A DNA stretch of 64,000 bases from Kineococcus xinjiangensis (GTDB lineage: Bacteria > Actinomycetota > Actinomycetes > Actinomycetales > Kineococcaceae): assembly GCF_002934625.1 (NCBI RefSeq), contig NZ_PTJD01000010.1:62001-126000 (forward strand), in the 5' to 3' direction. The stretch's first letter is position 1. Each line of letters begins with the position of its first letter. The notes beneath the pieces were generated by a model. The model was given only the letters and a program-made list of their open reading frames with translations. It ran no database searches and was not told where the DNA came from. Positions 1 to 64,000 of this stretch are shown here, in pieces. The position numbers were made by a program, and so were the translations under genes.

Positions 1-598
1 TCATGGCGAGGATCTTGAAGATCACCCGCTGTGCCGCGGCGATGGCCTGCAGCGGCCCCTCGCCGCGCTCGCCGAGTGCCTGGATCGCGAAGCCGACCAG
101 CAGGGCCACGAACAGCGCCTGCAGCACCTCGCCCTCCGTCAGGGCCGAGACGAGGGTGTCCGGGATGATCCCGAGGATGAACTCCGACGTCGACGCGGCC
201 TCCCCGGCCCGCTCGGCGCCCTCCCCGCGGATCTCCTCGGTCAGCTGCAGCTGCGTGGTGGGCAGGACGTTGCCCACCACCAGGCCGATGACCAGCGCGA
301 AGCCGGACATGACCATGAAGTACGCCAGGGCGATGCCGCCGACCCGGCCCACCTGGGCGGCCTTCCGCACGGAGCCGATGCCGAGCACGATCGTGCAGAA
401 GATGATCGGCGCGATCATCATCTTGACCAGGGCCACGAAACCGGTGCCGAGCGGCTTCAGCTCGCGGGCGAACGCGGGGGCGAGCAGGCCGATGGCGATG
501 CCGAGGGCCACCGCCACGAGGACGCTGATGTACAGGAAGTGGGTGCGGTCCTTCTTCGCCGGCGCGTTCGGGTCGGCGGGGCGAGCGGTAGCGCTCAC
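1..598 (-). CDS. dctA: C4-dicarboxylate:cation symporter (DctA-like), 5' part, cut by window edge
   Basis: Only the first 199 codons are present; the gene runs off the left edge (full members have about 430-460 residues). Family knowledge: these inner-membrane symporters import succinate, fumarate or malate with protons or sodium. Seen here: a short charged N-terminus, a first membrane helix at about residues 21-40, the conserved stretch MMIAPIIFCTI at about 60-70, a long hydrophobic segment at 86-109, an acidic loop at 118-138 and IIPDTLV at 144-150, all typical of the DAACS family. The GTG start is chosen because CAGGAGGAG lies just upstream. It is divergent from a DcuS/DcuR-type pair that is the obvious candidate regulator. 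Substrate is inferred; glutamate transporters of the same family cannot be fully excluded without the C-terminal half. Confidence 0.88.
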   Translation of the reverse strand, partial: MSATARPADPNAPAKKDRTHFLYISVLVAVALGIAIGLLAPAFARELKPLGTGFVALVKMMIAPIIFCTIVLGIGSVRKAAQVGRVGGIALAYFMVMSGFALVIGLVVGNVLPTTQLQLTEEIRGEGAERAGEAASTSEFILGIIPDTLVSALTEGEVLQALFVALLVGFAIQALGERGEGPLQAIAAAQRVIFKILAM

Positions 599-672
599 TG
601 TCTCCTCCTGCTGCGACGCCGGGCGCACTCCACTGTGCGTCCGGTCCTGCAGACCACTCTGAGGGAGAGGGT

Positions 673-2421
673 GTGACGGTGCCACGTTGTGCAACTTCCG
701 GTCACGGGCGGGCACTGCCCGCGGCCTGGCGCGCGCGGCGCACCGCACCCGCCGCACCCCGGTCCCGGCGGCGCGGCATCGCCGGTGCGGTGCTGCGCGC
801 CCAGCTCCTCGTGCTCGCCGTCCTCGTCCTCGGCGGCGGCGCGGGCGTCCTCTGGGAGGCACGGCAGGCGGAGGAGCGCGCCGCCGCCGCCCGCGCCTCC
901 GGGGTCGCCGCCACCGTCGCGCTCGCCCCCGCCGTCACCGCGGCCCTGCCGCTGGAGGGCGCCCCGCCCGCGGCGCGCGCCGCCGTCCAGCCGTACGCGG
1001 AGGCCGTCCGCCGCGCCACCGGCACCGACTTCGTCGTCGTCATGGGCACCGACCGCACCCGCCTCAGCCACCCCGACCCCGCCCAGATCGGCCGCACCTT
1101 CCTCGGCACCACCGCCCCCGCCCTGCGCGGGGAGGCGTTCACGGAGACCTTCACCGGCACCCTCGGGCCGTCCGTGCGGGCGGTCGTCCCCGTGCGCGCC
1201 TCCACGGAGGCCGACGCACCCGTCGTCGGCATGGTCGCCGTGGGCGTCACCCGCGAGGCCATCAGCCGCTCGTTCGTGCGGCAGCTGCCCGCCCTCCTCG
1301 CAGCCCTCGCTCTCGCCCTGCTGCTCGCCGCCGCCGGCAGCGTCTCGATCAGCCGCTGGGTGCGGCGCAGCACCCACGGGATGGAACCGGCCGAGCTGAC
1401 CCGCCTCTACGAGTACTCCGAGGCCGTGCTGCACGCCCTCGGCGAGGGCCTCCTCGTCGTGGACCGGCAGCAGCGGCTGCAGCTGGTCAACGACGAGGCC
1501 CGCCGCCTCCTCGCCCCGGCCCTCGACGACGCCGGGCCCGGCACGGCCGTCGAGGGCCTCCCGCTGCCGCCGGCGCTGCGCGCGCTGCTGCTCGAGGGGA
1601 GCGGGGCCAGCGACGAGGTGCTCCTCAGCGCCGACCGCGTCCTGCTCGTCGACCAGGCCCCTGCCGTGTGGGAGGGCCGGGTGCTGGGCAGCGTCACGAC
1701 CCTGCGCGACCACACGCGGCTGCGGGAGCTGAGCCGCGACCTCGACGAGACCCGCGACCTCGCCGAGGCCCTGCGCTCCCAGGCGCACGAGTCCGCCAAC
1801 CGCCTGCACACGGTCGTCGCGATGGTGGAGATGGGACGGACGGAGGACGCCGTGCGCTTCGCCACCGCCGAGCTGGACGTGGCCCAGAGCCTCACCGACC
1901 TCCTCGTCAGCGAGGTCGAGGAACCGGCCGTGGCGGCGCTGCTGCTGGGCAAGAGCGCCCAGGCCGCGGAGTGGGGGGTGGAGCTGCGGCTCGACCCGGC
2001 CACGTCGCTGACGACGGCTCCCGTGCCGGTCCGCGACCTCCTCACGGTGCTCGGCAACCTCGTCGACAACGCCGTGGAGGCCGCCCTCGCCGCCCCGGCA
2101 CCCCGCTGGGTGCGGGTGCTGCTCGCCGTCGAGGGGCCCGAGTGCGTGGTCGAGGTCGCGGACTCCGGGTCGGGCATCGCCGCCGGCGACCTGGAGGAGG
2201 CGCTGCGGCGGGGCTGGTCCCGCAAGGCGCAGCGGCTGCGGCCGGACCCGGTGCACGGGCACGGGCTCGGGCTGGCGCTCGTGGGGCAGGTGGTGCGCCG
2301 CCACGGCGGGTCGGTGAGCGCCCTGCCCGCGGAGCCGGGCGCGGGCAGCCGCGTGCTGGTGCGCCTGCCCGTCGCCGGCCAGGGGGCCGATGAGGGGGCC
2401 GACCAGGTGGCGGGTCCGTGA
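673..2421 (+). CDS. Sensor histidine kinase of the DcuS/CitA (C4-dicarboxylate/citrate) family
   Basis: A 582-residue membrane sensor kinase. Order of parts: arginine-rich N-terminus, membrane helix at about 38-60, an extracytoplasmic PDC-like sensor of about 145 residues, second helix at about 205-225, a PAS-like segment at 245-350, a SpoB-type dimerisation helix with the phosphorylated His in QAHESANRLH (His372), then an ATPase domain with N-box LGNLVDNAVEA (460-470) and glycine boxes DSGSGI and HGHGLGLALV. The His-x5-N-x-LH pattern is characteristic of DcuS/CitA/MalK kinases, which sense dicarboxylates or citrate. It overlaps the response regulator by 4 nt (GTGA) and lies divergent to the symporter, so induction of that transporter is the likely output. 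The GTG start follows GAGGGAGAGG; a second GTG three bases earlier is out of frame. Confidence 0.9.
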   Translation: MTVPRCATSGHGRALPAAWRARRTAPAAPRSRRRGIAGAVLRAQLLVLAVLVLGGGAGVLWEARQAEERAAAARASGVAATVALAPAVTAALPLEGAPPAARAAVQPYAEAVRRATGTDFVVVMGTDRTRLSHPDPAQIGRTFLGTTAPALRGEAFTETFTGTLGPSVRAVVPVRASTEADAPVVGMVAVGVTREAISRSFVRQLPALLAALALALLLAAAGSVSISRWVRRSTHGMEPAELTRLYEYSEAVLHALGEGLLVVDRQQRLQLVNDEARRLLAPALDDAGPGTAVEGLPLPPALRALLLEGSGASDEVLLSADRVLLVDQAPAVWEGRVLGSVTTLRDHTRLRELSRDLDETRDLAEALRSQAHESANRLHTVVAMVEMGRTEDAVRFATAELDVAQSLTDLLVSEVEEPAVAALLLGKSAQAAEWGVELRLDPATSLTTAPVPVRDLLTVLGNLVDNAVEAALAAPAPRWVRVLLAVEGPECVVEVADSGSGIAAGDLEEALRRGWSRKAQRLRPDPVHGHGLGLALVGQVVRRHGGSVSALPAEPGAGSRVLVRLPVAGQGADEGADQVAGP

Positions 2422-3188
2422 GCGCGCGGCCGGGCGGGACGGAGCTGCGGGTGCTCGTCGTCGAGGACGAGCCGCTGGTGGCCGAGGCGCACCGCGCCTT
2501 CGTCGACCGGGTGGCCGGCTTCCGGGTGGTGGCGGTGGCGCACAGCGCCCGCGAGGCGCTGGCCGCCCTCGGGAGCACCGCGCCGGGCGCCCGGAGCCGC
2601 GAGGACGGCAGCGGGGGCGGCAGGGCAGGGGTCGACCTCGTGCTGCTCGACATGGGCCTGCCCGACGCCGACGGCCTGCAGGTCCTGCGCGCGGTCCGCT
2701 CCGCCGGGGTGCCCGTCGACGTCATCGCCGTCACCGCCGCCCGCGACCTGCCCGTCGTCCGCGCCGCCGTGTCCCTCGGGGTGGTGCAGTACCTGCTGAA
2801 GCCCTTCACGGCCGCCGCCCTGCGCGACAAGCTCCTCGCCTACGCCCGGTTCCGGGACCAGGTCGTCGGCCCGCCCGCCGCACCACCGGCCGTCCTCGAC
2901 CAGGGCCGGATCGACGCCGCGCTGGCCCAGCTGCGGCCCCAGGCGCCGGAGCAGGCCGCCCGCGGCATCAGCGCCGGCACCCTGCAGCTCGTGGTGGCGG
3001 CCCTGCGCGAGGCGCAGGGCGGGGCCGGGCTGTCCGCCGCGGAGGTCGCCACCCGGACGGGGCTGTCCCGGGAGTCCGCCCGCCGCTACCTGGAGCACCT
3101 CGTCTCCACCGGGCAGGTGGGGAAGGTCCCCCGCTACGGCGGGCCGGGACGCCCCGAGACCGGCTACGTGCCGCGCACGCCGCTGTAG
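2418..3188 (+). CDS. Response regulator of the DcuR/CitB family
   Basis: 256 residues. N-terminal receiver domain with acidic pocket VVEDEP, phospho-acceptor Asp78 in LLDMGLPDADG, switch Thr in VTAARD and Lys in LLKPF; C-terminal part with a helix-turn-helix near LSAAEVATRTGLSRESARRYLEHL, as in CitB-type regulators. Partner of the kinase it overlaps. Oddity: between helix 2 and strand 3 (about residues 52-71) there is a Gly/Ser/Arg-rich insertion that ordinary receiver domains lack; it sits just before the phosphorylated Asp. Target is inferred to be the divergent dicarboxylate symporter promoter. Confidence 0.9.
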   Translation: MSARPGGTELRVLVVEDEPLVAEAHRAFVDRVAGFRVVAVAHSAREALAALGSTAPGARSREDGSGGGRAGVDLVLLDMGLPDADGLQVLRAVRSAGVPVDVIAVTAARDLPVVRAAVSLGVVQYLLKPFTAAALRDKLLAYARFRDQVVGPPAAPPAVLDQGRIDAALAQLRPQAPEQAARGISAGTLQLVVAALREAQGGAGLSAAEVATRTGLSRESARRYLEHLVSTGQVGKVPRYGGPGRPETGYVPRTPL

Positions 3189-3210
3189 GCGCCTGCCCGG
3201 GGCCTGGCCC

Positions 3211-3216
3211 TAGGGT
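3211..3216 (+). promoter_or_regulatory. -10 element TAGGGT, leaderless promoter of the SMP-30 gene
   Basis: TAGGGT ends 7 nt before the GTG at 3224 and no Shine-Dalgarno sequence is present, so the transcript probably begins at or next to the start codon. Confidence 0.6.
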
Positions 3217-3223
3217 GTGCGAC

Positions 3224-4096
3224 GTGTCGACGGCCTCGCAGCTCACGGACCCGGTCGCCTACCACGCGGAGGGGCCGTGCTGGTCCCCGCAGTGGGGAGG
3301 CCTGCGCTGGGTGGACATGCTCGCCGGGGACGTCCTCTCCCTCGGCGCCGACGGCAGCGTGTCCCGCGAGCACGTCGGCGACGTCGCGGCCGTCGTGCGG
3401 CCCCGCACCGGCGGTGGCGCGGTCATCGCCGTCGAGCGCGGCTTCGCGCTGCAGGAGCCCGACGGGAGCCTGCGCACGCTGCCCGAGCTGTGGGCGGCCG
3501 ACGCGGGCCTGCGCATGAACGAGGGCGGCTGCGACCCCGACGGGCGCCTCTACGTCGGCTGCATGGCCTACGACCAGGCCGAGGAGCGCGGCGACGGGCG
3601 CGGCACGGTGTACCGGCTGGACCCCGACGGCACGGTCGGCGTCGCCTGGAGCGGCGTGACCATCTCCAACGGCCTCGGGTTCAGCCCCGACGGCTCCCGC
3701 GCGTACTACGTCGACACCCCCACCGGCCGCATCGACGTCCTCGACTACGACAGCGCCGCGGGGCTGACCGGCCGCCGCCCGTTCGCGCAGGTCAACGACG
3801 ACGGCAGCAGCCACCCCGACGGCCTCGTCGTCGACTCCGAGGGCTACGTGTGGGTGGCGCTCTTCGGCGGGGGAGGGGTGCGGCGCTACGCACCCGACGG
3901 CACCCTCGACGGGGTGGTGGAGGTGCCCGGCGCCTCCCAGGTCACGGCGGTGACCTTCGGCGGGGAGGACCTGGACCAGCTCTTCATCACCACGTCGCGG
4001 GAGAACCTGCCCGACGACGCCGAGCCGGTGGCGGGCTCGCTGTTCACCTTCCGCCCCGGGGTGCGGGGCCTGCCGGTGCTGCCCTTCGCGGGCTGA
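3224..4096 (+). CDS. SMP-30/gluconolactonase-family sugar lactonase
   Basis: 290 residues, the usual length for the regucalcin/gluconolactonase six-bladed beta-propeller family, metal-dependent cytoplasmic lactonases acting on aldonolactones. Seen: EGPCW near the N-terminus (metal-binding Glu), RMNEGGCDPDGRLYVGCM in the middle, TISNGLGFSPDG (Asn and Asp ligands) and SHPDGLVVDSEGYVWVALFGGGGVRRY, all family signatures. The GTG start at 3224 is placed by the -10 box just upstream and matches where homology begins (DPVAYHAEGP). It stands alone between the two-component pair and a convergent MerR gene; the natural lactone cannot be read from the sequence. Confidence 0.85.
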   Translation: MSTASQLTDPVAYHAEGPCWSPQWGGLRWVDMLAGDVLSLGADGSVSREHVGDVAAVVRPRTGGGAVIAVERGFALQEPDGSLRTLPELWAADAGLRMNEGGCDPDGRLYVGCMAYDQAEERGDGRGTVYRLDPDGTVGVAWSGVTISNGLGFSPDGSRAYYVDTPTGRIDVLDYDSAAGLTGRRPFAQVNDDGSSHPDGLVVDSEGYVWVALFGGGGVRRYAPDGTLDGVVEVPGASQVTAVTFGGEDLDQLFITTSRENLPDDAEPVAGSLFTFRPGVRGLPVLPFAG

Positions 4097-4111
4097 GCGG
4101 GCGCCCGCCCG

Positions 4112-4144
4112 GACCGGGTGCGGCCCGAGGCGTCGGGCCCGGTC
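4112..4144. terminator. GC-rich hairpin between convergent SMP-30 and MerR genes
   Basis: GGCCCGA (4122-4128) pairs with TCGGGCC (4133-4139) around a GGCG loop, with a competing outer ACCGGG/CCCGGT pairing. No U-tract; probably a bidirectional terminator. Confidence 0.45.
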
Positions 4145-4154
4145 GGGGCCGGTC

Positions 4155-4190
4155 TCAGTCCGCGACCGGGCCTCAGTCCGCGACCGGGCC
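4155..4190. repeat. Perfect 18-bp tandem duplication over the MerR stop codon
   Basis: The 18-mer beginning TCAGTCCGCGACC occurs at 4155-4172 and again, without any change, at 4173-4190. On the minus strand each copy encodes the C-terminus GPVAD plus the TGA stop, so the gene now ends at the first stop and the second copy is a silent remnant. Confidence 0.9.
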
Positions 4191-4709
4191 CTGGGCGGGC
4201 CGGGTGGGCAACGGCGGCCCGTCCACGGGGACGGACGCGGCCTCGTCGTCGGTCCCGGGGGCGCGCGCGGCCGTCTCCGTGCGCAGCCGCTGCGCGAACT
4301 CCTCGGCCATCATCAGCCGGCGGCGCAGCTCCTCGACCCGCTTGTCGGCGGCCTCCCGGAAGGCGGCCAGCCGCTCCAGGAGCTCCTCACGGGTGGCCCC
4401 CGCCTCGAGGCGGCCGTCGAGGGCGTCGAGGGTCGTGAGGAGCTCGCGCATCTCCTCCAGGGAGAAGCCCAGGGGCTTCATCCGCTTGATGACGAACAGG
4501 CGGTAGAGGTCCAGCTCCGTGTAGAGCCGGAACCCCCCCGGGGTGCGCGCCGAGGGGGTGACGAGACCCATCTCGTCGTAGTAGCGGATCGTGCGCAGGC
4601 TCAGCCCGAGCCGTTCCGCCACCTCGCCGATCTGCATGCGGTCCGGGACGTCCACGGCGGATCCCTCCGAGTCGGCCTGCGACACGGCTCCCAACGCGGT
4701 CTCCGACAC
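4173..4709 (-). CDS. MerR-family transcriptional regulator
   Basis: 178 residues. N-terminal winged helix-turn-helix typical of MerR proteins (MQIGEVAERLGLSLRTIRYYDEMGL at about 30-54, then TPGGFRLY), followed by the FVIKRMKPLGFSLEEMREL helix and a long coiled coil (about 110-160) for dimerisation. There is no recognisable ligand-binding domain or Cys cluster, so the signal is unknown. The GTG start is preceded by GGGCGGGAG; ATG at the MQIGEV position is a possible internal start. The last six codons plus stop are duplicated in tandem just downstream. A -10 box and two palindromes lie in the 5' region and suggest autoregulation. Confidence 0.85.
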   Translation of the reverse strand: MSETALGAVSQADSEGSAVDVPDRMQIGEVAERLGLSLRTIRYYDEMGLVTPSARTPGGFRLYTELDLYRLFVIKRMKPLGFSLEEMRELLTTLDALDGRLEAGATREELLERLAAFREAADKRVEELRRRLMMAEEFAQRLRTETAARAPGTDDEAASVPVDGPPLPTRPAQGPVAD

Positions 4710-4741
4710 GTCTCCCGCCCTCCCTCCAGCCCTCCAGGGGG

Positions 4742-4776
4742 CCACTGCAGTGGGGCCGCGGCCCCACCTGAGCGTA
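4742..4776 (-). promoter_or_regulatory. MerR gene promoter/leader with two overlapping perfect palindromes
   Basis: On the minus strand TACGCT (4776-4771) is a good -10 box. Just downstream are TGGGGCCGCGGCCCCA (4751-4766) and CCACTGCAGTGG (4742-4753), both perfect palindromes sharing three bases. They would sit at about the transcription start and in the first 25 nt of the leader, a natural operator or hairpin position. Confidence 0.5.
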
Positions 4777-4854
4777 GTCGTCCGCGGACGACGGGTGGCG
4801 CTGTCGCGGCAGGCGCCACCCGCCCGGAGCCGCCGTCCCGGCACGGCTCGACGG

Positions 4855-4885
4855 CCCGGCCGCGCCGTTGACCGGCGCGGCCGGG
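4855..4885 (-). terminator. Hairpin terminator of the pyrophosphatase gene
   Basis: A 13-bp perfect stem, CCCGGCCGCGCCG (4855-4867) with CGGCGCGGCCGGG (4873-4885) and loop TTGAC, begins 5 nt after the ppa stop codon. Confidence 0.65.
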
Positions 4886-4889
4886 ACGG

Positions 4890-5390
4890 TCAGTGCCCCT
4901 GCTGCTTCAGCCGCTCCAGCGAGTTGCGGATCTCCGCCTCGGCGTCCTCGCGACCCACCCAGTGCGCGCCCTCGACGGACTTGCCGGGCTCCAAGTCCTT
5001 GTAGGTCTCGAAGAAGTGCTGGATCTCCAGCCGGTCGAAGTCGCTGACGTCGGTCAGGTCCTGGATCTTGAAGACGCGGGGGTCGCCCGCGGGCACGCAG
5101 AGGACCTTGTCGTCGCCGCCGGCCTCGTCGCGCATGTGGAACATGCCGATCGCGCGGCACTTGATCAGGCAGCCGGGGAAGGTGGGCTCCTCCAGGATGA
5201 CCAGCGCGTCCAGGGGGTCGCCGTCCTCACCGAGGGTGTTCTCGATGAACCCGTAGTCGGCCGGGTAGCGCGTGGAGGTGAAGAGCATCCGGTCCAGGCG
5301 GATGCGCCCCGACTCGTGGTCCACCTCGTACTTGTTGCGCTGACCCTTGGGAATCTCGATGGTGACGTCGAACTCCATGGGCTTGGTCAC
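4890..5390 (-). CDS. ppa: Inorganic pyrophosphatase (family I)
   Basis: 166 residues, normal for bacterial family I soluble pyrophosphatases, which hydrolyse PPi to two phosphates in the cytoplasm with Mg2+. Seen: [11 protein letters not shown] (active-site Lys and Glu), RYPADYGFI, the signature EDGDPLDA at about residues 55-62 with the metal-binding aspartates, and the C-terminal FFETYKDLE motif. The GTG start at 5390 is preferred to the ATG at 5378 because GAGGAGGAGC lies 6-7 nt before the GTG and too far from the ATG. Divergent from dacB with 175 bp between them; a hairpin terminator follows immediately. Confidence 0.96.
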
Positions 5391-5459
5391 GCTTGCTCCT
5401 CCTCGTCGACCCTGCTGGTCGCTCCGCCGTCCGGGGCGAGGGCCTCCTCGCTGGAGCGC

Positions 5460-5465
5460 TAGTGT
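5460..5465 (+). promoter_or_regulatory. Candidate -10 TAGTGT for dacB
   Basis: TANNNT hexamer in the divergent ppa-dacB spacer, about 100 nt before the dacB start. No clear -35. Confidence 0.3.
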
Positions 5466-5565
5466 CCCGCACGGGCGGAGCCTGTCCGAATCCGTGCCCT
5501 CCACGGCGCACGGCCCCCGCGGCGGGGGAGCGGCCCGCGCGGAGCGACGAGGGCGGGAGACGGCT

Positions 5566-7128
5566 GTGCCGGCGCACGGAGCACCCCCACCGGAGCAGCC
5601 CGCCGAGCCGCTGGCGCCCGAGGCCGCACCTCCCGCCGAGCCGCCCGCGTCGGAGGCCGAGCAGTCCGCGCCGGGGCCCACGGCGGAGGGGGCCCGCGTC
5701 CGCCGTCGCCGTCCCCTCGCCACCGCCCTCGGCGCCGCGGGCGGGGTGGTCCTCCTGCTCGCCGGCTACGCCGCCCTCGACGCCGCCGACGTCGCGCCCG
5801 GGCCCCTCACCCGCCGTTCCGCCCCCACCGCCGCCCCGCTGCCCACCGCCCCCGCCGCCGTGGTGCCGCCCACCGCGGCCCCGGCGGTGCTGCCCCCGCT
5901 GGAGGAGGACGCACCCGCGGCGTCGGAGGAGGGCCTCGCGGCCGTCCTGGGGCCCCTGCTCGCCGACCCGGCGCTCGGCCCGAGCGTGTCGGCCTCGGTG
6001 CTCGACGCCACGGACGGGCGCGCGCTGCTCGACGTGCAGGCCGCCGTGCCCCGCACCCCGGCCTCGACGGTGAAGGTCCTCACCGCGGCCGCCGCCCTGC
6101 GGGCCCTCGGCCCCGCCACGGTGCTGCGCACCCGCGTCGTCCAGGGCGCCGTGCCCGGCGAGGTCGTCCTCGTCGGCGGTGGCGACGTCCTGCTCGCCGC
6201 CGGCGCCGGCGACCCCGACCGGGTCCTGGGCCGCGCCGGGCTGGGGGACCTCGCCGCCGAGACCGCCGCGGCCCTGCGGGCCCAGGACCGGCCGGTGGTC
6301 TCCGTGCGCGTCGACGACACGGCGTTCCAGGGCCCGGGCCTCTCCGCCGGCTGGGCGCCCGGTGACGTCGGCAGCGGCTTCGTCGCACCCGTCTCCGCCC
6401 TCGCGGTGGACGCCGGCAGGCTGCGCCCGGCACCCGTCGCGCCGCGGCACCCGGACCCGGCGATGGCCGCGGCCGAGGCGTTCGCCGAGCGCCTGGCCGA
6501 GCACGGCGTCGAGGTCGCCGGCCCCGTGCTGCGCGCCCCCGCCCCCGCGGGCGCCGAGGAGCTCGCCGCCGTCTCCTCCGCACCGGTGGCCGAGCAGGTG
6601 GAGTGGATGCTCGCCACGAGCGACAACGTCTCCGCCGAGGCGCTGGGCCGCCTCATCGCCCGCGAGCGGGGCCTGCCGCCCACCTTCGACGGCGCCTCGG
6701 CGGCGGTGCGCGCGGAGGTCGCCGCCCTGGGGGTGCCGGTCGACGGCGTGCACCTCGTCGGCACGAGCGGACTGGGCCGCAGCAGCACGGTGCCCGCCCG
6801 CACGCTCACGGGCGTCCTCGCCGCGGCGGCCTCCGACGCCCACCCGGAGCTGCGGGCGACGCTCACCGGGCTGCCCGTGGCGCAGGCGACCGGCACCCTC
6901 GCGGAGCGCTTCGAGCAGCCCCCGGCCGCACCCGCGGCGGGTGTGGTGCGGGCGAAGACCGGCTCCCTCAACGGCGTCACCTCCCTGGCGGGGCTGCTGC
7001 GGACCACCGACGGGCAGCTGCTCGCCTTCGCCGTGATGGCGGACGCGGTGCCGTCCGGGGGGACGCTGGCCGCCCGGCGCGCCATGGACCGCATCGCGGC
7101 CGTCCTCGTGGAGTGCGGCTGCCGCTGA
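5566..7128 (+). CDS. dacB: D-alanyl-D-alanine carboxypeptidase/endopeptidase (PBP4, peptidase S13)
   Basis: 520 residues. Proline/alanine-rich cytoplasmic N-terminus, single membrane anchor at about 50-70, a Pro/Ala linker, then the serine-type penicillin-binding domain. Catalytic motifs are complete: S167-T-V-K170 (SxxK), S352-D-N354 (SxN) and K464-T-G466 (KTG), with the large insertion between the first two motifs that marks class C PBP4. The enzyme trims peptide side chains of peptidoglycan outside the membrane. The GTG start at 5566 has GGGAG upstream; the frame is open further 5' but without a better start. In actinobacteria dacB is commonly followed by the DUF2342 protein and tilS, exactly as here. 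Confidence 0.92.
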
Positions 7129-7228
7129 GCCGGATGCGCCGCGCGGTGCTCCCGGGACGGCAGCGGCGGAGGTGGCTCCTGGTGCACCGGTGGCGCCTGG
7201 TGCGGGCGCGGCCGCCCTGCGCGGCGCG

Positions 7229-7234
7229 TAGCGT
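7229..7234 (+). promoter_or_regulatory. -10 element TAGCGT, leaderless promoter of the DUF2342 gene
   Basis: TAGCGT ends 6 nt before the ATG at 7241; no ribosome binding site lies between. Confidence 0.6.
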
Positions 7235-7240
7235 GACGGC

Positions 7241-8407
7241 ATGACAGCGGGCACGGACGGGCAGGACACCACCCACCCCGCGCACGGCGCAGCAGGGGCC
7301 GGCGCGGGCGCGACCACCGTGGCGGTGGGCTCCCTCGTCGACTTCGAGCTCGCCGCCCGCACGGCCGCCCGGCTGGTGCGCCCCGGCCCCGCCGTCAGCC
7401 GCGACGAGGCCGACGACGCCGTCGCCGCCCTGCGCGCCAGCGCCCTCGCCGCCGTCGGGCCCGTCGCGGAGGTCGCCCGCCTGCAGCGCGACCCGGACGT
7501 GGCGGAGGGCCCCGTCCTCGTCGTCGACCGGGCCTCCTGGGCCCGCGCCAACGTCGAGGGCTTCGAGGCCCTGCTCGGCCCCGTGCGGGTGCCGCTGCCC
7601 GAGCGGCGCGGCCCGCGTGCCGTGCCGCTGGACCGGGCCGCCGTCGCGGTGGGACGGCGCACCACCGGCGCGGAGCTGGGGGGCCTGCTCGCCGTCCTCG
7701 GCAGCCGCGTGCTCGGGCAGTTCGACGCGTTCTCCGGCGCGGACGAGGGCCGCCCCGGCCGCCTGCTGCTCGTGGCCCCCAACGTGCTGCAGGTGGAGCG
7801 GGAGCTCGACGTGCCGCCGGCCGACTTCCGGCTCTGGGTGTGCCTGCACGAGGAGACCCACCGCCTGCAGTTCGGGGCGAACCCGTGGCTGCGCGGCTGG
7901 GTGCTCGAGGAGGCCCGGAGCCTCGCCGCGGACCTCCTCGGCCAGCCCCGGGCCCTCGCCGAGCGCCTGCAGGACGTCGTCCGCCGGCTGCCCGAGCTGC
8001 TGCGCGGGGGCGACGACGGCCCCGGCACCGGGGTGCTGGACCTCGTGCAGTCGCCGAGCCAGCGCGAGCGGGTGCGCTCGATGGTGGCCGTGATGTCGCT
8101 GCTGGAGGGCCACGCCGACGTCGTGATGGACGACGTCGGCCCGCAGGTCGTGCCCTCCGTGGCCCGGATCCGCAAGCGCTTCACGCAGCGCCGCCGCGGG
8201 CGCGGCGGGCTCGACCAGGTGACCCGCCGGCTGCTGGGCCTGGACGCCAAGACGAGGCAGTACGCCGACGGCGCGCGCTTCGTGCGCGGGGTCGTGGCCG
8301 AGGTCGGCATGGAGGGGGTCAACGCGGTCTGGCAGGGGCCGCACACGCTGCCCACGCCCGCGGAGATCGCCGACCCGGCGGCCTGGGTGCGTCGCGTCCA
8401 CGGATGA
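7241..8407 (+). CDS. Zincin-like putative metallopeptidase, DUF2342 (F420-biosynthesis-associated family)
   Basis: 388 residues. The zinc motif HEETH is at residues 203-207 ([12 protein letters not shown]), with a likely third ligand in the conserved GHADVVMDD region. This is the DUF2342 family, found in actinobacteria and some other coenzyme F420 producers; substrate and true role are not established, and proteolysis is inferred only from the zincin fold. No signal peptide, so cytoplasmic. It starts just after a -10 box (leaderless) and its stop overlaps the tilS start (ATGA), so the two are co-transcribed between dacB and tilS. Confidence 0.85.
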
Positions 8408-9441
8408 GCGGGCCCTCCCCGGCCACCGCCGCGGTGCGCCGCGCGGTCCGCGAGGACCTCGCCCTGCTGCGCCGCGAGTGCTCCGGACGGGTGGTCCTCG
8501 TGGCGTGCAGCGGGGGCGCCGACTCCCTCGCCCTGGCCGCCGGTGCCGCGTTCGCCGCGGCACGCTCCGGGTTCGCCACGGGCGCCGTCGTCGTGGACCA
8601 CGGGCTGCAGCCGGGCTCGGCGGCGGTCGCCGAGGCCGCGGCCGGCCAGTGCCGGGGTCTCGGTCTGGAGCCCGTCGACGTGGTCGCGGTGGCGGTGGGC
8701 CGCGCCGGGGGCCCGGAGGCCGCGGCCCGCGACGCCCGCTACGCCGCCCTGGAGGCCGCAGCCGTCGCGCACGGGGCGGAGGCCGTCCTGCTCGCGCACA
8801 CCCGCGACGACCAGGCGGAGAGCGTCCTGCTGGGGCTGGCGCGCGGGTCGGGGGCGCGCAGCCTCGCGGGGATGCCGGCGGTGCGCGGACGGTGGCGCCG
8901 TCCCCTGCTGGAGCTGCCCCGCTCGGTGGTGCGGGCCGCCTGCGCCGACGCGGGCCTGGTGCCGTGGGAGGACCCGGCCAACGCCGACGCCGCCCTGGCC
9001 CGCGCGCGGGTGCGCCACCGCGTCCTGCCGGTGCTGGAGGCCGAGCTCGGCCCGGGTGCCGCCGCCGCCCTGGCCCGCACCGCCCGCGCCCTGCGCGACG
9101 ACGCCGACGCGCTGGACGCCCTGACCGACGCCCTCGCCGCCTCGGCCGTGCGCGTCGAACCCGCCGGCGGTGCCTCCGCCGCGGTGGCCGACCTGGCGGC
9201 GCAGCCGGCGGCGCTGCGGCGGCGGTTGCTGCGGCGGCTGGCGCTGGCGGCCGGTGCTCCCGCCGGGGCGCTGGCCGCGGTGCACGTCGACGCCGCCGAC
9301 GCCCTGCTGCTGGACTGGCGCGGGCAGGGGCCGGTGGCGCTGCCGGGGGGTCTGGAGCTGCGGCGTTCGTGTGGCAGGCTGCGCGTGGAGCGCGGTGCCC
9401 GGCCCCGGGAACCGCTCCGAGCCAGGACGCCGGGGACCTGA
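8404..9441 (+). CDS. tilS: tRNA(Ile)-lysidine synthase
   Basis: 345 residues. PP-loop ATP pyrophosphatase: the P-loop SGGADS is at about residues 40-45, followed by [10 protein letters not shown] and the [10 protein letters not shown] motif that distinguishes TilS. It adds lysine to C34 of the CAU-anticodon tRNA(Ile), switching it to read AUA. The C-terminal substrate domain is degenerate and Ala/Arg-rich, ending near residue 345; that is shorter than enterobacterial TilS but normal for actinobacteria. The start ATG overlaps the previous stop by 4 nt. hpt follows after 39 nt, a pairing conserved in many bacteria. Confidence 0.94.
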
Positions 9442-9480
9442 CGCGGGTCGCCGGGCAGCGAGCAGTCGAGGAGGCACGGG

Positions 9481-10032
9481 GTGGACGCCCAGGACGTCGG
9501 GACGGACCTCGAGAGGGTCCTGCTGACCAAGGAGCAGATCGCTGCCCGCGTGCAGGAGCTGGCGGCGGAGCTGGACCGCGACTACGCGGGCAAGGACGTG
9601 CTGCTGGTGGGCGTGCTGAAGGGCGCCGTCATGGTGATGGCGGACCTGTCCCGCGCCATGCGCATCCCCGTGGCGATGGACTGGATGGCGGTCAGCTCCT
9701 ACGGCTCCGGCACCCGCTCCTCGGGGGTGGTCCGCATCCTCAAGGACCTCGACGCCGACATCTCCGGCCGCCACGTCCTCGTCGTGGAGGACATCATCGA
9801 CTCGGGCCTGACCCTGTCGTGGCTGCTGGCCAACCTCAGCTCGCGCGAGCCCGCGTCGGTGCGGGTGTGCACGCTGCTGCGCAAGCCGGACGCCGCGAAG
9901 GTCCACGTGGACGTGGCGTACGTCGGCTTCGACATCCCCAACGAGTTCGTCGTGGGCTACGGCCTCGACTTCGCCGACCGCTACCGCAACCTGGACGCGG
10001 TGGGCACCCTCGCCCCGCACGTCTACAGCTGA
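9481..10032 (+). CDS. hpt: Hypoxanthine (guanine) phosphoribosyltransferase
   Basis: 183 residues. Salvages hypoxanthine and guanine to IMP and GMP with PRPP. The PRPP-binding signature VVEDIIDSG lies at residues 101-109, preceded by the flexible-loop region [14 protein letters not shown] and followed by [36 protein letters not shown], all typical. GTG start with AGGAGG 8-13 nt upstream. It sits between tilS and ftsH as in many Gram-positive genomes. Confidence 0.95.
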
Positions 10033-10132
10033 CCCCGTCCGCGGCCGGCGCCGCGGAACCGGCGGGCCACCGCCGTCGTTGCAGTCCCTGAGCGCCGGTC
10101 TCCGCGACAGCACCCGTGCCAGGTGCGCGGTG

Positions 10133-10180
10133 TACCGTCGTGCCAACTACGTGCTAGCAGGAGGGACGGGGGTCGCCCCC
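10133..10180 (+). promoter_or_regulatory. ftsH promoter and leader with a hairpin between Shine-Dalgarno and start
   Basis: TGTACCGT (extended -10, TACCGT at 10133-10138) is followed by the Shine-Dalgarno AGGAGGG (10159-10165) and then GGGGG-TCG-CCCCC (10168-10180). The ATG is at 10189, 23 nt from the SD in the linear sequence but about 10 nt once the small hairpin is folded. Confidence 0.45.
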
Positions 10181-10188
10181 CTCGACTG

Positions 10189-12171
<1,983 letters not shown>

Positions 12172-12228
12172 CGCCCCGGCCCCACCGAGCGGGCCGCGGC
12201 ACCCACCAGCGCAGCAGGAGCGACCACC

Positions 12229-12849
12229 ATCGACAGCACGCCCACGAGCGGGGCCGGAGCGCCGGAGACCACCGGCGCCCGGCCCCGCTTCGACGTTCCC
12301 CGCGCCGAGGCCGCCGTGCGCGAGCTGCTCCTCGCCATCGGCGAGGACCCCGACCGCGAGGGCCTGCGCGACACCCCCCAGCGGGTGGCGCGCGCCTACC
12401 GCGAGATGTTCGCCGGCCTCTGGCAGGACCCGACAGACGTCCTCGTCACCGACTTCGGCCTCGAGCACGACGAGCTGGTCCTCGTCCGCGACATCGAGGT
12501 GCAGTCGATGTGCGAGCACCACCTGCTGCCCTTCCACGGCGTCGCCCACGTCGGCTACATCCCCGGTGAGCACGGCCGGGTGACGGGGCTGTCGAAGCTG
12601 GCCCGGCTGGTGGACCTCTACGCCCGCCGCCCCCAGCTGCAGGAGCAGCTCACCACCCAGGTCGCCGACGCCCTGATGAGCCGGCTGCACCCGCGCGGCG
12701 CCATCGTGGTCGTGGAGTGCGAGCACTTCTGCATGAGCTACCGCGGGGTCCGCAAGGACGGCGCCCGCACGGTCACCTCCGCGGTCCGCGGCGCGCTGCG
12801 CAACCCCGCCACGCGGGCGGAGGCCATGAGCCTCATCGTGGGGCGCTGA
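12229..12849 (+). CDS. folE: GTP cyclohydrolase I, apparently with an AUC start codon
   Basis: Converts GTP to 7,8-dihydroneopterin triphosphate, first step of folate synthesis. Zinc ligands are seen in [11 protein letters not shown] and ECEHFCM, plus the signature [10 protein letters not shown] and [17 protein letters not shown]. Between the ftsH stop and the GTG at 12316 this frame has no ATG, GTG or TTG, yet the codons before 12316 encode [11 protein letters not shown], which matches the conserved first helix of actinobacterial FolE. AGGAG at 12216-12220 lies 8 nt before ATC 12229, so an AUC start giving 206 residues is the best reading. Starting at GTG 12316 would give 177 residues lacking part of that helix. 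Followed by folP after 1 nt. Confidence 0.9.
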
Positions 12850-12850
12850 C

Positions 12851-13768
12851 GTGGAGCCGGGCGGTCGCGGCCCGCGCGACGTCGCCGCGCTGCTGGCGCC
12901 GGGGCGGTGCCGGGTCGTGGGGGTCCTCAACGTCACCCCCGACTCCTTCTCCGACGGCGGCCGCTGGATGGCCGCGGACGCTGCTGTGGCCCACGCGCAG
13001 GCGATGGTCGCGGCGGGCGCGGACCTCGTCGACGTCGGCGGGGAGTCCACCCGCCCCGGGGCGCAGCGCGTGGGCGCCGACGAGGAGGCGCGCCGGGTGC
13101 TGCCGATCGTGGAGCGCCTCGCCGCGGCCGGGGTGGCGGTGAGCGTGGACACGATGCGGGCGGACGTCGCCCGCCGGGCCGTGCAGGCCGGTGCGGTGGT
13201 CGTCAACGACGTCAGCGGCGGCCTGGCCGACGAGGCGATGGCGGCGGCCGTGGCGGCGACGGGCGCGCTGTTCGTGGTGTCCCACTGGCGCGGCCACAGC
13301 GACGTCATGACCTCCCGCGCCACCTACACCGACGTGGTCGCCGATGTCGTCGCGGAGCTCGCCGCCGCCCGCGACCGCGCGGTGGCCGCGGGCGTTCCGG
13401 CGGAGCGGGTCGTGCTGGACCCCGGGCTGGGCTTCGCGAAGGTCGGCGAGCACGACTGGGCGCTGCTGCGCTCCCTGGACCGCCTGCGCGCCCTCGGGCA
13501 CCCGCTGCTGGTGGGTGCCTCCCGCAAGCGGTTCCTCGGTGCCCTCCTCGCCGGTCCCGACGGCGCCGCGCCACCGGCGCCGGAGCGCGACGCCGCGACG
13601 GCCGCGGTGACGGCGCTGGCCGCGCACGCCGGGGCGTGGGGGGTGCGCGTGCACGACGTGGCCTCCTCCGCGGCGGCGGTGCGCGTGGCGGCGGCGTGGG
13701 CGGACCCGGCCGCCGAGCGACCCGGCCCACCGGTCGCCGCGGGCGAGCGGGCAGGATCGCGTCCATGA
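12851..13768 (+). CDS. folP: Dihydropteroate synthase
   Basis: 305 residues. Joins p-aminobenzoate to dihydropterin pyrophosphate; the sulfonamide target. TIM-barrel motifs: GVLNVTPDSFSDGG at about 24-37, DLVDVGGESTRPGA at about 58-71, SVDTMRADV, VVNDVSGG, DPGLGFAK and the pyrophosphate-binding GASRKRFLG. The C-terminal ~25 residues are an Ala/Pro/Gly-rich extension. GTG start one nucleotide after the folE stop; its stop overlaps folB (ATGA). Confidence 0.95.
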   Translation: MEPGGRGPRDVAALLAPGRCRVVGVLNVTPDSFSDGGRWMAADAAVAHAQAMVAAGADLVDVGGESTRPGAQRVGADEEARRVLPIVERLAAAGVAVSVDTMRADVARRAVQAGAVVVNDVSGGLADEAMAAAVAATGALFVVSHWRGHSDVMTSRATYTDVVADVVAELAAARDRAVAAGVPAERVVLDPGLGFAKVGEHDWALLRSLDRLRALGHPLLVGASRKRFLGALLAGPDGAAPPAPERDAATAAVTALAAHAGAWGVRVHDVASSAAAVRVAAAWADPAAERPGPPVAAGERAGSRP

Positions 13769-14193
13769 GCACCCTGGACGCCAGCCCGCCGGTGCTGGAC
13801 CGCTCCGGCCGTCCCCTGGACCGCATCGTCGTGCGGGGTCTGGAGGCCGTCGGCCACCACGGCGTCTACGAGGAGGAGCGCCGCGACGGGCAGCTCTTCC
13901 GGGTCGACGTGGCCCTGCACCTGGACACCCGGGCCGCCGCCGCGGAGGACGACCTCGCCGCCACCGTCCACTACGGGGTGCTGTCGGAGCGGATCGTGGC
14001 CGTGCTGACGGGGGAGCCCGTGGACCTGCTGGAGACCCTCGCGGAGCGGATCGCCGCGCTGTGCCTGGCGGAGCCCCCCGTGCGGGCCGTCGACGTGGTG
14101 GTGCACAAGCCGCACGCGCCCATCCCCGTGGCCTTCGCCGACGTGGAGGTCGCGGTCCGCCGCACCCGCGGCGACGAGCGGGGCTGCGCGTGA
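13765..14193 (+). CDS. folB: Dihydroneopterin aldolase
   Basis: 142 residues, about 20 longer at the N-terminus than the enzyme core, which begins at DRIVVRGLEAVGHHGVYEEER. It cleaves dihydroneopterin to hydroxymethyl-dihydropterin plus glycolaldehyde. The catalytic Glu is in GVYEEERRDGQ and the Lys in VVHKPHAPIP. ATG overlaps the folP stop by 4 nt and its own stop overlaps folK, so the four fol genes are translationally coupled. Confidence 0.95.
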   Translation: MSTLDASPPVLDRSGRPLDRIVVRGLEAVGHHGVYEEERRDGQLFRVDVALHLDTRAAAAEDDLAATVHYGVLSERIVAVLTGEPVDLLETLAERIAALCLAEPPVRAVDVVVHKPHAPIPVAFADVEVAVRRTRGDERGCA

Positions 14194-14729
14194 GCGGCGA
14201 CCCGCTGACGGCGGCACCGGCCGCCCCGGCAGCGGCGGTGCTGGCCCTGGGCACGAACCTCGGCGACCGGGGGGAGGCGCTGCGCTCCGCCGTCCGTGCG
14301 CTGCGGTCGGTGCCCGGGGTGCGGGTGCGGGCCGTCTCGCCGGTCGTGGAGACCGATCCCGTCGGTGGCCCCGAGCAGCCCGACTACCTCAACGCCGTCG
14401 TGCTCGTCGAGACGGACCTCGCCCCGCAGGGGCTGCTCGACGCCTGCCAGGACGTCGAGGCGCGGCACAGGCGGGACCGCTCGCCGGCGGCGGTGCGCTG
14501 GGGCGCGCGGACCCTGGACGTCGACGTCGTCGACTACGCGGGGCTCGTCGCCGCGTCGGAGCGCCTCGTCCTGCCGCATCCCCGCGCGCACACCCGGGCC
14601 TTCGTGCTGGCCCCCTGGCACGCCGTCGACCCCGCCGCGGTCCTGCCGGGGCCGGGCGGGGGGCGGGTCGCGGACCTGCTGGCCGCGGCGGGCGCGCAGG
14701 GCGTGCGTCCCGCGGAGGTGGCGCTGTGA
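14190..14729 (+). CDS. folK: 2-amino-4-hydroxy-6-hydroxymethyldihydropteridine pyrophosphokinase
   Basis: 179 residues. Transfers pyrophosphate from ATP to hydroxymethyl-dihydropterin, giving the FolP substrate. Seen: ALGTNLGDR near the N-terminus, VVETDPVGGPEQPDYLNAVV, and the ATP/Mg signature RRDRSPAAVRWGARTLDVDVVDY with its two aspartates, then LPHPRAHTRAFVLAPW. GTG start overlaps the folB stop; the DUF3180 gene overlaps its own stop. Confidence 0.95.
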   Translation: MSGDPLTAAPAAPAAAVLALGTNLGDRGEALRSAVRALRSVPGVRVRAVSPVVETDPVGGPEQPDYLNAVVLVETDLAPQGLLDACQDVEARHRRDRSPAAVRWGARTLDVDVVDYAGLVAASERLVLPHPRAHTRAFVLAPWHAVDPAAVLPGPGGGRVADLLAAAGAQGVRPAEVAL

Positions 14730-15211
14730 GGCCGACGCAGTGGTCGCGGCTGGTGGCCGTCGCCGCGGTGGCGGGGGCCCTGACGTGGGCGGGCGTGCGG
14801 CTGTGGGCGGCCCGTGGCGCGCACGAGCCGCCGCTGCTGTGGACGACGGTGGCGGCGCTGGTGCTCATCGCGGTCGTCGTCGCGGGCGCGGGCTGGCCGG
14901 TGCGGCAGTGGCTGCGCGGGGACCGGCAGCGGCGCATCGACGCCCTGCGCGCGGCCCGCACGGCGGTGCTGGGCAAGGCGTCGGCGTACGCGGGGTCGCT
15001 GCTGCTGGGCTGGTTCGGCGGGCAGGCGGCGCACTACGCCGCGACGTTCGCGATCGACGCCCGCCGGGAGCGGATGTGGGTGGCGCTGGCCGCAGCCCTG
15101 GCGTCGCTGCTGATGGTGGTGGCGGGGCTGCTGGTGGAGCGCTGGTGCCGCGTGCCGCCGCGCCAGGACCGGGACACGGGCGGCGGAGCGGTGGCCGACG
15201 CGCTGGACTGA
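14726..15211 (+). CDS. DUF3180 membrane protein
   Basis: 161 residues with four hydrophobic segments (about 8-26, 36-56, 88-106 and 112-132), cytoplasmic loop WLRGDRQRRIDALRAARTAVLGKASAYAGSLL-like in DUF3180 proteins. The family is actinobacterial, of unknown function, and typically sits directly after folK, which supports the call. GTG start overlaps folK by 4 nt. It closes the folate operon; a C-rich tract and a pair of palindromes follow. Confidence 0.85.
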   Translation: MRPTQWSRLVAVAAVAGALTWAGVRLWAARGAHEPPLLWTTVAALVLIAVVVAGAGWPVRQWLRGDRQRRIDALRAARTAVLGKASAYAGSLLLGWFGGQAAHYAATFAIDARRERMWVALAAALASLLMVVAGLLVERWCRVPPRQDRDTGGGAVADALD

Positions 15212-15330
15212 CGCCCGGCCCCGCCCCGCCCCGCCCCGCTCCGCCCCGCCCTCCTCCGCCCCGCCCCGCCCGGAAAGGACCCTTTCCGGGGTCGTCCGGG
15301 GGTGCGCGAGCACGGAAAGGACCCTTTCCG
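15212..15330 (+). repeat. Paired-palindrome intergenic element, copy A, with C-rich tract
   Basis: A C-rich, G-poor tract of CCCCG-type units (15217-15270) is followed by CGGAAAGGACCCTTTCCG at 15271-15288 and the same 18-mer at 15313-15330, starts exactly 42 bp apart with a 24-nt spacer. The reverse complement of the spacer (TGCTCG...CGACCC) resembles the spacer of copy C. Lies between convergent DUF3180 and opuCA genes. Confidence 0.85.
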
Positions 15331-15385
15331 GGGTTCAGGAGGGGTTCTTGAAGGGTCCAGGAGGGGCTCGGCCGGCGCCCCCGCC

Positions 15386-16582
15386 TCAGTCGTCGTCCTC
15401 CACGTGCCCGGGGGTGCCGCGGCGCAGCGCCGTGTGCACGACGTCGGGGGTGAGGATGCCGACGTAGCGGTCCCCGTCGAGCACCGGCAGCCACCGCTGG
15501 TCCTGGGCGAGCAGCATGGAGAACCCCGTCCGCAGGGTCTCGGTCTGCTGGATGGACGAGGCGAAGGGCCGCAGCCACTCGCCCACGGTGCCCTGCCGCG
15601 CCCCCACGCGCATCGCCTGCGTGACCGACCCGCGGCTGACCCAGCCGAGCGGGTGCACCTCGTCCGCGTCGAGGACCACGCCCCAGGAGCGGCCGTCGAC
15701 CTCCAGCGCCGTGGCGGCGTAGCCGACGCCGTCGCCCTCGGCGAGGACGGTGGGCCGGTCCAGGTCGTCGGGCCGGATGGGGGTGACGGCCAGGCGCCGC
15801 AGGCCGCGGTCGGAGCCGATGAACCGGATGACGAACTCGTTGGCCGGGTCCGACAGCAGGGTCGAGGGGTCGGCGTACTGCTCCAGCACGCCGCCGGCGC
15901 TGAGCACGGCGACCCGGTCGGCCATCTTCACCGCCTCGTCGAGGTCGTGGGTGACGAACAGGACGGTCTTGCGCAGCTCCGACTGGATGCGCAGGAACTC
16001 GTTCTGCAGCCGCTCGCGCACCACCGGGTCGACGGCCCCGAACGGCTCGTCCATGAGCAGCACCGGGGGGTCCGCGGCGAGCGCCCGGGCGACGCCCACG
16101 CGCTGCTGCTGGCCGCCGGAGAGCTCGTGCGGGTAGCGGCTGCCGTACTCGCCGGGGGGCAGGCCGACGAGGTCGAGCAGCTCGTCGGCGCGCCGGCGCC
16201 ACAGCCGTGACTCCCAGCCGAGGAGCTTGGGCACGGTGCCGACGTTGGTGCGCACGTCGAGGTGCGGCAGCAGGCCGCCCGCCTGGATGACGTAGCCGAT
16301 GCCGCGGCGCAGCTGGACGGGGTCGGAGTGGGTGACGTCCGTCCCGTGCAGGAGGATCCGCCCGGAGCTGGGCTCGACGAGGCGGTTGACCATCCGCAGG
16401 ATCGTGGACTTGCCGCAGCCGGAGGGGCCCACGAGCGCCACGAGCTCGCCGTTGCGGACGTCCATCGTCAGGTCCCCGACGGCCACGGTCCCGTCGGGGT
16501 ACTGCTTGCGGACACCGTCGAGACGGATGGCGACGTCACCGGTAGCGTCGGCCGCGTGATCCTCGGTGGTCTCGGCGCTCAT
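15386..16582 (-). CDS. opuCA: Compatible-solute ABC transporter ATP-binding protein with CBS domains (OpuCA-like)
   Basis: 398 residues. ATPase domain with Walker A GPSGCGKST (about 52-60), Q-loop YVIQAGGLLPH, signature LSGGQQQR and Walker B VLLMDEPFGAVDP, followed by two CBS modules from about residue 262 to the end. This architecture is that of OpuCA/ProV subunits that energise import of glycine betaine, choline or carnitine-type osmolytes; the CBS pair senses ionic strength in studied homologues. ATG start at 16582. It faces its two permeases and binding protein divergently, with only about 24 bp between the apparent start points, which is unusual because these genes normally form one operon. 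Confidence 0.9.
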   Translation of the reverse strand: MSAETTEDHAADATGDVAIRLDGVRKQYPDGTVAVGDLTMDVRNGELVALVGPSGCGKSTILRMVNRLVEPSSGRILLHGTDVTHSDPVQLRRGIGYVIQAGGLLPHLDVRTNVGTVPKLLGWESRLWRRRADELLDLVGLPPGEYGSRYPHELSGGQQQRVGVARALAADPPVLLMDEPFGAVDPVVRERLQNEFLRIQSELRKTVLFVTHDLDEAVKMADRVAVLSAGGVLEQYADPSTLLSDPANEFVIRFIGSDRGLRRLAVTPIRPDDLDRPTVLAEGDGVGYAATALEVDGRSWGVVLDADEVHPLGWVSRGSVTQAMRVGARQGTVGEWLRPFASSIQQTETLRTGFSMLLAQDQRWLPVLDGDRYVGILTPDVVHTALRRGTPGHVEDDD

Positions 16583-16606
16583 GTCCGAAGCCTGTCCGAG
16601 GGCTGC

Positions 16607-17299
16607 CTGAGCCGCAACGAGTGGATCTGCGGGGACTACCTGGACTCCCGCCGCGCGGAGCTGCTGGCCGCGACGTGGCAGCACGCCTGGATCACCGTGG
16701 TCAGCGTGGTCCTCGCGTCGGTGCTGGCGTTCCCGCTGGCGCTGCTGGTGCGGCGCCGGCCGGGGCCGAAGGGGCTGCTGCTGGCGTCGTCGACGGTGCT
16801 CTACTCCATCCCGTCGCTGGCGCTGATCCCCGTGATGGTGCCCTTCACGGGCCTGTCGCCGTGGACGGTGGTGCTGCCGCTGGCGCTGTACTCGCTGGCC
16901 GTGCTGCTGCGCAACACCCTCGCGGGGCTGGACGGGGTGCCGACGCCGGTGGTGGACGCCGCGCGGGGCATGGGGTACGCCCCGGCGCGGCTGCTGCTGA
17001 CCGTGGAGCTGCCGCTGGCGCTGCCGGCGATCCTGGCGGGTCTGCGCATCGCCACCGTCTCGGCCGTGGCGATGACCACGATCGGCGGGCTGGTGGGCTT
17101 CGGCGGCCTGGGCACGCTGCTGCTGGACGGGCAGCGGAGGAACTTCCGGGCGCAGGTCCTGACCGCGACGGTGCTGGTGGTCGCGCTGGCGGTGGTGGTG
17201 GACCTGGTGCTGCTGGCGGTGCAGCGGGCGGCGGGGCGGCGGGGCGGGCGGCGTGCGGCCGGCGCGGAGCCGGTCCTGCAGGGGGGTGGGCCGGGGTGA
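16607..17299 (+). CDS. opuCB: Compatible-solute ABC transporter permease (OpuCB-like), start codon uncertain
   Basis: About 230 residues with five to six membrane helices and the BPD_transp_1 signature ARGMGYAPARLLLTVELPLALPAILAGLR. Homologues begin with a short NEWIC..YL segment, present here at 16613 onward, but no ATG, GTG or TTG lies just before it. The nearest candidates are CTG at 16607 (with GAGGG 4 nt upstream) and GTG at 16556, which would overlap the divergent opuCA gene by 27 bp. Coordinates use the CTG. The stop overlaps the next permease by 4 nt. Confidence 0.82.
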   Translation: MSRNEWICGDYLDSRRAELLAATWQHAWITVVSVVLASVLAFPLALLVRRRPGPKGLLLASSTVLYSIPSLALIPVMVPFTGLSPWTVVLPLALYSLAVLLRNTLAGLDGVPTPVVDAARGMGYAPARLLLTVELPLALPAILAGLRIATVSAVAMTTIGGLVGFGGLGTLLLDGQRRNFRAQVLTATVLVVALAVVVDLVLLAVQRAAGRRGGRRAAGAEPVLQGGGPG

Positions 17300-18063
17300 G
17301 CGCCTCGCAGGGCTGGGTGGGGCTGGTCGGGGACTACCTGCTGGACCCGCGCAGCTGGACGGAGCCGGGCGGGCTGGGGGAGCGCCTCGTCGAGCACGTG
17401 TGGCTGAGCGGGCTGAGCGTGGCGCTCGCGGTGCTGCTGACGGTGCCGGTGGCGCTGCTGCTGGGCCACGCCGGGCGCGGCGGCGGGCTGGCGGTGGTGC
17501 TGGGCAACCTGGGGCGGGCGGTGCCGGTGCTGGCGCTGATCGCGCTGCTCTTCCTGCTGCCGGCGCCGCTGGGGCCGCGGGACGCCTCGGTGGTGGTGGC
17601 GCTGACGCTGTTCGCGGTGCCGCCGCTGCTGACGAACACCTACGTCGGGGTGCGGCAGGTGGACCGGGGCGTGGTGGAGGCGGCGCGGGGGATGGGCATG
17701 AGCGCCGCGCAGGTGCTGCTGCGGGTGGAGCTGCCGCTGGCGCTGCCGCTGGTGCTGACGGGGCTGCGGCTGGCGGCCCTGCAGACGGTGGCGACGGCCT
17801 CGGTGGCGGGGATGGTGGCCGGGCCGGGGCTGGGGCGGATCGTGACGGAGGGGTTCACGACGGACGCGCCGAGCCGCTACGTGGGTGCGGCGCTGGTGAT
17901 CGCCGCACTGGCGCTGGCGGTGGAGGGGCTGCTGGTGCTGCTGCAGCGCGCCGCCGACCGGGTGGGCCGGGCGCGGCGCAGGGGGCCGGGTGGCGGCGCG
18001 GCGGACGACGGAGAGGACCTGCAGGACGCGGGTGTCGCCTCCCTGGGGTTCACTACGTCCTGA
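17296..18063 (+). CDS. opuCD: Compatible-solute ABC transporter permease (OpuCD-like)
   Basis: 255 residues, second membrane subunit. N-terminal segment VGDYLLDPRSW is typical, then five to six helices and the EAARGMGMSAAQVLLRVELPLALPLVLTGLRLAA coupling loop that contacts the ATPase. Its C-terminal 25 residues are hydrophilic. GTG start overlaps the preceding permease stop (GTGA). With opuCA (divergent) and the lipoprotein 91 bp downstream it forms a complete type I importer. Confidence 0.9.
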   Translation: MSASQGWVGLVGDYLLDPRSWTEPGGLGERLVEHVWLSGLSVALAVLLTVPVALLLGHAGRGGGLAVVLGNLGRAVPVLALIALLFLLPAPLGPRDASVVVALTLFAVPPLLTNTYVGVRQVDRGVVEAARGMGMSAAQVLLRVELPLALPLVLTGLRLAALQTVATASVAGMVAGPGLGRIVTEGFTTDAPSRYVGAALVIAALALAVEGLLVLLQRAADRVGRARRRGPGGGAADDGEDLQDAGVASLGFTTS

Positions 18064-18154
18064 CAGCAGCGCGAGCGGCCGGGGGTCGTCCCCGGTTCCC
18101 CCCTCGCCGGACACGCGTGGCCTGGCGGTCACGGGACACAGAAGGCGGTCTTCG

Positions 18155-19111
18155 ATGCGACGTCGTGCACTCCTGGTCAGCGCCCTGGCGGGGTCCGCCG
18201 TGGTCCTGGCCTCCTGCTCCAGCCCCGCGGAGGTCTCGGGGAACCCGTCCGCCTCCTCTTCGCCGAGCGGGTCCGCCTCGGAGGCCGGCGAGCTCGTGGT
18301 GGGCGGCTCGACCGCCAGCGAGATGGCGATCATGCAGAACATCTACGCGGAGCTGCTGCGCGCGCAGGGCTACGAGGTGACGATCAAGCCGGCGGGGGAG
18401 CGGGCGGTCTACGCCAAGGCGCTGCAGTCGGGCGAGGTGGACGTCGTCCCCGAGTACGCCGCGTCGCTGGCGGAGTACCTCAACCGCACGCAGAACGGCG
18501 AGGACGCCGCCCCCGTCGCCACCTCCGACGCGGCGACCACGGTGGAGGCGCTGCGGCCGCTGGCGGAGGAGGCCGGGCTGGAGGTGCTGGAGCCCGCCGC
18601 GGCGCGCAACTCCAACGGCTTCTACGTCAGCGAGGAGTTCGCCCGGCAGAACTCGGTGAGCACGCTGAGCGAGCTGGCGGCGCTGGGGAAGCCGGTCGTC
18701 CTGGCCGCGGGCGACGACTGCGTGGAGAACACGTTCTGCCAGCCCGGCCTGGAGCAGACCTACGGGCTGCAGATCAGCGAGGTCACCGGCGACCCGTACG
18801 GCAGCGCGTCGGCGAAGCAGAAGGTCCTCGACGGCTCGGCGCAGCTCGGGCTGACCGGCACCACCGACGGGACGCTGGAGGCGCAGGGGCTGGTGCTGCT
18901 GGAGGACGACAAGGGCCTGCAGGCCGCCGACAACCTCGTCCCCGTGGTCAACGCCGAGGCGGCGGACCCGAGGATCGCCGAGGCGCTCGACGAGCTCGCC
19001 GAGACCCTCACCACCGAGGACCTGGCGCGGCTGAACGTCCAGGTCGACGGGGAGCGGAAGAAGCCGGCCGAGGTGGCGAAGGCCTACGTGGCGGAGAAGG
19101 GGCTGGTCTGA
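18155..19111 (+). CDS. opuCC: Glycine betaine/choline-type substrate-binding lipoprotein (OpuCC-like)
   Basis: 318 residues. Lipoprotein signal peptide with lipobox LASC (Cys at about residue 24), a Ser/Pro/Gly linker, then an OpuAC/ProX-like binding domain (VGGSTASEMAIMQNIYAELLRAQGYEV, VPEYAASLAEYL, GLTGTTDG, DNLVPVVN). Captures the osmolyte outside the membrane for the adjacent permeases. Two Cys residues in AGDDCVENTFCQPG could form a disulfide. Ligand not predictable. ATG with GAAGGCGG weakly SD-like upstream; a terminator follows. Confidence 0.88.
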   Translation: MRRRALLVSALAGSAVVLASCSSPAEVSGNPSASSSPSGSASEAGELVVGGSTASEMAIMQNIYAELLRAQGYEVTIKPAGERAVYAKALQSGEVDVVPEYAASLAEYLNRTQNGEDAAPVATSDAATTVEALRPLAEEAGLEVLEPAAARNSNGFYVSEEFARQNSVSTLSELAALGKPVVLAAGDDCVENTFCQPGLEQTYGLQISEVTGDPYGSASAKQKVLDGSAQLGLTGTTDGTLEAQGLVLLEDDKGLQAADNLVPVVNAEAADPRIAEALDELAETLTTEDLARLNVQVDGERKKPAEVAKAYVAEKGLV

Positions 19112-19116
19112 CGGCC

Positions 19117-19141
19117 GGGCCCCGCCTGCGCGGCGGGGCCC
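19117..19141 (+). terminator. Hairpin terminator after opuCC
   Basis: GGGCCCCGCC (19117-19126) pairs perfectly with GGCGGGGCCC (19132-19141) around a 5-nt loop, 5 nt after the stop codon. Confidence 0.7.
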
Positions 19142-19146
19142 TCTGG

Positions 19147-19152
19147 CACGCT
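19147..19152 (+). promoter_or_regulatory. Candidate -10 CACGCT, leaderless promoter of ydbS
   Basis: CACGCT ends 6 nt before GTG 19159, the same spacing as the other leaderless promoters of the window but with a C at the first position. Confidence 0.4.
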
Positions 19153-19158
19153 GGGCGG

Positions 19159-19662
19159 GTGAGCTCACCGCAACCCGTGTCCGTCGAGCCGTTCGCGCCG
19201 CCGGGGGTGACCTGGAGCCGCCTCTCGCCCCGGCTGGTGACGGTCCGCCGCGCCATCTCCGGCGTCGTCACAGGGGTGCTGGCGGTCGGACTGCTCGTCG
19301 CAGGGGTGCTGGTCAGCCCGTGGTTCCACGCCGGGGCGGGGCTGGTGCTGCTGTCCGGGGCCTGGGAGTGGTGGCTCATCGGCCGGCAGGTGCCGGCGTG
19401 GGGCTACGCCGAGCGCGACGACGACCTGCTGGTGCTGCACGGCCTGCTGTTCCGGACGCTCGTCGTGGTCCCGTACGGGCGGATGCAGTACGTCGACGTG
19501 AAGGCGGGGCCCGTCGAGCGGCGCTTCGGGATCGCCACCCTGCAGCTGCACACGGCCTCGGCCTCCACCGACGCCGTCATCCCGGGCCTGCCGCCGGAGG
19601 AGGCCGCCCGCCTGCGCGACCGGCTGGCCGGCCGTGGCGAGGCGAGGCTGGCCGGGCTGTGA
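19159..19662 (+). CDS. Bacterial PH-domain membrane protein (YdbS-like)
   Basis: 167 residues. Two closely spaced membrane helices (about 32-52 and 55-72) and then a bPH_2 (DUF304) domain: GYAERDDDLLVLHGLLFRTLVVVPYGRMQYVDVKAGPVERRFGIATLQLHTAS-type pattern with the conserved RMQ..D. Known as the small partner of YdbT; in Bacillus the pair protects against some bacteriocins, but the general role is not established. Its stop overlaps the ydbT-like start (GTGA), so the two proteins are made together. Confidence 0.87.
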   Translation: MSSPQPVSVEPFAPPGVTWSRLSPRLVTVRRAISGVVTGVLAVGLLVAGVLVSPWFHAGAGLVLLSGAWEWWLIGRQVPAWGYAERDDDLLVLHGLLFRTLVVVPYGRMQYVDVKAGPVERRFGIATLQLHTASASTDAVIPGLPPEEAARLRDRLAGRGEARLAGL

Positions 19663-21245
19663 GCACCGAGCGACCGGGCACCGAGGGCCCTGCGGTGGAG
19701 GGTCCCGCAGCGGGGGAGCCCGCCGCCGAGCCGCCCGCCGCCGAGCCGGCGCTGGAGCGGGTGGACCCGGGCTCGGTCGATCCGGCGACGCGGCAGGTGC
19801 TGGCGGACCCCGGCTGGCAGCGCCTGCACCCCGTGACGCCGCTGCTGCGGGGCTGGAAGACCCTCGCGGTGATCTTCGCGGTGCTGGTCCACCAGAACTT
19901 CGAGCACCTGCTGGAGCCCGAGCGGCCGTCCTGGCAGCTGCTGGCGGCCGTGGGCGGGGGGATCGTCCTCCTGACCCTGCTGAGCGTCGTCTGGGGCGTG
20001 CTGGCCTGGCGGCGCACCCGCTACCGCATCGACGCCGAGGCCGTGCACATGGAGAGCGGTGTCCTCTTCCGGCAGCAGCGGCGGGCGCAGCTGGACCGGT
20101 TGCAGGCCGTCGACGTGGTCCGCCCCCTGCTGGGACGCCTCGCGGGCCTGGCGGAGCTGCGCCTGGAGGTCGCCGGCGGCGCGGGCGGCGGGGTGCGCCT
20201 GGCGTACCTGAAGGAGGAGGAGGCGCAGCGGGTGCGCAACGCCCTGCTCGCCGCCGCCGCGGGGGTCCGCTACGCGGAGGGCGAGGAGGCCCCGGAGGCG
20301 CCGGAGCGGCCCGTGGTGGAGGTTCCGGTGCAGCGCCTCCTCCTCTCGATGCTGTTCTCCGGGCTGACCGTGTGGGTGCTGGTGGCCGTGGCTGGGGCGG
20401 TGGCCGCCGTGTTCGCCGACGGCGGCGTGATCTCCCTGGCCGCGGCCGCGCCCCTGGTCCTGGGGGCGCTCGGTGCGGCCTGGCAGCGCTTCACCCACGG
20501 CTTCGGCTTCTCCGTGGCGGAGTCCCCGGACGGGCTGCGGGTGCGGCGCGGGCTGCTGGAGCTGCGCTCGCAGACGGTGCCGCCGGGCCGGGTCCAGGCG
20601 CTGCGGATCTCCCAGCCGCTGCTGTGGCGGCGCCCGGACTGGTGGCGGGTGCACGTCAACGTGGCCGGGTACGCCGTGGGCGTGGAGGCGCAGGGCGAGG
20701 AGCGGCTGGTGCTGCCGGTGGGTACGCGGGAGGAGCTGGCCCGCGTGCTGGCGGTGGTGCTGCCGGACCTGGGCACCGACGAGGCGCCGATCGACGTCGT
20801 CTCGGCCGGGCTGACGGGCCGCGACCGCGACGGCGGCTTCACCCCGGTGCCGCCCGCGGCGCGCTGGCTGGACCCGCTGGCGCGGCGCCGGCTGGGGTTC
20901 CGGGTGACGGAGCGCGCGTTCCTGTCCCGGGGCGGGGTGCTGCGCCGCTACCTGGACGTCGTCCCGCACGAGCGGACCCAGAGCCTGGCCCTGCAGCAGG
21001 GGCCGTGGCAGCGCCGCCTGGGCCTGGCCAGCGTGTCCTTGCACTCCACGCCCGGTCCGGTCGCCCCGCAGGTGCGCCACCTGGCGGCGGAGGTGGCGGC
21101 GGAGCTGCTGCAGGAGCAGTCGGTGCGGGCACGGACCGCGCGGGCGGCGGCGGGGCCGGAGCGGTGGATGGAGCGCGGCACGGTGCCGCCCGCGCGGGCC
21201 GCCGCGCCGGTGCCGGGGGAGCGGACCGCCGCGCCGGAGGCCTGA
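19659..21245 (+). CDS. Multi-domain bacterial PH membrane protein (YdbT-like)
   Basis: 528 residues. A Pro/Glu/Ala-rich N-terminus of about 60 residues, then three bPH_2 modules each recognised by an R-x-Q-x-[LV]-x-[VI] core: RAQLDRLQAVDVVRP, PPGRVQALRISQPLL and PHERTQSLALQQGPWQRRLGLASVSLHS. Hydrophobic pairs at about 70-120 and 230-275 place it in the membrane. C-terminal tail of about 50 residues is disordered. GTG start overlaps the YdbS-like gene. Function of the family is unsettled; a membrane-stress or envelope role is inferred. GC-rich palindromes (21254-21282) after the stop could terminate it. Confidence 0.87.
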   Translation: MSTERPGTEGPAVEGPAAGEPAAEPPAAEPALERVDPGSVDPATRQVLADPGWQRLHPVTPLLRGWKTLAVIFAVLVHQNFEHLLEPERPSWQLLAAVGGGIVLLTLLSVVWGVLAWRRTRYRIDAEAVHMESGVLFRQQRRAQLDRLQAVDVVRPLLGRLAGLAELRLEVAGGAGGGVRLAYLKEEEAQRVRNALLAAAAGVRYAEGEEAPEAPERPVVEVPVQRLLLSMLFSGLTVWVLVAVAGAVAAVFADGGVISLAAAAPLVLGALGAAWQRFTHGFGFSVAESPDGLRVRRGLLELRSQTVPPGRVQALRISQPLLWRRPDWWRVHVNVAGYAVGVEAQGEERLVLPVGTREELARVLAVVLPDLGTDEAPIDVVSAGLTGRDRDGGFTPVPPAARWLDPLARRRLGFRVTERAFLSRGGVLRRYLDVVPHERTQSLALQQGPWQRRLGLASVSLHSTPGPVAPQVRHLAAEVAAELLQEQSVRARTARAAAGPERWMERGTVPPARAAAPVPGERTAAPEA

Positions 21246-21302
21246 GGCGCCCCGCCCGGCCGGGCTCGCCCGCCGGGCGGGCCCGACCGCGGCGGGCCGG
21301 GA

Positions 21303-21482
21303 TCAGCGCCGGGTGCCGGGCCCCGCGCCGCGCTGGTTCAGCTTGGTGGCCAGCTCCAGCATCCGGGCGCGGGTGCGGGGGTTGGCGGCGAGCTGCTGGG
21401 CCTTGCGGACGGCCTGGCCGGTGAGCCGGCGCCCCTGGGGCGTGGCCAGGAACTTCGAGATCTTCCCTGCGAGTCCGGGCAT
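21303..21482 (-). CDS. Small basic protein of unknown function (59 aa)
   Basis: 59 residues, Arg/Lys-rich, no Cys, no membrane segment; predicted to be nearly all helix, with a PRTRARMLELATKL helix. I do not recognise a family. It is credible as a gene because the ATG is preceded at the right distance by GAGGAGGAACC and the composition differs from random high-GC frames. It is the last gene on the minus strand before the convergent ydbT end and is 190 bp from the methyltransferase stop. Confidence 0.6.
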   Translation of the reverse strand: MPGLAGKISKFLATPQGRRLTGQAVRKAQQLAANPRTRARMLELATKLNQRGAGPGTRR

Positions 21483-21672
21483 GGTGGTTCCTCCTCGTGG
21501 GGCCCGTGGTGCGGGGCCGTCGTCGCTTCCCGCGGTTCCGGAGCCCGGTCGCGGAGGGGCGGTGGCCCGTCCACCGGGCAACGGCTGCGGTGGTCAGCAT
21601 GGTTCCCGACCCGGCGCGTGTCCGCGCGCCGACGGGCGTGCCGGTGGGCCGGGCGGGGCGGGTGGTGGGGCT

Positions 21673-22386
21673 TCAGGCCTTGCGCAGGACGACGGCCACG
21701 TCGGTGACGGTGAAGAGGAACCTGCCCGCGCGTGCGAGCTGGCGCAGCTCCTCCACCCAGCCGGCGGCGCGGGCGGAGAGGTCGCGGTCGTCGGAGACGG
21801 CGGCGAGCACGCCCGTGGCCACCTTCCACGCCACGGACCCGACGTCGAAGCGCCGGTGCGGGTCCGCCCAGGAGTGCACCGACTCCAGCGCGAGGCCGCT
21901 GACGTCGGCGTAGCGCAGCAGCTTGCGTCCCGCGAAGCCGTCGACGCTGGCGCCGGCGCTGGGGGCGTGCGCGACCCAGTGGTCGATGAGGGTGCGGGTG
22001 AGCTGGTCGTCGGTGCTGGAGAAGAGGGCGGTGTCCCAGTCGCTCTGCGCGAGGACGAAGCGCCCCCCGGGGCGCAGCAGCCGCTGGACGTCGTCGAGGT
22101 GGGCGGCGGGGTCGGCGAGGTGCTCGAGGGTGTTGAGGGAGATCGCCACGTCCAGGCCGGCCTCGGGCAGTGGCAGGGGGCGGTCGAGGTCCGCGATGTG
22201 GGCGCGGACGCGGGGGTCCAGCAGCAGGTCGTCGTCGAGGGTGGCGGCCACGTCGACGGCGTGCACGAGTGCCGCGTCCGTGGCGAGCAGGGCCCGCGTC
22301 AGGCGCCCCGGCCCGCAGCCGAGGTCCGCGACGACGGAGCGCGACGCCGGCTGGGCCAGTCTGGTCACGTTCTCGAAGCGTCCCAC
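21673..22386 (-). CDS. SAM-dependent class I methyltransferase
   Basis: 237 residues. Rossmann-type methyltransferase with motif I VVADLGCGPGRLT at about residues 18-30, acidic residue after strand 2 (HAVDVAA), post-I IADLDRPLPLPEAGLDVAISLNTLEHL and LRPGGRFVLAQSD (motif III). Substrate unknown; the C-terminal half has no recognised binding domain. The GTG start at 22386 is chosen because TACGCT lies 7 nt before it (leaderless). It is 90 bp downstream of the PilZ gene on the same strand. Confidence 0.85.
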   Translation of the reverse strand: MGRFENVTRLAQPASRSVVADLGCGPGRLTRALLATDAALVHAVDVAATLDDDLLLDPRVRAHIADLDRPLPLPEAGLDVAISLNTLEHLADPAAHLDDVQRLLRPGGRFVLAQSDWDTALFSSTDDQLTRTLIDHWVAHAPSAGASVDGFAGRKLLRYADVSGLALESVHSWADPHRRFDVGSVAWKVATGVLAAVSDDRDLSARAAGWVEELRQLARAGRFLFTVTDVAVVLRKA

Positions 22387-22393
22387 GCAGGCG

Positions 22394-22399
22394 AGCGTA
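22394..22399 (-). promoter_or_regulatory. -10 element TACGCT, leaderless promoter of the methyltransferase
   Basis: On the minus strand TACGCT ends 7 nt before the GTG at 22386 with no SD between. Confidence 0.6.
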
Positions 22400-22476
22400 G
22401 GCAAGGGACGGCGGCCGCGCCCGGGCGGCCCGCCGGGGCGGGGGAGGGCCGGGCGCGACCGGGTGGAGCGGGGTCC

Positions 22477-23115
22477 TCAGCCGCCGCGGCTCTTGCGGGC
22501 CAGCTCGGTGAGGACGGTGCGCTCGACGGCGGCGCTGTCGGCGGGATCCATGTCGACGAACTGCACGACGGTCTCGCCGGCGGACTCGTCGACGCGCAGG
22601 ACCTCCCCGTGGGCGTGGACCTCCACGCCCTCGTCGAGCGTGAGGCTGACCTCGACCTTGTCGTGGGGGGCGGGCAGCTGGTCCCCGCTCTGGAGGCGGA
22701 CGCCGGTGCGGGAGATGTCGACGGTGGTGGTGCCACCGTCGTAGCCGGCGCCGACGAGGTGCGCGGGGCGGCGGGTCTGGGCGCGGACGGCGCCGCGGCG
22801 GGCCTCGTTGGCCAGCAGGACGACGCCGGTCAGGGCGAGCTCGTCGTCGCGGTGCGCCTGGGCGACGGCCTGGAAGACGGCGAGGGAGCCGTCCTCCTCC
22901 ATGCGGGCGCTGGCCCACACCCGCTGTCCGTCGAGGGCCTCGACGATCGCGGGGGGCATGCCCACCTGGCTGGTCACCACGAGTCCGGAGGCGCTGGAGG
23001 TCCAGGACCGGACGACGCCGACGTGCACGTCGGGGCTGCCCGTGGGCATGAGCGTGACCTCGGTCCCCGGGATCGGTCCTCCGGTGCTGAGCGGGTTGCC
23101 ACCGCTCGCGTTCAT
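22477..23115 (-). CDS. PilZ-domain c-di-GMP receptor
   Basis: 212 residues. N-terminal YcgR-like beta domain (about 15-95) and a C-terminal PilZ domain whose two c-di-GMP-binding motifs are intact: RRGAVR (RRxxxR) at residues 106-111 and DISRTG (DxSxxG) at 133-138. It should therefore bind the second messenger and transmit it by protein contact; such proteins often act on motility or exopolysaccharide synthesis. ATG start with GGGGAGGG 4-5 nt upstream. It is divergent from the nucleotide-sugar operon across a 405-bp, comparatively AT-rich spacer with repeated TCACTC/GAGTGA motifs. Confidence 0.9.
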   Translation of the reverse strand: MNASGGNPLSTGGPIPGTEVTLMPTGSPDVHVGVVRSWTSSASGLVVTSQVGMPPAIVEALDGQRVWASARMEEDGSLAVFQAVAQAHRDDELALTGVVLLANEARRGAVRAQTRRPAHLVGAGYDGGTTTVDISRTGVRLQSGDQLPAPHDKVEVSLTLDEGVEVHAHGEVLRVDESAGETVVQFVDMDPADSAAVERTVLTELARKSRGG

Positions 23116-23520
23116 GCGCCCTCCCCGTCGAGATGCTGGTCGCTGAGTAGTCACTCAATCACGGCACGTTACTACGGCGAGCCGTGATTGTCTCAGGAGT
23201 GACGCTGTGTGACGGTTGTTGCTCCGCTCGTGAAGGCAACTGGTGATCGGGGGCGGGGAGAGCCCCTGGCGTGGTGGGGGATTGACCCTGGAGGGTGATT
23301 GTCACTCGGAGTGATCAGTTGCCTGTAGTAGTCTCCCGTCGCCGGGCGTGTGCTCTCAGCGTGCGCTCTGCAGGGGTTCGGACAGCGGCCCTGACGCGGA
23401 TTCGTGGGGGGTTGCGCGTCGCCAGCCGGGCCGTCCGCGCTGCACGGAACACCCCCGCTCTTCCATGCCCGGCCCGGGGGGCCGGCCAGGCCGGAACAGA
23501 CCGAGTGAGGGAATCCAGGC
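23116..23520. promoter_or_regulatory. 405-bp divergent control region between PilZ and nucleotide-sugar genes
   Basis: Lower GC than its surroundings. It contains a 9-bp inverted repeat AATCACGGC (23157-23165) / GCCGTGATT (23181-23189), two near-identical boxes GTGATTGTC..GGAGTGA (23184-23202 and 23295-23314), and TCACTC/GAGTGA half-sites at 23151-23156, 23197-23202, 23302-23307 and 23309-23314. TTGTCA at 23299-23304 with TGTAGT 19 bp on (23324-23329), or TAGTCT at 23329-23334, is a weak candidate promoter for the operon. The last 150 bp are GC-rich with nothing I can name. Confidence 0.45.
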
Positions 23521-24333
23521 ATGACCGAAGCGACCAATCCGCGCGACATCCCCGTCGTCATCCTCTGCGGCGGCATGGGGACCCGCCTGCGCGAGGCCAG
23601 CGAGAAGCTGCCGAAGCCGCTGGTGGACATCGGTGGCCGCCCCATCCTGTGGCACATCATGAAGCTCTACAGCGCGCACGGCTTCCGCAAGTTCGTCCTG
23701 TGCCTCGGCTACAAGAGCGACATGATCAAGCGGTACTTCCTCGACTACCGCCTCAACGCCGGTGACTTCACGATTAACCTCTCCACCCATGAGGAGCCGG
23801 AGTTCCACTCTGCCGGCGTGCAGGAGGACTGGGAGATCACCTTCGTCGAGACGGGGCTCACCACCGCCACCGCCGCCCGCATCTTCCGCGTGGCGCAGCA
23901 CCTCGACGCCGACAAGTTCTGCCTGACCTACGGCGACGGCATCGGCGACGTCGACATCGCCAAGACGCTGAAGGACCACGAGGCCGGCGGGCGCCTCGCC
24001 ACCGTGACCGCCGTGCACCCCTCCAGCCGCTACGGCGAGATGCACGTCGAGGACGGGGCCGTCGTCGAGTTCAACGAGAAGCCGACGCTGGCCGACGGCT
24101 GGGTGAACGGCGGGTTCTTCGTCTTCCAGCGCGAGTTCGTCGACACGTACCTCGAGGACGACCCCGAGGTCATGCTCGAGTCGAAGCCGCTGCAGCGCGT
24201 CGCCCGCGACGGGCAGCTCACCCTCTCCGCCCACGAGGGCTACTGGCTCGGCATGGACACCTTCCGCGACTGGACCGAGCTGAACAAGCTCTGGGACTCC
24301 GGACAGGCCCCGTGGAAGATCTGGCAGGACTGA
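23521..24333 (+). CDS. Glucose-1-phosphate cytidylyltransferase-like nucleotidyltransferase (RfbF family)
   Basis: 270 residues. Nucleotidyltransferase signature VVILCGGMGTRLREASEKLPKPLVDIGG at about 12-39, then the RfbF-specific block RPILWHIMKLYSAHGFRKFVLCLGYK, catalytic-region Asp in LTYGDGIGDVD and GWVNGGFFVFQ. RfbF enzymes make CDP-glucose from CTP and glucose 1-phosphate; nucleotide specificity is inferred from the family only. First gene of a four-gene operon; ATG follows GAGGGAATCC. Downstream gene starts after 26 nt. Confidence 0.88.
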   Translation: MTEATNPRDIPVVILCGGMGTRLREASEKLPKPLVDIGGRPILWHIMKLYSAHGFRKFVLCLGYKSDMIKRYFLDYRLNAGDFTINLSTHEEPEFHSAGVQEDWEITFVETGLTTATAARIFRVAQHLDADKFCLTYGDGIGDVDIAKTLKDHEAGGRLATVTAVHPSSRYGEMHVEDGAVVEFNEKPTLADGWVNGGFFVFQREFVDTYLEDDPEVMLESKPLQRVARDGQLTLSAHEGYWLGMDTFRDWTELNKLWDSGQAPWKIWQD

Positions 24334-24359
24334 CGGAGCGGGCTGAGGAGAGGGACACC

Positions 24360-25385
24360 ATGAAGATCGTCGTCACCGGTACCGAGGGGTACCTGGGTTG
24401 CCTCCTGGCGCCCGAGCTGCTGCGCCGCGGGCACTCCGTGCTCGGCATCGACACCGGCTACTACAAGAACGGCTGGCTCTACAACGGCGTCGACGCCTCC
24501 GTCGAGACGCTCGCGAAGGACATCCGCCACATCGAGCCGCACGACCTGGCCGGCGCCGACGCCATCGTGCACATGGCCGAGCTGTCCAACGACCCGCTCG
24601 GCGAGCTCATCCCCGACGTCACCTACGTCGTCAACCACAAGGGCTCCGTGCGCCTGGCGGAGATGGCCAAGCGGGCGGGCGTGCAGCGCTTCGTCTACAT
24701 GTCCTCCTGCAGCGTCTACGGCGTCGCGGAGGGCGTGGTCGACGAGGAGTCGCCCGTCAACCCGCAGACCGCCTACGCCGAGTGCAAGGCGATGGTCGAG
24801 CGCGACCTCGCCCCGCTGGCGGACGACGAGTTCTCCCCGACGTACCTGCGCAACGCCACCGCCTACGGCGCCTCCCCGCGCCAGCGCTTCGACATCGTGC
24901 TGAACAACCTCGCCGGCCTCGCCTACACCACCGGCAAGATCGCGATGACGAGCGACGGCACCCCGTGGCGCCCGCTGGTCCACGGCCTGGACATCGCCAA
25001 GGCCATCGTCAACGTGCTCGAGGCCCCCCGCGAGGCCGTGCACAACGAGAAGTTCAACGTCGGCGACTCCGCGCAGAACTACCGCGTCCGCGACATCGCG
25101 GAGGCCGTGCAGCGCGCGTTCCCCGGCTGCGAGCTGACCTTCGGCGCCAACGGCGGGGACAACCGCAGCTACAAGGTCAACTTCGACAAGATCCACTCGG
25201 CGCTGCCGGGCTTCTCCTGCGACTGGGACGCCGACAAGGGCGCTCAGCAGCTCGCGGAGGTCTTCCGGAAGATCGACCTCGACGAGGCCACCTTCACGGG
25301 CCGCGGCCACACCCGGCTGAAGCAGCTGGAGCACCTCATCCGCACCCAGCAGCTGGACGCGGACCTGTTCTGGAGGGGCGCGTGA
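24360..25385 (+). CDS. NAD(P)-dependent nucleotide-sugar epimerase/dehydratase (extended SDR)
   Basis: 341 residues. Rossmann motif TGTEGYLG (GxxGxxG at residues 7-13) and catalytic Ser in SSCSVYG (about 116-121) with Y139-AEC-K143 (YxxxK), all intact. By position it should transform the sugar nucleotide made by the preceding enzyme, as a 4,6-dehydratase, 4-epimerase or 4-reductase; sequence alone does not say which. ATG with GAGGAGAGGG upstream. Its stop overlaps the rmlC-like start (GTGA). Confidence 0.87.
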   Translation: MKIVVTGTEGYLGCLLAPELLRRGHSVLGIDTGYYKNGWLYNGVDASVETLAKDIRHIEPHDLAGADAIVHMAELSNDPLGELIPDVTYVVNHKGSVRLAEMAKRAGVQRFVYMSSCSVYGVAEGVVDEESPVNPQTAYAECKAMVERDLAPLADDEFSPTYLRNATAYGASPRQRFDIVLNNLAGLAYTTGKIAMTSDGTPWRPLVHGLDIAKAIVNVLEAPREAVHNEKFNVGDSAQNYRVRDIAEAVQRAFPGCELTFGANGGDNRSYKVNFDKIHSALPGFSCDWDADKGAQQLAEVFRKIDLDEATFTGRGHTRLKQLEHLIRTQQLDADLFWRGA

Positions 25386-25927
25386 AGATCAGCACCACGC
25401 ACATCGAGGGCGTCGCGATCGTCGACCTCGAGGTCCGGGAGGACTCCCGCGGCGGCTTCGCCCGCACCTTCTGCCGCGAGGAGTTCGAGCAGGCAGGGCT
25501 GATCCCCGCCGTCGAGCAGTGCAACCTCTCGTTCAACCACAAGGCCGGCACGCTGCGGGGCATGCACTTCCAGGTCGACCCGGCCCCGGAGGCGAAGCTG
25601 GTCCGCTGCACCCGCGGCGCGATCCAGGACATCATCGTCGACATGCGGCCCGGGTCCCCGACCCGCCTGCAGCACGTCGCGGTGGAGCTGACGGCGGACA
25701 ACCGCCGCGCGCTCTACGTCCCGCCGTACTTCGCGCACGGGTACCTCACCCTGACCGACGGCGCCGAGGTGGTCTACCAGGTCAGCCAGAGCTACACCCC
25801 CGGCACCGAGCGCGGCCTGCGCTACGACGACCCGGACCTCGCGCTGCCCTGGGCGGTCCCCGTCACCACCATCAGCGAGAAGGACGAGAGCTGGAAGCTC
25901 CTGTCCGAGGGAGCGGTCACCGAGTGA
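25382..25927 (+). CDS. dTDP-4-dehydrorhamnose 3,5-epimerase-like (RmlC family)
   Basis: 181 residues, the usual RmlC length. Cupin-fold epimerase: EDSRGGFARTFCREEF, the active-site His in LRGMHFQ (His62), the K-L-V-R-C strand, PPYFAHGYLTL, and the active-site Tyr in VVYQVS (about 132). Family members epimerise C3 and/or C5 of 4-keto-6-deoxy sugar nucleotides. Since the first gene is RfbF-like, the substrate may be a CDP- rather than dTDP-sugar. GTG start overlaps the previous stop; stop overlaps the next gene. Confidence 0.88.
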   Translation: MKISTTHIEGVAIVDLEVREDSRGGFARTFCREEFEQAGLIPAVEQCNLSFNHKAGTLRGMHFQVDPAPEAKLVRCTRGAIQDIIVDMRPGSPTRLQHVAVELTADNRRALYVPPYFAHGYLTLTDGAEVVYQVSQSYTPGTERGLRYDDPDLALPWAVPVTTISEKDESWKLLSEGAVTE

Positions 25928-27213
25928 TCATCGTCGACAGGGCGCTGCAGCAGCGCCAGGCCGAGGGCCGCCCGATCCGGGTGGCCCTCGTCGGGGCCGG
26001 CTTCATGGGGCGCGGCTTCGTCAACCAGGTCGTGAACTCCGTACCCGGCATGGAGCTCGTCGCCATCGCCAACCGCACGGTGTCCAAGGCCCGCGACGCC
26101 TACGAGCAGGCGGGCGTCACCGGGGTCGTGGAGGCCGACGACGCCGCCGCCGTCGACCGCGCCATCGCCGCCGGCCGGCCCGTCGTCAGCGGCAGCTACG
26201 AGGCCGTCGTCGACGCCGAGCAGATCGACGCGGTCGTCGAGGCCACCGGCAACACCGAGTACGGCGCGCACGTCGTCGTCCGGGCCATCGAGGCAGGCAA
26301 GCACATCGTCCTGCTCAACGCCGAGGTCGACGGCACCGCCGGCCTGGCCCTGCGCAAGCGCGCCGAGAAGGCCGGGGTCCTCTACACCGGCTGCGACGGC
26401 GACCAGCCGGGCGTGCAGATGAACCTCATCCGCTTCGTCCGCAGCATCGGCCTCACCCCGCTGGTCTCCGGCAACATCAAGGGCCTGCAGGACGAGTACC
26501 GCAACCCCACCACCCAGGAGGGGTTCGCGAAGCAGTGGGGCCAGGACCCCTACATGGTCACCAGCTTCGCCGACGGCACCAAGGTCTCCTTCGAGCAGGC
26601 GCTCGTCGCCAACGCCACCGGGATGACCGTGGAGAAGCGCGGCATGCGCGGCGCCGACCACCGCGGGCACGTCGACGAGCTGACGAAGCAGTTCGACGTG
26701 GAGGAGCTCAAGGCCCTCGGCGGCGTCGTGGACTACGTCGTCGGCGCCAAGCCCGGCCCCGGCGTCTACGTGCTCGGCACCCACGACGACCCGAAGCAGA
26801 AGCACTACCTCAACCTGTACAAGCTGGGCGAGGGACCGCTCTACAGCTTCTACACGCCGTACCACCTGTGCCACTTCGAGGTGCCCCTGACGGTGGCGCG
26901 CGCGGTCCTCTTCGGCGACCCCGCGATCCAGCCGTCGGACCGGGTCACGGTCGAGGTCGTCACCACCGCCAAGACCGACCTGAAGGCGGGCAAGGAGATC
27001 GACCGCCTCGGCGGCTACGACACCTTCGGGGTGGCCGAGCGCGCCGACGTGACCGCCGAGCAGCGGCTGCTGCCGATGGGCGTGGCCGAGGGCTGCGTCC
27101 TCAAGCGCGACGTGGCCAAGGACGAGGTCCTGACCTACGACGACGTGACCCTGCCCGAGGGGCGCCTCATCGACGCCCTGCGCGCGGAGCAGGCCGCCAT
27201 CCTGGCGGGCTGA
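25924..27213 (+). CDS. Homoserine-dehydrogenase-like NAD(P) oxidoreductase with SAF domain
   Basis: 429 residues. Rossmann fold with GAGFMGRG at residues 24-31, then VVEATGNTEYGAHVV and HIVLLNAEVDGTAGLALRKRAEKAGVLYTGCDGDQPG as in homoserine-dehydrogenase-like proteins, and a C-terminal SAF (antifreeze/FlgA-like) domain at about 340-415 (LPMGVAEGCVLKRDVAKDEVLTYDDV). Such proteins occur in surface-polysaccharide and nucleotide-sugar clusters, but their reaction is not established; a carbohydrate oxidoreductase role is inferred. GTG start overlaps the RmlC-like stop, so it is translated together with the three sugar-nucleotide genes. A strong terminator follows. Confidence 0.85.
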   Translation: MIIVDRALQQRQAEGRPIRVALVGAGFMGRGFVNQVVNSVPGMELVAIANRTVSKARDAYEQAGVTGVVEADDAAAVDRAIAAGRPVVSGSYEAVVDAEQIDAVVEATGNTEYGAHVVVRAIEAGKHIVLLNAEVDGTAGLALRKRAEKAGVLYTGCDGDQPGVQMNLIRFVRSIGLTPLVSGNIKGLQDEYRNPTTQEGFAKQWGQDPYMVTSFADGTKVSFEQALVANATGMTVEKRGMRGADHRGHVDELTKQFDVEELKALGGVVDYVVGAKPGPGVYVLGTHDDPKQKHYLNLYKLGEGPLYSFYTPYHLCHFEVPLTVARAVLFGDPAIQPSDRVTVEVVTTAKTDLKAGKEIDRLGGYDTFGVAERADVTAEQRLLPMGVAEGCVLKRDVAKDEVLTYDDVTLPEGRLIDALRAEQAAILAG

Positions 27214-27233
27214 GCACCGCGCCACCCGGCTGA

Positions 27234-27267
27234 GGAGGCCGCCGACCCCACCGGGTCGGCGGCCTCC
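27234..27267. terminator. Strong hairpin between convergent SAF and UvrA-like genes
   Basis: 15-bp perfect stem GGAGGCCGCCGACCC (27234-27248) with GGGTCGGCGGCCTCC (27253-27267), loop CACC. No U-tract. Probably bidirectional. Confidence 0.75.
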
Positions 27268-27315
27268 GCCGTTCCCGGTGGGGGCGAGGGGGCGTCACGC
27301 CCCGCGCGGTGCCGC

Positions 27316-29706
<2,391 letters not shown>

Positions 29707-29823
29707 CGTCTCCCCCTCCGTGAGGCGGGGCCGCCTCCGCGGTCTCCGTCGTCGCCCGGCTCGATCCGGTCAGCGAACCAGCTCCCTGCGACACGGGGAA
29801 CCCCCGCGGCGCAGCCGGCCGGG

Positions 29824-30231
29824 TCAGCGCAGCTCGTTGATGCGCAGCAGGTTCCCGGCGGGGTCGCGCACGGCGCAGTCGCGCACGCCGTAGGGCTGCT
29901 CGGCCGGTTCCTGCACGACCTCCGCGCCGGCGGCCTGGAGCCGGTCGAAGGCGCCGTCGAGGTCCTTCGCGGCCAGCGTGAGGGCGGCGTAGGTGCCCTT
30001 GGCCATCATCTCGGTGATGACCCGGCGCTCCTCGTCGGTGACCCCGGGGTCCGCGGCAGGCGGGTGCAGGACGATCGACGTGGGCTGCCCGACGGGGCCG
30101 ACGGTGATCCAGCGCATCCCGTCGTACCCGACGTCGTTGCGGACCTCGAAGCCGAGGACGTCGCGGTAGAAGGCCAGCGAGGCCTCGGGGTCGTCGTGCG
30201 GGAGGAAGGCGTGGTGGATGGTGATGTCCAT
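29824..30231 (-). CDS. VOC-family (glyoxalase/bleomycin-resistance fold) protein
   Basis: 135 residues. Two beta-alpha-beta-beta-beta modules: ITIHHAFLPHDDPEASLAFYRDVLGFEVRND and TLAAKDLDGAFDRLQAAGAEVVQEPAEQPYGVRDCAVRDPAGNLLRINE, with a metal-site His near the start and Glu at the C-terminus. Members include dioxygenases, isomerases and drug-binding proteins; this one cannot be assigned. It begins 5 nt after the AraC gene stop and also has TAGCGT 7 nt before its ATG, so it may be both co-transcribed and leaderless. Confidence 0.85.
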   Translation of the reverse strand: MDITIHHAFLPHDDPEASLAFYRDVLGFEVRNDVGYDGMRWITVGPVGQPTSIVLHPPAADPGVTDEERRVITEMMAKGTYAALTLAAKDLDGAFDRLQAAGAEVVQEPAEQPYGVRDCAVRDPAGNLLRINELR

Positions 30232-30236
30232 GCCGA

Positions 30237-30689
30237 TCACGCTAGGTCGGGGCCGGACGCGCGCGCTTCTCGATTCCTGACCGGTCTGGTGACCTGCTTC
30301 GCCACGCACGCGGGCATCCCCGCCGTGGCGCGCCCGGCCTCGCGGCGGTAGGTGCTGGGGGGCACCCCGACCAGTTCCCGGAACCGGGTGCTGAACGTGC
30401 CCAGGGACGAGCAGCCCACCGCGAAGCAGACCTCGGTCACGCTGAGGTCGCCCCTGCGCAGCAGGGCCATCGCCCGCTCGATGCGCCGCGTCATGAGGTA
30501 GCCGTACGGCGACTCGCCGTAGGCCAGCCGGAACTGCCGGCTCAGGTGCCCGGCGGACATGTTCACGCCGCGGGCCAGCGCCTCGACGTCCAGCGGCTGG
30601 GCGTGGTCGCGGTCGATCCGGTCGCGGACGCGGCGCAGGAGCGCGAGGTCGCGCAGGTGCTGCTCCGCGGCGCCGGTCCGGCTGCTCAC
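30237..30689 (-). CDS. AraC-family transcriptional regulator, short form
   Basis: 150 residues: essentially only the C-terminal double helix-turn-helix domain (about 20-120; LDVEALARGVNMSAGHLSRQFRLAYGESPYGYLMTRRIERAMALLRRGDLSVTEVCFAVGCSSLGTFSTRFRELVG-type pattern), with no ligand-binding domain. Such stand-alone AraC proteins are often encoded directly upstream of a VOC gene, as here, and regulate it. The GTG start at 30689 is preceded by CACGAT with a 7-nt gap, a leaderless arrangement. Confidence 0.85.
   Translation of the reverse strand: MSSRTGAAEQHLRDLALLRRVRDRIDRDHAQPLDVEALARGVNMSAGHLSRQFRLAYGESPYGYLMTRRIERAMALLRRGDLSVTEVCFAVGCSSLGTFSTRFRELVGVPPSTYRREAGRATAGMPACVAKQVTRPVRNREARASGPDLA
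30239..30244 (-). promoter_or_regulatory. -10-like TAGCGT before the VOC gene
   Basis: TAGCGT ends 7 nt before ATG 30231 and overlaps the end of the AraC gene; possible internal leaderless promoter. Confidence 0.4.
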
Positions 30690-30696
30690 CCGGGCG

Positions 30697-30702
30697 ATCG
30701 TG
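30697..30702 (-). promoter_or_regulatory. Candidate -10 CACGAT before the AraC gene
   Basis: CACGAT on the minus strand, 7 nt before GTG 30689; no SD. Confidence 0.35.
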
Positions 30703-30818
30703 CCACGTCGTCCCCCGCCGCGGTGGGGTTCCGGACGCCCGGGTGCGGCCCGCCGAGCCGCACCTCCCGCGCCGGCGCGGGAGGTGGCCGGGCGCACCGG
30801 TGGCGGCGGGCGCGGCAC

Positions 30819-30824
30819 TAGCCT
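30819..30824 (+). promoter_or_regulatory. -10 element TAGCCT, leaderless promoter of DUF2520-panC
   Basis: TAGCCT ends 6 nt before GTG 30831. Confidence 0.6.
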
Positions 30825-30830
30825 GCGCCC

Positions 30831-31790
30831 GTGGCGACACCTCCTCCTGCCCGGGCCGGCCGGCTCGACGTCGCGGTCCTCGGCGCCGGACGGGTCGGGC
30901 CGGTCCTCGGCGCGGCCCTGCGCGGGGCCGGGCACCGCGTCGTCGGCGTCCACGCCCGCAGCGCCGCCGCGGCCGAGCGCGTCGCGGCCCTCCTGCCCGA
31001 CGTCCCCCTGGTGACGGCGGAGCAGACCACCCGCGCCGACCTCGTGCTGCTCGCGGTGCCCGACGACGCCCTGGCCCGGGTGGTGGCCGACCTCGCGGCC
31101 GCCGGTGCCTGGCGGGCGGGGCAGCTGGTCGTGCACACCAGCGGCCGCGCCGGGACCTCCGTGCTCGCCCCGGCCGCGGCCGCCGGTGCCCTGCCGCTCG
31201 CGCTGCACCCGGCGATGACCTTCACCGGCACCAGCCTGGACCTGCCCCGGCTGGCCTCGGCGTGCTTCGCCGTCACCGCCCCGCCCGTCCTGCTGCCCGT
31301 CGCGCAGGCGCTCGTCCACGAGTGCGGGGCCACCCCCGTCGTGGTCGCGGAGGAGGAGCGCCCGCTCTACCACGCGGCGCTGGCCCACGGGGCGAACCAC
31401 CTCGTCACCCTCGTCGCCCAGGCCGCGGAGGCGCTGCGACCGGCGCTGGCGGGAGCGGACGGGGAGGTGGACGGCGAGACCGTCGCCCGGGTGCTGCGCC
31501 CGCTGCTGCAGGCCGCCCTGGACAACGCCCTCGCCAGCGGGGACGCCGCCCTGACCGGCCCGGTGGCGCGCGGTGACGCCGGCACCGTCGCCGGGCACCT
31601 GGCGGTCCTGCGCGAGCGGGGCGGCACCGGCACGGCCGCCGTCTACGCGCAGGCGGCGGAGGCGGCCCTCGGGCGCGCGGCGGAGTCGGGCAGGCTGGCC
31701 CCCGCGGCCGCAGCGGCCGTCCGGGCCGCGCTGGGTGCGCGGCGGGAACTCGGGGCGCCGTCCGGCGCGGGGGAGAGGAGCAGCGGGTGA
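30831..31790 (+). CDS. Rossmann-fold protein with DUF2520 domain, panC partner
   Basis: 319 residues. N-terminal NAD(P)-binding fold [30 protein letters not shown], then [14 protein letters not shown], and a helical DUF2520 C-terminal domain ([22 protein letters not shown]). It resembles ketopantoate reductase in fold, and in actinobacteria it is regularly found immediately before panC; a role in pantothenate synthesis is inferred, not shown. Its stop overlaps the panC start by 4 nt. Confidence 0.85.
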
Positions 31791-32638
31791 GCGACCTCGT
31801 CGTGGCGCGCACGCGGGCCGAGCTGGACGCGGCGCGGGCCGAGCTGGAGGGACCGGTCGCGGTCGTCATGACGATGGGGGCGCTGCACCGCGGGCACGCC
31901 AGCCTCGTGCGGGCGGCGCGCGAGCGCGCCCGCAGCGTGCTCGTGACCGTCTTCCTGAACCCGCTGCAGTTCGGGCGGGGCGAGGACCTCGCGCGCTACC
32001 CGCGCACCCTCGACGACGACCTGCGCCTGTGCCGGGAGGAGGGCGTGGACGCCGTCTTCGCACCGGGCCCCGACGTCGTCTACCCCGACGGCGAGCCGGG
32101 CATCCGGGTCTCCGCGGGGGACCTGGGTGCGGTCCTGGAGGGGGCGAGCCGGCCGGGGCACTTCGACGGGGTGCTCACCGTCGTGTGCAAGCTCCTGCAG
32201 CTCACCCGCGCCGACCAGGCCTACTTCGGGCAGAAGGACGCCCAGCAGCTGCTGCTGGTGCGCCGGATGGTCCGCGACCTCGACCTGCCCGTCGAGGTGG
32301 TCGCCGTGCCCACCGTCCGCGAGGCCGACGGGCTGGCCCTGTCCAGCCGCAACACCTACCTGACCCCGTTCGACCGGGAGGTCGCGCTCGCGCTCAGCAG
32401 GAGCCTGCGGGCCGGTGCGGAGGTGGCCGCCGAAGGTCCCAGCGCGGTGCGCCGCGCCGCCCGCGACGTGCTGCGGGCGGAACCGGGCGCCCGGGTGGAC
32501 TACCTCGTGCTGGTGGACCCGGTGACCCTGGAGGACGTGCCGGAGCACCACCGGGGGGAGGCGCTGCTGGCGGTGGCGGCGAAGGTGGGCTCCACCCGGC
32601 TCATCGACAACGTGCCGCTCGTCATCGGCAGCGCCTGA
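31787..32638 (+). CDS. panC: Pantothenate synthetase
   Basis: 283 residues. Condenses pantoate with beta-alanine using ATP in the cytoplasm. Seen: the nucleotidyltransferase motif [36 protein letters not shown], the pantoate/ATP region [25 protein letters not shown] and the KMSKS-like [13 protein letters not shown] start overlaps the DUF2520 stop. panD, which usually follows, is absent; lysS comes next after 177 bp containing a large inverted repeat. Confidence 0.96.
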
Positions 32639-32661
32639 GCCCCGGGCCGACCGCCCGCCTG

Positions 32662-32771
32662 CGGTCGGTGGGCTGACAGCCCGCCTGCGGGCAGCGGCCG
32701 CCGCGCCGCCCGGACGCCCGCCCCGCCCGGCGCGTCTCGTCCTGCCCGCAGGCCTGCTGTCACGCCGACCG
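32662..32771. repeat. Long interrupted inverted repeat between panC and lysS
   Basis: CGGTCGG (32662-32668), TGACAG (32674-32679) and GCCTGCGGGCAG (32683-32694) are matched in reverse order by CTGCCCGCAGGC (32742-32753), CTGTCA (32757-32762) and CCGACCG (32765-32771): 25 perfect pairs with two small internal loops around a 47-nt centre. Possible panC terminator or cruciform upstream of the lysS promoter. Confidence 0.75.
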
Positions 32772-32803
32772 CCCGCCGTCACGGGGCCCCGTCCGCACGC
32801 GGA

Positions 32804-32809
32804 TAGCCT
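32804..32809 (+). promoter_or_regulatory. -10 element TAGCCT, leaderless promoter of lysS
   Basis: TAGCCT ends 6 nt before GTG 32816; no SD. Confidence 0.6.
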
Positions 32810-32815
32810 TGCCGG

Positions 32816-34375
32816 GTGAGCCAGGAGAACCGCGAGGAACCCACCGCCGCGCACGGGGCGGACGCCGACCAGCACCTGCCGGAGCAGGACGCCGGTGCGG
32901 ACCTGCCCGAGCAGGTCAGGGTCCGGCGGGAGAAGCGCCAGCGGATGCTGGACGCCGGCGAGGAGCCCTACCCCGTCGCCGTGGGCCGCACCCACTCCCT
33001 GGCCGCGGTGCGCGAGCAGTACGACGGGCGGCTGCAGGCGGGGGAGGAGACCGACGACGTCGTCGGCGTCGCCGGGCGCGTCGTGTTCGCCCGCGGAACC
33101 GGCAAGCTGGCGTTCGCGACCCTGCAGGAGGGGGACGGCACCCGCCTGCAGGTGATGGTGTCGCTGGCCGGGGTGGGGGCCGAGGCGCTGGAGCGCTGGA
33201 AGTCGGACGCGGACCTCGGCGACATCGTCTTCGTCCGGGGCCGGGTGGTCTGCAGCAAGCGCGGCGAGCTGTCCGTGATGGCCGAGGAGTGGGCGATGGC
33301 GGCGAAGGCGCTGCGCCCGCTGCCGGTGCTGCACAAGGAGATGTCGGAGGAGACCCGCGTCCGCCAGCGGTACGTGGACCTCATCGTGCGCGAGGACGCC
33401 CGGCGCACGGTCCGGGCGCGCGCGGCGGTGGTGCGGTCCCTGCGGAACACGCTGGACGGGAGGGGCTTCCTCGAGGTCGAGACCCCGATGCTGCAGACGC
33501 AGCCGGGCGGGGCGGCGGCTCGCCCGTTCGTGACGCACTCCAACGCCTTCGACATCGACCTGTTCCTGCGGATCGCACCGGAGCTGTTCCTCAAGCGCTG
33601 CGTCGTGGGCGGTATCGAGCGGGTCTTCGAGATCAACCGCAACTTCCGCAACGAGGGCTCCGATTCCACGCACTCCCCGGAGTTCGCGATGCTGGAGGCG
33701 TACGAGGCCTACGGCGACTACGACAGCATCGGCACCCTGACCCGGGAACTCGTGCAGGAGGCCGCCCGCAGCGCGTTCGGTTCTGCCGTGGTGACCCTCG
33801 CCGACGGCTCGGAGTACGACCTCGGCGGGGAATGGGCGCAGATCTCGATGTATCCGTCGCTGTCGGAGTCGCTGGGGGAGGAGATCACCCCCGCGACCGA
33901 CGTGGCGGACCTGCGGCGGATCGCCGCAGGTCTCGACATTTCCGTGGACGAGGCCCGGTGGGGTCACGGGAAGCTCGTCGAGGAACTGTGGGAGAACCGG
34001 GTGGCGCACACGCTGCACGCGCCGACCTTCGTGCGGGATTTCCCGGTGGAAACGTCGCCGCTGACCCGCGCGCACCGCAGCGTCGAAGGTGTCGTGGAGA
34101 AGTGGGACCTCTACGTCCGCGGTTTCGAGCTCGCCACCGGGTATTCCGAGCTGGTCGATCCCGTGGTGCAGCGCGAGCGCTTCGAGGCGCAGGCGCGGCT
34201 GGGCGCCCTCGGTGACGAGGAGGCCATGCGCGTCGACGAGGACTTCCTGCAGGCGCAGGAGTACGGAATGCCCCCCGCCGGTGGGATGGGCATGGGCATC
34301 GACCGGTTGCTGATGGCGCTGACCGGCCTCGGGATCCGGGAGACCATCCTGTTCCCGCTGGTGAAGCCGCGCTGA
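32816..34375 (+). CDS. lysS: Lysyl-tRNA synthetase, class II
   Basis: 519 residues. N-terminal OB-fold anticodon-binding domain (about 75-190) and class II catalytic domain: motif 1 around [21 protein letters not shown], motif 2 [20 protein letters not shown], motif 3 [16 protein letters not shown]. Charges tRNA-Lys. The first ~35 residues are an acidic, Gln/Glu-rich extension. The second half uses a few more A/T-ending codons than its neighbours (for instance GATTTC, GAATGT-type stretches near 33.9-34.3 kb). The start is placed by the -10 box immediately upstream. Confidence 0.96.
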
Positions 34376-34380
34376 CCGGG

Positions 34381-34400
34381 GCCGCGGGGCTTTCCGCGGC
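34381..34400 (+). terminator. Hairpin terminator after lysS
   Basis: GCCGCGG (34381-34387) pairs with CCGCGGC (34394-34400) around GGCTTT. Confidence 0.55.
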
Positions 34401-34415
34401 GGGCTGCGGCTGACG

Positions 34416-34421
34416 TACGCT
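34416..34421 (+). promoter_or_regulatory. -10 element TACGCT, leaderless promoter of the small membrane protein
   Basis: TACGCT ends 6 nt before GTG 34428. Confidence 0.55.
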
Positions 34422-34427
34422 GGGAGC

Positions 34428-34589
34428 GTGGACGTCGTTTCAGCCCTGCTGCCTCCCGTGGGGGTCCTGCTCCTCTTCATCGTGGTGATCCGCGCCTTCA
34501 TCCAGGGGGATCGTCGTGAACGGGCGGCGCTGGCCCGGATGGAGAAAGAGCGACGCGATTCGCCTGATGAAGGCGACGCGCCTCGCTGA
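34428..34589 (+). CDS. Small single-span membrane protein (53 aa)
   Basis: 53 residues: short N-terminus, one membrane helix at about 9-24 (PPVGVLLLFIVVIRAF), then a highly charged cytoplasmic tail rich in Arg, Glu and Asp (RRERAALARMEKERRD). I cannot name a family, but small proteins of this shape between lysS and lsr2 are familiar in actinobacteria. The GTG is fixed by the -10 box TACGCT 6 nt upstream, with GGGAG possibly serving as SD. Two-thirds of the codons show the strong third-position GC expected of a real gene. Confidence 0.65.
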   Translation: MDVVSALLPPVGVLLLFIVVIRAFIQGDRRERAALARMEKERRDSPDEGDAPR

Positions 34590-34594
34590 GACTT

Positions 34595-34623
34595 TTGACA
34601 ATGCCGGCGGAAATCACCATCAT
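34595..34623 (+). promoter_or_regulatory. lsr2 promoter, TTGACA-N17-CATCAT
   Basis: A consensus -35 TTGACA (34595-34600) and -10 CATCAT (34618-34623) separated by 17 bp, in a noticeably AT-rich stretch 60 bp before lsr2. The best sigma-70-type promoter in the window. Confidence 0.7.
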
Positions 34624-34682
34624 TTGCGTCGACAGGTCTTTTCGCGGGTCTTGCGCCCGCTGGTGCGGAGATGGAGAGCCCG

Positions 34683-35039
34683 ATGGCGCAGAAGGTTCAG
34701 GTCCTGCTCGTGGACGACATCGACGGCGGTGAGGCGGCGGAGACCGTCACCTTCTCCCTCGACGGCGTCACCTACGAGATCGACCTGTCCGAGGAGCACG
34801 CCAGCGCGCTGCGCGACGCCTTCGCGCCGTGGGTGGGGCACGCCCGCAGAGTGGGGGGGCGCGGCGGGGGCACCCGTCGCGCGGCCGCCCCGCCGAAGCA
34901 GCGCACCTCCTCGGGGGGCTCCGAGGGGCCCGACACCGGCGCCGTGCGGGCCTGGGCGCGGGAGAACGGCTACACCGTGAGCGACCGTGGCCGCATCTCC
35001 GCCGAGATCGTCAAGGCGTACCAGGACGCGCAGGGCTGA
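34683..35039 (+). CDS. lsr2: Nucleoid-associated protein Lsr2
   Basis: 118 residues. N-terminal dimerisation domain MAQKVQVLLVDDIDGGEA..., a Gly/Arg/Ser linker (about 58-85), and a C-terminal DNA-binding domain with the AT-hook-like RGR in VSDRGRISAEIVKAY, which inserts into the minor groove of AT-rich DNA. Lsr2 is the actinobacterial H-NS analogue and silences AT-rich, often acquired, genes. The ATG at 34683 is chosen over 34671 because GGAG lies 6-9 nt before it and homologues start at MAQKVQV. Strong promoter upstream, terminator downstream. Confidence 0.96.
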   Translation: MAQKVQVLLVDDIDGGEAAETVTFSLDGVTYEIDLSEEHASALRDAFAPWVGHARRVGGRGGGTRRAAAPPKQRTSSGGSEGPDTGAVRAWARENGYTVSDRGRISAEIVKAYQDAQG

Positions 35040-35050
35040 GCGCAGGCACC

Positions 35051-35084
35051 GCGGCGGCCGGTCCCCTCGGGGGCCGGCCGCCGC
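35051..35084 (+). terminator. Hairpin terminator after lsr2
   Basis: GCGGCGGCCGG (35051-35061) and CCGGCCGCCGC (35074-35084) form an 11-bp stem, extended inward by CCCC/GGGG. Confidence 0.7.
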
Positions 35085-35105
35085 TGCACGTCCGGGGGCG
35101 CCGCG

Positions 35106-35111
35106 TAGGGT
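35106..35111 (+). promoter_or_regulatory. -10 element TAGGGT, leaderless promoter of the GntR gene
   Basis: TAGGGT ends 6 nt before GTG 35118. Confidence 0.6.
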
Positions 35112-35117
35112 GAGGGC

Positions 35118-35825
35118 GTGCGGACCCACGAGGCGGTGCTGCGCCGCATCGAGGCGGACCTGGCCCGCGGGGAGTTGCGCATCGGTGGGCGACTGCCGCC
35201 GGAGCGGACGCTCGCCGAGCAGCTCGGGGTGAGCCGCGCGTCGGTGCGGGAGGCCATCCGCGTCCTGGAGGCGATGGGCGTCGTCCGCTCGTCCGTGGGT
35301 TCCGGCCCCGAGGCGGGCACCGTGGTGGTGGGCGACCCGGCGGCTCCGCTCTCGGCGGCCCTGCGCCTGCACCTGGGCACCCGCGCGCTGCCGATCCACG
35401 ACCTCGTCGAGGCGCGGGTGCTGCTGGAGACCTGGGCCGTCGCGACGGCGGCGGAGGCCCCCGAGCGCGCCGCGGCGGACCTGGCGCGTGCCGAGGAGCT
35501 GCTGGTCGCCATGGACGACGAGGCACTCCCTCCGGAGCGCTTCCACTACCTCGACGCGGAGTTCCACGTCGCACTCGCCGCCGCAGCGGGCAACGTCCTC
35601 GTGACGGCCGTGATGGTCGCCCTGCGCGAGGCCGTGCACGGGTACGTGATGGCGGCGGTGCCCGCCCTGCCGGACTGGCCGGGAACGGCGCGGCGCCTGC
35701 GCGGTGAGCACCGGGAGCTCGTGCGGGCCGTGCGCGCCGGTGAGGCCGGCCCGGCCGCCTCGGCGGTGCGCGCCCACATCGAGGGCTTCACCGCCGAGGC
35801 CGGCCTGGTCGTCGTCCCCGGCTAG
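35118..35825 (+). CDS. GntR-family regulator, FadR/LldR subgroup
   Basis: 235 residues. N-terminal winged helix (about 5-70; GGRLPPERTLAEQLGVSRASVREAIRVLEAMGVV) and an all-helical FCD ligand domain with metal-site residues Asp/His patterns (HDLVEARVLLE, FHYLDAEFHVALAAAAGN, GEHRELVRAVRAG..HI). FadR-type proteins bind TGGTN3ACCA-like operators and respond to lactate, glycolate, fatty acyl-CoA or other acids. It lies 4 kb from lutCBA, whose promoter carries a perfect TGGTCTGACCA palindrome, so regulation of lactate use is a reasonable inference. Confidence 0.87.
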   Translation: MRTHEAVLRRIEADLARGELRIGGRLPPERTLAEQLGVSRASVREAIRVLEAMGVVRSSVGSGPEAGTVVVGDPAAPLSAALRLHLGTRALPIHDLVEARVLLETWAVATAAEAPERAAADLARAEELLVAMDDEALPPERFHYLDAEFHVALAAAAGNVLVTAVMVALREAVHGYVMAAVPALPDWPGTARRLRGEHRELVRAVRAGEAGPAASAVRAHIEGFTAEAGLVVVPG

Positions 35826-35892
35826 TGCTCCGCCGGGCCCGGCCGGGTGTGCTGGTGCTGTTCCGCTCCCCGGCGTGAGCGGGATCGGCGCC

Positions 35893-36891
35893 TCAGCCGC
35901 CGGTGACGATGTTCTCCACGTGGACACCGCGGGTGTCACGGCCCATGCCGAGGTAGAGCCACCCACCCTCCTCCGCGGGTGCGGTGACGGGGTGGGAGAG
36001 GCGGACGGTGCAGACCACGCCGATGGAGGTGGCGACCAGGGGCGCCGCCTCGCTCGGCTCCGCTGCGGCGCAGCCCTCGGCGGAGACGACGCCTGCGCGC
36101 ATGCGGGAGAGGGTGGGGTCGAGCAGGATGCTGGCCGCCGCGCGGCCGGTGTGGGCGCGGACCAGGTCGGGGCGGCCGGCGACCCAGGCCCGGAGCGTGC
36201 AGTGGACGGCGTGCTCGGGGGTGGTGCCGACCGGGCGGGTGGTGCAGCCGGCGACGGCGGAGGGGGCGCTCACCACGGCGCCGGCGCGGGGGGTCCAGGT
36301 GATGTGACCGTGCTGGAAGTCGGAGCGCTTGCCGCCGGGGACGTCGTACTCGTCGCTGGTGGGGAAGCCCAGGGGGCCGGTCTCCCAGCCGCTCCTGCCC
36401 CACGCGTCGCGGATGGCGCCCTTGACCAGGTGGGCCCCGGTGGCGGGGGACCAGTGCAGGGAGCCGCCCTGGAAGGCGCTGTAGGCACCGCCGGAGCGCA
36501 TGGTGGAGTACTCGATGCTGGTCGGGAAGCCGAGGGGGCCGTTCTCCCAGCCGAGCCGGCCCCAGTGCTCGCGGATCGCGCCGTGGACCTCCTGCGCGCC
36601 GGTGGCCGGCGACCAGTAGACGGAACCGCCCTCGAAGACGACGTAGGCGCCGCGGCCGTTCGGGGTGCGGATCTCACCGGTCAGCGGGCGGCCGAGGAAA
36701 CCGTCCGCGCCGCCCAGCATCCGGTGGTGCTCACCGATCGCGCCCCCCACCCCGACGGTGGCGGACGGGGCGGGGACGGTGGGGGTGGCCGGCGTCGCAG
36801 CAACCGGGGCGGTGCCGGCGGAGGCGGCGGGGGTGGCGAGCAGGCCCAGGGCCGCGCAGAGCACGCCGAGGGCGAGGAGGGGACGACGCAC
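35893..36891 (-). CDS. Secreted LGFP-repeat protein
   Basis: 332 residues. Sec signal peptide (RRPLLALGVLCAALGLLATPAASA, cleavage near residue 26), a Pro/Thr/Ala linker, then three LGFP-type repeats of about 54 residues each ending in GPLGFPTS or related, with W-x-P-A-T/R-G-A units, and a C-terminal ~110-residue domain with four Cys that could form disulfides. LGFP repeats occur in actinobacterial cell-wall proteins and are thought to bind the envelope. The C-terminal domain is not one I recognise. GTG start with GGAGA upstream; earlier in-frame residues do not look like a signal peptide. Confidence 0.85.
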   Translation of the reverse strand: MRRPLLALGVLCAALGLLATPAASAGTAPVAATPATPTVPAPSATVGVGGAIGEHHRMLGGADGFLGRPLTGEIRTPNGRGAYVVFEGGSVYWSPATGAQEVHGAIREHWGRLGWENGPLGFPTSIEYSTMRSGGAYSAFQGGSLHWSPATGAHLVKGAIRDAWGRSGWETGPLGFPTSDEYDVPGGKRSDFQHGHITWTPRAGAVVSAPSAVAGCTTRPVGTTPEHAVHCTLRAWVAGRPDLVRAHTGRAAASILLDPTLSRMRAGVVSAEGCAAAEPSEAAPLVATSIGVVCTVRLSHPVTAPAEEGGWLYLGMGRDTRGVHVENIVTGG

Positions 36892-37218
36892 GGGGATCTC
36901 CGATCCAGGTGAAGGGTCAAGGGGGCACCCTGAGCACACGCGGTAGGCCGTGTGGGGGAACCACCACGTGTAGGACGCGTTGCGGGCACGATCGGTTGGC
37001 GCGCGGACCCCACGGGTTCCGGAGACCTCGCGGCGGGGCACTACCGCACCCGGGACCGGCGGTCGCCGGCTTCGACACCGGGTCATCCTTCCGTCGTCAG
37101 CCCCGCACCGTCGGTCGCGGTGATCTCCGTCCTGCGGCGGCGGGCGAGGCACCCCTCGGCCGATGCCCGCCCCTGCCTCCTCCCGCGAAGCTCCTCGCAG
37201 TCGTCACGAGGAGGACAC
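36892..37218. other. 327-bp divergent spacer between LGFP gene and ABC exporter
   Basis: Presumably holds both promoters. I see no convincing -35/-10 pair; there is a short imperfect dyad GCACACGCGGTAGGCCGTGTGG at about 36936-36957 and a Shine-Dalgarno (GAGGAGG) for the exporter at its right end. Otherwise nothing recognised. Confidence 0.4.
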
Positions 37219-38214
37219 ATGATCGAGGCAGTCGGCCTCCGCAAGGTGTACGGGAGGAAGGTCGCCGTCGACGACCTCTCCTTCACCGTGCGCCCGGGCA
37301 TCGTCACCGGCTTCCTGGGCCCCAACGGCTCCGGCAAGTCCACCACCATGCGGATGATCCTCGGGCTGGACCGGCCGAGCGCCGGCCGCGTGCTCGTGGA
37401 CGGCATCCCCTACGCCCAGCACCGCAACCCCCTGGGTGCGGTCGGCGCCCTGCTGGACGCCAAGGCCGTGCACACCGGCCGGTCCGCCTTCCGCCACCTC
37501 CAGGCCGTCGCCGCCACCGCCGGCATCCCCGCCTCCCGGGTCGGCGAGGTCATCGACATGGTGGGCCTGCGGGAGGTCGCCAGGAAGCGCGCCGGGGGTT
37601 TCTCCCTCGGCATGGGGCAGCGCCTGGGCATCGCCTCCGCGCTGCTGGCCGACCCCTCGACCGTCATGTTCGACGAGCCCGTCAACGGCCTCGACCCCGA
37701 CGGCATCCTCTGGATCCGCAACCTGATGAAGCACCTGGCCTCCGAGGGCCGTGCGGTGTTCGTCAGCTCCCACCTCATGAGCGAGATGGCGCTGACCGCC
37801 GACCACCTCGTGGTCATCGGCCGTGGCCGCCTCATCGCCGACGAGCCGGTGCAGGCCTTCATCGACCGCACCCGCCCGCGCGGGGTGACCGTGCGCTCCC
37901 CGCAGGTGGAGCAGTTGCGGGAGCTCGTCTCCGCCGGGGGCGGGCGGATCGCGCCGGCCGCCGACGGGGCGTTCGACGTGCAGGGCCTCAGCCCTCAGCA
38001 GATCGGCGACGCGGCGGCGCGCGCGGGCGTGGCGCTGCACGAGCTGACGCCGCAGCGGGCGTCGCTGGAGGAGGCGTTCATGGAGCTGACCGCGGACTCG
38101 GTGGAGTACCAGGCGCACGGCGCGCCGGAGCCCGCAGCCTGGGCGCCGCCGGTGCAGAACTCCCCCCAGCAGGAGACGGCCCAGCAGAAGGTGGCCCAGG
38201 AGGTGGCCCGATGA
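37219..38214 (+). CDS. ABC transporter ATP-binding protein (drug/antibiotic exporter type)
   Basis: 331 residues. Walker A GPNGSGKST (about 35-43), Q-loop ALLDAK, signature FSLGMGQRLGIA, Walker B VMFDEPVNGLDPDG, H-loop SSHLMSE: a complete CcmA/DrrA-like ATPase with a C-terminal DrrA-type extension and a Gln/Pro tail. ATG follows GAGGAGG. Its stop overlaps the permease ATG. Pairs of this kind (YxlF/BcrA-like) export hydrophobic compounds or support envelope functions; the cargo is unknown. Divergent from the LGFP protein. Confidence 0.88.
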   Translation: MIEAVGLRKVYGRKVAVDDLSFTVRPGIVTGFLGPNGSGKSTTMRMILGLDRPSAGRVLVDGIPYAQHRNPLGAVGALLDAKAVHTGRSAFRHLQAVAATAGIPASRVGEVIDMVGLREVARKRAGGFSLGMGQRLGIASALLADPSTVMFDEPVNGLDPDGILWIRNLMKHLASEGRAVFVSSHLMSEMALTADHLVVIGRGRLIADEPVQAFIDRTRPRGVTVRSPQVEQLRELVSAGGGRIAPAADGAFDVQGLSPQQIGDAAARAGVALHELTPQRASLEEAFMELTADSVEYQAHGAPEPAAWAPPVQNSPQQETAQQKVAQEVAR

Positions 38215-39062
38215 GCACGACGACCCTGAGCAAGGCCGAGCGCCCGCAGTACCGCGCGCCGGAGCACCGCCTGACCTTCGCGGGTCAGCTGCGCTCGGAG
38301 TGGATCAAGTTCTGGAGCGTCCGCTCCATCGTCTGGACGATGGTCGCCTCCGCTGTCGTGACCGTCGGGCTCGGGGCGGCGTTCGCGGCGCTCACCGCGA
38401 GCTTCATGCCCAGCGGCGAGGCCTCGGAGGTCCGGGGCATGGAGGGCTTCGGCCTGACGGTCTCCATGGGCGGCGCGCAGTTCGCGACCCTCGTCATCGC
38501 GGCGGTCGGTGTGATCGTCATCGCCGGCGAGTACTCCACGGGCATGATCCGCACCTCGTTCACGGCGGCCCCGGGGCGCGTCTCCGTCCTCCTCGCCAAG
38601 GCCGTCGTCCTGGCCCTCGCCGTCACCCTGGTGCTCGGTGCGGCGGTCTTCGCGGCCTTCTTCCTCGGCCAGGCGCTGCTGTCCGCCACGGACCTCGACG
38701 ACGGCATCGGGGACCCCGACGTCCTGCGGCTGCTCGTCGGCAACGTGGTCGTCCTCGTCGGCGTCGCCCTCGCCGGGCTGGGGCTCGGCGCCCTCATGCG
38801 CAACACGGCCGGGGCGATCTGCACGATGGTGGCGCTGCTGTTCGTGCTGCCGATCATCTTGATGCTGCCGATCCTGCCCGACTTCCCCGGCAAGGACGCG
38901 CTCACCGACTACAACTTCGCCAGCACGATGACGGCGCTGACCACGCCCGAGGCGATGGGACCGCAGGCCCTGTCGGTCACCACGAGCGCCGTCGCCTTCG
39001 CGGTGTGGGTGCTCGCCTTCCTCGCCGCCGGCGCCCTGGTGCTCAAGCGCCGCGACGTCTGA
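38211..39062 (+). CDS. ABC-2-type transporter permease
   Basis: 283 residues with six hydrophobic segments (about 45-67, 95-120, 135-160, 185-210, 215-235, 262-278) and the ABC-2 family pattern QLRSEWIKFWSVRSIVWT at the N-terminus, GEYSTGMIRTSFTAAPGR and a C-terminal LKRRDV. Translationally coupled to the ATPase (ATGA). A perfect 32-bp palindromic terminator follows 15 nt after the stop. Confidence 0.87.
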   Translation: MSTTTLSKAERPQYRAPEHRLTFAGQLRSEWIKFWSVRSIVWTMVASAVVTVGLGAAFAALTASFMPSGEASEVRGMEGFGLTVSMGGAQFATLVIAAVGVIVIAGEYSTGMIRTSFTAAPGRVSVLLAKAVVLALAVTLVLGAAVFAAFFLGQALLSATDLDDGIGDPDVLRLLVGNVVVLVGVALAGLGLGALMRNTAGAICTMVALLFVLPIILMLPILPDFPGKDALTDYNFASTMTALTTPEAMGPQALSVTTSAVAFAVWVLAFLAAGALVLKRRDV

Positions 39063-39077
39063 GGCGCCGCGCACGAC

Positions 39078-39109
39078 GAGGGCCCGCTCCCCCGGGGGAG
39101 CGGGCCCTC
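39078..39109. terminator. 32-bp perfect palindrome between convergent permease and lutC
   Basis: GAGGGCCCGCTCCCC (39078-39092) and its complement (39095-39109) with only CG between; bidirectional terminator. Confidence 0.75.
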
Positions 39110-39127
39110 GCCTGCGTCTCGGGCGGG

Positions 39128-39796
39128 TCAGCCCACGAGCACGACCGCCAGCGTGCGGGGGCCGTGCACGCCCTCCACGCGGTCCAGTTCGATGTCGCTC
39201 GTCGCGCTGGGGCCGCTGATCCACGTCAGCGGCCGGGTCCCGTCGAGCCGGGCGACGGCCTCGGGCACCGTCTGCACGACCTGGTCGGCGTGGACGAGGA
39301 CGAGGTGGCGGTCCGGAACGAGGGAGATCATCCGCCGGCCCTGGTCACCGGAACCGTCGAGGACGACCGTCCCCGTCTCGGCGATGCCCACGGCGCATCC
39401 GGTGAGCACCGCGTCCACGGCGTCGACGTCCTCCGGCGTCAGGGAGCCGTCGTCGGTGGTGATGCGCACCTGCCCGCTGGAGAGCCACTCCACCCCGAAG
39501 TCGGGGGGCACCACGACGTGGGAGGCGCCCCACTGCGCGAGGACGTCGCTGACGGTCTCGGGGATCGCGTCGGGGTCGCAGCGCAGGACCGTGGCCTTGT
39601 AGTCCTCCACGCGCTCGACGAACAGCTCCAGGACCGCCTCGGAGCCGGGGGCGTGCTCGCCGGTGCTGCGGTACTCCCGGGGTGCCTGGCCCGGCTCGTG
39701 CCCCTTCGTGGCCTCCAGGGCGGCGCGGATCGTCGCCAGCACCTCGTCGCGGGCGGTGCTGCCCCCGCCGGCGTCCTGCGGGTCGGTGCTGCTCAC
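39128..39796 (-). CDS. lutC: Lactate utilisation protein C (LUD domain)
   Basis: 222 residues. LUD domain with HVVVPPDFGVEWL, GCAVGIAETGTVVLDG and RRMISLVPDRHLVLV. LutC is part of the three-protein LutABC system that oxidises L-lactate to pyruvate at the membrane. GTG start overlaps the lutB stop (TGA/GTG share bases), with GAGGAGGACCGCAC upstream inside lutB. Last gene of the operon. Confidence 0.92.
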   Translation of the reverse strand: MSSTDPQDAGGGSTARDEVLATIRAALEATKGHEPGQAPREYRSTGEHAPGSEAVLELFVERVEDYKATVLRCDPDAIPETVSDVLAQWGASHVVVPPDFGVEWLSSGQVRITTDDGSLTPEDVDAVDAVLTGCAVGIAETGTVVLDGSGDQGRRMISLVPDRHLVLVHADQVVQTVPEAVARLDGTRPLTWISGPSATSDIELDRVEGVHGPRTLAVVLVG

Positions 39797-41304
39797 GTGC
39801 GGTCCTCCTCCTCGTGGGTGCGTGCCCACCACTGCCGGAAGGTCTCCTTCGGCGGCGCCGGGGCGTCACGGCTGCGCATCCAGCCCGACAGGGGCGGGGG
39901 TGCGCTGGTGATGCGGCCATCCTTCCCGGCGAGGAGGCGACCCGCACCCAGAGCGCGCTCGGCGAGCCCGAAGCGCTTCTCGCCGCTCATCACCCACGAG
40001 GCGGCGGCCATCGCGGCGGCCTCCGCGCTGGGCGGGAGGTGCCGCTCGTGGCGGTCGGCGGCCTCGGTCTCCACGGCGCGCGCGCGCAGGTGGACGAGGA
40101 GCTGCGGGATGTCGATCTTGACGGGGCAGGCGTCGAAGCAGGCGCCGCAGAGGCTGGAGGCGTAGGGGAGCGAGGCGTTGGGGTCGGAGTGGTTGCCCAT
40201 GCCGGTCAGCTGCGGGGTGAGCACGGCGCCGATGGGGCCGGGGTAGGTGGAGCCGTAGGCGTGCCCGCCGGCCCGCTCGTAGACGGGGCAGACGTTGAGG
40301 CAGGCGCTGCACCGGATGCAGTGCAGGGCGGCGCGGCCCACCTCGTCGGCCAGTGCGCGGGTGCGGCCGGCGTCGAGGAGGACGAGGTGGAACTCCTGCG
40401 GGCCGTCGCCGGGGGTGACGCCGGTCCACATGGAGGTGTACGGGTTCATCCGCTCACCGGTGGAGGAGCGCGGCAGGAGCTGCAGGAACACCTCGAGGTC
40501 CCGCCAGGTGGGCACGAGCTTCTCGATGCCCATGACGGTGATGAGGGTCTGCGGCAGCGTCAGGCACATGCGGCCGTTGCCCTCGGACTCCACGACGGTG
40601 AGGGCGCCCGTCTCGGCGACGCCGAAGTTGGCGCCGGAGACGGCGACGCGGGCGGAGAGGAACTTCGCCCGCAGGTGGGCGCGGGCCGCCATCGCCAGTT
40701 CCCGCGGGGAGTCGGTGATGCCGGGGTCGATGCCGGGCATGGTGCGGCGGAAGATCTCGCGGATCTCGGCGCGGTTGCGGTGGATGGCGGGGACGAGGAT
40801 GTGGCTGGGGCGGTCGCCGCCGAGCTGGACGATGAGCTCGGCGAGGTCGGTCTCGACCGCCTCGATGCCCTCGGCCTCCAGGTGCTCGTTGAGGCCGATC
40901 TCCTGGGTGGCCATCGACTTCACCTTGACGACCTCGCGGCTGCCGGTGGCGCGCACGAGGTCGGTGACGATGCGGTTGGCCTCCGCGGCGTCTCGCGCCC
41001 AGTGGACGGTCCCACCGCGTGCGGTGACGTTCTCCTCCAGCTGCACCAGCAGTTCGGGCAGCCGCGCCATGACGTCCGCCTTGATGGCGCTGCCGGCGTC
41101 GCGCAGCTGCTCCCAGTCGGGCACCTCGTCGACGACGGCGGCGCGCTTGCCGCGGATGGTGCGGGTGGCGTGGCCGAGGTTGGCGCGCAGCTGGGTGTCG
41201 GCCAGGGCGGTGCGGGCGGCCTTGGGGAAGGTGGTGCTCCCGCGCAGGGGGCCGGCCTCCGGGGTCGCGCCCGCGCGGCGGGGGATTCCGAGGAACGTGC
41301 TCAT
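39793..41304 (-). CDS. lutB: Lactate utilisation iron-sulfur protein LutB
   Basis: 503 residues. N-terminal LUD domain, then two ferredoxin-type 4Fe-4S motifs CIRCSACLNVCPVY (about 325-338) and CGACFDACPVKI (about 375-386), and a C-terminal DUF3390-like region ending in TFRQWWARTHEEE. Electron-transfer core of the LutABC lactate dehydrogenase system. ATG start overlaps the lutA stop by 4 nt. Length is about 20-30 residues more than the Bacillus protein, mostly at the N-terminus. Confidence 0.94.
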   Translation of the reverse strand: MSTFLGIPRRAGATPEAGPLRGSTTFPKAARTALADTQLRANLGHATRTIRGKRAAVVDEVPDWEQLRDAGSAIKADVMARLPELLVQLEENVTARGGTVHWARDAAEANRIVTDLVRATGSREVVKVKSMATQEIGLNEHLEAEGIEAVETDLAELIVQLGGDRPSHILVPAIHRNRAEIREIFRRTMPGIDPGITDSPRELAMAARAHLRAKFLSARVAVSGANFGVAETGALTVVESEGNGRMCLTLPQTLITVMGIEKLVPTWRDLEVFLQLLPRSSTGERMNPYTSMWTGVTPGDGPQEFHLVLLDAGRTRALADEVGRAALHCIRCSACLNVCPVYERAGGHAYGSTYPGPIGAVLTPQLTGMGNHSDPNASLPYASSLCGACFDACPVKIDIPQLLVHLRARAVETEAADRHERHLPPSAEAAAMAAASWVMSGEKRFGLAERALGAGRLLAGKDGRITSAPPPLSGWMRSRDAPAPPKETFRQWWARTHEEEDRT

Positions 41305-42077
41305 CGGGCTGCGGCCTCCTCGGCCGGGGTGGCGCCGTCCTCGGTGGCGGCGAGGATCTCGGCGAGGTGGACGGTGCGGGTGCCGACCCGCATGCGGGAG
41401 AGGCCGCCGCCGATGTGCAGCAGGCAGGAGGAGTCGGAGGCGGCGCAGATCTCCGCGCCGGTGCGGGCGACGTTGCTGAGCTTGTCGGCCAGCATCGCGG
41501 TGGAGGTGTCGGCGTTCTTCAGGGCGAACGTGCCGCCGAAGCCGCAGCAGGACTCGGCCTCGGGGAGTTCCTCCAGGCGCAGGCCGCGGACGTTGCGCAG
41601 CAGTTCCAGGGGCTTGTCGCCGACCCGCAGCATCCGCAGGGAGTGGCAGGTGGGGTGGTAGGTGACCCGGTGCGGGAAGTAGGCGCCGACGTCGGTGACG
41701 CCGAGGACGTCGACGAGGAACTCGGACAGCTCGTAGGTGCGGGCGGCGACGGCCTCGGCGCGGCGGGCGAGGTCCTCGTCGCCGGCGCGGCGGGCGACCA
41801 TGGCGTGCTGGTGGCGCACGGAGCCGACGCAGGAGCCGGAGGGGGCCACGACGGCGTCGGCGTCGGCCAGCGCCCGCTCGAACACCTCGACGTGGTGGCG
41901 CACGACCGGTGCGGCGTCCTTGAGGTAGCCGGTGTTGGTGTGCATCTGGCCGCAGCAGGTCTGGGCGGCGGGGAAGGTCACCTCGTGGCCGAGGCGCTCC
42001 AGCAGCGCGACGGTGGCCTTGGCGGGCCCGGGGGTGAGGGCGTCGGCGAGGCAGGTGACGAAGAGGGCGATGCGCAT
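41301..42077 (-). CDS. lutA: Lactate utilisation protein LutA (CCG-domain Fe-S protein)
   Basis: 258 residues with two CCG cysteine-rich domains (TCCGQMHTNTGY and ESCCGFGGTF, plus GSC and YHPTCHSLR), which bind a noncubane iron-sulfur cluster in related GlpC/HdrB/GlcF proteins. First gene of lutABC. ATG at 42077 with GGAGC 5-9 nt upstream. The 180-bp region before it contains a perfect GntR-type operator overlapping the -10, and further upstream the paired-palindrome element. Confidence 0.93.
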   Translation of the reverse strand: MRIALFVTCLADALTPGPAKATVALLERLGHEVTFPAAQTCCGQMHTNTGYLKDAAPVVRHHVEVFERALADADAVVAPSGSCVGSVRHQHAMVARRAGDEDLARRAEAVAARTYELSEFLVDVLGVTDVGAYFPHRVTYHPTCHSLRMLRVGDKPLELLRNVRGLRLEELPEAESCCGFGGTFALKNADTSTAMLADKLSNVARTGAEICAASDSSCLLHIGGGLSRMRVGTRTVHLAEILAATEDGATPAEEAAAR

Positions 42078-42107
42078 GGCGCTCCAGCGGCGGCGGTGGG
42101 CGGGAGG

Positions 42108-42127
42108 TGTGGTCTGACCACAGTATG
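42108..42127 (-). promoter_or_regulatory. lut promoter -10 and GntR/FadR-type operator
   Basis: TGTGGTCTGACCACA (42108-42122) is a perfect 15-bp palindrome with the TGGTNNNACCA core bound by FadR-subfamily regulators. On the minus strand TACTGT (42125-42120) is a -10 that it overlaps, so a bound repressor would block RNA polymerase. Confidence 0.65.
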
Positions 42128-42176
42128 CGCCGAGCGGCGCGGTGGTCGCCACCCCTTCCTCGCACCTGCCTCCCCG

Positions 42177-42258
42177 GCCACGGAAAGGACCCTTTCCGTG
42201 GCTGGAGGACTGCTCCGGACCACGGAGAGGGTCCTTTCCGGGAGAGAGGGGGCGGGGC
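42177..42258 (-). repeat. Paired-palindrome intergenic element, copy B
   Basis: Read on the minus strand after the YesL-like gene: a C-rich tract (42258-42241), CGGAAAGGACCCTCTCCG (42240-42223, one mismatch), a 24-nt spacer, and CGGAAAGGGTCCTTTCCG (42198-42181) whose arms extend to 12 bp with flanking GCCA/TGGC (42177-42202). Starts are 42 bp apart. Confidence 0.85.
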
Positions 42259-42879
42259 TCAGGTCCGGGCGCGCGCCTCGACGGCGACGAGCCCCAGGAC
42301 GACGATGCCCACCGCGGGCAGCCCGAGCGGCGGCAGCATCCACGCCATCAGCACGACGAAGCCGACGGCCAGCGCCGTCAGCAGCGAGCCGACCGGATCC
42401 GCCGCCGAGCGGTGGGCGGCGCGCGCCACGAGGAGGCGCCACGACGCTCCCGGCGCCCACGCCGCGGCGGCGCGCAGGGCGACCACGACCGCGGCGACGG
42501 CCAGGACGGCCATCACCCACCGCAGGACCCCGCCGCCGGGCAGCGCCGTCGTCGAGGCGAGCAGCGCGTTCGAGCCGAGCACCGCCAGCAGCAGCACGAG
42601 CGCTCCCGAGACGAGCCAGGACCCGCGCGTGGCGGCCACCGCGTCGCGGAGCATCAGGCGCGTGCCCGAGGCCTCGCCGGCGACGTGGTGGCGCAGGTGC
42701 CGGGTGCCCGCGGCGACGGCCGGCAGCGCCGTCACGAGCGGCAGCGCGAGCACCCCCACCACCACGCCGGTCAGCAGGCACTCCGCGAACAGCTCGAACC
42801 CGTTCTGCAACGAGGTGGGCTTCGAGGCGGCGCGGCGCGGTGCCGGTGCGGGGGAGGGGGTGCTCGACGGAGCGCTCAT
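42259..42879 (-). CDS. YesL/DUF624-like membrane protein of the sugar importer operon
   Basis: 206 residues with five hydrophobic segments (about 30-55, 92-112, 118-142, 165-190 region) and an N-terminal Pro/Ala-rich stretch. The pattern FELFAECLLTGVVVGVLALPLVTALPAVAAGTRHLRHHVAGE resembles DUF624 (YesL) proteins, which accompany sugar ABC importers and have no proven function. ATG lies 11 nt after the permease stop. End of the importer operon. Confidence 0.7.
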   Translation of the reverse strand: MSAPSSTPSPAPAPRRAASKPTSLQNGFELFAECLLTGVVVGVLALPLVTALPAVAAGTRHLRHHVAGEASGTRLMLRDAVAATRGSWLVSGALVLLLAVLGSNALLASTTALPGGGVLRWVMAVLAVAAVVVALRAAAAWAPGASWRLLVARAAHRSAADPVGSLLTALAVGFVVLMAWMLPPLGLPAVGIVVLGLVAVEARART

Positions 42880-42889
42880 GGTCGGAGTC

Positions 42890-43807
42890 TCAGCCCTTCA
42901 GGCCCTGCGTGGCGACCCCGTCGACGAGGTAGCGCTGGAACAGGAAGAAGAAGAGCATGACCGGCACCAGGGCCAGCACCGACATGGCGATCATCGCGCC
43001 GTAGTCGGAGACGCTGGTCTGGTCCACGAAGAGGCGCAGCGCCAGCGGGAGCGGGTACTTCTCCGGGTCGTTGAGGTAGAGCAGCGGCCCGAGGAAGTCG
43101 TTCCAGCTCCAGATGAAGGCGAAGATCGACGTGGTGATGATCGCCGGCCGCATCAGGGGCAGCATGATGCTGATGAAGATGCGGACGTGGCCGCAGCCGT
43201 CGATGCGCGCCGCCTCGTCCAGCTCCCGCGGCAGGTTCCGCATGAACTGCACCATGAGGAAGATGAAGAACGCCTCGGCGGCGAGGAACTTGCCGATGAG
43301 CAGGGGCACGAACGTGTTGATCAGCCCGAGCTTGTTGAACACGATGTACTGCGGGATGATCAGCACGTGGAACGGCAGCAGGAGCGTTCCGATCATCAGC
43401 GCGAACCACAGCTTCCGGCCCGCGAACTCGATGCGGGCGAAGGCGTAGGCGGTCACCGCCGAGGACAGCACCGTCCCGATGACCGAGACGACCGCCAGGA
43501 ACAGCGAGTTCCGCGCGAACGTCCACGCCGAGATGCCACCGATGCCGGCCAGTGCCGTGCGGTAGTTGTCCAGGCTCGCCTCGGTCGGCAGCAGGGACGG
43601 GTCGCCGATGATCTGGTTGGTCGGCTTCAGCGACGACATCACCATCCACAGCAGCGGGTAGAGCACCACCGCCAGGATGACGAGGGACAGGGCGTGCACC
43701 ATCAGGGAGCGGGCGCGGGCGCCGTCCTGGCGACGAGGAGCCGGCGGGGTGGGGCGCCGCTGGTCCGTGAGGGGTGCGGCGGTCGCGGTCGAGGTCGCGG
43801 TGCTCAC
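42890..43807 (-). CDS. Carbohydrate ABC transporter permease (MalG-like)
   Basis: 305 residues with six membrane helices and the EAA-loop ELDEAARIDGCGHVRIFISIMLPLMRPAI that docks the ATPase. CUT1-family inner-membrane subunit. GTG start overlaps the upstream permease stop. No ATPase gene is in the operon; CUT1 systems of actinobacteria commonly use a shared MsiK-type ATPase encoded elsewhere, which is the likely explanation. Confidence 0.92.
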   Translation of the reverse strand: MSTATSTATAAPLTDQRRPTPPAPRRQDGARARSLMVHALSLVILAVVLYPLLWMVMSSLKPTNQIIGDPSLLPTEASLDNYRTALAGIGGISAWTFARNSLFLAVVSVIGTVLSSAVTAYAFARIEFAGRKLWFALMIGTLLLPFHVLIIPQYIVFNKLGLINTFVPLLIGKFLAAEAFFIFLMVQFMRNLPRELDEAARIDGCGHVRIFISIMLPLMRPAIITTSIFAFIWSWNDFLGPLLYLNDPEKYPLPLALRLFVDQTSVSDYGAMIAMSVLALVPVMLFFFLFQRYLVDGVATQGLKG

Positions 43808-44757
43808 TTGGTCTCCCCGCTGTAGTGCACCCAGCCCTTGGAGGTGCGGAACATGACCCAGGTGATGAGGCCGATGACCACGGCCAGCACCCACGCCATC
43901 GCGGAGGCGTAGCCCATGCGGGCGTCACCGAAACCGCGGATGTACAGGTACAGCGTGTAGAAGAGGGTCGAGCCGGCCGGCCCGCCGGCGCCGCCGGAGA
44001 TGATGAAGGCCGACGCGAAGACCTGGAAGGCGTTGATCGTCTCCAGCAGCAGGTTGAAGAAGATGACGGGGGAGAGCATCGGGACGGTGATGCTCCAGAA
44101 GCGCCGCAGCGCACCCGCCCCGTCCACCGACGCCGCCTCGTACAGCTCGCGCGGCACCTGCTTGAGGCCGGCCAGGAAGATGACCATCGGCGCCCCGAAC
44201 TGCCAGGTCGCCAGCAGGATCATCATCGGCATGGTCTTGTCCGGGTCGCCGACCCAGCCGCCGGGCTGGAACCCCATCCCGGTCATCCCGAGGTCGACGA
44301 TGCCGCCGTCGGAGAACAGCGCCTTCCAGACGATCGCGATGGAGACGCTCGCCCCGATGAGGGACGGGGCGTAGAACGCTGAGCGGTAGAACCCCTGCGC
44401 CTTCCGGCCGCTGTTGAGCAGCAGGGCCACGGCCAGCGCCGCGGCCAGCTTCACCGGGGTCCCCACGAGCACGTAGATCAGGGTGACCTTGACCGACTGG
44501 AGGTAGCGGCTGTCGTTGAAGAGCTTCTCGAAGTTCTCCAGGCCGATCCACTTCGGGTCCCTGAAGAGGTTGTAGTCGGTGAACGCGAGGTACAGCGACG
44601 CCAGCATCGGCCCGGCCGTCAGGAGGAGGAACCCGATCAGCCAGGGGGCCAGGAAGAAGTAGCCGGAGCGGGTCTCCGCCCGCCGCGCCCGTCGGTAGTC
44701 GACGGGCGCGGGGGCGGAGGCCTCAGCCCGGAGCGGCTGGGCCTGGAGGGTGCTCAC
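43804..44757 (-). CDS. Carbohydrate ABC transporter permease (MalF-like)
   Basis: 317 residues, six membrane helices beginning at GYFFLAPWLIGFLLLTAGPMLASLYLAF (about 33-60) and EAA-loop ELYEAASVDGAGALRRFWSITVPMLSPVI. Partner of the downstream permease. GTG start overlaps the stop of the binding protein gene by 4 nt, so all three importer genes are coupled. Confidence 0.92.
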   Translation of the reverse strand: MSTLQAQPLRAEASAPAPVDYRRARRAETRSGYFFLAPWLIGFLLLTAGPMLASLYLAFTDYNLFRDPKWIGLENFEKLFNDSRYLQSVKVTLIYVLVGTPVKLAAALAVALLLNSGRKAQGFYRSAFYAPSLIGASVSIAIVWKALFSDGGIVDLGMTGMGFQPGGWVGDPDKTMPMMILLATWQFGAPMVIFLAGLKQVPRELYEAASVDGAGALRRFWSITVPMLSPVIFFNLLLETINAFQVFASAFIISGGAGGPAGSTLFYTLYLYIRGFGDARMGYASAMAWVLAVVIGLITWVMFRTSKGWVHYSGETK

Positions 44758-46046
44758 TGCTCCAGGGCCGCTTCCGCCTCGGTGAACCACTCCTCGACGG
44801 CCTGGTCGACGCTCATGCGGCCGTAGTTGATCTCCTCGCTGAGGCGCAGGAGCTCCTTCTCGAGGGTGCCGAAGCCGGCGGGCAGCGGCGCGGGGCTCTC
44901 GTCGAGGTCCTCGGCGATGGCCTTCTCGTACTCCAGGACCTGCGCGTCCGGGCCCTCGGCCGCCACGGCGTCGCGCTGGGCCTTGGACGCGGGGACGCCG
45001 CGGGAGGTGCCGAAGATCTCGCCCACCTCGGGGTCGTTCGTCATGAAGTCGACGAACTCGGCCGCGGCCTCGGGGTGCTCCGTGTTGGCGCCGATCGCGT
45101 AGAGCATCGACGGCTTGACGAAGAGGCCCTTCTCGCCGTCCGTGGTGGGCGGGGCCAGCATCTCGATCTTGGCGGCGCCGGAGTCCTTCAGGTAGCCGGC
45201 GAGGAAGTTGTCCCAGCTCATCTCGGTGGCGGTGAGCTTGGCGCCCATCGCGCTCATGGGCGAGATCTGGGTGATGCGGTCGGCGGGCACGATCGCGCCG
45301 GACTGGCGGAGCTCGTCGGTGGACGCCAGCCACTCCTTGAGGTCGGACTTCTCGATGGCGAGCTTGCCGTCCTCGTCGAGGAGCTTCTTGCCCTCCTGGC
45401 GCAGCTTCATGTCGAACAGCCAGAGCACCCCGGTGTAGTCGCCGGCGCCCCAGACGTTGCCGCCGCCCTTGGCGCTGGCCTCCTTGATCCAGGCGTTGTA
45501 CTCGTCCCAGGTCAGGCCCTCCTTCGGCGGCTCGACGCCGAGCTGGGTCACGAGGTCCGGGTTGTAGTACATCGCGAGGGCGTTGGTGCCGATCGGGACG
45601 CCGTAGGTGCCGCCGTCGATCTCCCCGGCGGGCAGCAGCGAGTCGTCGATGCCGCTGAGGTCCACGCCGTCCTCGACCTCCTTCAGGTCGAGCAGGGCGC
45701 CGCGGTCGGCGTACTGGCGCAGGTACGAGAAGTCGAACTGCATGACGTCGGGCAGGCCGCCGCCGGCGGCCTCGGTGGCCCGCTTCTGCCAGTAGCCCTC
45801 GTAGTCGGTGAAGTTCGGCTTGATCTTGATGTCGGGGTGTGCGGCCTCGAACTCGGCGATCGCCTTGGTCATGCGGTCGGCGCGGTCCTGGCTGCCCCAC
45901 CACGTGTAGTTCAGGGTCACGGGGCCCGCTGCGGCCTTGTCCTCCCCACTGGCGTTGGCGGGGTCGTCGCCACCGCCGCACGCGGTGAGTCCGAACGAGA
46001 CGGCGCAGAGAGCGGCGGCTGCGGCGAGGAGAGGTCGGTTCTTCAT
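44754..46046 (-). CDS. Sugar ABC transporter substrate-binding lipoprotein
   Basis: 430 residues. Lipoprotein signal with lipobox LTAC (Cys23), then an SBP_bac_1 fold: NYTWWGSQDRADRMTKAIAEFEAAHPDIKIKPNFTDYEGYWQKRATEAAGGGLPDVMQFDFSYLRQYADRGALLDL is the classical start. Captures an oligo- or monosaccharide outside the membrane for the two downstream permeases. The LacI gene and rhamnose operon nearby, and a shared operator type, suggest rhamnose or a rhamnose-containing glycoside; this is inference. ATG start; AACGGAGCTCAGACG upstream is a usable SD. Confidence 0.92.
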   Translation of the reverse strand: MKNRPLLAAAAALCAVSFGLTACGGGDDPANASGEDKAAAGPVTLNYTWWGSQDRADRMTKAIAEFEAAHPDIKIKPNFTDYEGYWQKRATEAAGGGLPDVMQFDFSYLRQYADRGALLDLKEVEDGVDLSGIDDSLLPAGEIDGGTYGVPIGTNALAMYYNPDLVTQLGVEPPKEGLTWDEYNAWIKEASAKGGGNVWGAGDYTGVLWLFDMKLRQEGKKLLDEDGKLAIEKSDLKEWLASTDELRQSGAIVPADRITQISPMSAMGAKLTATEMSWDNFLAGYLKDSGAAKIEMLAPPTTDGEKGLFVKPSMLYAIGANTEHPEAAAEFVDFMTNDPEVGEIFGTSRGVPASKAQRDAVAAEGPDAQVLEYEKAIAEDLDESPAPLPAGFGTLEKELLRLSEEINYGRMSVDQAVEEWFTEAEAALEQ

Positions 46047-46103
46047 CGTCTGAGCTCCGTTGCTCGTAGGTGGCGACTCGTCCAGGTGCTGGCGAGTACT
46101 GGT

Positions 46104-46175
46104 GGCAAGCGCTTACCGGGACGGTAGGGCGGGCGGGGAAGCGGCGTCAAGCCCTCTCTGAAACGATATTTTCGA
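46104..46175 (-). promoter_or_regulatory. Sugar importer promoter with two LacI-type operator motifs
   Basis: On the minus strand TTGACG (46150-46145) and TACCGT (46126-46121) are separated by 18 bp. GGTAAGCGCTTGCC (46117-46104), a LacI-family operator centred on CG, covers the transcription start. A second, imperfect motif TGAAACGATATTTTCGA (46159-46175, plus strand) lies just upstream of the -35 and resembles the operator before rhaM. Confidence 0.7.
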
Positions 46176-46261
46176 CGTGTCGCGGTCGAGGGCCCGCGGG
46201 GGGTGTGATCGCGCCCCGTGCAGGGGTGACCACGGCCCCGGAGGGGGCCGGTGACGACGGC

Positions 46262-47608
46262 TCAGAGGGCGAGGACGTCGTCCACGCGGACCGGCAGCCC
46301 CGTCTCGAAGGAGCGGTTGGCCGCCAGCCCGGTCAGCAGCGAGCGGGCGCCGTCGAGGTGGGTCGAGGCCTGCCCCAGCGGATCCGGGCCCGCCGGAGCC
46401 CCGAAGATGCGGGCCAGCATCCGCTCGTCCCCGCCGCCGTGTGCGGCGCCGCCGGTGTCGGGCAGCTCGAGCACCTCGGGGCGCTCCCAGTGCCGCCGCA
46501 GCACCAGGCGGGCCCCGCTGCGCAGCCCCGGCGCGGCCGGCTCGTCCGCCCCGTGCAGCGCCTCGCCGACCACCGTGCCCGCCGAGGCCGGGTCCACGAA
46601 CGGGTTCTCGACGACGTCGAGCTCCAGGCGCCCGGCGCTGCCGTTGAACGCGACGCGGTAGCCCTCCCAGGGGGAGTAGGCGGTGAGGTGGTAGCTCATG
46701 GCGGCCCCGCTGCGGTAGCGGACGGCCACGGTCATGTCGTCCTCGATGGTGACGCCCGGGGCGAAGACGTTGCGGTCGCGGTGGTAGCCGTCCTCGTGCT
46801 CCGCGTCGAGGAAGAGGGAGCGCAGGGCCGGGGAGTCGGCCAGCCGCAGTGCGAAGGGGTCGTCGGCGGCCTCGGGTGCGCCGTGGGCGCGTACGTAGTC
46901 CCGGGCCAGCCCCCGGCGCCGGCCGTTCTCGTCGCCGTAGAAGAACAGCCGCCCGAAGCCGAAGACCGTCTCGGGGGAGGAGCCGATCCACCAGTTCACG
47001 AGGTCGAAGTGGTGGGTCGCCTTGTGCACCATGAGGCCGCCGGAGGCGGCCTTGTCCCGGTGCCAGCGACGGAAGTAGTCGGCGCCGTGGCGGGTGTCGA
47101 GCAGCCACTCGAAGTGCACCGAGCCGACCTCGCCGACGGCGCCGGAGGCGATGACCTCGCGCACCTTCGCGTGGGTCGGGTTGTAGCGGTAGTTGAAGGT
47201 GACGGTGACCCTGCCGCCGGTCTCGGCCTGGGCGTCGAGGATGCGCCGGCAGCGCGCCGCGTCGACGGTCATGGGCTTCTCCGTCACGACGTCGCAGCCG
47301 GCGCGCAGGGCGGCGACCACGTACTCGTCGTGGGTGCTGTCGACGGTCGCGACGACGACCGCGTCGACGCGCTTCTGCGCGAGCATCGTGGCGAAGTCGG
47401 CGGCGGCGTAGGTGGGCACCGGGGCGTGGCCGTGCTGCTCGGTGAGCGCCCGGTTGTGGACGTCCATCCGGGTCCGGTTCACGTCGCACAGCGCCACGAG
47501 TTCGCAGCGGTCCGCGTGGGTCCGGGCGAGCGCACGGACGTACATCTGGGCACGGCTGCCGAGCCCCACGATCGCGTAGCGCGTGCGGGACGGGGGCGGG
47601 GTGGTCAC
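46262..47608 (-). CDS. Gfo/Idh/MocA-family oxidoreductase
   Basis: 448 residues. N-terminal Rossmann domain YAIVGLGSRAQMYVRAL (about 11-27), the conserved VTEKPMT (catalytic-region Lys) and FNYRYNPTHAKVREVIASGAVGEV, followed by the HKATHHFDLVNWWIG signature of a Gfo/Idh subgroup with about 440 residues. Acts on a sugar or glycoside with NAD(P); reaction unknown. GTG start with AGGAGCCCCGCC upstream. Between the LacI regulator and importer, all on the minus strand, so it may process the imported carbohydrate. Confidence 0.87.
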   Translation of the reverse strand: MTTPPPSRTRYAIVGLGSRAQMYVRALARTHADRCELVALCDVNRTRMDVHNRALTEQHGHAPVPTYAAADFATMLAQKRVDAVVVATVDSTHDEYVVAALRAGCDVVTEKPMTVDAARCRRILDAQAETGGRVTVTFNYRYNPTHAKVREVIASGAVGEVGSVHFEWLLDTRHGADYFRRWHRDKAASGGLMVHKATHHFDLVNWWIGSSPETVFGFGRLFFYGDENGRRRGLARDYVRAHGAPEAADDPFALRLADSPALRSLFLDAEHEDGYHRDRNVFAPGVTIEDDMTVAVRYRSGAAMSYHLTAYSPWEGYRVAFNGSAGRLELDVVENPFVDPASAGTVVGEALHGADEPAAPGLRSGARLVLRRHWERPEVLELPDTGGAAHGGGDERMLARIFGAPAGPDPLGQASTHLDGARSLLTGLAANRSFETGLPVRVDDVLAL

Positions 47609-47745
47609 GGCGGGGCTCCTCGGGACGGGGCGGAGGGGTCGTCGGCGCGCGCCACGGGCTCCGCGCGGCCGGGTGCTGGCGTCGCTGCCGCTGCGGGGTC
47701 GCTGCTGCGGCGCTGCTCCTGTGCTGCTGCTCCTGGGGGCTCGCC

Positions 47746-48774
47746 TCAGCGGCGCGGGCGGCGGTGCCGGCTGGAGAGGCGGACCACCAGGTCCGGCTGG
47801 AACACCACCTGCTGGTGCTCGTGGGCGGTGCTCGCCCCGGCCTCGGCCAGCAGCAGCTCCGCGGCGGTGCGGCCGAGCAGGTGGCGGGGCTGGCGGACGG
47901 AGGTCAGGGGCACGGCGGCGGCGGCCGCGAAGTCGATGTCGTCGTAGCCGACGAGGGCGAGGTCCTGCGGCACCCGCACCCCGCGCGCCGTCGCGTCCTG
48001 CAGGACGCCGAGGGCCACGAGGTCGTTGGCGCAGAACGCCGCGGTGGGCCGGCTCCGGGCGGGAAGCTGCGCGATGCGCGCGCCGGCGCGGCGGCCCTCC
48101 TCCACGGTGAGCCCCTCGGTCTCCAGCACGGTCAGGGCGGCGGCGTCCTCCTCCAGCTCCGCCACCGCCGCCCGGGCGCCCTCGAGGCGGTCGCGGACCT
48201 GCTGCAGGCGGTTGGGGCCGCCGATGAAGGCGATGCGGCGGTGGCCGGCGTCCAGCAGGTGGCGCACCGCGAGGCGGCCGCCGTGCACGTCGTCGACGGC
48301 GACCGAGCAGGTCTGCCTGCCCGGGTCCTGGCTGTCCACGAGCACGACCGGGCTGCGGTTGGTCAGCAGCTCGGTGAGGCGCTCGGGGGAGGAGTCCACG
48401 GGGGAGAGGAGGATGCCGGTGACGCGCTGCTCGCCCAGCACCTCCAGGTGGCGGCGCTCGCGCTCGACGTCCTCGTGGCTGCTGCACAGCAGCAGCACGA
48501 GCCCGGCGGCGTCGGCGGCCTCCTGCGCGCCGCGGGCGACGTCGGTGAAGAAGGGGTTGGCCACGTCGAGGACGACGGCCGCGAGGAAGCGGCTGCGGCC
48601 GGCGCGCAGCTGCCTCGCCGACTCGTTCCGCACGAAGCCGAGGTCGTCGATGGCCTGCTGGACCCGCTCGCGGTTGGCGGCGGAGACGGCGTGGGGGCGG
48701 TTCAGGACGTTGCTGACCGTCCCCACGGAGACGCCGGCTCGCGCAGCGACCTCCTTGATGCTCACGGCGGGCAT
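47746..48774 (-). CDS. LacI-family transcriptional regulator of the rhamnose region
   Basis: 342 residues. N-terminal helix-turn-helix and hinge (VSIKEVAARAGVSVGTVSNVLNRPHAVSAANRERVQQAIDDLGFVRNESARQLRAGRS) and a periplasmic-binding-protein-like effector domain (VVLDVANPFFTDVARGAQEAA, ILLSPVD, VGYDDIDFAAAAAVPLTSVRQP). Divergent from rhaM, with a perfect TGAAACGTTTCA operator between, so it probably represses the rhamnose operon. L-rhamnose or a pathway intermediate is the inferred inducer. ATG is leaderless, 6 nt from TAGCAT. Confidence 0.9.
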   Translation of the reverse strand: MPAVSIKEVAARAGVSVGTVSNVLNRPHAVSAANRERVQQAIDDLGFVRNESARQLRAGRSRFLAAVVLDVANPFFTDVARGAQEAADAAGLVLLLCSSHEDVERERRHLEVLGEQRVTGILLSPVDSSPERLTELLTNRSPVVLVDSQDPGRQTCSVAVDDVHGGRLAVRHLLDAGHRRIAFIGGPNRLQQVRDRLEGARAAVAELEEDAAALTVLETEGLTVEEGRRAGARIAQLPARSRPTAAFCANDLVALGVLQDATARGVRVPQDLALVGYDDIDFAAAAAVPLTSVRQPRHLLGRTAAELLLAEAGASTAHEHQQVVFQPDLVVRLSSRHRRPRR

Positions 48775-48780
48775 CCGCTG

Positions 48781-48786
48781 ATGCTA
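48781..48786 (-). promoter_or_regulatory. -10 element TAGCAT, leaderless promoter of the LacI gene
   Basis: On the minus strand TAGCAT ends 6 nt before ATG 48774. Confidence 0.6.
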
Positions 48787-48812
48787 ACGGTGCGCTGATC
48801 TCCTCGGGGTGC

Positions 48813-48863
48813 TTGACGGCCGCGCCGGGCCGCCGTACTTTGAGCAAGGCATGAAACGTTTCA
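48813..48863 (+). promoter_or_regulatory. rha promoter and LacI operator
   Basis: TTGACG (48813-48818) and TACTTT (48836-48841) with 17-bp spacing; the perfect palindrome TGAAACGTTTCA (48852-48863) lies just after the expected transcription start, a standard repressor position. Confidence 0.75.
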
Positions 48864-48878
48864 CAAAGGAGTGGCGCG

Positions 48879-48908
48879 ATGCGGGGTCATCAGGGGGTGC
48901 CGCGATGA
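48879..48908 (+). CDS. Possible nine-residue leader peptide before rhaM
   Basis: ATG 48879 has the best Shine-Dalgarno of the region (AAAGGAG at 48865-48871, 7-nt spacing). The ORF encodes MRGHQGVPR and its TGA overlaps the rhaM ATG (ATGA). Either a real coupling leader or a chance frame; the SD placement argues for translation. Confidence 0.4.
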   Translation: MRGHQGVPR

Positions 48909-49318
48909 GCGGCAGCACGGCGCACCGGGTGGTGTTCACCCTCCAGGTGCGCCCGGATCGGCTGGCGGAGTACCGGGAACGGCACGCCGCCGTGTGGCCG
49001 GAGATGCTGCAGGCGCTGCACGACACCGGCTGGCGGGCCTACACCCTCCACCTGCGCGCGGACGGGCTGCTCGTCGGCGTCGTGGAGACCGACGACCTGG
49101 CCGCCGCCGTCGCCGCCATGGGGCGCACCGAGGTCAACGCCCGGTGGCAGGCGGAGATGGCGCCGTTCTTCACCGCGATCGACGGCGCCCCCGACGAGGC
49201 GATGCGTCCCCTCGACCTCGTCTTCGACCTCGACGCCCAGCTCGCCGCCGTGGGCGGCGGAGCCGCGGGGCACCCCACCGACCAGCTCTCCGACCAGCCC
49301 GCAGGAGCCCAGCCATGA
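48905..49318 (+). CDS. rhaM: L-rhamnose mutarotase
   Basis: 137 residues; the RhaM core is about 104. Interconverts alpha and beta anomers of L-rhamnose. Seen: RVVFTLQVRPDRLAEYRERHAAVWPEMLQALHDTGWRAYTLHLRADGLLVGVVETDD and the WQAEMAPFF block, with active-site His in the REEH-type ERHAAVWPE motif. A C-terminal 25-residue tail is variable. ATG at 48905 matches where homology begins; an in-frame ATG at 48851 lies inside the operator and, 9 nt after the -10, could give a longer leaderless form. Stop overlaps rhaI. Confidence 0.9.
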   Translation: MSGSTAHRVVFTLQVRPDRLAEYRERHAAVWPEMLQALHDTGWRAYTLHLRADGLLVGVVETDDLAAAVAAMGRTEVNARWQAEMAPFFTAIDGAPDEAMRPLDLVFDLDAQLAAVGGGAAGHPTDQLSDQPAGAQP

Positions 49319-50490
49319 CCGACGCCGACCGCCGTCAGAACGCCCTGGAGGCACTGCGCTCCTTCGGGATCGAGCTGCCCTCGTGGGCGTTCGGCAACTC
49401 CGGCACCCGGTTCAAGGTGTTCGCCCAGCCCGGCGTCCCCCGCGACCCGTTCGAGAAGATCTCCGACGCCGCGCAGGTCCACCGCTACACCGGCGCAGCC
49501 CCCCGGGTCTCGCTGCACATCCCCTGGGACCTCGTCGACGACTTCGGCAAGCTCGCCGCGCACGCCGCCGACGAGGGCGTGCGCATCGGCGCCATCAACT
49601 CCAACGTCTTCCAGGACGACGACTACAAGCTCGGCTCGCTCACCCACGCCGACCCGAGGGTGCGGGCCAAGGCCGTCGCCCACCACCTGCAGTGCCTCGA
49701 CGTGATGCGCGCCACCGGCTCCCAGGACCTGAAGATCTGGCTGCCCGACGGGCTGAACTACCCCGGCCAGGACGACATCCGCGGCCGGCAGGACCGCCTC
49801 GCCGAGTCCCTGCAGCAGATCTACGCGGCCCTCGACCCCGAGCACCGCATCATCCTCGAGTACAAGATCTTCGAGCCGCACTTCTACACGATGGACATCC
49901 CCGACTGGGGGACCTCGCTGCTGCACTGCCTGGCGCTGGGACCGCAGGCGATGGTGGTGCTCGACACCGGCCACCACGCCCCCAGCACGAACATCGAGTT
50001 CATCGTCGCCCAGCTCCTGCGCGTCGGCCGCCTCGGCGCGTTCGACTTCAACTCCCGCTTCTACGCCGACGACGACCTCATGGTCGGCAGCGCGGACCCG
50101 TTCCAGCTGTTCCGGATCATGTACGAGATCGTGCGGGCGGACGCCCTGCGCCCCGACTCCGGCGTGAACTTCATGCTCGACCAGTGCCACAACATCGAGG
50201 AGAAGATCCCCGCGCAGATCCGCTCCGTCACCAACGTGCAGGAGGCCACGGCCAAGGCGCTGCTGGTCGACCGCGACGCCCTGCACGAGGCGCAGCGCCG
50301 CGGGGACGTCCTCGGCGCCAACGCCGTCCTCATGGACGCCTACAACACCGACGTCCGGCCCCTGCTGGCCGAGCTGCGCGAGGGCCTCGGGCTGGCGCCC
50401 GACCCGCACGCCGCCTACGCCGCCTCCGGCTACGCCCGGCGCATCGCCACCGAGCGCCTGGGCGGCGCCCAGGCCGGCTGGGGCGCCTGA
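49315..50490 (+). CDS. rhaI: L-rhamnose isomerase (RhaI type)
   Basis: 391 residues. Xylose-isomerase-like TIM barrel of the non-RhaA L-rhamnose isomerase class (Pseudomonas stutzeri-like): metal-site residues lie in ILEYKIFEPHFYTMDIPDWG, VVLDTGHHAPSTNIE and FDFNSRFYADDDLMVGSADPFQLF. Converts L-rhamnose to L-rhamnulose. ATG overlaps the rhaM stop. Followed by the aldolase/dehydrogenase gene after 60 nt. Confidence 0.92.
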   Translation: MTDADRRQNALEALRSFGIELPSWAFGNSGTRFKVFAQPGVPRDPFEKISDAAQVHRYTGAAPRVSLHIPWDLVDDFGKLAAHAADEGVRIGAINSNVFQDDDYKLGSLTHADPRVRAKAVAHHLQCLDVMRATGSQDLKIWLPDGLNYPGQDDIRGRQDRLAESLQQIYAALDPEHRIILEYKIFEPHFYTMDIPDWGTSLLHCLALGPQAMVVLDTGHHAPSTNIEFIVAQLLRVGRLGAFDFNSRFYADDDLMVGSADPFQLFRIMYEIVRADALRPDSGVNFMLDQCHNIEEKIPAQIRSVTNVQEATAKALLVDRDALHEAQRRGDVLGANAVLMDAYNTDVRPLLAELREGLGLAPDPHAAYAASGYARRIATERLGGAQAGWGA

Positions 50491-50550
50491 GCGCCCGCCC
50501 CCGTGACCACCGCAGCGCAGACCCGCCGACACCCGCACGAGGACGCCACC

Positions 50551-52623
50551 ATGACGACGAACACCACCACCGCGCCGCAGGAGCTCATCGCCCGCAGCAA
50601 CCGCCTGGGCGCCGACCCCCGCAACACCAACTACGCGGGGGGAAACACCTCCGCCAAGGGCAGCGACCGCGACCCCGTGACCGGCCAGGACGTCGAGCTG
50701 CTGTGGGTCAAGGGATCCGGCGGCGACCTCGGCACGCTGACCGGGTCCGGGCTCGCCGTCCTGCGGCTGGACCGGCTGAAGGCGCTCGTCGGCACCTACC
50801 CCGGTGTCGAGCGCGAGGACGAGATGGTCGCCGCCTTCGACTTCTGCCTGCACGGACGCGGTGGGGCCGCGCCGTCCATCGACACCGCGATGCACGGCCT
50901 CGTGGACGCCGCGCACGTCGACCACCTGCACCCCGACTCCGGCATCGCCCTGGCCACGGCCGCGGACGGCGAGGCGCTGACGAAGGAGTGCTTCGGCGAG
51001 CGCGTCGTGTGGGTGCCCTGGCGCCGCCCCGGTTTCCAGCTCGGCCTCGACATCGCCGCCGTGAAGCAGGCGAACCCGCAGGCGATCGGCTGCATCCTCG
51101 GCGGCCACGGCATCACCGCGTGGGGCGCCTCCAGCGAGGAGTGCGAGCGGAACTCCCTGGAGATCATCCGCAGCGCGGAGGAGTTCATCGCCGAGCGCAC
51201 CGCGGCCCTCGCCGCGGCCGGGAGGCACCCCTTCGGCGAGGTCGTCGCCGGCCGGGAGGCCCTGCCGCGGGAGCGGCGCCGGGCGCGGGCGGCGGAGCTG
51301 TTCCCCTTCCTGCGCGGCCTCGCCAGCACCGACGCCCCCCAGGTCGGCCACTTCACCGACTCCGACGTGGTGCTCGACTTCCTGGCGCGCGGCGAGCTGG
51401 ACCGCCTCGCCGAGCTGGGCACCTCCTGCCCCGACCACTTCCTGCGCACCAAGGTGAAGCCGCTCGTCCTCCACCTGCCCGCCGACGCCCCGCTGGCCGA
51501 GCTGGAGGAGGAGCTGCGGGAGCTGCACGCCGGCTACCGCGACGACTACGCCGCCTACTACGAGCGGCACGCGGCTCCCGACTCCCCGCCGATGCGCGGT
51601 GCCGACCCGGCGATCGTCCTCGTGCCGGGGGTGGGGATGTTCTCCTTCGGCAAGGACAAGCAGACCGCGCGCGTGGCGGGGGAGTTCTACGTCAACGCGA
51701 TCAACGTCATGCGCGGCGCCGAGGCGATCTCCACCTACGCCCCCATCGAGGAGTCGGAGAAGTTCCGCATCGAGTACTGGGCGCTGGAGGAGGCCAAGCT
51801 CCAGCGGATGCCGAAGCCGAAGCCGCTGGCCACCCGGATCGCCCTCGTGACCGGCGCCGCCTCCGGCATCGGGAAGGCCACCGCGCAGCGCCTCGCCGCC
51901 GAGGGCGCCTGCGTCGTCATCGCCGACCTGGACCTGGAGAAGGCGCAGGCCGCGGCCGCCGACATCGCGGGGCCCCAGGGCACCGACGTGGCGGTCGGCG
52001 TCGCCGCCGACGTCAGCGACGAGGCGGCCGTGGCTGCCGCGCTCGCGGAGGCCGTCCTCGCCTTCGGCGGGGTGGACCTCGTCGTGAACAACGCCGGCCT
52101 GTCGATCTCCAAGCCCCTGCTGGAGACCACGGCGAAGGACTGGGACCTGCAGCACGACGTCATGGCGAAGGGCTCCTTCCTCGTCTCCCGCGAGGCGGCC
52201 CGCATCATGATCGCCCAGGGGCTGGGCGGCGACATCATCTACATCTCGTCCAAGAACAGCGTCTTCGCCGGGCCGAACAACATCGCCTACTCCGCAGTCA
52301 AGGCGGACCAGGCCCACCAGGTCCGCCTGCTGGCCGCCGAGCTGGGCGAGCATCAGATCCGCGTGAACGGCATCAACCCCGACGGCGTCGTGCGCGGCTC
52401 GGGCATCTTCGCCGGGGGCTGGGGCGCCAAGCGCGCGGCCGTCTACGGCGTGCCGGAGGAGGAGCTGGGCGCCTACTACGCCCAGCGCACCCTCCTCAAG
52501 CGTGAGGTGCTGCCGGAGTCCGTGGCCAACGCCGTCTTCGCCCTGACCGCCGGGGAGCTGGACCGGACCACGGGCCTGCACATCCCCGTCGACTCCGGCG
52601 TCGCCGCCGCCTTCCTGCGCTGA
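50551..52623 (+). CDS. rhaEW: Bifunctional rhamnulose-1-phosphate aldolase/short-chain dehydrogenase
   Basis: 690 residues, a natural fusion known as RhaEW (also RhaAD). N-terminal class II aldolase (about 10-415) with zinc/active-site histidines in HVDHLHPDSG and GGHGITAWG; C-terminal SDR (about 430-690) with TGAASGIG from Thr434, NNAG, and Y580-SAV-K584. It splits L-rhamnulose 1-phosphate to DHAP and L-lactaldehyde and oxidises lactaldehyde to L-lactate. The lactate could feed LutABC, encoded 10 kb away. ATG at 50551 (GAGGACGCCACC upstream) preferred; GTG 50503 is in frame and would add 16 residues. Confidence 0.93.
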   Translation: MTTNTTTAPQELIARSNRLGADPRNTNYAGGNTSAKGSDRDPVTGQDVELLWVKGSGGDLGTLTGSGLAVLRLDRLKALVGTYPGVEREDEMVAAFDFCLHGRGGAAPSIDTAMHGLVDAAHVDHLHPDSGIALATAADGEALTKECFGERVVWVPWRRPGFQLGLDIAAVKQANPQAIGCILGGHGITAWGASSEECERNSLEIIRSAEEFIAERTAALAAAGRHPFGEVVAGREALPRERRRARAAELFPFLRGLASTDAPQVGHFTDSDVVLDFLARGELDRLAELGTSCPDHFLRTKVKPLVLHLPADAPLAELEEELRELHAGYRDDYAAYYERHAAPDSPPMRGADPAIVLVPGVGMFSFGKDKQTARVAGEFYVNAINVMRGAEAISTYAPIEESEKFRIEYWALEEAKLQRMPKPKPLATRIALVTGAASGIGKATAQRLAAEGACVVIADLDLEKAQAAAADIAGPQGTDVAVGVAADVSDEAAVAAALAEAVLAFGGVDLVVNNAGLSISKPLLETTAKDWDLQHDVMAKGSFLVSREAARIMIAQGLGGDIIYISSKNSVFAGPNNIAYSAVKADQAHQVRLLAAELGEHQIRVNGINPDGVVRGSGIFAGGWGAKRAAVYGVPEEELGAYYAQRTLLKREVLPESVANAVFALTAGELDRTTGLHIPVDSGVAAAFLR

Positions 52624-52636
52624 GCCGGAGGGCACC

Positions 52637-54115
52637 ATGGCCACCCGCGAGCTGCTCGCCGCGGCCGTCGACCTCGGGGCCTCCTCCGGCCGCGTGGTCC
52701 TCGGCCGCGTCGGGCCGGACCGCCTCGACGCCGAGGTCGTCCACCGATTCGCCAACGACCCGTCGCGCCGCGACGGGCACCTGCGCTGGGACCTCGCCGC
52801 CCTGGAGGCGGGGATGCTCGACGGCCTCGCCGCCGCGGTCGCCCGCGGCCGCTCGGCCGGCGGCGTCACGAGCGCCGGCGTGGACACCTGGGCCGTGGAC
52901 TACGGCCTCCTCGACCCGGGCGGCAGGCTGCTGGCCGACCCCGTGCACTACCGCGACGAGCGCACCGCCGGCCTGCGGGAGCGGCTGCGCCCGGTCATCG
53001 GCGACGAGGAGTGGTACGGCGTCACCGGGCTGCAGTTCCTGCCGTTCAACACCGCCTACCAGCTCGTGGCCGAGGAGCCGGAGCTGCTGGCGCGCGCCGA
53101 GCACCTGCTGATGGTGCCGGACCTGCTCGTGCAGCGGCTGACGGGCGCGGTCGCCGCCGAGCGCACCAACGCCTCCACCACCCAGCTCTACGACGTGCGG
53201 GCCGGGCGGTGGTCGGCGCAGCTCATCGACGCGCTCGGTCTGCCCCGCCGGCTCTTCCCGGAGGTCGTCGACCCCGGCAGCGCGGCGGGTGTCCTGCTGC
53301 CGGCGGTGCGCGAGCGCACCGGCGACGACGGCCGCCTCACGGTGCACCGGGTCGGCTCCCACGACACGGCCTCGGCTGTGCTGGCCGTGCCCGCCGAGGG
53401 GGAGCGCTTCGCCTACATCTCCTGCGGAACGTGGTCGCTGGTGGGCGTGGAGCTCGACGCCCCCGTCCTGACCGCCGACAGCCTCGCCGCCGACTTCACC
53501 AACGAGACCGGCGTCGACGGGACCGTGCGCTACCTGCGCAACGTCACGGGGATGTGGCTGCTGGAGGAGTCGCGCCGGCAGTGGCGGCGGGAGGGCGACG
53601 CGCCGGAGCTGGGCGAGCTGCTGGCCGCCGCGGCCGCCCAGCCGGCGCGGCGCTCGGTCATCGACGCCGACGACCCCTCCCTCGCCGCACCGGGCGACGT
53701 GCCCGGGCGCATCCGCGAGCTGTGCCGGCGCACCGGCCAGGAGGTGCCCGCCACGCCCGCGGCGGTGGTGCGCTGCATCGTGGACAGCCTGGCGCTGGCC
53801 CACGCCGAGACGCTGGCCGACGCGGTCCGCCTCTCCGGTCGGGAGGTGGACGTCGTGCACGTGGTCGGCGGCGGTGCCCTCAACGCGCTGCTGATGCAGG
53901 CGACCGCGGACGCCTGCGGCCTGCCGGTGCTGGCCGGGCCGGCGGAGGCCACCGCCCTGGGCAACCTGCTCGCCCAGGCGCGCGCGGCCGGCGTGGTCGG
54001 CGGCCGCGAGCACGCCCGCGAGCTGCTGCGGCGCACCCAGCGGCTGGTGCGCTACGAGCCGCGGGACACCGCCTCGTGGCGGCCGTTGACGGCGGGGGTG
54101 CCCGTCGCGGGGTGA
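52637..54115 (+). CDS. rhaB: L-rhamnulokinase
   Basis: 492 residues. FGGY-family kinase with both actin-like ATPase halves: [16 protein letters not shown] at the N-terminus, [24 protein letters not shown] (central) and [37 protein letters not shown] (C-terminal). Phosphorylates L-rhamnulose at O1 for the aldolase encoded just upstream. The ATG is 14 nt after the rhaEW stop with CCGGAGGGCACC as SD. Its last codons and stop are inside a terminator hairpin. Confidence 0.94.
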
Positions 54116-54129
54116 CGGGCACCCCCGCC
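54091..54129 (+). terminator. Terminator hairpin overlapping the end of rhaB
   Basis: 16-bp perfect stem GGCGGGGGTGCCCGTC (54091-54106) with GACGGGCACCCCCGCC (54114-54129); the rhaB stop TGA (54113-54115) sits at the loop edge. Confidence 0.75.
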
Positions 54130-54239
54130 GCGGGGCCGGGCGGGGCACCGCGAGCGGCCTGCGGGCGGGCCCGGGGGCTAGCCTCCCCTCCGAGCCCGCC
54201 CGCGGCGTTGCGGGCGGCGACGGAGCCGGGAGGTGCGCG

Positions 54240-55088
54240 GTGGGCGACGGGATGCGACCGCTGGAGCAGGAGCTCGTGCAGGACTTCCGCCGCAACCTCT
54301 CCTACGGGGAGTACCTGCACCTCGACGAGGTGCTGGGGGCGCAGCACCGGGTCAGCCGGCCCCCGCACCACGACGAGATGCTCTTCATCATCCAGCACCA
54401 GACCTCCGAGCTGTGGCTCAAGCTGGTGCTCCACGAGCTGCGCTCGGCGCAGGAGTGCCTGGCCGCGGACCGGATGCCGCCCGCGCTGAAGCGCCTCGCC
54501 CGCGTCAAGCACATCCAGCGGGTGCTGACGGAGCAGTGGTCCGTCCTGGCCACGCTGACGCCGAGCGAGTACTCCGAGTTCCGCGGCTGGCTGGGCACCT
54601 CCTCGGGCTTCCAGTCCTACCAGTACCGGGCCGTGGAGTTCGTCCTCGGCAACAAGGACGCGGCGATGCTGCGCTTCTTCGACCACGACCCGGCGGCGCG
54701 GGCCCTGCTCGAGGAGGTGCTGGCCGCCCCCAGCCTCTACGACGAGTTCCTGCGCCACCTGGCCCGCCACGGCCACGACGTCCCCGCCTCCGTGCTGGAG
54801 CGCGACGTCACGCGCGCCCACGTCTTCGACGAGGCCCTCCTGCCGGTGTTCCGGCGCATCTACGAAGCCCCGGGGGAGCACTGGGCGGCGTACGAGGCGT
54901 GCGAGGAGCTGGTGGACCTGGAGGACGACTTCCAGCTCTGGCGCTTCCGCCACCTCAAGACCGTCCAGCGCACCATCGGCGTCAAGCGGGGCACGGGCGG
55001 CTCCTCCGGGGCCGGGTTCCTGCGGGCGGCGCTGGACCAGACCTTCTTCCCGGAGCTCTACGCGGTGCGGACCGAGATCGGCTCCTGA
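54240..55088 (+). CDS. kynA: Tryptophan 2,3-dioxygenase
   Basis: 282 residues. Haem enzyme opening the indole ring of L-tryptophan to N-formylkynurenine. Seen: [17 protein letters not shown], the substrate-side [19 protein letters not shown], the [12 protein letters not shown] motif and proximal-haem His region [32 protein letters not shown] at 54240 has GGGAGG 6-11 nt upstream; ATG 54252 is an alternative. No kynB, kynU or other tryptophan catabolic gene is next to it in the window, so it stands alone between the rhamnose operon and clpC. Confidence 0.94.
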
Positions 55089-55241
55089 GCCCGGCCCGCG
55101 GGGGCGGGGCCGCGCGCGGCCGGCGGGGGGTCCGCGCACGGCCCGGGAGGAGGCCTGGAGCCGGGCCGAGGGGTACGCCCACAGCGAACAGGGAGCCGGA
55201 ACAGTGCTCGGACCGGCCCCGTTGACACGACAGGAGGGGTC

Positions 55242-55307
55242 GCGAGGCCTCGCTCCGGCTGCGCGATGGGGCGGTGCGGGGTGAAGCTGTCAGAGCCCAG
55301 GTCTAGC
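55242..55307 (+). promoter_or_regulatory. clpC upstream control region: palindrome and -10
   Basis: GCGAGGCCTCGC (55242-55253) is a perfect 12-bp palindrome, reminiscent of (but not identical to) ClgR boxes. TAGCAT (55302-55307) is a good -10 with a weak GTGAAG (55279-55284) 17 bp before. The transcript would have a ~50-nt leader. TTGACA at 55222-55227 has no matching -10. Confidence 0.4.
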
Positions 55308-55364
55308 ATCGGAGTGGTCCGCTGGGGAGTGCCCCTGGACCCGACCACCCGCGAGGAGCGCCGC

Positions 55365-57875
55365 ATGTTCGAGAGGTTCACCGACCGCGCCCGACGGGTC
55401 GTCGTCCTGGCCCAAGAAGAAGCCAGGATGCTCAACCACAACTACATCGGGACCGAGCACATCCTGCTCGGGCTGATCCACGAGGGCGAGGGCGTCGCCG
55501 CGAAGGCGCTCGAGTCCCTGGGCATCTCGCTGGACGCCGTGCGCGAGCAGGTCCAGGAGATCATCGGCCAGGGTCAGCAGGCCCCGTCCGGGCACATCCC
55601 CTTCACGCCGCGGGCGAAGAAGGTGCTGGAGCTGTCGCTGCGCGAGGCGCTGCAGCTCGGCCACAACTACATCGGGACCGAGCACATCCTGCTCGGGCTC
55701 ATCCGCGAGGGCGAGGGCGTCGCCGCCCAGGTCCTCGTCAAGCTCGGCGCGGACCTCAACCGCGTCCGCCAGCAGGTCATCCAGCTCCTGTCCGGCTACC
55801 AGGGCAAGGAGCCCGCGACCTCCGGCGGACCGCAGGAGGGCACCCCCTCGGGCTCGCTCGTCCTCGACCAGTTCGGCCGCAACCTGACGCAGGCCGCACG
55901 CGAGGGCAAGCTCGACCCGGTCATCGGCCGCGAGACGCAGATCGAGCGCGTCATGCAGGTGCTGTCCCGCCGCACGAAGAACAACCCGATCCTCATCGGG
56001 GAGCCCGGCGTCGGGAAGACCGCGGTCGTCGAGGGCCTCGCGCAGGGCATCGTGCGCGGGGAGGTCCCCGAGACCCTCAAGGACAAGCAGATCTACACCC
56101 TCGACCTCGGCGCGCTCGTCGCCGGCAGCCGCTACCGCGGTGACTTCGAGGAGCGGCTGAAGAAGGTCCTCAAGGAGATCCGCACCCGCGGCGACATCAT
56201 CCTGTTCATCGACGAGATCCACACCCTCGTCGGTGCCGGGGCCGCCGAGGGCGCGATCGACGCGGCCAGCATCCTCAAGCCGATGCTGGCCCGCGGTGAA
56301 CTGCAGACCATCGGGGCGACCACCCTCGACGAGTTCCGCAAGCACATCGAGAAGGACCCCGCGCTGGAGCGCCGCTTCCAGCCCATCCAGGTCCCCGAGC
56401 CGAGCCTCGCGCACGCCATCGAGATCCTGAAGGGTCTGCGCGACCGCTACGAGGCGCACCACCGCGTCTCCATCACGGACTCCGCCCTCGTCGCCGCCGC
56501 GACGCTGGCCGACCGCTACGTCAACGACCGGTACCTGCCGGACAAGGCGATCGACCTCATCGACGAGGCCGGCGCCCGGCTGCGCATCCGCCGCATGACC
56601 GCGCCGCCGGACCTGCGCGAGTTCGACGACCGCATCGCCGACGTGCGCCGCGAGAAGGAGTCCGCGATCGACGCGCAGGACTTCGAGAAGGCGGCCGCGC
56701 TGCGCGACACCGAGAAGAAGCTGCTGGTCCAGCGCAGCGAGCGCGAGAAGCAGTGGAAGTCCGGTGACATGGACGTCGTCGCCGAGGTGGACGAGGACCT
56801 GATCGCGGAGGTCCTGGCCACGGCCACGGGCATCCCGGTGTTCAAGCTGACCGAGGAGGAGTCCTCGCGCCTGCTGAACATGGAGGACGAGCTCCACCGT
56901 CGCATCGTCGGGCAGTCGGACGCGGTGAAGGCCCTCTCCCAGGCCATCCGCCGCACCCGCGCCGGGCTGAAGGACCCCAAGCGCCCCGGCGGCTCGTTCA
57001 TCTTCGCCGGCCCCACCGGCGTCGGGAAGACCGAGCTGGCCAAGGCGCTGGCGGAGTTCCTCTTCGGCGAGGAGGACGCCCTCATCCAGCTCGACATGTC
57101 GGAGTTCTCGGAGAAGCACACCGTCTCGCGGCTGTTCGGCTCCCCGCCCGGCTACGTCGGCTACGAGGAGGGCGGCCAGCTCACCGAGAAGGTGCGACGC
57201 AAGCCGTTCTCCGTGGTCCTCTTCGACGAGGTGGAGAAGGCGCACCCGGACATCTTCAACTCGCTGCTGCAAATCCTCGAGGACGGCCGTCTCACGGACA
57301 GCCAGGGTCGATCGGTGGACTTCAAGAACACCGTGATCATCATGACGACCAACCTCGGCACGCGGGACATCTCCAAGGGCGTCTCGACGGGCTTCATGCC
57401 CACCGGGAACGCCCAACTGACGAACTACGACCGGATGAAGTCCAAGGTCAACGAAGAGCTCAAGCAGCACTTCCGGCCCGAGTTCCTCAACCGCGTCGAC
57501 GACATCGTCGTGTTCCCGCAGCTGTCCCAGGACGAGATCATCCAGATCGTGGACCTCATGCTCGCCCGGCTGGACGACCGCCTGAAGGACAAGGACATGG
57601 GCATCGAGCTCACCAAGGCGGCCAAGGTCGAGCTGGCCACCAAGGGCTACGACCCGGTCATGGGTGCGCGCCCGCTGCGCCGGACCCTGCAGCGCGACGT
57701 CGAGGACGTCCTCTCGGAGAAGATCCTCTACGGCCACCTGCGCCCCGGTCAGATCGTCCTCGTGGACGTCAAGGAGGAGGACGGCCGCAAGACGTTCACC
57801 TTCGAGGGCGCCGAGAAGACCGACCTGCCGGTCACGGTGCCGCTGGACGCCGCAGGCGCCGGCGACGCCGAGTGA
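55365..57875 (+). CDS. clpC: ATP-dependent Clp protease ATP-binding subunit ClpC
   Basis: 836 residues. Two Clp_N repeats (about 1-145, each with [12 protein letters not shown]), AAA+ domain 1 with Walker A GEPGVGKT (212-219), a UVR/coiled middle region ([18 protein letters not shown], about 440-470), AAA+ domain 2 with Walker A GPTGVGKT (549-556), and the ClpP-loop/tail region. Unfolds proteins for the ClpP1P2 peptidase; essential in many actinobacteria. The ATG ([11 protein letters not shown]) follows GAGGAGCGCC. It lies 20 kb from lsr2, with which it is usually closely linked. Confidence 0.97.
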
Positions 57876-57908
57876 CACGACCGCCCGGCGGCTGAGCCGC
57901 TGAGCGCG

Positions 57909-57942
57909 AGAGGGCCGGACCCCACCCGGGGTCCGGCCCTCT
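57909..57942 (+). terminator. Hairpin terminator after clpC
   Basis: 15-bp stem AGAGGGCC... (57909-57923) with its complement (57928-57942), loop ACCC; no U-tract. Confidence 0.75.
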
Positions 57943-57952
57943 GCCACGTCCG

Positions 57953-58074
57953 GCCCCGCCCCTGGCCCCACCCAGCCCCGGCCCGCCCCCGGCCCCTTCG
58001 CCCGGCCCCGTCCCCGGAAAGGGTCCTTTCCGTGCTCGGGGAGGCGGGCTCGTCCCCGGAAAGGGTCCTTTCCG
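57953..58074 (+). repeat. Paired-palindrome intergenic element, copy C, with C-rich tract
   Basis: After the clpC terminator a C-rich tract (57953-58014) leads into CGGAAAGGGTCCTTTCCG at 58015-58032 and again at 58057-58074, starts 42 bp apart. The 24-nt spacer begins TGCTCGGGGAGGCGGG and the first 16 nt of it recur after the second palindrome, so here the whole 42-bp unit is tandemly repeated. Confidence 0.88.
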
Positions 58075-58163
58075 TGCTCGGGGAGGCGGGGGGCGACCCT
58101 GGAGGGGGTCCTCGCCGCAGGGGGAGGGGGTGCCGCCCGGGGCCGAGGTGGGACCATCGTGCG

Positions 58164-58829
58164 ATGCCCGACGCCCGACCGGACCAGCACGCGCCCGACG
58201 CGGCCGCAGCGGGCGAGCACACGCCCGGCTCCGGCGCCGCGGCAGGTGACGTCGTCGTGCGGCGGGCCCGCACCCGCGACGTGCCCGCGATCCGGAGCCT
58301 CGTCGAGACCTACGCACACCAGCGCATCCTCCTCGCCAAGGAGGTGATCACCCTCTACGAGGCGGTGCAGGAGTTCGTGGTCGCCGAGATCGACGGCCGG
58401 GTCGTCGGCTGCGGCGCCCTGCACGTCCTCTGGGAGGACCTCGGCGAGGTGCGCACCCTCGCCGTCTCCCCCGACGTCCGCGGCAGGGGAGTCGGGCACG
58501 CCGTGCTGAACGCCCTGCTCGAACGCGCGGACGACCTCGGCCTCGACCGGCTGTTCTGCCTCACCTTCGAGACCGCCTTCTTCGCCGCCCACGGCTTCTC
58601 CGAGATCGAGGGCACGCCCGTCTCGCCCGACGTCTACGCCGAGATGCTGCGCTCCCACGACGAGGGCGTCGCGGAGTTCCTGGACCTGGCGCGCGTGAAG
58701 CCCAACACCCTCGGCAACACCAGGATGCTGCGGGTCCGGCCCGCGGCTGCGAGTGAGAGGACACCGTCATCAACAGCAGCGGCACCCCCGGCAGCCCCAC
58801 CCCCGGCGACGGCCCCCCCGGCGAGGTGA
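58164..58829 (+). CDS. GNAT N-acetyltransferase, ArgA-like (short N-acetylglutamate synthase type)
   Basis: 221 residues. GNAT fold at about 30-180: VVRRARTRDVPAIRSLVETYAHQRILLAKEVITLYEAVQEF is the pattern of the stand-alone ArgA family of actinobacteria, then VVGCGALHVLWEDLGEVRTLAVSPDVRGRGVGHAVL with the acetyl-CoA loop R-G-R-G-V-G. Probably acetylates L-glutamate for arginine synthesis. The final ~30 residues are a low-complexity Ser/Thr/Ala/Pro tail produced where the frame runs into gntK, which it overlaps by 4 nt. ATG start assigned by homology. Confidence 0.82.
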   Translation: MPDARPDQHAPDAAAAGEHTPGSGAAAGDVVVRRARTRDVPAIRSLVETYAHQRILLAKEVITLYEAVQEFVVAEIDGRVVGCGALHVLWEDLGEVRTLAVSPDVRGRGVGHAVLNALLERADDLGLDRLFCLTFETAFFAAHGFSEIEGTPVSPDVYAEMLRSHDEGVAEFLDLARVKPNTLGNTRMLRVRPAAASERTPSSTAAAPPAAPPPATAPPAR

Positions 58830-59347
58830 GCACCGTCACCGTCGTCGTCATGGGCGTCTCCGGCTCCGGCAAGACGACCGTCGCACAGGGTCTGGCCCAG
58901 CACCTGGGCTGGGTCTACGCCGAGGGCGACGACTTCCACTCCGAGGCCAACGTGGCCAAGATGGCGTCCGGCCAGCCGCTCGACGACGACGACCGCCGGC
59001 CCTGGCTGCGCTCGATCGCGGAGTGGATCGCCCGCCAGGAGGAGGCCGGCGTCAACGCCGTGGTCACCTGCTCCGCCCTGCGGCGCGGCTACCGCGATCT
59101 CCTGCGTCAGGGCAACCCCTCGGTGCGCTTCTGCGAGCTGGAGGTGCCGGAGCAGGTGATCGCCGCCCGCCTTGCCCAGCGCACGGGCCACTACATGCCC
59201 GCGACGCTGCTGCGCAGCCAGCTCGACGCGCTGCAGCCGCTGCAGGAGGACGAGCCCGGCTTCACCGTGCCGGTGCAGGGCAGCCCGGACGAGGTGCTGC
59301 GCCACGTGATCGCCCACGTCGAGCGGACCGCGCCGCACGCCGGCTGA
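58826..59347 (+). CDS. gntK: Gluconokinase
   Basis: 173 residues. P-loop kinase of the GntK family: Walker A GVSGSGKTT (about 10-18), EGDDFHSEANVAKMASGQPLDDDDRRPWL (substrate site), CSALRRGYRDLLR and the LAQRTGHYMPATLLRSQLDALQPL lid. Phosphorylates D-gluconate to 6-phosphogluconate. GTG start overlaps the acetyltransferase stop; co-transcription of these two unrelated functions is probably incidental. Confidence 0.93.
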   Translation: MSTVTVVVMGVSGSGKTTVAQGLAQHLGWVYAEGDDFHSEANVAKMASGQPLDDDDRRPWLRSIAEWIARQEEAGVNAVVTCSALRRGYRDLLRQGNPSVRFCELEVPEQVIAARLAQRTGHYMPATLLRSQLDALQPLQEDEPGFTVPVQGSPDEVLRHVIAHVERTAPHAG

Positions 59348-59392
59348 CCCGTCCCCGGGGCGGGCGACGGCGGAGTGCCGCGGGGCGTCCGG

Positions 59393-60307
59393 TCAGGCGC
59401 CGGGGAGGGCGAAGCGGCCGTCGCCGAGCGGCTCGACGAGGCCGTCGGCCACCAGGCCGTCGAGGCACCGGGCGCGCTGCACCGGGTCCGCCGGCCACGC
59501 GGCCTCCAGTGCGGCGGCGGGCACCGGGCCGGGCGCCTCCCGCAGCACCGCCAGCAGGCGGCCGCGCACCTGCCGGTCGGTGCCGGCCCAGCGCTGCACC
59601 CGCTTCGCCGGGCCGTCGTGGGCGGGGCTGCCCGCCAGCCGCCAGGCGCACCGGCCCGCCAGGGGGCAGCGTTCGCAGCGCGGAGCCCGTGCGGTGCAGA
59701 CCAGCGCGCCCAGCTCCATCACCGCCACCCCCCACGTGGCGGACTCCTCGGCGTCCGCCGGCAGCAGGTCCGCCGCCAGCCGCACCTCCGCCGCCGACAG
59801 CGACGGCGCGGGCTCGGCGGCGCCGGTGACCGCGCGGGCCAGCACCCGCCGCACGTTGGTGTCCACCACCGCGTGGCGCTGCCGGAAGGCGAACGCCGCC
59901 ACCGCCGCCGCCGTGTAGGCGCCCACCCCGGGCAGGGCGAGCAGCTCCGCATGTTCCTCCGGCACCCGCCCGCCGTGCCGCTCCACGATCGCGACGGCGG
60001 CGGCGTGCAGGCGCAGCGCCCGCCGCGGGTAGCCCAGCGACTGCCAGTGCCGCACCGCCTCGCCCGGCGCGGCGGCCGCCAGGTCGGCGGGCCGCGGCCA
60101 GCGCTCCATCCACTCCCGCCAGCGCGGCAGGACCCGGCTCACCGGCGTCTGCTGCAGCATCACCTCGCTGACCAGCACCCCCCACGGGGAGCAGCCGGGT
60201 TCCCGCCAGGGCAGGTCACGGGCGTGGTGGGCGTACCAGTCCAGCAGGGTGGCGTGGAGGGTGGTGGCGTCCGCGGGAGGGGCTGCGGGCATCCGGGCGT
60301 CGTGCAT
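59393..60307 (-). CDS. mutY: A/G-specific adenine DNA glycosylase
   Basis: 304 residues. Excises adenine mispaired with 8-oxoguanine. Seen: LPWREPGCSPWGVLVSEVMLQQT with catalytic Glu (about residue 48), helix-hairpin-helix LPGVGAYTAAAV, catalytic-region VVDTNVRRVL and the 4Fe-4S cluster C-x6-C-x2-C-x5-C (CTARAPRCERCPLAGRC). It is shorter than enterobacterial MutY, with a reduced C-terminal 8-oxoG-recognition domain, as is common in actinobacteria. ATG 60307 is chosen (GACGAT 7 nt before it could be a -10); ATG 60316 and 60292 are alternatives. Confidence 0.93.
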   Translation of the reverse strand: MHDARMPAAPPADATTLHATLLDWYAHHARDLPWREPGCSPWGVLVSEVMLQQTPVSRVLPRWREWMERWPRPADLAAAAPGEAVRHWQSLGYPRRALRLHAAAVAIVERHGGRVPEEHAELLALPGVGAYTAAAVAAFAFRQRHAVVDTNVRRVLARAVTGAAEPAPSLSAAEVRLAADLLPADAEESATWGVAVMELGALVCTARAPRCERCPLAGRCAWRLAGSPAHDGPAKRVQRWAGTDRQVRGRLLAVLREAPGPVPAAALEAAWPADPVQRARCLDGLVADGLVEPLGDGRFALPGA

Positions 60308-60390
60308 CGGCACCATCGTCGCACCCGGCGGGCGCGGGGGCGCCGGGCCGACGCGCGCCCCGGATGCGGGGCGCCGCAGGGTCGGGCCGG

Positions 60391-60396
60391 TACGGT
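60391..60396 (+). promoter_or_regulatory. -10 element TACGGT, leaderless promoter
   Basis: TACGGT ends 7 nt before GTG 60404. Confidence 0.6.
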
Positions 60397-60403
60397 CCTC
60401 GGC

Positions 60404-61072
60404 GTGAGCAGCGTCTGGCATCCCGTGGGCCCGGAGGGGACGAGGACCTACTGGCGTCGCCGGGTCGTCCTCCTGGCGGTGCTGACCGCCATGATCATGG
60501 CCGTGGTCTGGTTGCTGACCCGGGGCGGGGACAGCCCCACGCCCGGGCCCAGCGCCTTCGACCCGGCGGTCACCGCCCCGGCACCCGCGCCGAGCGCTCC
60601 GTCCGCGGAGCCGGACACCGCCACGTCCGCCGCGGCGGTCAGCGCCGCCGCGACTCCGTCCACCCCCGCGGCCGACCCGGACCGGGAGTGCGCGGCCTCC
60701 GACCTCACGGTCGCCGTGAGCACCGACGCCGTCAGCTACGGCCCCGACGCCAAGCCGCGCTTCGCCCTGCGGGTGGAGAACGTCTCCGGCAGCCCGTGCA
60801 CCGTCGTGGTGGGCTCCGAGGTCACCCACTTCGAGGTGCGCACCGCGGCGGGGGAGACCGTGTGGGACAGCCGGCACTGCGCCCGCAGCACGTCGTCCGA
60901 TCGGAAGGTGCTGAAGCCCGGCACCGCCGCCCCCAGCTCCCTGACCTGGCACGGCGCCGGTTCCGCTCCCGAGTGCCCGAGCGGCCAGCCGCGCCCGGGG
61001 GCGGGGGAGTACACCGTCGTCGCCACCCTCGGGGACATCTCCAGCGCCCCCAAGACGTTCGCCATCCGCTGA
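60404..61072 (+). CDS. Membrane-anchored protein with extracytoplasmic Ig-like domain
   Basis: 222 residues. Short basic N-terminus, one membrane helix at about 21-38 (VVLLAVLTAMIMAVVWLL), a Pro/Ser/Ala/Thr linker of about 50 residues, then a ~125-residue beta-rich domain with four Cys (C-A-A-S-D-L, SPCTVVVG, RHCARS, PECPSG). The strand pattern resembles BsuPI/DUF4232-type Ig-like folds, but I cannot name the family with confidence. Related proteins sit next to disA in other actinobacteria as I recall. GTG start fixed by the leaderless -10. Convergent with disA across a short hairpin. Confidence 0.7.
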   Translation: MSSVWHPVGPEGTRTYWRRRVVLLAVLTAMIMAVVWLLTRGGDSPTPGPSAFDPAVTAPAPAPSAPSAEPDTATSAAAVSAAATPSTPAADPDRECAASDLTVAVSTDAVSYGPDAKPRFALRVENVSGSPCTVVVGSEVTHFEVRTAAGETVWDSRHCARSTSSDRKVLKPGTAAPSSLTWHGAGSAPECPSGQPRPGAGEYTVVATLGDISSAPKTFAIR

Positions 61073-61078
61073 GCCGGA

Positions 61079-61099
61079 CCGGCCGCACCGCGCGGCCGG
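61079..61099. terminator. Hairpin between convergent membrane protein and disA
   Basis: CCGGCCGC (61079-61086) pairs with GCGGCCGG (61092-61099), loop ACCGC. Confidence 0.55.
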
Positions 61100-61114
61100 C
61101 GCCGGTCGGGCGGA

Positions 61115-62200
61115 TCAGACGTAGCGCTCCAGGATGCTGGACTCCGCCAGCCGGGACAGGCCCTCCCGGACCGCGCGGGCGCGCTGCTCGCCGACGCCGT
61201 CGACGGTCATGAGGTCGTCGATGCTGGCCGCCAGCAGCTTCTGCAGGTCGCCGAACTGCTCGACGAGGCGCTCCACGATCGCCCCGGGCAGGCGCGGCAC
61301 CCGGTGCAGCAACCGGTAGCCGCGGGGACTCACCGCCGCGTCGAGGGACTCCCCGCCGACGGAGAAGCCGAGGACCCGGGCCACCGACGTGAGGTCGACG
61401 AGTTCCGACGCGCCGAGCGCCGCGAGGTCCGCGAGGACGGCCTCCGCGGGGCCCTCGTGCTTCGAGGACTCCAGGTAGTCGCGCACCACCAGCTCCCGGT
61501 CGGGACCGACCCCGCCGATGAGCTCGTCGAGCTGCAGCGACAGCAGGCGCCCGTCCACACCGAGTTCCACGACGTAGCCGGAGATCTCGTCCGCGATGCG
61601 GCGCACCATCTCCATGCGCTGCACCACCGAGCAGACGTCGCGAACGGTCACGAGGTCCTCGATCTCCAGCGCGGAGAGCGTCCCCGTCACCTCGTCGAGG
61701 CGGGCGCGGTAGCGCTCCAGCGTCGCCAGCGCCTGGTTCGCGCGGCCCAGGATCGCGTCGGACCCCTCCAGGACGTAGCGGCGGTTCCCGACGTAGACGG
61801 CGACGATGCGCATCGACTGGCTCACCGAGATGACGGGGAAACCGGTCTGCTTCGCCACCCGCTCCGCCGTGCGGTGCCGGGTTCCGGACTCGCTCGTCTC
61901 GATGGAGGAGTCGGGGACGAGCTGGACGGCGGCGCGCAGCAGCTTCGTGACGTCGCGGTCGATGACGATCGCGCCGTCCATCTTCGCCAGCTCCCGCAGG
62001 CGGGTGGCGGAGAACTCCACGTCGAGGCTGAAACCACCGGTGCTCAAGGAGTCCACGACCCGGTCGAACCCCAGGACGATGAGGGCACCCGTGCGCCCGC
62101 GCAGGATGCGTTCGAGACCGTCGCGCAGTTCCGTGCCGGGCGCCACGGCGGCGAGGGTGGCGCGGAGGAGTTCCTCGGGGGATCGGTCGGTGCTGGGCAC
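61115..62200 (-). CDS. disA: DNA integrity scanning diadenylate cyclase
   Basis: 361 residues. N-terminal DAC domain with the catalytic DGA (75-77) and RHR (108-110 in [10 protein letters not shown]), which makes c-di-AMP from two ATP; central helical linker (about 150-290); C-terminal helix-hairpin-helix DNA-binding domain ([19 protein letters not shown]). Forms octamers that scan DNA for recombination intermediates. It follows radA on the same strand by about 105 bp; RadA is known to inhibit DisA in Bacillus. Start ATG at 62200 with GAGGAGGAGACC upstream. Confidence 0.96.
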
Positions 62201-62301
62201 GGTCTCCTCCTCGCGGGCGAGGCCGCTCTCGACCGGCTGGTTGCCGGACTTTCCCCCCGGTGCTGTCCGCCGGACGGGTGCGACCGACGGCGGTTGGAGT
62301 G

Positions 62302-62307
62302 ATCCTA
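62302..62307 (-). promoter_or_regulatory. Candidate -10 TAGGAT for disA, overlapping the radA stop
   Basis: On the minus strand TAGGAT (62307-62302) begins with the radA TAG stop codon (62307-62305). A start near 62295 would give a ~95-nt disA leader. Confidence 0.4.
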
Positions 62308-63726
62308 TCGTCCGCCCCGCGCGGAGGGGCGTTCCACGAGCCGCGCGTGCCGGACCGCGTCCGCCAGCGTGGCGACCTCGTGCACCACGAGCCCCGCCGG
62401 TGCCTTCCCCGCCCCGTCCTTGCCCGTACCCAGCGAACCCACCGGCACGATCGCCGTGGTGAACCCCAGCCGGGCCGCCTCCGAGAGACGGCGCGGCGCG
62501 CCCGTCACCGGCCGGACCTCGCCGGCCAGGCCGACCTCGCCGAAGGCCACCAGCCGCGACGGCAGCGGCTGGTCGGCGGCGGCGCTCGCCACGGCCAGCG
62601 CCGCCGCGAGGTCCACGGACGGTTCCGTCAGCTTCACCCCGCCCACCGTCGCGACGTAGGTGTCGCGGTCGGCCAGCGGCACCCCGAGGCGCCGCTGCAG
62701 GACGGCCAGCAGCATCGCCACCCGGCTGCCCTCCAGCCCGCTGGTCACCCGCCGCGGGCTGCCGCCGCCACCGCTGGCCGCGACGAGCGCCTGCAGTTCG
62801 GCCAGCAGGGGGCGCCGGCCCTCCAGCGTCACGGTGATGCAGGTGCCCGGCACCGCCTCGCTGCGCTGGGAGACGAACAGGCCGCTGGGGTCGGCCAGGC
62901 CCTCGATGCCGTCCTCGGTGAGGTCGAAGCAGCCCACCTCGTCGGTCGGGCCGTAGCGGTTCTTCACCGCCCGCAGCAGCCGCAGCCGGGAGTGCCGCTC
63001 ACCCTCGAACTGGCACACGACGTCGACCAGGTGCTCCAGCACGCGCGGGCCGGCGATCGAGCCGTCCTTCGTGACGTGGCCCACGAGCAGCGTCGCCATG
63101 TGACGGCGCTTCGCGGCGCCGATGAGGGCCGCGGCGACCTCGCGGACCTGGGTCACCCCGCCCGCGGTGCCCTCCACCGAGCCCGAGGCCACCGTCTGCA
63201 CCGAGTCCACGACGAGCAGGTCCGGCGAGCTGTGCTCGATGTGGCCGAGCACGGTCGCGAGGTCCGTCTCCGAGGTGAGCAGCAGCCGCGGGCGCAGGGC
63301 GCCGATGCGCTCGGCGCGCAGCCGGACCTGGGCCGCCGACTCCTCCGCGGTCACGTACAGGACGGTGCGACCGGTCGCCGCGGCCCGCGAGGCGGCGTCC
63401 AGCAGCAGCGTCGACTTGCCGACGCCCGGCTCACCGGCCAGCAGGACCACCGCGCCGGGGACGAGCCCGCCGCCCAGGACCCGGTCGAACTCGTCGACGC
63501 CGGTCGGCTGGGCGCGGGCGGCCTCGACGTCGACGTCGGCGATGGGGCGGGCGGGCTCCCGGACGGTGGCCGCCGCGGTGGTGCGCACCACCGCGGTGCC
63601 GACCTCCTCCACGGTGCCCCACGCCTGGCACTCCCCGCAGCGGCCGACCCACTTCGCGGTGACCCAGCCGCACTCGCCGCAGCGGTAGCCGGGGCGGGCG
63701 GAACGGGCGGTGGTCTTCGCGGGCAC
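62305..63726 (-). CDS. radA: DNA repair protein RadA
   Basis: 473 residues. N-terminal zinc finger (Cys16, 19, 30, 33), RecA-like ATPase with Walker [10 protein letters not shown] (98-106), the RadA-specific KNRYG motif (in [13 protein letters not shown]) and a C-terminal Lon-like domain ([33 protein letters not shown]). Drives branch migration in recombination. The GTG at 63726 is chosen because TACCGT ends 7 nt before it; two upstream in-frame GTGs would lie across that -10. Confidence 0.95.
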
Positions 63727-63733
63727 GGGAGGA

Positions 63734-63739
63734 ACGGTA
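63734..63739 (-). promoter_or_regulatory. -10 element TACCGT, leaderless promoter of radA
   Basis: On the minus strand TACCGT ends 7 nt before GTG 63726. Confidence 0.6.
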
Positions 63740-63844
63740 GGCGCCGCCACCGACACTCCCCGGCGCACCGGCCCGGACGCACCGCACCCCGCCTCCTGGC
63801 CGGAGCAGGGGCGGGGCGCGGCGGGGCGTGCGGTCAGGAGGGCG

Positions 63845-64000
63845 TCACTGCAGCAGGAGCATGGTGGCGATGATCGCCCCGCTGGCCACGACCACGAACG
63901 TGGGCACGAACGCGAGGATCGCGGCGCCGATGCTGCCGGTGCGCCGGTGCAGCGCGTAGGCGGAGACCAGCATGATCAGGGCGCCGAGGACCGTCGCGGC
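63845..64000 (-). CDS. C-terminal end of a membrane protein, cut by window edge
   Basis: The last 51 codons of a gene entering from the right edge. It shows two hydrophobic segments (LGALIMLVSAYAL and AAILAFVPTFVVVASGAIIATMLLL) joined by HRRTGSIG, and ends in Gln. No family can be assigned from this fragment. Its stop is 118 bp before the radA start; radA has its own promoter. Confidence 0.6.
   Translation of the reverse strand, partial: AATVLGALIMLVSAYALHRRTGSIGAAILAFVPTFVVVASGAIIATMLLLQ

Follow-up and report, generated by a model that had tools for sequence, protein, structure and literature searches.

A putative AUC start codon for the GTP cyclohydrolase I gene folE downstream of ftsH in Kineococcus xinjiangensis

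In Kineococcus xinjiangensis, translation of folE, the gene for GTP cyclohydrolase I, probably starts at an AUC codon at position 12229 of the DNA stretch analyzed here (64,000 nucleotides, hereafter the window). This start is favored by the position of the folE start in related genomes, a change in codon score at 12229, a Shine-Dalgarno (SD) word upstream, the exclusion of GTG 12316 and the fact that infC of this genome probably begins with AUC as well. A first-pass annotation of the window had named AUC 12229 as the best-placed start, and the comparisons reported below supported this main claim. The arguments from position, conservation and the SD word held up, whereas the SD duplex energy proved ordinary and the coding score of 12229-12315 low. 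If the start is correctly assigned, FolE, the first enzyme of folate synthesis, may be throttled by IF3, the start-proofreading factor, and a single-copy folate gene would be an added metabolic target of IF3. None of the literature matches listed dealt with a near-cognate folE start, judging from the beginnings of their abstracts, which is weak evidence of absence.

The genes are arranged in the order ftsH, folE and folP, followed by further open reading frames (ORFs) downstream (Table 1). The upstream gene was identified as ftsH by Pfam matches to Peptidase_M41, AAA and FtsH_ext in 10219-12168, and its C-terminal tail is alignable with Kineococcus FtsH. From 12172 onward, the folE frame runs uninterrupted to its stop codon, and its product gave near full-length model matches to TIGR00063 (216.2 bits; cut-off, 181.6) and PF01227 (239 bits) and also matched NF006826.

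Table 1. Features of the ftsH-folE-folP region, in window coordinates
Feature	Position	Strand	Basis or remark
ftsH, upstream gene	10189..12171	+	ATG 10189 assumed as start; stop TGA 12169-12171
CTG in the CTGA overlapping the ftsH stop	12168..12170	+	Alignment; out of frame with folE
Gap, probably untranslated	12172..12228	+	Codon log-odds; 57 nt
AGGAG, putative Shine-Dalgarno sequence	12216..12220	+	8 nt before ATC 12229
ATC, proposed folE start codon (AUC)	12229..12231	+	Position versus relatives; only in-frame ATN/NTG
folE, GTP cyclohydrolase I	12229..12849	+	206 aa if ATC is the start; stop TGA 12847-12849
DVPRAEAA, conserved N-terminal segment, translation required	12292..12315	+	Asp in 103/103 genomes
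GTG, first canonical in-frame codon of folE	12316..12318	+	Not the ancestral start, judging from homologous codons
folP, next gene, GTG start	12851..13768	+	PF00809; ORF list

None of the 48 codons of the folE frame in 12172-12315 is ATG, GTG or TTG, as the first-pass annotation had stated. Between the ftsH stop and 12316, ATC 12229 is the only ATN or NTG codon in this frame, and no codons other than ATC 12229, ACG 12238 and ACG 12244 differ from ATG by a single base. Given that the chance of 48 codons without a canonical start is 0.22 from base composition, such a gap is not rare, and the finding therefore rests on homology. The folE N-termini were read in 103 genomes of the order, which were picked by match score and family and not at random; folE matches were obtained in 244 of 297 genomes in one search and in 56 of 59 in another, the two sets overlapping. 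Counted from the codon homologous to 12316, Asp at -8 and Ala at -1 are present in all 103 genomes and Arg at -5 in 97, so that a folE start is needed upstream of 12292. The conserved N-terminal residues named in the first-pass annotation are indeed seen, at 12286-12315 and, for the final V, at the GTG codon 12316. The codon homologous to 12316 is GTC in 49 genomes, GTG in 42, ATC in 6, GTA in 3 and GTT in 3, and the 11 family relatives uniformly carry GTC; on this alignment, GTG 12316 is not the ancestral folE start. What we found in folE is, in short, no usable ATG, GTG or TTG, together with a near-cognate codon and an SD sequence near the conserved start.

In each of the 11 family relatives, folE has a GTG whose TG also forms the first two bases of the ftsH stop TGA (GTGA) and which lies 7-24 codons before the helix reference codon (12304 in the window), while ATC 12229 lies 25 codons before it. 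The window carries CTGA at the site homologous to the relatives' GTGA, and the CTG is out of frame with folE. The folE genes of Kineococcus are like that of the window in both their protein and their upstream neighbor, ftsH, but differ in their canonical GTG, their 4-nt overlap with the ftsH stop and their frame relation to ftsH. None of the 11 family relatives has folE in the reading frame of ftsH. The proposed ATC start is not shared by these relatives, every one of which uses GTG, and their GTG at the same gene would offer a clean natural test. Neither the GTGA overlaps of the relatives nor the CTGA overlaps in three genomes of another family, described below, were included in the first-pass annotation.

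The codon score comes from a model whose training set comprised 5236 codons from genes in the window, and the yardstick windows were taken from the same training genes. In the folE frame, 12172-12228 scored -10.4 bits, lower than any 19-codon window of these genes and also a little lower than the folE N-tails of the eight relatives scored (of nine chosen, L004 escaped the motif; the 7-codon tails of L011 and L012 were left out). The frame of CTG 12168 scored -11.4 bits in the same interval. The score of 12229-12282 was +0.5 bits, compared with -8.4 to +4.3 for the N-tails of the eight relatives under the same model. Among coding windows of their lengths, 12229-12282 and 12229-12315 fall in the lowest 1.3% and 0.3%, respectively, and the N-tails of the relatives are low too. 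The change in score at 12229 fits a start there and argues against read-through from ftsH, as it does against initiation at the CTG with a subsequent indel.

We weighed these results against other ways in which FolE could be made. A start at GTG 12316 would yield a shorter FolE; this codon is the first canonical one, its SD-like energy (-5.9 kcal/mol) is near the value for ATC 12229, most of the Pfam domain would be kept (profile positions 5-178 of 179), and the homologous codon is GTG in 42 of the 103 genomes. However, the protein would lose the invariant Asp and the nearly invariant Arg, the family relatives have GTC at this site, and 55 comparisons of the RAEAA codons with those of the 11 relatives gave 19 synonymous differences and 5 non-synonymous ones. 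We consider GTG 12316 a very improbable start and rejected it on the N-terminal conservation. There is likewise only a slim chance that folE starts at CTG 12168 and that an indel, either real or erroneous, broke the frame between 12171 and 12290. Although this CTG occupies the exact site of the relatives' GTG, and CTGA overlaps are candidate folE starts in three other genomes (G025, G042 and G149), its frame is non-coding-like in 12172-12228, and its N-tail, at about 45 codons, would exceed the 7-24 codons seen in the family. Synthesis of FolE only or mainly as an FtsH-FolE fusion, by read-through of the ftsH TGA, is extremely unlikely. The two frames are, as had been pointed out before, continuous except for the TGA followed by C, and a minor read-through product had been put forward as a second possibility. 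Given that the frame differs in 11 of 11 relatives, so that the in-frame continuity is not kept, and that the gap scores as non-coding, we rejected read-through, and the minor form is poorly supported.

A base or assembly error, with a true ATG, GTG or TTG at 12229-12231 and an otherwise ordinary folE, appears quite unlikely to us. The context resembles a normal start with one altered base, and the ATC was seen in one assembly of one species, the only genome of its genus among those compared. Against an error, the assembly is 100% complete and 0.07% contaminated, figures that say little on single bases, and a lenient test of the other conserved ORFs in the window, 33 in number, revealed no like defect. 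In this control, 34 conserved ORFs were set against syntenic Kineococcus DNA, and the interval between codons -40 and +8 relative to the homology start was scanned; any canonical codon present there by chance counted as a start. No canonical codon was found near the homology start in 4 of the 34; three of these exceptions were resolved on reading (GTG 9481, ATG 38211 and GTG 25924), and only folE remained. The GTG at 25924 overlaps the preceding stop codon (GTGA), and a TTG overlap (TTGA) is found there in three Kineococcus relatives. The loss of the canonical start could also mean that folE is decaying or dispensable. This is highly improbable, as the remaining frame is intact with a strong family match, folP follows folE, and the genome search gave a single folE match and no FolE2 match. 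The cell thus presumably requires some FolE; a second folE or a FolE2 as backup was rejected since neither was matched in the genome.

Returning to AUC 12229, the AGGAG previously noted 8 nt ahead of it was confirmed. Of the 1064 ATC triplets in the window, 14 have AGGAG ending 4-10 nt upstream, and 43 have any of four 5-nt SD words upstream. The energy of the duplex with the anti-SD sequence is -6.6 kcal/mol for ATC 12229. Of the ATC triplets, 13.7% do at least as well, as do 17% of positions drawn at random, and two codons within 12259-12264 have a slightly better upstream duplex energy. No Rfam element was found in 11500-13500 up to an E value of 1, and no special folding was detected in the start region (z scores of -1.48, 1.67 and 0.05 for three stretches). 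A search of 12000-12400, limited to promoters of the sigma-70 type, revealed neither such a promoter nor a terminator. A regulatory role is thus without backing from RNA structure or an Rfam element.

The AUU of E. coli infC is the classic non-canonical start. In the genome studied here, GAGGAGCAGCAC precedes an ATC at the conserved start of infC, and in the other 10 family loci AAGGAGCAGCAC is followed by ATC; ATC is therefore present in 11 of 11 family loci, while the search gave no infC match in G005. Among the 59 infC matches in the order, 30 were taken as loci, five of which were already among the family loci, and the other 29 were left unread. The 25 further loci comprise 21 with ATC, three with ATT and one (L235) that was missed by the motif. 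Overall, 35 of 36 loci (L120-L130 and L221-L245) have ATC (32) or ATT (3) with an AGGA-containing SD upstream, and AGGA lies within 16 nt upstream of the start in all 35 loci found. In infC of the studied genome, a GTG is present in frame 19 codons ahead of the ATC, so that its AUC start is not forced by the sequence alone; in locus L232 (G065), an ATG is located two codons upstream of the ATC. Taken together, infC of the same genome likely starts at AUC. Most infC loci read in the order have such a near-cognate start, a point absent from the first-pass annotation.

In a 2017 paper (PMC5472188), ATC is given as the Streptomyces infC start, non-canonical starts are described as repressed by IF3, and the GTC start of Streptomyces sigR is reported to have been experimentally shown to be under IF3 repression. 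Infrequent as experimentally characterized genes with non-canonical starts are, infC and Streptomyces sigR are among them (PMC5472188). Control of AUC start codons by IF3 is thus already known from Actinobacteria. The proposed folE start is similar to the IF3-autoregulated AUU/AUC start of infC in that AUC follows an AGGA-containing SD, but folE encodes a metabolic enzyme, its AUC is not shared by relatives, and it exerts no feedback on IF3. Likewise, sigR is an actinobacterial gene with a near-cognate start of a kind missed by annotation; according to the same paper, it differs from folE in its GTC codon, its very long SD (AGGAGGTG), its conservation throughout Streptomyces and its experimental proof (PMC5472188).

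We propose that the ftsH-folE stop/start overlap, as present in Kineococcus, was lost in this lineage and that its place was taken by the 57-nt gap, which carries a separate ribosome-binding site and leads to a near-cognate start. The 30S subunit would bind AGGAG 12216-12220, and the initiator tRNA would pair imperfectly with AUC, which would be read as formyl-methionine. IF3 would disfavor the AUC initiation complex, as at the infC start, and the FolE output would be low and lower still when IF3 is plentiful. By this mechanism, folE may be held low by IF3, and a low level of FolE set through IF3 could be useful to the cell. Conserved N-termini without a canonical start, combined with relatives that have a stop/start overlap, provide a search route for such genes.

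The absence of a canonical folE start is not confined to the window. Seven of the 103 genomes, the window genome included, have no ATG, GTG or TTG within 45 codons of the helix. Apart from G054, in which an ATG is present further upstream, this count is a floor, because a chance ATG, GTG or TTG within 45 codons hides cases; G084 (L147) was cut by the contig end and was uninformative. The remaining genomes are G025, G042 and G149 of family f15 and G052 and G131 of family f8. In the f15 genomes (L013, L016 and L166, respectively), the likely folE start is a CTG that overlaps the stop codon of ftsH (CTGA). An in-frame stop two codons before the CTG of G149 leaves an 18-codon tail, and the other candidates there are ATC codons; ATC codons are also located downstream of the CTG in both G042 and G149. 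The two f8 genomes (L021 in G052 and L167 in G131) also have CTGA at the ftsH stop, but a CUG start is less certain in them than in the f15 genomes because of a long N-tail and the additional presence of ATC at -21 and CTG at -13. Gene finders that accept only ATG, GTG and TTG would be expected to truncate folE in the window genome and in at least three others.

Initiation at a stop/start overlap may be tolerant of a weak codon. A broader reading is that folE of this order repeatedly lost canonical starts (to AUC here and to CUG in three, possibly two more, genomes) and that weak initiation was selected, putting the folate entry enzyme under IF3 control and tying folate synthesis to the level of initiation factors or to ftsH translation; we regard this as tentative and rather doubtful. 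The tail translated from the CTG reads LTDPVT in G025 and LIDPVT in G057 and G097, and many Streptomyces and Kitasatospora loci have MTDPVT or MIDPVT at the same place, a correspondence that supports CUG starts. The CTG of G057 and G097 likewise overlaps the stop codon of ftsH, but these two genomes could instead use a GTG located four codons further on.
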